Source: a virus
Reading direction: 5' to 3' (one strand)
IMG/VR virus record: IMGVR_UViG_3300030329_001906
Span: 14,430 to 41,317 of that record
DNA length: 26,888 nucleotides
In this document: positions 1 through 26,888 of the stretch, piece by piece
Layout of the letters: each line of letters opens with the position of its first letter
How positions within the stretch are numbered: position 1 is the stretch's first letter
Notes under the pieces: generated by a model
Told to the model about the DNA's origin: nothing
Seen by the model: the letters and a program-made list of their open reading frames with translations, nothing else
Database searches by the model: none
Translations under genes and position numbers: made by a program

Positions 1-3000
1 TGTGAGCTTTAACAAGATCACTAACAGATGCTTCATTAAAGTCTGCTTCTGGAATGTCTGGAGAAAGAGCAAAGCTAAACTTGCCAAGGTGTTCAAAGTC
101 CTGCAAGGCGGCATACAGCTCTGCGCCTTCGGCTGTTTCTTGAAGCGGTTCGCTATGTGGACCAGATGTAACGGCAAAAACAGAATCATCTGGTCGGCCA
201 ACACCAAATCGGTCGCTATCCATATATACGGTTGGATTTACTTCAACCGTATAGCCTCGCTTGGCCAAAGATCTATAAACCCTTGCAGCCATTTTGCTGA
301 CAATAGCATCGCTTTGTACTCGGGCACCAGTTCGGAGGCCCTCGTCAATAAGCGTTTTGTACATCTGCAAACCAACGTTTTGGCGGTGGAAATCGGCGTC
401 TAGTTCAGATGCTTTAATTGTTATTACTGGCTGTTCGTTTTGGATTTCGTGTCGAGCGTAAATTTTCCCAACAATAGATCCATCTTCGGACTTAGCTTGA
501 ACCGCAATAATTTCCTCGCCAGCCATGTCCTGCCTGTTAATGTTGTAACTAACATCTGTAGTAAGGCTGAACTTAGTACCATCTTCGCCTTCTATTTCAG
601 AACTTTGTGTAAGCGGTTCATTTAAGCGGCTAAGTCGGTCGTAAAACTCATCAGCGGTCATTGTTGGCGTAACACCTGCCATAACCGCTTCAGTGCCAGA
701 TGGAATCCCAGTTTCTCGCTCTTGTTTAAGAGTTGACAAAGCGTCAGTAACCGAGCTTGCCAAAGCATTAGATTGGGCTTTGTTTAGTGGCTTATTCTTT
801 GCCTTAGCTTCTAGGTTAGTTGCGGATTGTTCGTTTTGCTTGCTGTACTGTCTTCCAGTCCTTGACTTTTTAAGGCCCATTCTACGAGCCATTCCAGTAA
901 GTACTCGTGCCATTCCAGATGCTTCAACTGGAGCAGAAGCCACAACGTCTGGAATAAGTTCAGTTTGCTCTGCAAGAATTTCAGAAACAAGCTCTGCTGC
1001 CAAAGATGGCGTTTCTGACATTATGAGCCTGTCAGACATTTTTGCATTCTTGTTTGCTTTGTGTGCCTTTCTGTATGCAGAGTCGTATTGCAGTATCTTT
1101 TGTCTAACTGCTGCTGGTGCAATTCTTACAACATCCCGCAAAAGCCTGTTCCAAGCTGCCGGGTTTCTGACTTCAAGGTCATGAACCGCTTCGTGGAAGA
1201 ACACCTCAACAGCAGCACTACTTTCGCTTAGTTCCGCATTAATACCAATAACGCCGGGAATTGTTTCTACATGCATCCCTCTATGACCAACAGGGACGCC
1301 TCGATAAAACACAACTGTAATGCCGTGTTCTTTTCCTAGATCTGAAATGCGCTTTTGTCGATCTGTTAGCGAGTTTGTGCCGTCGTCATAAAAAGTAGAA
1401 ACTTCATCTGTGTCAACGCCAAGAACAGAGAGTGTTTTAGTGAGCTGAGTGTTAAAGCCAGCAACACCAGTTTGCACTCGTTCTGGGCTTTGATCTGGGA
1501 ACACTTCAGTTTCTTGTGGCGCTGACCAACCTTCTGCTGGCCTACCAAACAAGTCCCCTTCCCCACGGCGCTTCATGTCGAAAATTGTCCGCCATTGACT
1601 AACTGCTTCAGATACTTCAGAGTCAGATGGAGGTATTTGAGTGCGAATTGGCATCAAATGATCTGGGACATTAAACAGTTGAGCCAAAATCTCCAAAGGA
1701 ACGCCTGATTCTGCATTCATAAGAGCGTTAAGCATTTTCATTGCTTGGTCGCGCCCATATCTAGCAATAAGAAACTCAACTGTTGCCTTGGCAGCTTCTT
1801 CTTCTGTTCTAGCAAATGTTTCAGCTTCTTGATCTTGTGCGATTTCTTCTTCTAGTTCAGCATCTAGCTGTTCATCTTTTTCTTGTTGTTCAGCTTCTTG
1901 TTCTGCTCGTTCTCGCTCTTCTCTTTGTTCTGTCCCTCGAAGTTCTTCTCCTATAGCCCTTTCTTTGGCTTCTCGTTCTTCAACTCGCTTAACAAGTGAT
2001 TCTCTGAATTCTTTAACGCTTTGAGCCTGTTGTTCTGTTTGTGGAAGAGTTCCTTCGCCAATTTGTTGCCTATTGCGAAGATCTTGAATGCGCTTGATTC
2101 TTACTGCAAGAGGGAAAACGCTTGGAAGCAAGTTGGCCGCTTCTCTAGTAGACAAAGAAACGTCATTAACCAAATTGGTGTTATTTTCTTCGTTGTACTC
2201 GTTTATTGACTCGTCAATAAGGTCTCGCTCGCCAGAGCGAATAGCAATATCCCGGTCTTCTTCTCTCTGTCTGGCAACAATGCCTTCTTCTGTTTCAAAT
2301 GCTTGAAGGTTTCTTTGTTGTATTTCGGCTTCAATTTCAGGCAGTCTACGCTTAAGCGCATCTCTAAAAGAGTTTCTAGTTCTTCCGCTAACATTGGGTA
2401 CATTGACTCCTGCTTCTTCAGCAAAAGCAGTCATTGCGGATCTAGAAATAGGGCCTTCAGTTTGTGCAATCTTTTTGGCCAAAACTGGGTTGCTAGAAAT
2501 TACTCCAGAAACAGCTTTTTCAGCGGGTCCAGCAGACCAATCAGTTTCGCCAATGCGATGACCATGTGTGTGCTGTTGAACTTCTGTAAGCGAATCAGCC
2601 CACGACTCTTGCCTTGTTTCTCTTTGCGCTCGGGTTTCGCCTTCTCTGCCTGCAAGAAGATTTGCTATGGTTTCTTCTGAGATGCTGCCAGATTCAATGC
2701 CACGCCGTTGCAACTCAGCAATAGCTATAAGTGGGGTAACTCTAAATCTGCCTTCGTTTGCGCCAGCCTGAATTATTTGGCCTCGGCCCGAAGCTGGTAG
2801 CATTGAGCCAGCATAAACAAAGCCATCGAAAATTGCTTCCATCAGTTTTTCATCTGACAGTTGAGCAAGATCGCTACTTCTTTCTTCCGCTATGGCAAGC
2901 TGACGGGCTTCCATAGAAGCGAGGTTTTCTTGTTGCATACGGCTTTGCTCAACGCCGTATTCGTAAATATCAGAAGCAGTCATTCTGGAACCTAAGTCGC

Positions 3001-4456
3001 CAGTCTGAACATCATCTACTGCGCTTAGTCCGCCTCTTGTAAGTACAGCGGCTGGTCCGCCCAACAAAGCTGCTGCGGCTCCAGTTCTCCAGAGTTTGTA
3101 CAAGTATCCTTCTTGCAAAAACCCAACTTGATTAAGTCGCTCTTCATCTCCTCTAATACCAGCAATGCTGGCTATTGCTGCGTCAGTAAGAATTTGTTCA
3201 GCAACTTCTTGGAACGATTCAGACACCGATCCAACTAGATAGTTTCTAGCTGCATTAAACATCATTGATCGGGCAAGATATTCTTGCGGCTTTGACATAA
3301 ACAAAAAGCCGCCTTCAATTCTAGATGTAATTGCTGTAGATACACCGGCAGCAACTGATTCCATAAGAATGAGTCCAGATGCTTCTGCTGGAGTCATTCC
3401 TCGCTCTTTAACGTAAAGCTGGTAACTTTCGTTAAATTGATGGCCGAATGATTGGTATCCAGCATATCCAGCAAATGCCTTTGCTCTTCTTTTAGCCAAG
3501 ACCTTTGCGGCTGATTTGCCAGCGTATTTTTTGCCAACAGCAGACGCTCCCGCTTTTGCTGCTGCGCTGGTTCCCCCGGAAGCAACAGCCAAAGTAATAT
3601 CAAAGGCAAATTGCGGAGCAGATCTTAATGCGTCAATCCAAACGGCATCTGGCAATGGGCCATAGTCAATACCAGTTTTACTGTCTACATTTGCATTAGC
3701 ATTGGCCAATTCAACATGAGCAGCAACAGTTTCTGACCAGTTAAGCATCGCTTTGCTGGTTTCACTTTGCCCAAATATGCTCTCTTGAAGAGTGCCAAGC
3801 GCACCGACTGTTCCTCCAATAGGAATAGCCATATTGTAAAAGCCTTGAGTAAGAGCTACGCCAGCTTGCTCATACCAGCTTTGATCAACAGGCTTATTTT
3901 GCGGATACACATCAAGGCCAAGGGCCGCACGGCTTTCGGGATTTGCAAATGTACCCCTTAACGGTTGCCTAGATGACTCTCTCATCTGAGTTGCAACAGT
4001 TAGATAATCAGCGTCACTTAGCTTTCTTTCTTGGTAACCCTCACCTGTTTTTTCAAAAGCTCCAAATCCAGCTTCGCCAAGATGACGACGCCTAAGAGCT
4101 TCCCTTGTAACCATTTTAGAAGGCTCGATTGGCATCTCTATCTGCGGCATTGGAACTTGGCCGTCAGGAGCTTCTGTGGGGTATTGTGCCGTTTGCCAAT
4201 CTCTTAGCTTTGTTTGATAGTCCTCAAATTGATATTGGTATTCAGGATCTTCAACCAGCTCGCCCATTCTTTCAGCACCGCCAATAAGACCTTCTCTTCT
4301 GGCTCGTGCTTCAGCGTCTTTTCTGGCTCTTAGATCTTGAGCGCCTACGTCTACAGGTTCTGGTAGCTGGGTAAGTGCGCCGTCTTTGTCAGAAAACGTT
4401 TGATTAATCAGTTCGTCAAGTGAGGAGCGATTGTTAAAGTTAGTCATATTTTTCAT
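1..4456 (-). CDS. Giant polyvalent-type virion protein with HEAVH zincin-like motif and GNAT-like domain (partial, 3' end outside window)
   Basis: The frame is open from ATG 4456 (or in-frame ATG 4447) to the left edge, at least 1485 residues, and continues outside. Residues 1-200 are polar. Three Gly/Ala-rich hydrophobic stretches (about 275-335, 360-385, 455-475) could interact with membranes. A Glu/Gln/Arg-rich coiled coil follows (about 815-890). At about 1088-1092 is HEAVH in the context VFFHEAVHDLEV, the HExxH signature of zincin metallopeptidases. Residues about 1315-1420 resemble a GNAT acetyltransferase, with FHRQNVGLQMYKTLIDEG for the acetyl-CoA loop and helix and a later YRSLAKRGY. 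This order is known from phage polyvalent proteins thought to be ejected with DNA. It lies 5 bp after the other giant gene at the end of the structural block, where podoviruses place internal virion proteins. Peptidase and acetylase activity are inferred from motifs only. Confidence 0.8.
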   Translation of the reverse strand, partial: MKNMTNFNNRSSLDELINQTFSDKDGALTQLPEPVDVGAQDLRARKDAEARARREGLIGGAERMGELVEDPEYQYQFEDYQTKLRDWQTAQYPTEAPDGQVPMPQIEMPIEPSKMVTREALRRRHLGEAGFGAFEKTGEGYQERKLSDADYLTVATQMRESSRQPLRGTFANPESRAALGLDVYPQNKPVDQSWYEQAGVALTQGFYNMAIPIGGTVGALGTLQESIFGQSETSKAMLNWSETVAAHVELANANANVDSKTGIDYGPLPDAVWIDALRSAPQFAFDITLAVASGGTSAAAKAGASAVGKKYAGKSAAKVLAKRRAKAFAGYAGYQSFGHQFNESYQLYVKERGMTPAEASGLILMESVAAGVSTAITSRIEGGFLFMSKPQEYLARSMMFNAARNYLVGSVSESFQEVAEQILTDAAIASIAGIRGDEERLNQVGFLQEGYLYKLWRTGAAAALLGGPAAVLTRGGLSAVDDVQTGDLGSRMTASDIYEYGVEQSRMQQENLASMEARQLAIAEERSSDLAQLSDEKLMEAIFDGFVYAGSMLPASGRGQIIQAGANEGRFRVTPLIAIAELQRRGIESGSISEETIANLLAGREGETRAQRETRQESWADSLTEVQQHTHGHRIGETDWSAGPAEKAVSGVISSNPVLAKKIAQTEGPISRSAMTAFAEEAGVNVPNVSGRTRNSFRDALKRRLPEIEAEIQQRNLQAFETEEGIVARQREEDRDIAIRSGERDLIDESINEYNEENNTNLVNDVSLSTREAANLLPSVFPLAVRIKRIQDLRNRQQIGEGTLPQTEQQAQSVKEFRESLVKRVEEREAKERAIGEELRGTEQREERERAEQEAEQQEKDEQLDAELEEEIAQDQEAETFARTEEEAAKATVEFLIARYGRDQAMKMLNALMNAESGVPLEILAQLFNVPDHLMPIRTQIPPSDSEVSEAVSQWRTIFDMKRRGEGDLFGRPAEGWSAPQETEVFPDQSPERVQTGVAGFNTQLTKTLSVLGVDTDEVSTFYDDGTNSLTDRQKRISDLGKEHGITVVFYRGVPVGHRGMHVETIPGVIGINAELSESSAAVEVFFHEAVHDLEVRNPAAWNRLLRDVVRIAPAAVRQKILQYDSAYRKAHKANKNAKMSDRLIMSETPSLAAELVSEILAEQTELIPDVVASAPVEASGMARVLTGMARRMGLKKSRTGRQYSKQNEQSATNLEAKAKNKPLNKAQSNALASSVTDALSTLKQERETGIPSGTEAVMAGVTPTMTADEFYDRLSRLNEPLTQSSEIEGEDGTKFSLTTDVSYNINRQDMAGEEIIAVQAKSEDGSIVGKIYARHEIQNEQPVITIKASELDADFHRQNVGLQMYKTLIDEGLRTGARVQSDAIVSKMAARVYRSLAKRGYTVEVNPTVYMDSDRFGVGRPDDSVFAVTSGPHSEPLQETAEGAELYAALQDFEHLGKFSFALSPDIPEADFNEASVSDLVKAH

Positions 4457-4461
4457 CCGGC

Positions 4462-7400
4462 TTATCTAGCCGGGTATCCCAAAACATCTGATTTGGATTC
4501 CCATCCGAGCCTGCGAACCATTTGTTCGGCAGCAGATCTACCTTCGGATATGGTTTTGTAAAATCCGTGTGGCGCAGAACGAGTCAATACTTTCATAACA
4601 TTCACAACTGCTTCGTTGTACTCAGGGCTTCCTTTAGCTACTGAGGGTCCATAGCGGGTGCCAATGTTACCCATAGCTTCCCTAAGCTCTTCAGAGCTTA
4701 GTCTTACTTCCTGCCGCCTACCGTCTAACGTAATTATAAACGGTGTATCTAGCGCAACGCTTGGAATGTCTGAAGGGGACTGGGCTACTGGCACATAATC
4801 GCCAGTTCCCATACGAAACGCTTGCAGTGGCCGAGGTCTAAAGTTTTTATTAGGAGTACTACTAAGAGTGAGCGTGTCTTGTCCAAGATTGTCAAAACTA
4901 TGAGTGTAGTTTTCTCGCAATGCTCGCGAAGCAGCTTCTTGGCCCACCCGCCCCGGTTCCATTTCGTCAAGAGCCTGTTGTTGAATCATTGCTTCTTGAC
5001 GACGATTTTCAATTTGATGAGAAATTTCTTCCTTAAGCCATTCCTTTTTAAATACATCTTCTGATGGCTGGTATTCTCTCATACGCCAGTTAAGAGATGC
5101 AGCGGCGTTGCCAAGTTCTCTTTGTTCTGGAGTACTGTCTTTGTCGTTTCTCTTAGAAAGAGCTATTTGAGCTTCAGAAGAATTAAGATCTACACCCCAC
5201 TGCTCTTTAAATAAATCCCTCAAAGCGCGGATGTTTCGGTCTTTAAGGTTTTCAAAAACATTAATAGCACGAAGCATAGACTCGCCATCTTTACCCAAAA
5301 GTGATTCTTCTGGGTGAATTGGGCGGTCTAAAGTTGAAGTAGATTCAGTGACGCCAAAGGATTCAATTAGAGATCGTGTTTCTTCGTCGCCTTGCATCAA
5401 TTGCGCTTTTGCCCACTCTGCAAATATTGCTGGGTTTGGCGAGCCAGTAGTGCCCTGCTGATTGTTAAACATGTCAACAAGTTGCTTGTATGCATTTTGA
5501 ACATTACTAAATTCTTCTGCGTCTGTAAGGTAGCCAGAAACATCTTGCCAAATCTCGTCAAGGTTTTCTATGTTCCCAATATCTCTGATGTATTCATCTC
5601 TAAGAGCATCTTCATCAAACCCAGCCATACCGGGTTGGTTATTAGATTTGGCTGAAGCTCCTGATGCACTCTCGGTGAGTTTGTACATGTTTTTGATGTC
5701 ATTCAAATTTCCACCAAGAACATGTGGGATATTCATTGCTTCAGCGAGACTTTGATGTTCTTCGGATCGCACAACAGCAAGAGGGACAAGAGACCCCGGA
5801 TGCAACATTCCTTCAAAAACTGTCCCGTCTGGTGCTGTCAAAGTAAGTCCAGCGGACCCATCTGGCCTTACTCCCCTACGCATACCAACTGTGTACGGAA
5901 GATCTGGGTATGTCTGTTCAAGCTGACTGCGAATTTGAGAAATCTGCTGTGGCTCAAATCCCCTGCCAACAAACCCTTCTTCCGAAGGTTGAGAAACGCT
6001 AGACAAGTCTTGAGTAATAGCGTCAATTTCTTCAGGTGTAACCTTGCCGTCGTTTTGAAGCGCCCGTTTCAAAGCCTCCCGAGCGGTTTTTAGTTGCCCA
6101 TGTTCCATAACCGCCTGTTTCAGTGCCATGGCCGGACTTACTGTATTTCCGAAAGCATCATCTCTGCCTTTTTGAATCAGTTCCTGAGTGCGTTTCCATA
6201 TAAAATCGGCTGTTTGTGATTCATCAACTTGTTGGCTTCTTGTTTGCGCTTTGAATATATTTTGCTGCTGTCCCAAAACTCTTTGGGCAAGATTCCCGTA
6301 TCGAGATTGTACTTGTTGCCTCGCCTGCTTATAAGCATTCGCTCCAGCTTTACCGGGGCCATGTTGAGAGCGATCAAGAGCCTCCATAGCTTTACTGGCG
6401 TCCATATATTCTTTAAAGACTACGCCGGTCATGCCAGAGTCAATCGCGTTTTGAGCAAGTGTGTCAATAGATGACTTGTAGCCCGAATCAATTGAAGCGG
6501 CTTCTCCAATTATGGCAGGGTTTTGTGTTGGATCAAAAGACGGGACATATTCACCAGTATTGGGATTTTGAACAAGACTAATATTTGCGGTTCTGCCACT
6601 TCCGTAAGGATCTTGAATGGTGTAAGAAGCGTGACCACCAGAGCCTACTGTTGGTGAACTAATACTTGTGCCTGCTTGCGGTTGACCCGGTGCTTGTGGC
6701 TGCCCCGGTTGTGCTGGGGCTTGCGGTTGCCCCGGTTGTGCTGGTGCTTGTGGTTGCCCCGGTTGTGCTGGTGCTTGTGGTTGCCCCGGTTGTGCTGGTG
6801 CTTGTGGTTGTCCGGATGGTCCCTTGTAGTACCATTTCCCATCTTTCCACACCAAATTCTTTGGGATACTAGAACCCGGCTGTTGCGGCTGCCCCGGTTG
6901 TGCTGGCAATCCTCCTGTTGGCTGGCCCGGTTGTGCTGGGGCTTGCGGTTGTCCCGGTTGTGCTGGGGCTTGCGGCTGCCCCGGTTGTGCTGGGGCTTGC
7001 GGCTGCCCCGGTTGTGCTGGGGCTTGCGGCTGTGGGGGTTGTGCTGGGGCTTGCGGCTGTGGGGGTGGCGGCTCACCTCTACGTTCAGCGCGTTGCGCGT
7101 CCCGCTGCCATTTTCTCATCTTAATTTCGTACTGTTTTTGAGCGCCTCGTGCTTCTCTTTCTGCGCGGTTTTTTTCTATTTGTTCACGTTCTCTTTGTGG
7201 TCGAGTACGCTCTTTTTCCCTTTGCCCTTCCCAAAATGCTTTTTCGTCTTCTCGTCTTTTCTCAACCCTGCCCCTATATATGCCAGATTCTTTTTTGAAC
7301 TGCTCTAGCTCACGCTCATTCATTGGCCGATCCATGGCCATGCCACGGCGCTCTTCTTCTCCCGCTGCGACATCAGCCATATCCGCAGCCCTAGCTTCTT

Positions 7401-8523
7401 CTACAGTCATGCCGGGGCGAGGAGTTTCTCCGGCTGCCTGTGTAGCCTTTAAAATTTGCCGGGGTTCATAACCAAGAGCTACGGCCAGTTCACCAATTGG
7501 CATTGTGTCTGCGTTGCGAATGCCTCTTGCTTTACCAGAACCACGCAAAGAATTTATAATTGACTCTGAGTGCCTTCCACTTCCGAGTTTGGTTTGTGGG
7601 TCGAAATCCCACTCATATATATTATATACGTTTCCCCCTATTGTCTGGCCGCCCCATTTTCGTTCATATTCCAGCTCTGCTTGTTCTTCTTCTGTTAAAG
7701 AAGTTTTTTCTTCTAGCTGTTGGCGGCGCGGTGAGAACTGGTCGAGTCTCCGTTTTGCCTTATCCACTAATGCTTGGCCTTGTTCCTCCGTAAGCTCACC
7801 GCTTTCTACTCGATCCAATATACGGTTTTCGCGATCAATAAAAATATCCCATTCATGATCTTCAATATCTTCCAAGCTGCGACCTTGCCCAATTCCGGGG
7901 TCTGGCAACGGTGCAGTAATAGCATCTCTCTCTGCTTGCCATTCTTCGTGCATACGTCGGCTTATTTCCGCTCGATCAGCGGGTGGCCCTACAAGTTCTT
8001 GTTGTTGGTTTTGCCCCGTTTGCCTTATTTGAGCTAATTCCTGCTCATACGCTTCTTGTTGCTGTTGGCGACCAGCATCATATTCGGCTAGCCTATCTTT
8101 AATGCCTCTTTCTTCTTCTTGAAGCTCTTGCTTCCAACCTTGCGCATTATCAAAAGCAGTTTGTCGTTTTTGTGCTGCAAGTTGTTCTGGATTTAAGCCA
8201 CCAGTTCGTCGGTCCCGTTCTGCTTGATCTAGCGAATCTAGCAATCCAACTACATCTGACCCCCACTTAACTCCGGGAATGATGTTCGTCCAATTGCCTT
8301 GGTTTGTCGTTGGCCAGATGCCTTCGAGGTAGCCATAAGCCGGATTTAGAACAGGGTTCCCCAATGCGCCTATAGAAGTTGACGCCATGTCTCCAATAAA
8401 GCCGCCAGTAGTTTCTAAAACCCTGTTAAATGCATGGGGCTGCTCTTGAGGTGGTTCTGGCAAAGCAACCTGTTGAATTGAAGGATCTTCTGTAATTGGA
8501 AACTGTTTTTCTTGTTTTGCCAT
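4462..8523 (-). CDS. Giant virion-associated protein with Pro/Gln repeat tract (probable internal or ejected protein)
   Basis: This 1353-residue protein has no catalytic motif I recognise. The N-terminal 100 residues contain Gly-rich, mildly hydrophobic stretches (GGFIGDMASTSIGALGNPV). Residues about 100-480 are highly charged and predicted largely helical or coiled coil (many E, R, Q). Residues about 483-615 hold two blocks of a nine-residue PGQPQAPAQ repeat, split by a short insert containing WKDGKWYYKG. The remaining 740 residues are mixed helical and polar. There is no signal peptide. It starts 10 bp after the 474-aa structural gene and ends 5 bp before the polyvalent gene, so the two giants are probably co-translated and may act together inside the virion or during DNA entry. 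A fibre protein is a less likely alternative because no receptor-binding or trimerisation domain is evident. Confidence 0.75.
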   Translation of the reverse strand: MAKQEKQFPITEDPSIQQVALPEPPQEQPHAFNRVLETTGGFIGDMASTSIGALGNPVLNPAYGYLEGIWPTTNQGNWTNIIPGVKWGSDVVGLLDSLDQAERDRRTGGLNPEQLAAQKRQTAFDNAQGWKQELQEEERGIKDRLAEYDAGRQQQQEAYEQELAQIRQTGQNQQQELVGPPADRAEISRRMHEEWQAERDAITAPLPDPGIGQGRSLEDIEDHEWDIFIDRENRILDRVESGELTEEQGQALVDKAKRRLDQFSPRRQQLEEKTSLTEEEQAELEYERKWGGQTIGGNVYNIYEWDFDPQTKLGSGRHSESIINSLRGSGKARGIRNADTMPIGELAVALGYEPRQILKATQAAGETPRPGMTVEEARAADMADVAAGEEERRGMAMDRPMNERELEQFKKESGIYRGRVEKRREDEKAFWEGQREKERTRPQREREQIEKNRAEREARGAQKQYEIKMRKWQRDAQRAERRGEPPPPQPQAPAQPPQPQAPAQPGQPQAPAQPGQPQAPAQPGQPQAPAQPGQPTGGLPAQPGQPQQPGSSIPKNLVWKDGKWYYKGPSGQPQAPAQPGQPQAPAQPGQPQAPAQPGQPQAPAQPGQPQAPGQPQAGTSISSPTVGSGGHASYTIQDPYGSGRTANISLVQNPNTGEYVPSFDPTQNPAIIGEAASIDSGYKSSIDTLAQNAIDSGMTGVVFKEYMDASKAMEALDRSQHGPGKAGANAYKQARQQVQSRYGNLAQRVLGQQQNIFKAQTRSQQVDESQTADFIWKRTQELIQKGRDDAFGNTVSPAMALKQAVMEHGQLKTAREALKRALQNDGKVTPEEIDAITQDLSSVSQPSEEGFVGRGFEPQQISQIRSQLEQTYPDLPYTVGMRRGVRPDGSAGLTLTAPDGTVFEGMLHPGSLVPLAVVRSEEHQSLAEAMNIPHVLGGNLNDIKNMYKLTESASGASAKSNNQPGMAGFDEDALRDEYIRDIGNIENLDEIWQDVSGYLTDAEEFSNVQNAYKQLVDMFNNQQGTTGSPNPAIFAEWAKAQLMQGDEETRSLIESFGVTESTSTLDRPIHPEESLLGKDGESMLRAINVFENLKDRNIRALRDLFKEQWGVDLNSSEAQIALSKRNDKDSTPEQRELGNAAASLNWRMREYQPSEDVFKKEWLKEEISHQIENRRQEAMIQQQALDEMEPGRVGQEAASRALRENYTHSFDNLGQDTLTLSSTPNKNFRPRPLQAFRMGTGDYVPVAQSPSDIPSVALDTPFIITLDGRRQEVRLSSEELREAMGNIGTRYGPSVAKGSPEYNEAVVNVMKVLTRSAPHGFYKTISEGRSAAEQMVRRLGWESKSDVLGYPAR
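6670..7066 (-). repeat. 27-bp coding tandem repeat (PGQPQAPAQ) in two blocks
   Basis: A 27-bp unit encoding nine residues, PGQPQAPAQ, is repeated in two blocks of about four to five copies each inside the 1353-aa gene. Copies are nearly identical in DNA, with a few synonymous differences (for example ggggcttgcggc versus ggtgcttgtggt), so the array expanded recently. The blocks are separated by about 100 bp encoding a non-repetitive insert that includes WKDGKWYYKG. The tract would form an extended, proline-rich flexible linker or spacer. The long open frames on the other strand and in other frames here are by-products of the repeat. Confidence 0.9.
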
Positions 8524-8533
8524 AACTATTCAA

Positions 8534-9958
8534 TCAAGCAATGAGTGAGTCTGCAATTTCTGGAGATGTATGTGACGGCAGATTTAAGTTCATCGATGAA
8601 ATGCCAAGCAATTGATCGAACATCATCTGCATTTCATTGCCCGGTGGAGTTGCACTATGAGCAAAAGTCGAAGTAAAAGTGTCTTTAGTTCTAAAGTCAG
8701 TATTTCCTCGCACAATGATTATTCCGGGGCCTCCGGCATAATGCTGCACGATTTCAGCCATTACAAGTTCGTCAATAATCAACGATTTAGTATTAGCAAT
8801 TGCAGTGGTACATTCGATTGAGAAGAGTGGGTCGCTTGGGATTTCAGTTTCACTAAAATTCCATGTTTGATTAACATGGACCCACGAAGTTCCGATTGAA
8901 CTCAAATCTACGGTTTTCGTTGCCGCTGAAACTTTTGATCCAGATGAAGAGCTTTGAATATTAAATTCCAAAGCTCCAGATCCGATTGTGCCGCTGCCTG
9001 CTGCTATTCGTATGCGACATGAAATAATGTAGTTCTTACCACCTCGAACTGATGCTGGTGTACCAGTTGCAGTTTTAAGTTTTTGAGTCAGCTTGTGTTG
9101 GAAAGATCCATTGCCGTTTAGTTGTAGGTTTCCAGAGCTTTCTGAATTCCATATATATGCAGCAGTTGTGTTTTTCTCTTGCTTGGTTCCTGAGTGCGAG
9201 CCACTTCCGTTATCTACCCATCTGCTTGGTAGGGTGGAGGATGCCCATGATTGAAAATCACTATTTACAAGAGCGTTTTCACCCGGTGCGGGTGTAGTTG
9301 TCCTTGAGGTGCCAAGTGCTTTAGCGGATGTAACCCTAATCGTTTTGTTAAGTCCACTTCCTGCTGGCCAATCAGCGTCAAAACTACTAACAGCTTCTTT
9401 GCCAGTTATACGAAACTGTTCTTTCCCTAGCACTGATCCGCCTGAATGGTCTTGTTCACATTCAAGATTCAACACTTCATGTCGTGTTGTTTGCCATGAG
9501 GTTTCTGTTGTATTGTGGGTTCTCGGTTGAGCGTTGTTAATAATTACAGTGCCGGTGCCAGTGTTGCTTCCACCAGCGGCAATTGTTCCAACGCCACCAA
9601 CTGCGTATGAAGCGGATTCTACCCTTTTTGTGTTAGCTACCATGTCAATGATTAGCATTTCCATGGCATCCTGAAAGCCTTTTGGCTCTTTACTTAGTCC
9701 GTCACGAACTGTTTCAACAATAATATTTCTAGCCATACCAGCCAAGGCTTGCTGCATACTCTGCATTGGAGCATCAAATGTTTTTATTTGTGCTGGCAGG
9801 CTTCCAAGTTGATACATGTCCGTTACAGTAAATTCATCCAAAACATCTTCGATTTCGGTTCTAAGGTCGTCTTGAAAAGTATTCATTAGTTTGCGGACAT
9901 AGAACAACTTTCCCAACCTTGTAAACAACCCATTTGTGCCTGTGTAAGTAATAGCCAT
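8534..9958 (-). CDS. Virion structural protein with carbohydrate-binding-module-like domain
   Basis: The protein has 474 residues. The N-terminus (MAITYTGTNGLFTRLGKLFYVRK and the following 110 residues, mostly helical) resembles a widespread phage structural protein opening. Residues about 225-405 look like a beta-sandwich carbohydrate-binding module of the CBM4/9 type: 'ALVNSDFQSW', then 'LPSRWVDNGSGSHSG', a long Ser/Gly/Thr-rich beta region and 'KSLIIDELVMAEI'. Such modules occur in phage tail or surface proteins and could bind a host glycan. The start ATG is preceded by AGGA at 7-nt spacing, directly after the TAA of the 104-aa gene. The family match is from memory of the N-terminal pattern. 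The exact virion position is unknown. Confidence 0.7.
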   Translation of the reverse strand: MAITYTGTNGLFTRLGKLFYVRKLMNTFQDDLRTEIEDVLDEFTVTDMYQLGSLPAQIKTFDAPMQSMQQALAGMARNIIVETVRDGLSKEPKGFQDAMEMLIIDMVANTKRVESASYAVGGVGTIAAGGSNTGTGTVIINNAQPRTHNTTETSWQTTRHEVLNLECEQDHSGGSVLGKEQFRITGKEAVSSFDADWPAGSGLNKTIRVTSAKALGTSRTTTPAPGENALVNSDFQSWASSTLPSRWVDNGSGSHSGTKQEKNTTAAYIWNSESSGNLQLNGNGSFQHKLTQKLKTATGTPASVRGGKNYIISCRIRIAAGSGTIGSGALEFNIQSSSSGSKVSAATKTVDLSSIGTSWVHVNQTWNFSETEIPSDPLFSIECTTAIANTKSLIIDELVMAEIVQHYAGGPGIIIVRGNTDFRTKDTFTSTFAHSATPPGNEMQMMFDQLLGISSMNLNLPSHTSPEIADSLIA

Positions 9959-9959
9959 A

Positions 9960-10274
9960 TTAGTGTCCTAAAACCGTTAAAGTAATCGCGCTATTTGAAG
10001 CCGCTTCTGCCTCAAGCCGGTATTTCCCTTTGCCAAAACTAATGGCGTTTTGTAAATCGAACTTACTTGTTGAGTTAGCAGCTACTTCCACAATCCAAAT
10101 AAGGTGATCTGTTATTGTTGAGCTTTCGTTTTCGTTTGGCACGGCGTAAACTTTGGTAATTACAGCAGAACCGCTGTAGTTGCTGGCAAGAATCTCTCGA
10201 ACAGAGCCTCCTAAACCAATATCAGCTACCTCTCTGGTCGTTATTAAGGGGGCTTGGTAGCTAATATGCGCCAT
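9960..10274 (-). CDS. Small beta-rich virion protein (decoration or connector-like)
   Basis: The protein has 104 residues with alternating hydrophobic and polar residues suggesting a compact beta-sandwich (SGSAVITKVYAVPNENES, HLIWIVEVAANSTSKFDL, KYRLEAEAASNSAITLTVLGH). It has no signal peptide, transmembrane segment or catalytic motif. The 'LLWIVEA/HLIWIVEV' strand also occurs near the end of the 107-aa protein at 13962-14285, which hints at a shared fold. The ATG overlaps the stop of the cysteine-rich 106-aa gene (TAATG), so the two are translationally coupled. Head decoration, tail or fibre-attachment roles are all possible. Confidence 0.65.
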   Translation of the reverse strand: MAHISYQAPLITTREVADIGLGGSVREILASNYSGSAVITKVYAVPNENESSTITDHLIWIVEVAANSTSKFDLQNAISFGKGKYRLEAEAASNSAITLTVLGH

Positions 10275-10594
10275 TACTTATTACCCTTTTCTCCGCAGGT
10301 CGGGCACTCTGGCTCTGGCCCATGACCTTTGTATGGGAATGCTTTATTCAACATCTGTTGTCTTTTCTTGCATCCACCACAAGGCTTTATGCCGACCGCA
10401 GATGTAACCTTTGCAATTGTGTCGCCTACTCCACGAGAGGCTTTATTTTTATTGAAATCGTCATTTTCGGGGTGTTTCTGGTCTTTTGGTTGAAATTTAC
10501 TACATGTTGCACATTCATGCGCACTAGGGGTTCCACCAAATAGACCCAATGAACACTTGTAATCTGACGATTGATGCTTACATACGATTGTCAC
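10274..10594 (-). CDS. Cysteine-rich small protein with GDTIAKVTSAVGIKPCGGCKKRQ motif
   Basis: The protein has 106 residues and 10 cysteines. N-terminal part: C5, C14 and a CATC pair. C-terminal part: VGDTIAKVTSAVGIKP, then CGGCKKRQQMLNKAFPYKG, then CPTCG. The stretch 'GDTxxKVTxxxGIKPCGGCxxRxxxLNxxFP' is, from memory, a recurrent motif in small phage proteins of unknown function, possibly metal- or peptide-binding. The CxxC pairs suggest Zn or Fe-S ligation, or disulfides. The GTG start at 10594 has an AGGAG site 6 nt upstream, and the stop overlaps the next ATG. It lies between structural genes, so it may be a virion component or assembly factor. Confidence 0.65.
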   Translation of the reverse strand: MTIVCKHQSSDYKCSLGLFGGTPSAHECATCSKFQPKDQKHPENDDFNKNKASRGVGDTIAKVTSAVGIKPCGGCKKRQQMLNKAFPYKGHGPEPECPTCGEKGNK

Positions 10595-10603
10595 CAGCCG
10601 CTC

Positions 10604-12352
10604 CTACCAAGAAAAAGTAATAGTGTTGTTTACCTCGCCTTTTTTGGGAGTACATCCACTTTGATAAACGTAAGCACCCGGAGTAATTCCACCGGGTGGA
10701 TTAATTGGTATAGGTTGATTTCCTCCACAGTTGGGACAACCGGTAATAGGTGGCCCCGGTATGGGCGCATAAGGTATGCACCCAGAAAATCCTTTTGATT
10801 CAGTTGGCCCCGTAAATGCGCTAGGGCCCCATACGTTGCAACAATCTACAACAGCAGTTTTCCACGGCCCTATTTTTAACGCAAGAGTTTTACCTGTTGA
10901 GTTACTAGAACTCACATTGCCATCTAATACCCCTGATATGCCAGTACTAAGAATTGGACTTAATGCACTGCTTGGGGCTCCGGGCCCACAACTTTGTAAA
11001 TACTGAACGGCTTCTCCATAAGTAGTACTTGCGGCATCAGCAATGCTTTGTGCCCAATTAAACTTACCAGTAGCAGAACCAGAGTTACATGGATGTGATC
11101 CGGGAATAGGAGGGAAACCCCAAGATATGGAGTCTAGACCGTTATGTTCAGGGTTGGCTTGTTCATAGTTTGGTGTGAATGTTACGCCACCAGAAACTTC
11201 ACCAACACTACAAGAGTCGCCATTAAAGCTAATAACGGCGGTCCAAACGCCTTGGATGGCTACTGTGCCCCCAGTGTTGCCGCATGAATAACTCTCTAAA
11301 AGAGAGAAGGTTGTCCCGCCAAAACTGCAAGTTGGATCTGGGCAATTTCCTATATTAGGTATCCCGCTATTGCATCGGTGCCCAAATTCCAATTCAGGCA
11401 CTCTTAATGTCCCTTCTATTCTGTACTCGCCCGTTTCTTCGTCGCATGGGATAGTCACTGATTCACTAAACGATATTCCCGTATGCTTTACCCCATATCC
11501 ACTACAGCCTCTTGGGTATGCGTTAGGACATTGCAACATACTTAGTCGATAGGGAGCGGGAGCGGTCCCGCCAGCAGCGTTATAATCTATGTAATCAGTT
11601 AGAAACCAACCGCGATCACAACAAGTTTGATCTATAACGCTGCAATTTGGAATACTAACACTTGGCGCTGTGCCAATCGTTCCTCCGTTTCCGGGAGCAG
11701 TAGGAAGTGCACCAGCTCCCGGGCATTGATCATTTCCAGCACACATTACATGTGTTAAATAGCGGCCAAAACTACAATCCGGCGTAATTGCGCCCGCGCA
11801 TCCCCCGGGATCTGTTGCTGGATCACAAAATTGCCATTCAAAAGTTCTAGAACCAAAACACTCTAATTGTGTGTCTTCGTTATCAAGGCAGTTTCCTTGG
11901 GAACCGCAAGCACAACCACTAAGTTCAATGTAACTAGCTTCAACGTTTATACTAAAGGTGATTGCGTTTTTTGGTAGCTCTGGGCAACATTCGTCCCAAA
12001 GACATTCATCACCTCCGGGCGGCTCAACTTCGTCACAGCAAGGCTGGCATCCTTCTGGAAAAGGAAGGCTTCCCGGCCACTCTTTATCTTTAGGATCACA
12101 ATCGCCGTCACACGTTAGCTCGTAGCAAAGTCCATTAAGTAAATGAACTTCCCATTGGCAAGGGTTTACCCACCCTTTTTCTTCCCAATCACAATCTGGG
12201 TCACTGGGATCACACGGAGGACATATGCAATAATAAATCGGGTCGCTTGGGTTTTCTGGGTCAGGCTCTAAGCAGGAACAAAGTTGCAATTTGCCCCTTA
12301 CGCAAAGCTCTCCATCACAGCAACATGCACCACCTCTTTGTCCGCCCGACAT
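10604..12352 (-). CDS. Very cysteine-rich virion-region protein (about 48 Cys in 582 residues)
   Basis: I do not recognise the family. The protein has about 48 cysteines (8%), with 20 in the first 120 residues in clusters such as CCC, CSC, CIC-PP-C, CQPCC and DECC, with many Pro, Gly and Asp. The C-terminal 450 residues have spaced cysteines in a Ser/Thr/Gly-rich, probably beta-rich background (for example NCPDPTCSFGGTTF, TGCPNCGGNQ). There is no signal peptide, transmembrane segment or enzyme motif. The pattern is that of a disulfide-stabilised extracellular protein, or one with many metal sites, which is unusual for a phage. It sits between the 210-aa (8 Cys) and 106-aa (10 Cys) genes. A surface, adhesion or capsid-stabilising role is inference from context. 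Confidence 0.7.
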   Translation of the reverse strand: MSGGQRGGACCCDGELCVRGKLQLCSCLEPDPENPSDPIYYCICPPCDPSDPDCDWEEKGWVNPCQWEVHLLNGLCYELTCDGDCDPKDKEWPGSLPFPEGCQPCCDEVEPPGGDECLWDECCPELPKNAITFSINVEASYIELSGCACGSQGNCLDNEDTQLECFGSRTFEWQFCDPATDPGGCAGAITPDCSFGRYLTHVMCAGNDQCPGAGALPTAPGNGGTIGTAPSVSIPNCSVIDQTCCDRGWFLTDYIDYNAAGGTAPAPYRLSMLQCPNAYPRGCSGYGVKHTGISFSESVTIPCDEETGEYRIEGTLRVPELEFGHRCNSGIPNIGNCPDPTCSFGGTTFSLLESYSCGNTGGTVAIQGVWTAVISFNGDSCSVGEVSGGVTFTPNYEQANPEHNGLDSISWGFPPIPGSHPCNSGSATGKFNWAQSIADAASTTYGEAVQYLQSCGPGAPSSALSPILSTGISGVLDGNVSSSNSTGKTLALKIGPWKTAVVDCCNVWGPSAFTGPTESKGFSGCIPYAPIPGPPITGCPNCGGNQPIPINPPGGITPGAYVYQSGCTPKKGEVNNTITFSW

Positions 12353-12375
12353 TCCTTACTAATCCTTTGTAATTA

Positions 12376-13008
12376 TTAGGGGTCAATGTCTTTTCTGCAA
12401 AATACACAATACGCAGGTGGCACAGAAAAGTAGTACATAGCTGTGCCAGCCTGAATGCTTGTATTCTCGATAACGATGTTTTCTTCTGGAAAGAATTCGA
12501 CCATAAGGACTATGGTGGGAACTCTTTGGCCACCACCAATTGGATATGCAGCCCACTGAAGGTCTTCATCTATTTCGCCTTGGACGCCGAGACACCAGTC
12601 GCCGGTTCCGGGAGGAACATAAAAGGTACTGCTTTGTTCTGGGCAGCAAGTTCCTGCATGATCCTTAGTGCATAGCTTGTATTCCATTAAATTGGTAGCT
12701 AAACCCTCTCTTCCTCCTCCCTCTTCGCCCTCCTTTTCAAAAATTGAAGTGTGATCCCAAAAGTTTTTAATCTCGTCAAACCGGTACATAAATGGTTTGC
12801 CGCAATCTATTGTGCCGCCTTCATAACGAGAAACAACTGAGGCAGGGAATACGTTAATGGCGTTTGACCCACCTTGTGAATCATGTATGCCATATTGAAG
12901 AAGTGGCTTTAATTGCTCTAGCTGGTTTACTGAACGCGCAATATCTTCTACCCAGTATTTATATTCCCGGCTAAATGGGTTTGGATTTGGGGCTCGATCG
13001 TATGGCAT
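12376..13008 (-). CDS. Unknown virion-region protein with C-terminal cysteine motifs
   Basis: The protein has 210 residues. The N-terminus is polar and helical (REYKYWVEDIARSVNQLEQLKPLLQYGI), followed by a mixed beta region. It has 8 cysteines, including CC and a C-terminal YCVFCRKD pair. There is no signal peptide or transmembrane segment. A GGAG ribosome binding site lies 9 nt before the ATG. It lies between the 309-aa beta-rich protein and the 582-aa cysteine-rich protein in the same direction, so it belongs to the structural block. I do not recognise a family. The shared cysteine richness with the next two genes suggests they may interact or face the same oxidising environment. Confidence 0.65.
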   Translation of the reverse strand: MPYDRAPNPNPFSREYKYWVEDIARSVNQLEQLKPLLQYGIHDSQGGSNAINVFPASVVSRYEGGTIDCGKPFMYRFDEIKNFWDHTSIFEKEGEEGGGREGLATNLMEYKLCTKDHAGTCCPEQSSTFYVPPGTGDWCLGVQGEIDEDLQWAAYPIGGGQRVPTIVLMVEFFPEENIVIENTSIQAGTAMYYFSVPPAYCVFCRKDIDP

Positions 13009-13025
13009 TTTGTTATTCTCCCCAC

Positions 13026-13955
13026 TTATGGAGTTGGAACGCAGTCACTGCCACTGTATGCCCACCCCGGAACCCCTAACTCGCATAAACTTGCCCATTC
13101 CGCTTTCTCATCAACGCTTGGGTAGCAGGGCTGAACCATCCATTGCCCTCCTATTCGTTCCACACAATCTTCTTGAAATCCATCCGCTCTACCAGTTAAT
13201 TCGTAGTGGCCTTTATATCTGTATGTGTTTACCCCGTCAGAAATAAGGCCCCCATACTCATCCATAGTAATTCCATCGAACCTAATTGTCCCCGCAGCGA
13301 ACGCTGGGTTGCCTGCAAGCAGTTGCACAGCAGTGCTATTAACACCACTTAAATAGAGAAGCGGACCATCGACATCTGGCGGGTCAACGCTTGTAAATGG
13401 AATGCGAATTCTTATTTGCTGCACTGTAGTTAGATACGAATACTTCATCGTATCAGCGCGAGAGTTTAAGCCTGCTGGCAACATGTCAATGTAATTAGTG
13501 CCGCCACCGTACGGCGACTTAGAAGTTATAAACTTTCTTTTTGAAGCTATCTCTGTCCTCATACTTAAGGTTTGCGGAATATTAGCTCCACCCCCGCTAG
13601 CTCCCGGAGTAGTGAAATATTCCGCAGTAACCAAAAATCTTTGATCCCCAAGTGTGGCGATATTAATTGTTTGAAGAGGCAAATCTCTTCGGTCTGGGTG
13701 AACAATGGCGTAGCTGCTATTGTTGTCCAGAGCATCATCATAATCAAAATCACCGGTAATACGAGGCCCTAATGCAGTAGTGCAAGCAGTTGAGCATCCC
13801 GCGTCATTGGCAGTTAATTCGGCGATAATATCTGTTCTAGATGTAGACGTACTCTTGATTATGAGTTTACGAGTAGCTCTAAATCTAGAGTAATCAAATT
13901 GGCTACTGGTATAGCTTGTACCAATAACGTCACTTTGAATTACTGTAAGTGCCAT
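13026..13955 (-). CDS. Virion-region protein, N-terminal half paralogous to the adjacent 107-aa protein
   Basis: The protein has 309 residues. Residues 1-110 match the neighbouring 107-aa protein in order: VIGTSYTSSQFDYSRFRATR against IAGSSYTGYFGEAKDYRKER, then RTDIIAELTA against KTQILEDVAA, then LPLQTINIATLGDQ and LVTAEYF against IPLQEMSIQRVGRS and WIVEAVYY. The second half (SYLTTVQQIRIRIPFTSV through FDGITMDEYGGLISDG) is beta-rich and ends with three cysteines spaced along the C-terminus. No enzyme motif, signal peptide or transmembrane segment is visible. No clear ribosome binding site precedes the ATG, which is AT-rich upstream, so translation may depend on the gene before it. A tail or connector role is plausible. 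Confidence 0.65.
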   Translation of the reverse strand: MALTVIQSDVIGTSYTSSQFDYSRFRATRKLIIKSTSTSRTDIIAELTANDAGCSTACTTALGPRITGDFDYDDALDNNSSYAIVHPDRRDLPLQTINIATLGDQRFLVTAEYFTTPGASGGGANIPQTLSMRTEIASKRKFITSKSPYGGGTNYIDMLPAGLNSRADTMKYSYLTTVQQIRIRIPFTSVDPPDVDGPLLYLSGVNSTAVQLLAGNPAFAAGTIRFDGITMDEYGGLISDGVNTYRYKGHYELTGRADGFQEDCVERIGGQWMVQPCYPSVDEKAEWASLCELGVPGWAYSGSDCVPTP

Positions 13956-13961
13956 AATTAA

Positions 13962-14285
13962 TTAAAACGGGTAATAATACACCGCCTCCACAATCCACAG
14001 CAACGCGCCTTCGTCTGTGCTGCTTCTGCCAACTCTCTGTATGCTCATTTCTTGTAACGGAATATGGCCATTCGTATAAACAGCTTCCACCGGGTATAGC
14101 TTGTTGTTATCGCTATCATCAATTAACGCGGCCACATCTTCAAGTATTTGAGTTTTGCCTTTTCTGTCATTGCCATTCACAAGAAAACGACGAACTGCTC
14201 GCTCTTTGCGATAGTCTTTAGCTTCACCGAAATAACCGGTATAGCTGGACCCAGCAATGTCATATGAAATAATTTCAGCCGCCAT
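13962..14285 (-). CDS. Small virion protein, paralogue of the N-terminal domain of the 309-aa protein
   Basis: The protein has 107 residues and mixed alpha/beta character: AGSSYTGYFGEAKDYRKERAV, then a basic stretch, KTQILEDVAALIDD, and C-terminal strands HIPLQEMSIQRVGRS and ALLWIVEAVYYYPF. It aligns along nearly its whole length with the first 110 residues of the next gene, so the pair arose by duplication. The ATG overlaps the stop of the 45-residue gene (TAATG). There is no signal peptide or catalytic motif. Small paired proteins of this type in structural blocks are often connector, stopper or decoration subunits, but here the role is unassigned. Confidence 0.65.
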   Translation of the reverse strand: MAAEIISYDIAGSSYTGYFGEAKDYRKERAVRRFLVNGNDRKGKTQILEDVAALIDDSDNNKLYPVEAVYTNGHIPLQEMSIQRVGRSSTDEGALLWIVEAVYYYPF

Positions 14286-14422
14286 TACCCATCCAGTGTC
14301 CTATTTAAAACAGAAGCAATTTCAACTACCTCTGCTTGTATTTGTTTCAAAATTTGCCCTAGCTCGGACAATTTTTCTTCCATCTTAGACGTATCTATTT
14401 CTTTTCCTTCTTCTTCAATCAT
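14285..14422 (-). CDS. 45-residue coiled-coil peptide
   Basis: This short gene fills the gap between the 107-aa and 186-aa genes. The peptide starts MIEEEGKEIDTSKMEEKL and continues with heptad-spaced hydrophobics (LSELGQILKQIQAEVVEIAS), a likely coiled coil, then VLNRTLDG. It starts at ATG 14422, 10 bp after the 186-aa stop, and ends in a TAATG overlap with the next ATG, the same junction used elsewhere in this operon. Length, frame continuity and coupling support a real gene. The function is unknown: a small assembly, scaffold or oligomerisation subunit is possible. Confidence 0.6.
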   Translation of the reverse strand: MIEEEGKEIDTSKMEEKLSELGQILKQIQAEVVEIASVLNRTLDG

Positions 14423-14431
14423 CTATGTTTC

Positions 14432-14992
14432 CTAGCCTACTTCTTGTATTGGAGCAGTTGCTGATGTGCCAGTAGAGTCTCCATAGGAACCAGTTGTTGG
14501 CCCAGTCATGGTTACCCCAATGTAAGGCAAATCTAAATTCCAGTCTATAGTGATTGATTCCATGACCATTCTAAACTTAAGGTTAAGACTAGCGGTATTG
14601 GTGTTGGATTCATGCGAACCCATACCAAGCATAAACTCAACATCAATTTCATTTGCTGAGTGATCAGCATTCCCTTCTAGGTTTGCTAGACCAACTCCAA
14701 GTGAAGTTGGTATGTGACCAGCAAATGTCACTCGGCCTTTCATTTGGGTCATGCTTTTCATGACTGTGTTGACTATTACATCGTCGGTCCCGCCTAAATT
14801 CCCGGCTTTCTCGCCTGTAATATCCATGACATCACAACCCATTTGAAATTGGGCTTGCATGACCTTGATTTTGTACTTAGTGCCTTTCCAGCCTATTGTC
14901 GCATTTTCAAATGCACCCTCATCGCCAGCACTGGTGCCGCGATCAGTGTATGGCTTAATGCCTACGGGTGGAAATGCAGATCGTCTAGTCAT
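14432..14992 (-). CDS. Beta-rich virion structural protein of unknown type
   Basis: The protein has 186 residues. Features include WKGTKYKIKVMQAQFQMG, MKGRVTFAGHIPTSLGVGL, ASLNLKFRMVMESITIDWN and PYIGVTMTGPTTGS, an alternating pattern consistent with a beta-barrel or beta-sandwich such as a tail-tube, decoration or stalk subunit. There is no signal peptide, transmembrane helix or enzyme motif. No good ribosome binding site is seen before the ATG. It is placed between the conserved 76-aa structural gene and the 45-aa coiled-coil gene. The assignment to the virion rests on context and composition. Confidence 0.65.
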   Translation of the reverse strand: MTRRSAFPPVGIKPYTDRGTSAGDEGAFENATIGWKGTKYKIKVMQAQFQMGCDVMDITGEKAGNLGGTDDVIVNTVMKSMTQMKGRVTFAGHIPTSLGVGLANLEGNADHSANEIDVEFMLGMGSHESNTNTASLNLKFRMVMESITIDWNLDLPYIGVTMTGPTTGSYGDSTGTSATAPIQEVG

Positions 14993-14999
14993 GGTTTGT

Positions 15000-15230
15000 T
15001 TAAGAACTCATTGCATTCCAGTCAGGCGTATCAAGAGTCCCCACGTTTACATACATCGTGGTTCCTGCTCCTCCGGCAGTATTGATGTAAATAGCTCCCT
15101 TGCCACCACCAATATCGCCAGACGTTCCATCATCTGGTGTGCCAGAACCAAAAGTAATAAAAGGTCCGCCCTCAAAAGCTGTTCCTTTTTGATCTTGTGT
15201 AAGGTTCGCAATTGCGTCATGTCCGGGCAT
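15000..15230 (-). CDS. Conserved small phage structural protein (GAIYINTAGGAGTTMYVN type)
   Basis: The protein has 76 residues. The C-terminal pattern 'ITFGSGTPDDGTSG..GKGAIYINTAGGAGTTMYVNVGT' followed by TPDWNAM is one I recognise from many tailed-phage structural regions, usually of about 70-90 residues and of unknown exact role (fibre attachment or decoration have been suggested). It is Gly/Thr-rich and probably beta. A ribosome binding site AAGGTG lies 7 nt before the ATG. It sits directly after the adaptor-like gene, as expected for a head-tail or fibre region. Confidence 0.7.
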   Translation of the reverse strand: MPGHDAIANLTQDQKGTAFEGGPFITFGSGTPDDGTSGDIGGGKGAIYINTAGGAGTTMYVNVGTLDTPDWNAMSS

Positions 15231-15244
15231 TTTAATGCACCTTT

Positions 15245-16336
15245 CTAGCTAGGGAATCGAGTCCCGCTTCTGTTTGTGTAGTAGATATCACTACGGTCAG
15301 TTTTGCGCCCATATGAATCAATCCGCTCTGATCGATCCACGTTGACGCCGAAGTATTCAACTTTGAAGTTTGCTCGGTCTTCCATGATTGCCGTTCGGAT
15401 CTGGCTTTCATAGATTTGCTGGAACTTGGCGTTGTTTGTGTTGTCCGCGTAGTTCTCAGCTAGACCTAGTGCGCCATTGATAATGATCGCCTCATACTTT
15501 TGTGGGATCAAATCATCAAGGCTTGTTTCGGCTATGTTCGTGTCTTTGGTGTACCTGTACCTGAGCGTATATGCCTTGTCTGGTAGCGGGTAGAACAAGA
15601 ACCTACTCAGGGCTTCGTCCCATGCGACGTACTCAGGGGCACCAGATGTGATTGTCTTTGCCGCATAAAGATCACGCAATGCGCCAAGGTTAATCACTTG
15701 CACGTTGGGGTATCCGCTATTGAAATCGTGGGTCATGTACCCATCGACAGCACCAAAGTTTGCTGCGCCTGCGACCATAGCGTTATAGAGCGTGAAAGAC
15801 ACTCCAGAGCCAGCTTCTGCGACGGTAATGGAAGTGTCGTGAAGATTAGCTCTGAACTTATCTGTGCCTTGGTATGAAAAACTACTAGGAATGTGGTAGC
15901 CGTCAGCAGCGCCGAGGCCACTAATTTCAACTATCGCAGCAACTTGATCTGCGCCAGCAGACCCATCGCCACTTCCATCATGCGTGAATACCCATTGTGG
16001 AAAGTTGGCAATTGTTTCAAGCCCGAAATTAACCACCCCAGCGGTAACCTGTGGGCAAATTTCTCCGCCAGTATCGTCGTTAAGTTTGTTTCCAGCCGCA
16101 GAGGTATGCGAAAATGTCTCTGGGTCATTTAGAGTAATAGTGCCTGTGCTGCTCAACCATGACCACTTGTGAGATGCTTGCTCACCTTGAAGAGCTGGCG
16201 GAACCACAAACTGTTGCACTGCCCGGTGCGCGATGTTTTCTAAAAAACTTCCAGCACTATGAGGGGCGCTGGTGTTGTACCCGTATCCAAGGAAGTAGGC
16301 CACTTCGCTTTCAATTGTTGCCAGACTTACTGCCAT
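15245..16336 (-). CDS. Head-tail adaptor (connector)-like protein
   Basis: The protein has 363 residues. Its N-terminus (TIESEVAYFLGYG, ENIAHRAVQQFVVPPAL, ASHKWSWLSSTGTITL) resembles the helical adaptor proteins that join portal to tail in many marine phages: a short 'xxxFLG' helix, a helix ending in 'QFxxPP', then 'HxWSxL'. The middle is beta-rich. The C-terminus (YRYTKDTNIAETSLDDLIP, YEAIIINGALGLAENY) is helical, as in such adaptors, with an extended tail rich in arginine, serine and tyrosine. Its ATG overlaps the stop of the HNH-like gene (TAATG) with an AAAGG-type site upstream. The portal gene would be expected further upstream but is not in this window. Confidence 0.65.
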   Translation of the reverse strand: MAVSLATIESEVAYFLGYGYNTSAPHSAGSFLENIAHRAVQQFVVPPALQGEQASHKWSWLSSTGTITLNDPETFSHTSAAGNKLNDDTGGEICPQVTAGVVNFGLETIANFPQWVFTHDGSGDGSAGADQVAAIVEISGLGAADGYHIPSSFSYQGTDKFRANLHDTSITVAEAGSGVSFTLYNAMVAGAANFGAVDGYMTHDFNSGYPNVQVINLGALRDLYAAKTITSGAPEYVAWDEALSRFLFYPLPDKAYTLRYRYTKDTNIAETSLDDLIPQKYEAIIINGALGLAENYADNTNNAKFQQIYESQIRTAIMEDRANFKVEYFGVNVDRSERIDSYGRKTDRSDIYYTNRSGTRFPS

Positions 16337-16578
16337 TAGCCTTTCTTCCTATTCGTTTTGCGAGAAACAACTCGAAGGTTTTTCTTGCTGTTGTTTCTGG
16401 GGTTTCCATCTCGGTGGTCAATTTCTCTTCCATCACCCTTTTTGACGGACCCTTTTTTGAGAGCTTGCCTGCGGTTTTTATTTCTAGCAACGCGATCATC
16501 TTGCAGCCTTCGGTTTTTGCCGCGCTGTCTTACTGAATCCTTTTTTGCGTTAGCTTTAAATTGACCTCGCTTTGGCAC
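16336..16578 (-). CDS. Small basic HNH-like protein
   Basis: The start is the GTG at 16578, which has a perfect AAGGAG site 5 nt upstream, immediately after the stop of the 223-aa gene. A TTG at 16599 would add seven residues and overlap that gene. The protein has 80 residues and is very basic (many K and R). The C-terminal part, GDGREIDHRDGNPRNNSKKN followed by LRVVSRKTNRKKG, matches the core of HNH-type nuclease domains ('DHxxGxxxNNxxxNLRxVS'). The usual N-terminal zinc or catalytic elements are short or absent, so it may be a nicking, packaging-associated or degenerate nuclease. Similar small basic proteins occur beside structural genes in marine phages. Confidence 0.7.
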   Translation of the reverse strand: MPKRGQFKANAKKDSVRQRGKNRRLQDDRVARNKNRRQALKKGSVKKGDGREIDHRDGNPRNNSKKNLRVVSRKTNRKKG

Positions 16579-16579
16579 T

Positions 16580-17251
16580 TTAACTCCTTGCACAAGCAAA
16601 GTTCATATCAATAGAAACGTGGTCTTGGTTATACAATACAAACAAAATCATCTGAAACATGCCGACGCCAACAAGATTTAACATCCCGCCATTTCCATCA
16701 TTATCACCAGTGCTTATCAATGTTTCACCGTCAGGAGTTGCAACGCCTAATTTTTTACCTTCGGCCAACCCCGCAAAATGATCATGACAACCCATCGAGC
16801 CATCAAAGCCATTTCCAGAACCGTGAATACGATGGTCTTGTACAGCACCCCCCAAAGTCTCACCCTCTGGACCTTGAATTGCAGTAGTGGTGCTTACACC
16901 GGCTTGATTGCCTCTGTTCCATTGAAAACCACCAAGGCGATAAGCGAGCAGGGGGTTTTCATTCCACACTTTTGAATATGGCTCACCAAATCCCAATGCG
17001 CCCCAAATCCATATTTCAGCTCCGTCGTTGGTTGATGCAGACCCGACATCGAAATTTTTACACAAGCCTTTTATGTGGACTTTTTCAAACCCGTCAACCA
17101 TAAGCATGACGACATCTTCTCTGTCAATGTCAGCTTGCAATTGTTCATGGGTTATTACATCTCCTGTTGCACCGTAATACTCGCCAACTGTGCCAGAATT
17201 CCAATTTAGCTTGTCAAGCGTTATCCATTGTAGCCCTTTACCATTTGTCAT
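16580..17251 (-). CDS. Virion-region protein, paralogue of the 214-aa protein
   Basis: The protein has 223 residues. It shares with the next upstream gene (17261-17905) a framework: an N-terminal block containing 'GE(Y)YGATGDVITHEQLQADIDREDVVM' against 'DDYSGITTGTVLTQATIDTAVAADKM', then 'WIWGALGFGEPYS' against 'HVFGAMGFGEPGQS', and C-terminal 'MFQMILFVLYNQDHVSIDMNFA' against 'VFSQLIFVYDRNAHIHPDSLA'. So the two are duplicates. The glycine-rich middle differs. There is no signal peptide or enzyme motif. The context (next to the HNH-like and adaptor genes) suggests a virion component, possibly capsid or decoration related, but I cannot assign which. Confidence 0.65.
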   Translation of the reverse strand: MTNGKGLQWITLDKLNWNSGTVGEYYGATGDVITHEQLQADIDREDVVMLMVDGFEKVHIKGLCKNFDVGSASTNDGAEIWIWGALGFGEPYSKVWNENPLLAYRLGGFQWNRGNQAGVSTTTAIQGPEGETLGGAVQDHRIHGSGNGFDGSMGCHDHFAGLAEGKKLGVATPDGETLISTGDNDGNGGMLNLVGVGMFQMILFVLYNQDHVSIDMNFACARS

Positions 17252-17260
17252 CTAAGAGCC

Positions 17261-17905
17261 TCAATAATGCAAGTTAATAAGAGCGTTAGCCAAAGAGTCA
17301 GGGTGAATGTGGGCGTTTCTGTCATATACAAAAATCAGTTGAGAAAAAACTTCAATGCCGGGAATGATGGTCATCCCAATACCATCAGAACCGCTATCTG
17401 CAATAGCCAAATCAGCCATATCTACAGCATTAGTTGCTGTTTGATTTGCTGACAGGCCAGAAAAGATGTCATTGACATGGTCGGTTCCAGTGCCACTATC
17501 TTCCCATGATTGAAATTCCACATTAGTAGGTGATGTAAAAACATCACCAGCGGTATCACTAACGTTTGAGCTTGCGCCCAAAGCAACTCCAACCAGACCT
17601 AGCGACCACACGAACTTACTTTTTTCTTGGTAATCACTTTGCCCGGGCTCACCAAAGCCCATTGCTCCAAAAACATGGAGGTTGGCTACGTTTGTTCCGC
17701 CACCAACACCTGCGCTTTTAAGTAGTGGTTTGACAAAAGCGGCTCTAGCTCCACCTGTTTCAACAACAGCCATTTTGTCGGCAGCAACTGCTGTATCTAT
17801 TGTGGCTTGTGTCAAGACTGTCCCTGTTGTAATCCCAGAGTAATCGTCTTCACTGTTCACAAGACCGTCATCATGCAGCCAAAATAAACCTGTATTAAAC
17901 GCCAT
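17261..17905 (-). CDS. Virion-region protein, paralogue of the 223-aa protein
   Basis: The protein has 214 residues, opening MAFNTGLFWLHDDGLVNSE, and contains the GAMGFGEPG block and the C-terminal 'FSQLIFVYDRNAHIHPDSLA' block shared with its neighbour. The hydrophobic segment FVWSLGLVGVALGASS is short and more likely buried than transmembrane. Its ATG overlaps the stop of the 42-residue basic gene (TAATG), so it is coupled. It is followed after 9 bp by the 223-aa paralogue. The two could form a heteromeric structure. The family is not recognised. Confidence 0.65.
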   Translation of the reverse strand: MAFNTGLFWLHDDGLVNSEDDYSGITTGTVLTQATIDTAVAADKMAVVETGGARAAFVKPLLKSAGVGGGTNVANLHVFGAMGFGEPGQSDYQEKSKFVWSLGLVGVALGASSNVSDTAGDVFTSPTNVEFQSWEDSGTGTDHVNDIFSGLSANQTATNAVDMADLAIADSGSDGIGMTIIPGIEVFSQLIFVYDRNAHIHPDSLANALINLHY

Positions 17906-18033
17906 TAGGGACGCTTCCTCCCTTTAGCTCGGGCAACACCCTTTTTGACTCCACGGGTAGACCGTGTGCCTGCTTTGATTCTTTTCTTATCTCGTGAAGA
18001 CTGTGGCTTGCTTGTGCCAGTTTTACTGGGCAT
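17905..18033 (-). CDS. 42-residue Lys/Arg-rich peptide
   Basis: This short gene starts at ATG 18033 with an AAGGGA site 6 nt upstream and ends in a TAATG overlap with the 214-aa gene. The peptide starts MPSKTGTSKPQSSRDKKRIK and is strongly basic (about 14 K/R), ending GVKKGVARAKGRKRP. It is probably disordered and nucleic-acid binding. The perfect 19-bp palindrome lies just before its ribosome binding site. Tiny basic proteins before capsid-type genes may help packaging or condense DNA, but that is inference. Confidence 0.6.
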   Translation of the reverse strand: MPSKTGTSKPQSSRDKKRIKAGTRSTRGVKKGVARAKGRKRP

Positions 18034-18046
18034 GGTTTATCCCTTC

Positions 18047-18065
18047 TGTCGCGTCCGACGCGACA
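18047..18065. promoter_or_regulatory. Perfect 19-bp palindrome, copy 1 (TGTCGCGTC-N-GACGCGACA)
   Basis: Nine-base arms, TGTCGCGTC and GACGCGACA, flank one central base (c on the + strand). The site lies between the 33-aa and 42-aa genes, 13 bp upstream of the latter's start. It could be a dimeric operator or, as RNA, a 7-bp stem with a 5-nt loop next to the ribosome binding site. An ATG overlapping its end would read a nine-codon peptide (MSRRTRQKG), probably fortuitous. An identical-armed copy is at 24592-24610. Confidence 0.6.
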
Positions 18066-18072
18066 TTGTTGT

Positions 18073-18174
18073 TTATTTCTTGGTGACCTTTTTACTGGTC
18101 TTCTTGGCGTACTTTTTAGCTGCCGCCTTACCCTTTTTGCTATACGGGAAATTCTTTTTACCTACCTTTGGCAT
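18073..18174 (-). CDS. 33-residue lysine-rich peptide (MPKVGKKNFPYSKKG type)
   Basis: This short gene runs from ATG 18174 to TAA 18073, about 18 bp after the dockerin gene. The peptide begins MPKVGKKNFPYSKKGKAAAK and is about 40% lysine. I recognise the 'MPKVGKKxFPYxKxGKAAAKxxAKK' pattern from many phage genomes, where it is a tiny conserved protein of unknown role near structural genes. It is probably disordered and nucleic-acid or capsid binding. The sequence match is from memory. Confidence 0.65.
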   Translation of the reverse strand: MPKVGKKNFPYSKKGKAAAKKYAKKTSKKVTKK

Positions 18175-18191
18175 GGATCACCGACCTTTCG

Positions 18192-18794
18192 TTAATTCCA
18201 GTTAGCTAAGAGTATGGTTAAATCGTCGGAATTGACAACATTGTCCCCATTAAGATCAGACTGCTCGTTTTCTGTACCCCAATTACTAAGGAGAATTGCA
18301 AGGTCTTGTCCATCAATAACGCCGTCGTCATTGATGTCCCCATCCTTTGCATCGACATAAACGCGGAAATCCCACACATATGAATAATGGTCAGGCCCAA
18401 GTATTGATTCCCCCATGTACACAATGACTTCATCTTGGCCAACACAAATATCAAGCGGCCTGCTGTGATATTTGTGAGAGTAATCAACCAAGGTGTATTC
18501 ACCGTTAGGAAGAGCTACCTTCATTCTGTATTCCGCGTACTGTGTAGCAAAAACATTACTATGGCCTATGGTTGCCATTCCGGTACTAAAAAAGACATCG
18601 CTTGTTGTTTCCCGGTTGTCACGAGATTGTACAAAAACAAAACGATCTCGTCCACCCAAGAGCCCCATTGTGTAAGTGATGCCATCTATGGTCTGTTGTT
18701 CTTCATCAATATCTGGAAGCACTTGATTAGGGCAATCGTTAGCCCCAAGACTTGCTGTGGCGAGCAATAGAAGTTTGAGTATGGTGTAATGCAT
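18192..18794 (-). CDS. Secreted protein with C-terminal dockerin-type calcium-binding repeats
   Basis: The protein has 200 residues. Residues 1-18 (MHYTILKLLLLATASLGA) look like a Sec signal peptide. Residues about 25-145 form an unrecognised, probably beta-rich domain (RDRFVFVQSRDNRETTSDVF, YAEYRMKVALPNGEYTLVDY). Residues about 150-200 hold two dockerin-type calcium loops with helices, DINDDGVIDGQDLAILLSNWG and DLNGDNVVNSDDLTILLANWN. This doublet is typical of secreted planctomycete proteins. Dockerins bind cohesins or cell-surface scaffolds, so the phage may place this protein on the host envelope. The ATG is supported by a GAGGA-like site. The gene is probably acquired from a host. Its purpose (surface anchoring, receptor masking, or virion attachment) is inference. 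Confidence 0.8.
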   Translation of the reverse strand: MHYTILKLLLLATASLGANDCPNQVLPDIDEEQQTIDGITYTMGLLGGRDRFVFVQSRDNRETTSDVFFSTGMATIGHSNVFATQYAEYRMKVALPNGEYTLVDYSHKYHSRPLDICVGQDEVIVYMGESILGPDHYSYVWDFRVYVDAKDGDINDDGVIDGQDLAILLSNWGTENEQSDLNGDNVVNSDDLTILLANWN

Positions 18795-18799
18795 GTTTC

Positions 18800-18967
18800 C
18801 TATTCCTCATCGTCGTCTTCATCGTCAAGCTCAATGATCATTAGCAAATCCATGGCTATATCGAATAAAACGCCAGCGACCTGCCATTTGTCCATATCAA
18901 ATTCTGTCATCCAGTAAATGACATGCTTTTGAACCTCCGCTTTCATTTTTTCGGCTGGGGAAAGCAT
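18800..18967 (-). CDS. 55-residue protein with acidic C-terminus
   Basis: The start at ATG 18967 is chosen because an AAGGA site lies 7 nt upstream and the previous gene stops 3 bp before. A longer frame from 19000 would overlap the phosphoesterase. The peptide MLSPAEKMKAEVQKHVIYWM is amphipathic, followed by VLFDIAMDLLMIIELDDEDDDEE. It has a helical segment and an acidic tail of D/E. There is no signal peptide. The role is unknown. It could be a small assembly chaperone or a protein-binding peptide. Confidence 0.55.
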   Translation of the reverse strand: MLSPAEKMKAEVQKHVIYWMTEFDMDKWQVAGVLFDIAMDLLMIIELDDEDDDEE

Positions 18968-18969
18968 TG

Positions 18970-19749
18970 CTACATCCTTATCAATTCTGCATCCCAACAT
19001 CGGCCATTTAGCCGAGAAGGTCTATCCCAAAGGCATTCGACAACAATTAATGCCGATCCCCATTGGCTGCAATCTTTTCGCCTCATGTATTCGGGCTGTA
19101 ATGGCCCACAAGTTCCAACATTGGAGTACCAAAATGGCAACGGTATCTTTGACGTTCGTTTGCACTGGGTTGGGTCTACTGGCCTGTGCGTATGTCCTCT
19201 CACGGTCAAACTAAACGGCACCCATCCACACGAACTTATCATTTGAAGACCCTCTAACTCATCAGAGTTTTGGGCAGAATCAAAGCCGTGGTAAAAGTGG
19301 CATTGGCCAACTCGATAAACTCCTCGGCTTGATTTCTCATAGGGAACCCAACACCACTTACGGAACTCATCTCCGTATTCAGGGTGTGTTTTCCAATCCA
19401 CAAGCCCTCGAAGGGACTTGGGGATTCTTCTCGGGTCTTTTGTAATTAGGTTGTCATCGTGATTGCCGGTGTTGATCCATCTCCGGCAGTTATCTGGCAA
19501 AACCTCCCTTATCGATCTCAGGAGGTTGGACGCATGTTCGTACTCATCCTCAAGGGTGTGCTCGTATTCACTAGAAGAAGCATGAACACTAGCGGCTCCA
19601 GCTTCAAACACATCCCCTAAATGACCAAAGTGAGTTAGGTCTGGAATGTTTGCTAGTTGGTCGAGAATCCACCTGTGAGTTTCTGGCGGTGTAAAAGGAG
19701 AATGAGTACAGGAGATAGCGGCTATTTTCGCGTTGCGCCGCGTTTTCAT
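18970..19749 (-). CDS. Calcineurin-like metallophosphoesterase
   Basis: The protein has 259 residues with family motifs in order: motif I region AISCTHSPF (residues about 11-19), motif II GHLGDVFE (about 57), motif III GNHDDN (about 107), a histidine in FYHGFD and the C-terminal GHTHRP. These bind two metal ions and hydrolyse phosphomonoesters or diesters, including nucleotides and nucleic acids. The usual D-x-H of motif I reads C-T-H, so one metal-ligand aspartate is replaced by cysteine (codon TGT). Such enzymes in phages are usually in DNA or nucleotide metabolism modules, so this position next to the dockerin gene is unusual. Substrate unknown. The ATG at 19749 has no strong ribosome site. 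Confidence 0.8.
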   Translation of the reverse strand: MKTRRNAKIAAISCTHSPFTPPETHRWILDQLANIPDLTHFGHLGDVFEAGAASVHASSSEYEHTLEDEYEHASNLLRSIREVLPDNCRRWINTGNHDDNLITKDPRRIPKSLRGLVDWKTHPEYGDEFRKWCWVPYEKSSRGVYRVGQCHFYHGFDSAQNSDELEGLQMISSCGWVPFSLTVRGHTHRPVDPTQCKRTSKIPLPFWYSNVGTCGPLQPEYMRRKDCSQWGSALIVVECLWDRPSRLNGRCWDAELIRM

Positions 19750-19766
19750 AGCAATGACCGATAAAC

Positions 19767-19907
19767 CTATGAACTGTACTTACCGCCAGTAACGAGCTTC
19801 AAGAAGGGTGTCTTGAAAATCATCCCGGCGCAAAAGCCAGCAGCCCCAACGAGGGCGACAAACCAGACAGTTCCAAAAAAACTAGACAGAGTAGCGAGGG
19901 TAATCAT
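19767..19907 (-). CDS. 46-residue membrane peptide
   Basis: It starts at ATG 19907, which overlaps the TGA of the upstream membrane protein (ATGA). A longer frame through the upstream gene is not needed. The peptide starts MITLATLSSFFGTVWFVALV and continues GAAGFCAGMIFKTPFLKLVTG, one or two hydrophobic helices with a basic end. It could be a holin-like or small membrane-modulating peptide. No family is recognised. It is the last of four consecutive membrane-associated genes. Confidence 0.6.
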   Translation of the reverse strand: MITLATLSSFFGTVWFVALVGAAGFCAGMIFKTPFLKLVTGGKYSS

Positions 19908-20281
19908 TTGGACTTTTTCTCCAATAGGATTTGCTTGACTACTTTGTACGTCCACGCTCCGGATATCAGAGCCGTAAAAGCGACAAGCGGGTAAAAGAGG
20001 TAATCGTCGTATTTCGCAACCATGTAGTTCAAAATCACCAAAATTATGCCGCCAATTACGGGGTACCAGCCCTTGCGGCCAGAAGTAACCACTAGCAAAA
20101 TCATACCGGCGACTAAACAAAGGCCGCCAGCAATGCTCAATACAGTCAGTGGTTCTGAGGTATCAGAGGCGCTTGTAATAAAAGCGGTTGTTTTTCCTGA
20201 CACATAACCAGTGGGGCTAATGGTTTTACAGCCCCATAAAAACAGTGTGATCAACAATGAATATTTGAAAATCGCCTTCAC
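19904..20281 (-). CDS. Membrane protein with lipobox-like N-terminus
   Basis: The protein has 125 residues. The N-terminus (MKAIFKYSLLITLFLWGC) looks like a lipoprotein signal with Cys18, although W before G is atypical of a lipobox. Three hydrophobic segments follow (LTVLSIAGGLCLVAGMILLVV, GWYPVIGGIILVILNYMV and FYPLVAFTALISGAWTYKVV), ending in VKQILLEKKSK, so it is probably an inner-membrane protein. Its ATG overlaps the TGA of the upstream gene. It may be a holin or envelope-modifying protein. Topology and role need prediction software. Confidence 0.65.
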   Translation of the reverse strand: MKAIFKYSLLITLFLWGCKTISPTGYVSGKTTAFITSASDTSEPLTVLSIAGGLCLVAGMILLVVTSGRKGWYPVIGGIILVILNYMVAKYDDYLFYPLVAFTALISGAWTYKVVKQILLEKKSK

Positions 20282-20481
20282 TCTATAGTCTTCCTAATAG
20301 TGAAGGCTTTGTCGAAGTGGGATTGAAGTTGTGTGGTGTTGTTAGTAATTCTTCGTTCGTGCGCTTCCAGTGTTCTTTCCATAGAACTCATCTTGGAATT
20401 AACGCGCCACAAAAACCCAAACACACCCAATATAGCTGGCCCAGCAATGCTAATTGCAATGGCCGTAAAATGACCTTCCAT
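20278..20481 (-). CDS. 67-residue protein with one transmembrane helix and a C-terminal coiled coil
   Basis: It starts at ATG 20481 (AGGTGA site 7 nt upstream, right after the TGA of the previous gene). A TTG at 20517 would overlap that gene. Residues 7-25 (AIAISIAGPAILGVFGFLW) form a transmembrane helix. Residues 30-67 (MSSMERTLEAHERRITNNTT) form a charged helix or coiled coil. This resembles the second, accessory subunit of two-component holin or spanin-type cassettes, but no family is certain. Its stop overlaps the next ATG. Confidence 0.6.
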   Translation of the reverse strand: MEGHFTAIAISIAGPAILGVFGFLWRVNSKMSSMERTLEAHERRITNNTTQLQSHFDKAFTIRKTIE

Positions 20482-20488
20482 TTTTTCA

Positions 20489-20755
20489 TCACCTATCTTG
20501 GTTTTCCAGTCGCTCAATTCTTCGTTTCAAATCAGCAAGAACGCTAGCGTGACTTGAATCATTCGCTTCGCTTAGAACCTGTGACTTCACTAGATCTTGC
20601 GATATTTCCCTTAGTTCAGAGATTTGCTGCGAGTTTGTAGTTACGGCGTGATCTCTTCTACCAATCGACAAGAAGATTGCCGCTGCGGTCGCAGTCAAAA
20701 CAATCGTCTGAATCATAGGCAAGACGTTAGACACTACTTTTTCTTGCTGATTCAT
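20489..20755 (-). CDS. 88-residue protein with one transmembrane helix and a coiled coil
   Basis: The start at ATG 20755 (AAGGG just upstream) is preferred to 20851, which would add a basic, low-complexity stretch over a region of inverted repeats. Residues 11-30 (VLPMIQTIVLTATAAAIFLS) are transmembrane. The rest (NSQQISELREISQDLVKSQV, ADLKRRIERLENQDR) is a coiled coil ending near the stop. Its layout is like the next gene, and the two may be a duplicated or paired membrane system. It is the first gene after the non-coding stretch, so it probably begins the next transcription unit. Confidence 0.6.
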   Translation of the reverse strand: MNQQEKVVSNVLPMIQTIVLTATAAAIFLSIGRRDHAVTTNSQQISELREISQDLVKSQVLSEANDSSHASVLADLKRRIERLENQDR

Positions 20756-20794
20756 AACCCTTAGCTTTCTCTGTAGACGTACCGACCCCTTGGG

Positions 20795-20835
20795 GTGTTG
20801 GTTGTATCGGAAAAAAAAGGAAAATACACCAACAC
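20795..20835. other. Inverted repeat in the leader of the membrane-gene block
   Basis: GTGTTGGT at 20795-20802 pairs with ACCAACAC at 20828-20835, extended by TGTA and TAC with a one-base bulge to about 11 bp. The 18-base loop holds a run of eight A (+ strand). On the transcribed strand it lies in the leader of the 88-aa gene, next to a second small stem at 20789-20796 (acccct/tggggt). It may control translation or transcription of the block. Confidence 0.45.
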
Positions 20836-20854
20836 TACTCACTATGGACATACG

Positions 20855-20886
20855 GGGAAAGCAGTGTGTCGGACGCCGACTTTCCC
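20855..20886. other. Two-part inverted repeat in the non-coding stretch
   Basis: GGGAAA (20855-20860) pairs with TTTCCC (20881-20886), and the inner GTCGG (20868-20872) pairs with CCGAC (20876-20880) around ACG, with a seven-base bulge on one side. It is in the 324-bp non-coding region. The next 90 bases to the right hold weaker repeats but no gene, tRNA or clear promoter. It could be a protein-binding site or part of a structured RNA. Confidence 0.4.
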
Positions 20887-20982
20887 AGTGAGCATGATCA
20901 GTAAACAGAGCCTACTGTCAGGCTGCTTGGATGCCCCTAAAGGCTTTCCCTACCAAGCAAGGGTTGGCTATGTGGCCTATGT

Positions 20983-21016
20983 AAAACCTACCCCACGCTT
21001 TTAAACGAGTGGTAGG
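20983..21016 (-). terminator. Possible second terminator hairpin
   Basis: On the minus strand CCTACCAC (21016-21009) pairs with GTGGGGTAGG (20996-20987, two extra bases), followed by TTTT. It lies downstream of the stronger hairpin at 21030-21066. The short U-run makes it a weaker or backup terminator. Confidence 0.4.
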
Positions 21017-21029
21017 CGATATAGGGATG

Positions 21030-21066
21030 AAAAACCACCGCCCGACCTTTGGGCACGAACGGTGGC
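21030..21066 (-). terminator. Rho-independent terminator of the replication operon
   Basis: On the minus strand GCCACCG pairs with CGGTGGT (outer stem 21060-21065 with 21035-21040) around a loop with its own GCCC/GGGC pairing, followed by TTTTTC. It begins about 14 bp after the stop of the RusA-like gene, so it would end the replication and recombination operon. Stem composition and the U-run support this. Confidence 0.6.
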
Positions 21067-21079
21067 TTGCAACTGGGAA

Positions 21080-21475
21080 CTAATCATTGTGACTCACAGA
21101 GATGCGTATTCTGGTTGTCTTGTCAGGCGACTTACTCTGAGTAACACTTAGGTTTGCAATATTATTAGGCGAGTCGTCCGCAATAATTCCAAGGCTTGGT
21201 TTTTTAGACCTTGGGCTTGGCTTTCTTAGAACATCAAGAAGAATCTTACACGAACCATATAGGTTATCTGGGTCCATTTGGCGCTTCCTGTACCCGTATT
21301 CCCGTTTGATCTCGATGTTGACTGGTTCGGTGAAGTGTATCAATTCATTACCAAAGGCGTACATAAGATGGGCAAGTTTCTCATGCTCTTTTTTTACTTG
21401 GCCAAAATGCATACGCATCAATCTGTTAGGACTGATTAAATCGTAGTCCGGTATTGTGCATGTCCAAGTTTTCAC
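21080..21475 (-). CDS. rusA: RusA-like Holliday junction resolvase
   Basis: The protein has 131 residues, near the usual 120-140. It contains RKRQMDPDNLYGSCKILLDV and then a loop with LGIIADDSPNNI, matching the RusA family, whose acidic residues in DPDN and ADD coordinate Mg and cut four-way junctions. It would process branched or concatemeric phage DNA before packaging. The GTG start at 21475 overlaps the stop of the primase gene (GTGA) with AGGGG 6 nt upstream. It ends the operon before the terminator. The symbol is by family resemblance. Confidence 0.8.
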   Translation of the reverse strand: MKTWTCTIPDYDLISPNRLMRMHFGQVKKEHEKLAHLMYAFGNELIHFTEPVNIEIKREYGYRKRQMDPDNLYGSCKILLDVLRKPSPRSKKPSLGIIADDSPNNIANLSVTQSKSPDKTTRIRISVSHND

Positions 21476-22278
21476 CTCTTGCCCCTTATAAGTTCAAGGA
21501 AATCTTTTCTGGTAGCGCCTTCTTGCACAAATTCTCTAGCATCTTTTGCTGGCGGAACCACAACGGAAACACTGGCGCATATTGGCTTTAATTTGAACTG
21601 AAGCCGTTCTGCGCCATCCATTCCGGGTCCATCAAAATCCGCCATAATTGCCACATGCCTATCCCTAGCTATTTCAGCTATGAGATCCGAACCGCTATTA
21701 CAAGAGGGTCGGCCAATCGCGTCAAATCCGAGATCAAGTAAGACCCCTGTGTCTGTTGGTCCTTCACACACAATAAGGCCCTTTTGTTCAGGCCCGTCTG
21801 GCCTCGGAATAAATAAACCCTGCCTTGATCCCTTCAGCGACCACTTCTTACCAACGATGCTTCGGAATCTAACCCCAAGCAATCGGTTGCCTTGTCGAAG
21901 CATGGGAAACGAGTACGCTTCCTGAGCCGCTGAGTAGCCCACGTTGAGGCGCTTGAGCGTATTGAGGCTGATGTCTAGATTCTCTGCGAGATCAACGAGG
22001 CGCTCCTCTGTTAAGGCTTTGATCATCTTACGAGCCATGATGGCCAAAACTTCATTGTGTTCTGGTAGCTGCTTCTTCTCAGGCTTACTTAGTTCGTTTT
22101 TCCAGTTATCTGTTTCAACCAATATGTGCAGGTATCCAGAGCCATCGATGTACTTCTTGCTTCCCTCTTCCACGCGAGGGCAAATGACCGCAGACTTGTC
22201 TTTGCTAATAGAACACCAGTCTGGCTTTCCGCAGATCGGGCAAGGGTTATTTGTATTAACTCTTTTCCAGTTGCTCAT
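21472..22278 (-). CDS. DNA primase-like protein (zinc-binding plus Toprim domain)
   Basis: It starts at ATG 22278, which overlaps the helicase TGA (ATGA) with GGAAG upstream. A GTG four codons earlier is less likely. The 268 residues begin with a zinc-binding set C13-x2-C16, C22 and C33 (NNPCPICGKPDWC..ICPR), followed by a linker and a Toprim domain: LIVCEGPTDTGVLLDLGFDA with the catalytic glutamate (about residue 170) and IMADFDGPGMDGAERL with the D-x-D metal site (about 213). It would make RNA primers at the fork. It lacks the RecA-type helicase domain of T7-type primase-helicases, so it may work with the neighbouring SF2 helicase, although that helicase is not a replicative hexamer. Confidence 0.8.
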   Translation of the reverse strand: MSNWKRVNTNNPCPICGKPDWCSISKDKSAVICPRVEEGSKKYIDGSGYLHILVETDNWKNELSKPEKKQLPEHNEVLAIMARKMIKALTEERLVDLAENLDISLNTLKRLNVGYSAAQEAYSFPMLRQGNRLLGVRFRSIVGKKWSLKGSRQGLFIPRPDGPEQKGLIVCEGPTDTGVLLDLGFDAIGRPSCNSGSDLIAEIARDRHVAIMADFDGPGMDGAERLQFKLKPICASVSVVVPPAKDAREFVQEGATRKDFLELIRGKR

Positions 22279-23933
22279 TTTCTCTTCCACCCATTTCTAG
22301 CTAGCCTATCAATTGTGTCGCTGGCTTGGCGGAAAGACATATCAGTGCGATAACCATATCTTTTTAGCAATTTTGCTTGCTTGTAGGTGCATTGGTTGCT
22401 TTTTATCCGACGTATCACTTCGCCGTGCAGCACACTCTGTTGGTGCATATTCAAATCTGCGATGTCAATGCCGTTTCTGGTAAGCATCGCCTGCTGTCTA
22501 GAGGTCAACTGCTTGTCGGTTTTCTTCAACATGCGGTGAGCTTTGATATTGAAAACATCAAATGGGTCACCTTTTTTCTGTCTGTACTTTGCCCTGGCTG
22601 TTAGTCGGTATTCGTCGCCCCTGTGCGTAATGCTTTGAATGGCGGCTTGCTCTTCTTCCTCTTCCTGAGAAGCCCTTTCCATCAAAGAAATTAAGTCAAG
22701 AGGCTCATCCGACTCCTTGGCAATACGAGCAGCTCTCTCAGCTACTTCGTCAGGGTATTTGCCGCTAAGAATGTCAGCAGACGAAACAAGCCGATGCTTG
22801 GAAGAGTTTCCGACAAAGTCAATGACTTCAACACTTGGCTTGGCGCTATTAAAAATGGCAGCTCGACGTTGCGCCGGAGAGCCTGAGTCTAATGTGCCGT
22901 AGGGCGAGTCCACGACACCGGGCAACGGTCGAGTGCCACGACCGATCATTTGGGTGTAGAGCGCCCTTGACATAGTGGGTCGTGCGATAGCGACTACACC
23001 GATAGATGGGTCATCAAATCCTTCGGTCGCAATGCCCACATTACATAAGAATTGGTATTCGCCACTTGCGTATCGTCGGATTATTTCTCTTCGTTCGTCC
23101 TTGGGTGTCTTGCCGTGGACAAACGCGGCCTTTTTCCCATGTCGATTTATTATCGCGCACAAGTCGTAGGCTTGACTGACTGTGGTGGCAAATATCAGTG
23201 TCTTCCTGTCACCAGCAATTTCAACGCAAGGAGAAGCAATACCATGAAGGCTAGACTCCAGCTCGACAACTTTAGCCAAATCGCCCTGATTGAGATCACC
23301 CGCGGTCTTCCTGACATGACTAAAATCCAATGAGTCAACAACAACTTGGTTAGTGATGATTGGCACAAGCCATCCGTCCTGAATTGCCTGATAAATCTCG
23401 TAGTTATAACCAACAGATTCAAATATTTGACCAAGGGCAAGTTTATCTGCCCGATCAGGAGTTGCGCTAACCCCACAAATCTTGATCCGAGGGTTTCTGC
23501 GAAAATAATTAATCGTGTCTACATACGACTTTGCTACAGAGTGATGTGCTTCATCAACCACGATCAAAGAAAAATCATTGGGGTTGAATTTATCTCGCCT
23601 GTAGCCGTGTTTCGTTTTCGCATTAAGTGTTTGAACACTAGCAACGACGCACTTATTTTTAAACAGGTTACCGTGTCGTTCGTAGGATTTCAGTTCAGCC
23701 ATCTCAATCGAAGGTCGAAAACCACATATGCTTTCAATCTTCTTGGCGGCTTGGTTAATAAGCTCTTCTCTGTGGGCAATAACCATTGCCCTGCCGTTGG
23801 TGTTTTTCACTAACTCAGAAAAGACAACTGTTTTCCCAGTTCCAGTTGGCATTACCACTAAGGTTGAGCCTGTCTCTTTAAGTGCGTCCTCGGAAGCCTT
23901 TACGGCATCGCGTTGATATGGACGCAGTTGCAT
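22275..23933 (-). CDS. SF2 DEAH-box DNA helicase with C-terminal repeat domain
   Basis: The protein has 552 residues. Walker A: PTGTGKT (residues 29-35). Motif II: DEAH (127-130). Motif III: SATPDRADK (156-164). C-terminal lobe: IATEGFDDPSIGVVAIARPT and QMIGRGTRPL (motif VI). This is a typical superfamily 2 helicase like UvsW- or RecQ-type enzymes that remodel forks and branched DNA. Residues about 475-552 carry two related segments, TSRQQAMLTRNGIDIADL and TYKQAKLLKRYGYRTDMSFR, the second followed by ASDTIDRLARNGWK, a short DNA- or protein-binding repeat seen in phage helicases. A strong AAGGAG site is 5 nt before the ATG. It stops with ATGA overlap to the primase. Confidence 0.85.
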   Translation of the reverse strand: MQLRPYQRDAVKASEDALKETGSTLVVMPTGTGKTVVFSELVKNTNGRAMVIAHREELINQAAKKIESICGFRPSIEMAELKSYERHGNLFKNKCVVASVQTLNAKTKHGYRRDKFNPNDFSLIVVDEAHHSVAKSYVDTINYFRRNPRIKICGVSATPDRADKLALGQIFESVGYNYEIYQAIQDGWLVPIITNQVVVDSLDFSHVRKTAGDLNQGDLAKVVELESSLHGIASPCVEIAGDRKTLIFATTVSQAYDLCAIINRHGKKAAFVHGKTPKDERREIIRRYASGEYQFLCNVGIATEGFDDPSIGVVAIARPTMSRALYTQMIGRGTRPLPGVVDSPYGTLDSGSPAQRRAAIFNSAKPSVEVIDFVGNSSKHRLVSSADILSGKYPDEVAERAARIAKESDEPLDLISLMERASQEEEEEQAAIQSITHRGDEYRLTARAKYRQKKGDPFDVFNIKAHRMLKKTDKQLTSRQQAMLTRNGIDIADLNMHQQSVLHGEVIRRIKSNQCTYKQAKLLKRYGYRTDMSFRQASDTIDRLARNGWKRK

Positions 23934-23935
23934 AT

Positions 23936-24268
23936 TTACTCCTTGGCTTTGAAGGTCTCTTTAATAGCACCTTCAATTATTTCTCTTTCGTACCCGTCTA
24001 TTTCCAGTGTTGCCATTGCGTAGACATCAGCAAGAAACTCTGATGTAACTTCACGGCGTTCTTGAGTCGATGCAATTTCGTTGACCCAAGCAATTAGCAT
24101 TTGCCACAGCATTTCCATGACAAGGACGCCTGTTTCGGTTTGAGTAAATGGTCGCTTTTCATTAGTCCACTTCATCCAAAGTGCGTATCCAGAAACTACT
24201 GTTGTCATTGGGAATCTAGATGTTATGGACTTGTCTGATGGACATGCTGGCTTATCATTCTTCGGCAA
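23936..24268 (-). CDS. Unknown 110-residue protein in the recombination operon
   Basis: I do not recognise the family. The start is chosen as TTG 24268, which has an AGGAA site 8 nt upstream and follows the previous stop by 10 bp. A frame to 24352 would overlap that gene by 74 bp, and ATG 24208 is the next choice. The protein is mostly helical: TTVVSGYALWMKWTNEKRPF, ETGVLVMEMLWQMLIAWVNE, then VTSEFLADVYAMATLEIDGY and EREIIEGAIKETFKAKE. There is no signal peptide. It may be an accessory protein to the helicase gene 2 bp downstream. Confidence 0.55.
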   Translation of the reverse strand: MPKNDKPACPSDKSITSRFPMTTVVSGYALWMKWTNEKRPFTQTETGVLVMEMLWQMLIAWVNEIASTQERREVTSEFLADVYAMATLEIDGYEREIIEGAIKETFKAKE

Positions 24269-24278
24269 GGTTCTATTC

Positions 24279-25019
24279 CTAGTCAGAGTAGGCTTTGGAT
24301 CTCTCTTGATTGAGCCATCCGCTGTTGAGGCATTTGTCGCAGCCTTCACCACCGCACAAGTGGCATTGCTGGTGAGGCTTTGAGAACTTCATGACGCTGT
24401 TCAGATTTCTAAAATCTGTCTTTACAGCATTCATATCGATCCAAACGCCCAGCTTCTCCTTGCTAAGTTCTTCAATAGCTCCGTAAACCTGACGCATCAT
24501 TGAGTTGATAGTGTCCCATTCCGCAAGAGCCTCTTTGAGCGTTTGCTCCGCGTCCTCGTCTGCGCCTTCTGGTTCGGGCGCGAGATCGGGTTGTCGCGTC
24601 AGACGCGACACTTCCTCTTCAAACGGAGTGCCTCGCCTCATGGCTTTCACAGCGCGTCTTACATGGCGGCTGCTCGGCTCGTTGGTTTGAGCTATCTGCT
24701 TGGCCGCCTGCCACGCTTGCTCCCACTGCTCTTCCGGCAGCGCAACAAGCTCAGAGGCTACGGTTGGGTTCGTGACTGGTATCACTGCCGCAACCTCTGG
24801 GGTTTTCATTAGCTTGTACACCCATTGTCTGCCGTATCCGAGTTCGCTTTTGATATACGAATCGAATCCAGTGTGGCCATTTTCTTCCCAGAGCTTGTTA
24901 TCCCTGACAAAGATGAGTGTTTCGGCCATAGCAACCCAGTTGTCACGAATGTTCTGTTCTGAATCACGGATTTTTTTAGTTGCCTCGTCCAGTGAGTTGA
25001 TAGTCATTGCCTGTTCCAT
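24279..25019 (-). CDS. Putative DNA-binding protein with zinc knuckle
   Basis: The protein has 246 residues. An N-terminal helical part (NWVAMAETLIFVRDNKLWEE, FDSYIKSELGYGRQWVYKLM) resembles phage proteins with a helix-turn-helix or ParB-like module ('tFeeYckerwG.srsyayqLi'). A disordered linker (GADEDAEQTLKEALAE and around) follows, and the C-terminus has CHLCGGEGCDKC, a DnaJ-type C-x2-C-x-G-x2-C-x2-C zinc knuckle. A strong AAGGAG site lies 5 nt before the ATG. The palindrome at 24592-24610 falls inside the linker coding sequence (V-S-R-L-T-R-Q). It could be a DNA-binding or partition-like protein that recognises that palindrome, but this is speculation. Confidence 0.6.
   Translation of the reverse strand: MEQAMTINSLDEATKKIRDSEQNIRDNWVAMAETLIFVRDNKLWEENGHTGFDSYIKSELGYGRQWVYKLMKTPEVAAVIPVTNPTVASELVALPEEQWEQAWQAAKQIAQTNEPSSRHVRRAVKAMRRGTPFEEEVSRLTRQPDLAPEPEGADEDAEQTLKEALAEWDTINSMMRQVYGAIEELSKEKLGVWIDMNAVKTDFRNLNSVMKFSKPHQQCHLCGGEGCDKCLNSGWLNQERSKAYSD
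24592..24610. promoter_or_regulatory. Perfect 19-bp palindrome, copy 2 (TGTCGCGTC-N-GACGCGACA)
   Basis: It has the same nine-base arms as the copy at 18047-18065, with central a on the + strand. It lies within the coding sequence of the zinc-knuckle protein, in the unstructured linker. Both copies read S-R-x-T-R-Q in the same phase on the minus strand. It could be a protein-binding site or the footprint of a short palindromic repeat element inserted in frame. Confidence 0.6.
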
Positions 25020-25030
25020 GGCTCTCCTTG

Positions 25031-25135
25031 CTAGCTATTAGCTGCAATCATTACCGTTGTTATGAGTGCGCCAAAGAAGAACACTCCGAAAATTATTAAA
25101 GCGAATTCAATCGCATCGATTACTTTTTCCATCAT
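25031..25135 (-). CDS. 34-residue single-span membrane peptide
   Basis: This short gene runs from ATG 25135 (ATGA overlap with the annealing-protein stop) to TAG 25031. The peptide starts MMEKVIDAIEFALIIFGVFF and continues FGALITTVMIAANS, one transmembrane helix with a short acidic and polar N-terminus. It lies between the annealing protein and the zinc-knuckle gene. The coupling supports a real gene. The role is unknown. Confidence 0.5.
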   Translation of the reverse strand: MMEKVIDAIEFALIIFGVFFFGALITTVMIAANS

Positions 25136-26031
25136 TCGTCACCCCAAGGATCTTCCTCGTCTTCTTCGGGTTTCGGTTGAACATCTGTGATTTCAAACTT
25201 TTCCGATGCGCCCTTCATGCCGAGGATGACCTCCTCGAATGTTTCACCATCAGCCATCTTGCTTTCAACCCAATCATTGACCTTGGTGATTTCTTCATCA
25301 GAAGCAGTGCCGTCTGTTGCGATTCCGCGCAACACAAGGACTTGCTTGCCGCACTCGTAACATTGCTGCACAGTTTCACAGTCGCGCCAATGTCGCATTA
25401 GCTCAACCAGTTTCTGCTTGGGGTTCATGTCTTCCTCAAGCTCTGGGACTTGGGTTTCTTCAGGTGTATCCCTCTGCGGCTTGACCTTGCTTTGGGCCAG
25501 CTTGTGTTGCTCGTCAGCAACAGTTGTCTTGGCATCCTTGATGGTTTCAACTTCAAGTTCATCGAGCATTCCAAGGCCAAGAAGAGATAGCGTGACGCGC
25601 CTCTTCGCCTTCGTGACAGCTTTGAGCATCGCGTTGGCCAGATCAGATCCACTCAGACGCCCCACAAAAACAGTTCCCATATCTGTGTCTGTTCGACCGT
25701 CTGGCGCATATGCAATCACTGTCACGGCGTAAATATCATTCACCACTTCTGTGTGTTCGATCTTGAGGCTGACTTGGTGTCGCTGCCGAAGTTGCTCGGC
25801 GCACCCCTTATTGGCATACAGGACCGTCTTGCCTTTCAGTGTCAAGTAATCAAACGGCTTGGCAATGGGATCAAGTCCAACACGTTCGCAAGTTGCCGCG
25901 TAATACTGAACACGTTGAGCAGGAGTCAGTCTCCCCAAGTCGCCCTTCAGCATTAGATCTTCGAGGGCAGTTGGGTCAAGTGCAATTGGCTCTACTTCTT
26001 CTTCTTTCCTAGTTGCAAGTTTCTTGGTCAT
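25132..26031 (-). CDS. Probable ssDNA-annealing recombinase (RecT/Redbeta-superfamily-like)
   Basis: The protein has 299 residues. Residues 30-165 include the pattern 'CERVGLDPIAKPFDYLTLKG' then 'TVLYANKGCAEQLRQRH' and 'AVTKAKRRVTLSLLGLGMLDE', which I recognise from phage RecT-like or Rad52-like annealing proteins (family assignment from memory). The C-terminal part (two cysteines, CYECGKQ) is charged and ends with EEDEEDPWGDE, an acidic tail reminiscent of SSB tips that recruit partners. It would anneal ssDNA during recombination-dependent replication. It pairs with the PD-(D/E)XK nuclease upstream, whose TGA overlaps this ATG (ATGA), like exonuclease plus annealing-protein pairs such as RecE-RecT. 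Confidence 0.65.
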   Translation of the reverse strand: MTKKLATRKEEEVEPIALDPTALEDLMLKGDLGRLTPAQRVQYYAATCERVGLDPIAKPFDYLTLKGKTVLYANKGCAEQLRQRHQVSLKIEHTEVVNDIYAVTVIAYAPDGRTDTDMGTVFVGRLSGSDLANAMLKAVTKAKRRVTLSLLGLGMLDELEVETIKDAKTTVADEQHKLAQSKVKPQRDTPEETQVPELEEDMNPKQKLVELMRHWRDCETVQQCYECGKQVLVLRGIATDGTASDEEITKVNDWVESKMADGETFEEVILGMKGASEKFEITDVQPKPEEDEEDPWGDE

Positions 26032-26888
26032 TGGTTCTCCAATAGTTCTGGGGTATCACCCCGTGTGCAGAATTCTCGTGCGTCACAAACTTGGCATCGT
26101 ACTGGATCGGGCGACTTGGGAAAGAACCCCGACCGCATTGTTTTTACTCTTTCAGTCAAGTCTTCGCGCATTTGTTTGACACATTCAATTTTGTAATTCA
26201 CTGGCCTGAGTATGTTGTTAATGGGCCGCTCGTCACCCTTAGCAAAAAAGACATCGTCGCCGTTTTCGTTTTTGCAAGTAGTTTTTCTTTTGAAGGGTGC
26301 GAGGTAGGGCAGATGGAACCACAAGAGCTGTGCGTTTTCTTCGTATTTGACCCACCCATCAAACGCTGGGTAAGTGAGTATCGAGCCCTCCAATGCCGAT
26401 AGCCAGTACATATAAAACTGGTAGTTTCGAGCGAGGTAAGCTCTGGTCGGCGCGTCTTGTCGCCATTTCCAGTCGATGATGAGTAGCCTATTTTCTCCGT
26501 ATCCAAACGTGTTGTGTGTGTCTCGGACCATGAGGTCGAGATGCGAAGCGAATCGAATGCCGTCGATTGTCACCCGGCATGGTAGCTCAGTGCCAAGCAC
26601 CTCACATTTGCTGAACAGTGGCATGAATCGCTTGGCATACAGTTCAGCCATTTGTATGACCTCCCCTTGTATGGCCTCAATGTTTTTTTCCACCGAATCA
26701 CTGATCTGCCTTCCTTCTGCCGCAAGTTCAGAAACAAGCATGTTGAATGATTCAGCCTTAAGAGGGTGAAGCCACGCAGGACGCACAAACTCGATTACGT
26801 CATCGAGCGAATTCCACTCGTGCAAGTGTTCAAGAACCTTGCCTGCTAGCAAGCCGCGAAACAATGCGGTCTGAGCAATAGGTTCTGT
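26028..26888 (-). CDS. PD-(D/E)XK nuclease (RecB/Cas4-like), 5' end outside window
   Basis: The frame is open to the right edge, so the N-terminus is missing. At least 286 residues are visible. An N-terminal helix ends GLLAGKVLEHLHEW, like the 'GxxxHxxLE' helix of this fold. The core is ITIDGIRFASHLDLMVRD-like (VTIDGIRFASHLDLM) and RLLIIDWKWRQ, giving the D and D-x-K catalytic set, followed by a helix QFYMYWLSAL. The C-terminus carries CQVCDAREFC, a possible part of the Fe-S or zinc cysteine set of AddB/Cas4-type nucleases. It probably resects DNA ends for the adjacent annealing protein. Its stop overlaps that gene's ATG. Confidence 0.75.
   Translation of the reverse strand, partial: TEPIAQTALFRGLLAGKVLEHLHEWNSLDDVIEFVRPAWLHPLKAESFNMLVSELAAEGRQISDSVEKNIEAIQGEVIQMAELYAKRFMPLFSKCEVLGTELPCRVTIDGIRFASHLDLMVRDTHNTFGYGENRLLIIDWKWRQDAPTRAYLARNYQFYMYWLSALEGSILTYPAFDGWVKYEENAQLLWFHLPYLAPFKRKTTCKNENGDDVFFAKGDERPINNILRPVNYKIECVKQMREDLTERVKTMRSGFFPKSPDPVRCQVCDAREFCTRGDTPELLENQ

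Follow-up and report, generated by a model that had tools for sequence, protein, structure and literature searches.

Polyvalent proteins are very large single polypeptides of phages with a portal–terminase module, in which zincin metallopeptidase (MPTase) domains, GNAT domains, and uncharacterised regions are combined and swapped, and their MPTases fall into 12 clades (Iyer et al., 2017, PMC5512222). Giants of this type are also known from cultured phages. Those of Klebsiella phage vB_KpnP_ZX1 and Pseudoalteromonas phage Y7, podoviruses of 58–61 kb, have a C-terminus homologous to that of the protein described here, and the ZX1 giant also contains, like our protein, a GNAT-like segment (RNSGTG, FYKRFGF) beside a zincin-like motif (HELFH). 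The combination of zincin, GNAT, and this C-terminus is therefore already known in cultured podoviruses, albeit in another order: the zincin precedes two GNAT domains in our protein, whereas the order is reversed in ZX1. Burkholderia phage JC1 encodes gp69, a DarB-like giant late protein of 4,515 residues with a zincin-like HEAFH motif; mass spectrometry of purified virions identified 51 unique peptides of it (PMC9144972), and the C-terminus of gp69 has no detectable homology to the family described here.

The gene product that we analysed is a divergent, previously undescribed member of this described class of giant phage proteins. It shares with the polyvalent proteins the very large single polypeptide, the phage context with portal and terminase, the association of a zincin MPTase and GNAT domains with uncharacterised regions, and the swapping of modules, but it differs from them in that it belongs to a Planctomycetota-linked clade, has a divergent zincin, and contains no Pfam domain at threshold (Iyer et al., 2017, PMC5512222).

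The giant gene and the assembly gap

The window, by which we mean the whole analysed stretch of 26,888 nucleotides, comprises positions 14430–41317 of a 41,317-base virus record and directly follows a run of 10 Ns (record positions 14420–14429). On its minus strand, an open reading frame at 2–4456 encodes 1,485 residues from the ATG and is open at the window edge. As the window begins right after the 10-N run and the frame continues beyond it (remainder at record 8989–14429), only the N-terminal 45% of the gene is visible in the window. The total length is 3,298 residues, counted across an assembly gap between the two GNAT domains whose 10 Ns may not equal the real gap length. The assignment of both gap flanks to one gene is supported by sequence comparison, as a relative of 2,674 residues (L103) has regions of both in one unbroken frame. 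The earlier note on this DNA had asked for the downstream remainder of the gene. The motifs that it named are present and correctly located: HEAVH begins at residue 1088, FHRQNVGLQMYKTLIDEG begins at 1356, and YRSLAKRGY begins at 1394.

The N-terminal region (residues 1–480; 3017–4456, minus strand) consists of Ala/Gly-rich, weakly hydrophobic stretches and is common to close relatives (34% in L103). A highly charged linker, helical or coiled-coil-like as judged from its sequence, follows at residues 805–890 (1787–2044, minus). No curated Pfam domain was found above threshold in the window fragment of the giant; the sole match, to Acetyltransf_1 at residues 1319–1382, had an E-value of 0.081. 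A sequence search of cultured phages with query P0001 or with the zincin region gave no match.

A conserved zinc site in a zincin-like domain

Residues 1015–1215 (812–1414, minus) form a zincin-like metallopeptidase domain according to alignment, an AlphaFold model, and matches in BFVD. We aligned the HExxH regions of 13 giants, which are 11–47% identical to the window sequence, and found only five invariant columns: H1088, E1089, H1092, P1114, and E1148. The HEAVH motif (residues 1088–1092; 1181–1195, minus) is thus an invariant HExxH, in which H1088 and H1092 correspond to the two histidine ligands and E1089 to the catalytic glutamate, and E1148 (1013–1015, minus), located in a later helix, is the invariant candidate for the third zinc ligand. 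Its placement agrees with the published position of the third ligand in polyvalent MPTases (PMC5512222). The HExxH motif is not a chance occurrence, as it is found at the homologous position in 13 aligned giants together with the conserved downstream glutamate.

The AlphaFold model of the domain, calculated from six sequences, reached a pLDDT of 73 and a pTM of 0.58. Its order of elements is zincin-like: one helix is followed by three strands, then by the HExxH helix and further helices, and the HExxH helix and the later helix with the glutamate ligand are rightly placed. The best seven BFVD matches of the model were all phage proteins (E-values 2e-4 to 9e-3), five of them annotated as large polyvalent protein associated domain-containing proteins, one as an LT_GEWL protein, and one as uncharacterised. 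In a comparison with solved structures in the PDB, this moderate model found no match. Among PDB sequence-profile matches, we regard those of the myoglobin type as chance, and those to Spartan and ADAM8 at the HExxH were weak. None of the aligned domains matched a curated metallopeptidase family above the cut-off, and the domain of the window itself matched none at all; other members of the alignment matched SprT-like, DUF6782, and DUF1570 families weakly. Since the ligand residues are invariant while the moderate model lacks a solved counterpart, conservation gives good support to the zinc site, and the zincin fold has moderate support. The earlier note's proposal of a zincin with a third ligand thus holds for the zinc site, with E1148 conserved in sequence, and is less firm for the fold.

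The domain is apparently a gluzincin-like metallopeptidase with H1088, E1089, H1092, and E1148 as its key residues. That precisely the residues for zinc binding and catalysis are invariant, even in very divergent homologues, argues for a peptidase that is predicted to be active. The same invariance, in a domain whose remainder diverges to 11% identity, would also be expected of an effector that cleaves a host defence or regulatory protein after ejection, with the GNAT domains acetylating host proteins, and host targeting is among three options given for such domains by Iyer et al. (2017, PMC5512222). Against such an effector, the peptidase is embedded in the middle of the protein, and no counterpart was detected in close relatives, for example L105. 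Taking this together with the GNAT2 distribution described below, we consider a host-directed role of the peptidase possible, with clearly less than an even chance.

Two GNAT domains of unequal quality

The first GNAT-fold domain (GNAT1) spans residues 1297–1440 (137–568, minus). A model of residues 1270–1485, based on two sequences, was of moderate quality (pLDDT 64, pTM 0.65), and Foldseek matched it to NatD, AAC(2')-Ia, and other GNATs, with 11 matches at E<=0.001 and a best E-value of 2.8e-4 at a probability of 1.0. The GNAT fold that had been suspected in the earlier note is thus recovered by modelling, but the acetyl-CoA loop, HRQNVG at residues 1357–1362, is degenerate. Asn replaces the expected first Gly of the consensus Q/R-x-x-G-x-G/A, and catalysis by GNAT1 is doubtful because of this departure. 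In the single relative with a GNAT1 domain, the loop reads NKGIG, and a scan of viral contigs with GNAT1 returned one contig and nothing further.

The second domain, GNAT2 (residues 1490–1616), lies just outside the window and has a near-canonical loop, KVKGAG. Its matches comprise phrog_2563 (3e-11), Streptomyces phage acetyltransferases, and, in three Microbacterium phages (Barnstormer, UtzChips, and Caron), the C-terminal part of the minor capsid protein, with about 34–42% identity to these phage proteins, and its profile matches the solved GNAT 2qec with an E-value of 0.0099. GNAT2 is therefore homologous to annotated acetyltransferases as well as to a solved GNAT, and it is better supported than GNAT1. 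The idea of acetylation in the earlier note would suit GNAT2 better than GNAT1, as far as the sequences indicate. The relatives of GNAT2 are C-terminal domains of a capsid protein or solo proteins, whereas here the domain is found inside a giant beside a second GNAT fold; that the domain also occurs at the C-terminus of a minor capsid protein and, by itself, in small phage proteins is a further point for the host-directed role discussed above.

Relatives and the exchange of modules

Scans of viral contigs yielded 28 related loci with the major capsid protein (MCP) as query, 65 with the terminase, and 17 with the C-terminus of the giant, the last on contigs that partly overlap with the MCP and terminase sets. 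In the checked loci holding both genes, the giant frame adjoins the MCP and lies on the strand opposite to terminase, portal, and MCP. Full-length relatives comprise 2,651–4,377 residues. The C-terminal region of about 850 residues is common to nearly all examined relatives and is the most conserved part, and the N-terminal region is common to the close relatives. The content between these ends varies. L103 has the zincin and lacks GNAT1, GNAT2, and the region 1698–2170; L108 has GNAT1 and the region 1698–2170 and lacks GNAT2; and in L105, the second N-terminal block is directly followed by the C-terminal one, and no zincin could be detected. A relative of 4,377 residues (L101:2113–15243, minus) has a strawberry-notch helicase between the conserved ends (Pfam, 1.9e-21 and 1.6e-15), and the relative at L099 carries a DUF7178 domain. 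A BLAST impression that L103 and L108 share GNAT1 did not hold: in the alignment, the same linkers enclose a different module. By sequence comparison, the predicted enzyme modules between the conserved ends are exchanged across the family.

An uncharacterised module is present at residues 1698–2170 (L002:12126–13800, minus), which only L108 shares (48% identity). It contains a conserved GIDIKVISF...DVLxMDRVQI pattern, and a comparison with the PDB gave no match. An assignment of residues 2040–2100 (LPFGIGIDIKVISF...MDR) to the HhH DNA glycosylases was unsupported by a profile search against the PDB.

The preponderance of conservation in the C-terminal part, together with a large neighbouring frame that keeps the same place, the degenerate GNAT1 loop, and the sheer length of the full-length giants, would agree with a mainly structural ejection protein, i.e. 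an internal core or channel component like T7 gp16, in which the enzymatic folds are vestigial or serve as scaffolding. However, it is exactly the zinc-binding and catalytic residues that are invariant in very divergent homologues, and the modules are swapped, not decayed. We therefore regard a mainly structural protein as unlikely.

A boundary motif

At the module boundaries we noticed the motif [RK]FS[LFV]. The giant contains four copies (residues 1295, 1459, 1689, and 2346), each at a module boundary, in comparison to 0.27 expected, an enrichment that was observed post hoc. The first copy is KFSL at residues 1295–1298 (563–574, minus), and KFSF at residues 1459–1462 (71–82, minus) marks the boundary of GNAT1 and GNAT2. 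L108 has equivalent FS[LV] sites at three matching module boundaries. The motif may be a cleavage site or a mere shuffling linker. As it is absent from more distant relatives that retain the zincin, it is no general signal for cleavage, and we rejected a family-wide function of [RK]FS in cleavage. A de novo motif search in the other giants returned low-complexity linkers and nothing else. It is quite improbable, in our estimation, that the giant is an injected self-processing polyprotein whose zincin cuts at these four sites; if it were, the cuts would free two GNATs, the uncharacterised module at 1698–2170, and the C-terminal delivery part.

Homology of the C-terminus to known giants

The NCBIfam model NF032893 (tail-700, PLxRFG) matches residues 2929–3100 with an E-value of 4.8e-13, and 8 of 15 members of the family match it; the score of 48.5 bits is below the curated cut-off of 100, and only profile positions 311–489 are covered. 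The PLxRFG motif is absent from our giant, the nearest sequence being PLRNNN at residue 2480. A C-terminal profile of the family matched the extreme C-termini of the giants of phages Y7 (8e-19) and ZX1 (1.5e-13), and the homology with PLxRFG giants is collinear. At the level of sequence, the C-terminus is distantly homologous to the C-termini of the PLxRFG/DarB-like giants of podoviruses.

With C-terminal homologues annotated as DarB-like in phages Y7, Pavtok, and PEp14, and a strawberry-notch helicase domain in the L101 relative, it could be argued that the giant, like P1 DarA/DarB, shields the DNA from restriction on entry. However, searches of the protein of the window itself revealed neither a helicase nor a methylase domain, and the DarB-like label is an annotation, which makes an anti-restriction function rather doubtful.

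The virus and its likely host

Terminase, portal, and capsid genes form a late-gene context, with the terminase large subunit (TerL) and the MCP assigned by PHROGs and the portal, which lacks a PHROG match, by position and size. An SU10-type adaptor, the adaptor of short-tailed phages, is encoded at 15245–16336 (minus) and supports a short tail and a podovirus-like architecture. Directly upstream of the giant gene and in the same run, a frame of 1,353 residues at 4462–8523 (minus) contains Pro/Gln-rich repeats (QPQAPAQPG), and a large, mostly non-homologous frame fills its place in relatives. A protein of 582 residues (10604–12352, minus), very rich in Cys, Gly, and Pro and without a family match, is possibly a surface or adhesin protein.

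A protein with a signal-peptide-like start, encoded at 18192–18794 (minus), contains a dockerin type I repeat (Pfam E-value 2.4e-5), and similar repeats were found at seven related loci (L105, L013, L030, L011, L048, L029, and L025). Dockerins are unusual in phages, and this one hints at an attachment to the host surface or to cellulosome-like partners. A search of a genome collection with the C-terminus of the giant found a single match, a contig of the metagenome-assembled genome (MAG) Planctomycetes bacterium GWF2_42_9. Because of the dockerin gene and this one match, the host is likely a member of the Planctomycetota, in agreement with the poorly studied host expected in the earlier note. 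The contig (L109, MHYA01000142.1) encodes a 1,332-residue relative of the giant's C-terminus and recombinase-like frames; homologues of TerL, portal, and MCP were not found within the 21 kb fetched, and the contig is possibly a distant prophage.

Proposed mechanism

Zincin and GNAT folds within one frame of 3,298 residues represent at least two unrelated enzymatic domains. Together with the BFVD matches, the PLxRFG/DarB-like C-terminus, the late-gene context, and the swapped domains, they support the assignment as a polyvalent-type phage protein, a class that the earlier note identified correctly from sequence alone.

On balance, we think it probable, with considerable room for the alternatives discussed above, that the giant is packaged and co-ejected, that its zincin processes it, and that GNAT2 acts on a host target. 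The two conserved terminal regions would keep the giant in the virion and deliver it along with the DNA, and between these ends it would carry exchangeable modules, namely the metallopeptidase, GNAT1 with its degenerate loop, and GNAT2 with its near-canonical loop. By analogy to the proteins analysed by Iyer et al. (2017, PMC5512222), the peptidase may cut the giant itself, either upon packaging or entry or afterwards, whereby the modules would be freed. Early in infection, GNAT2 could then modify a protein of the host or a component of its defence. We infer injection, cleavage, and acetylation: a giant that is packaged, co-ejected, and processed by its zincin would follow precedents in the class, and the action of GNAT2 on a host target is presumed. 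For the peptidase, self-processing is at least as likely as host targeting. Processing cannot be universal in the family, however, since some relatives, among them L105, L012, L017, and L101, yielded no zincin.

In summary, a specialist in polyvalent proteins would find our result unsurprising. In the aligned homologues, the catalytic residues are conserved and the modules sharply delimited, which makes the question of self-processing or host targeting directly testable. Our analysis extends the giant polyvalent proteins to phages of the short-tailed type, which probably infect Planctomycetota, hosts whose phages have been little studied.
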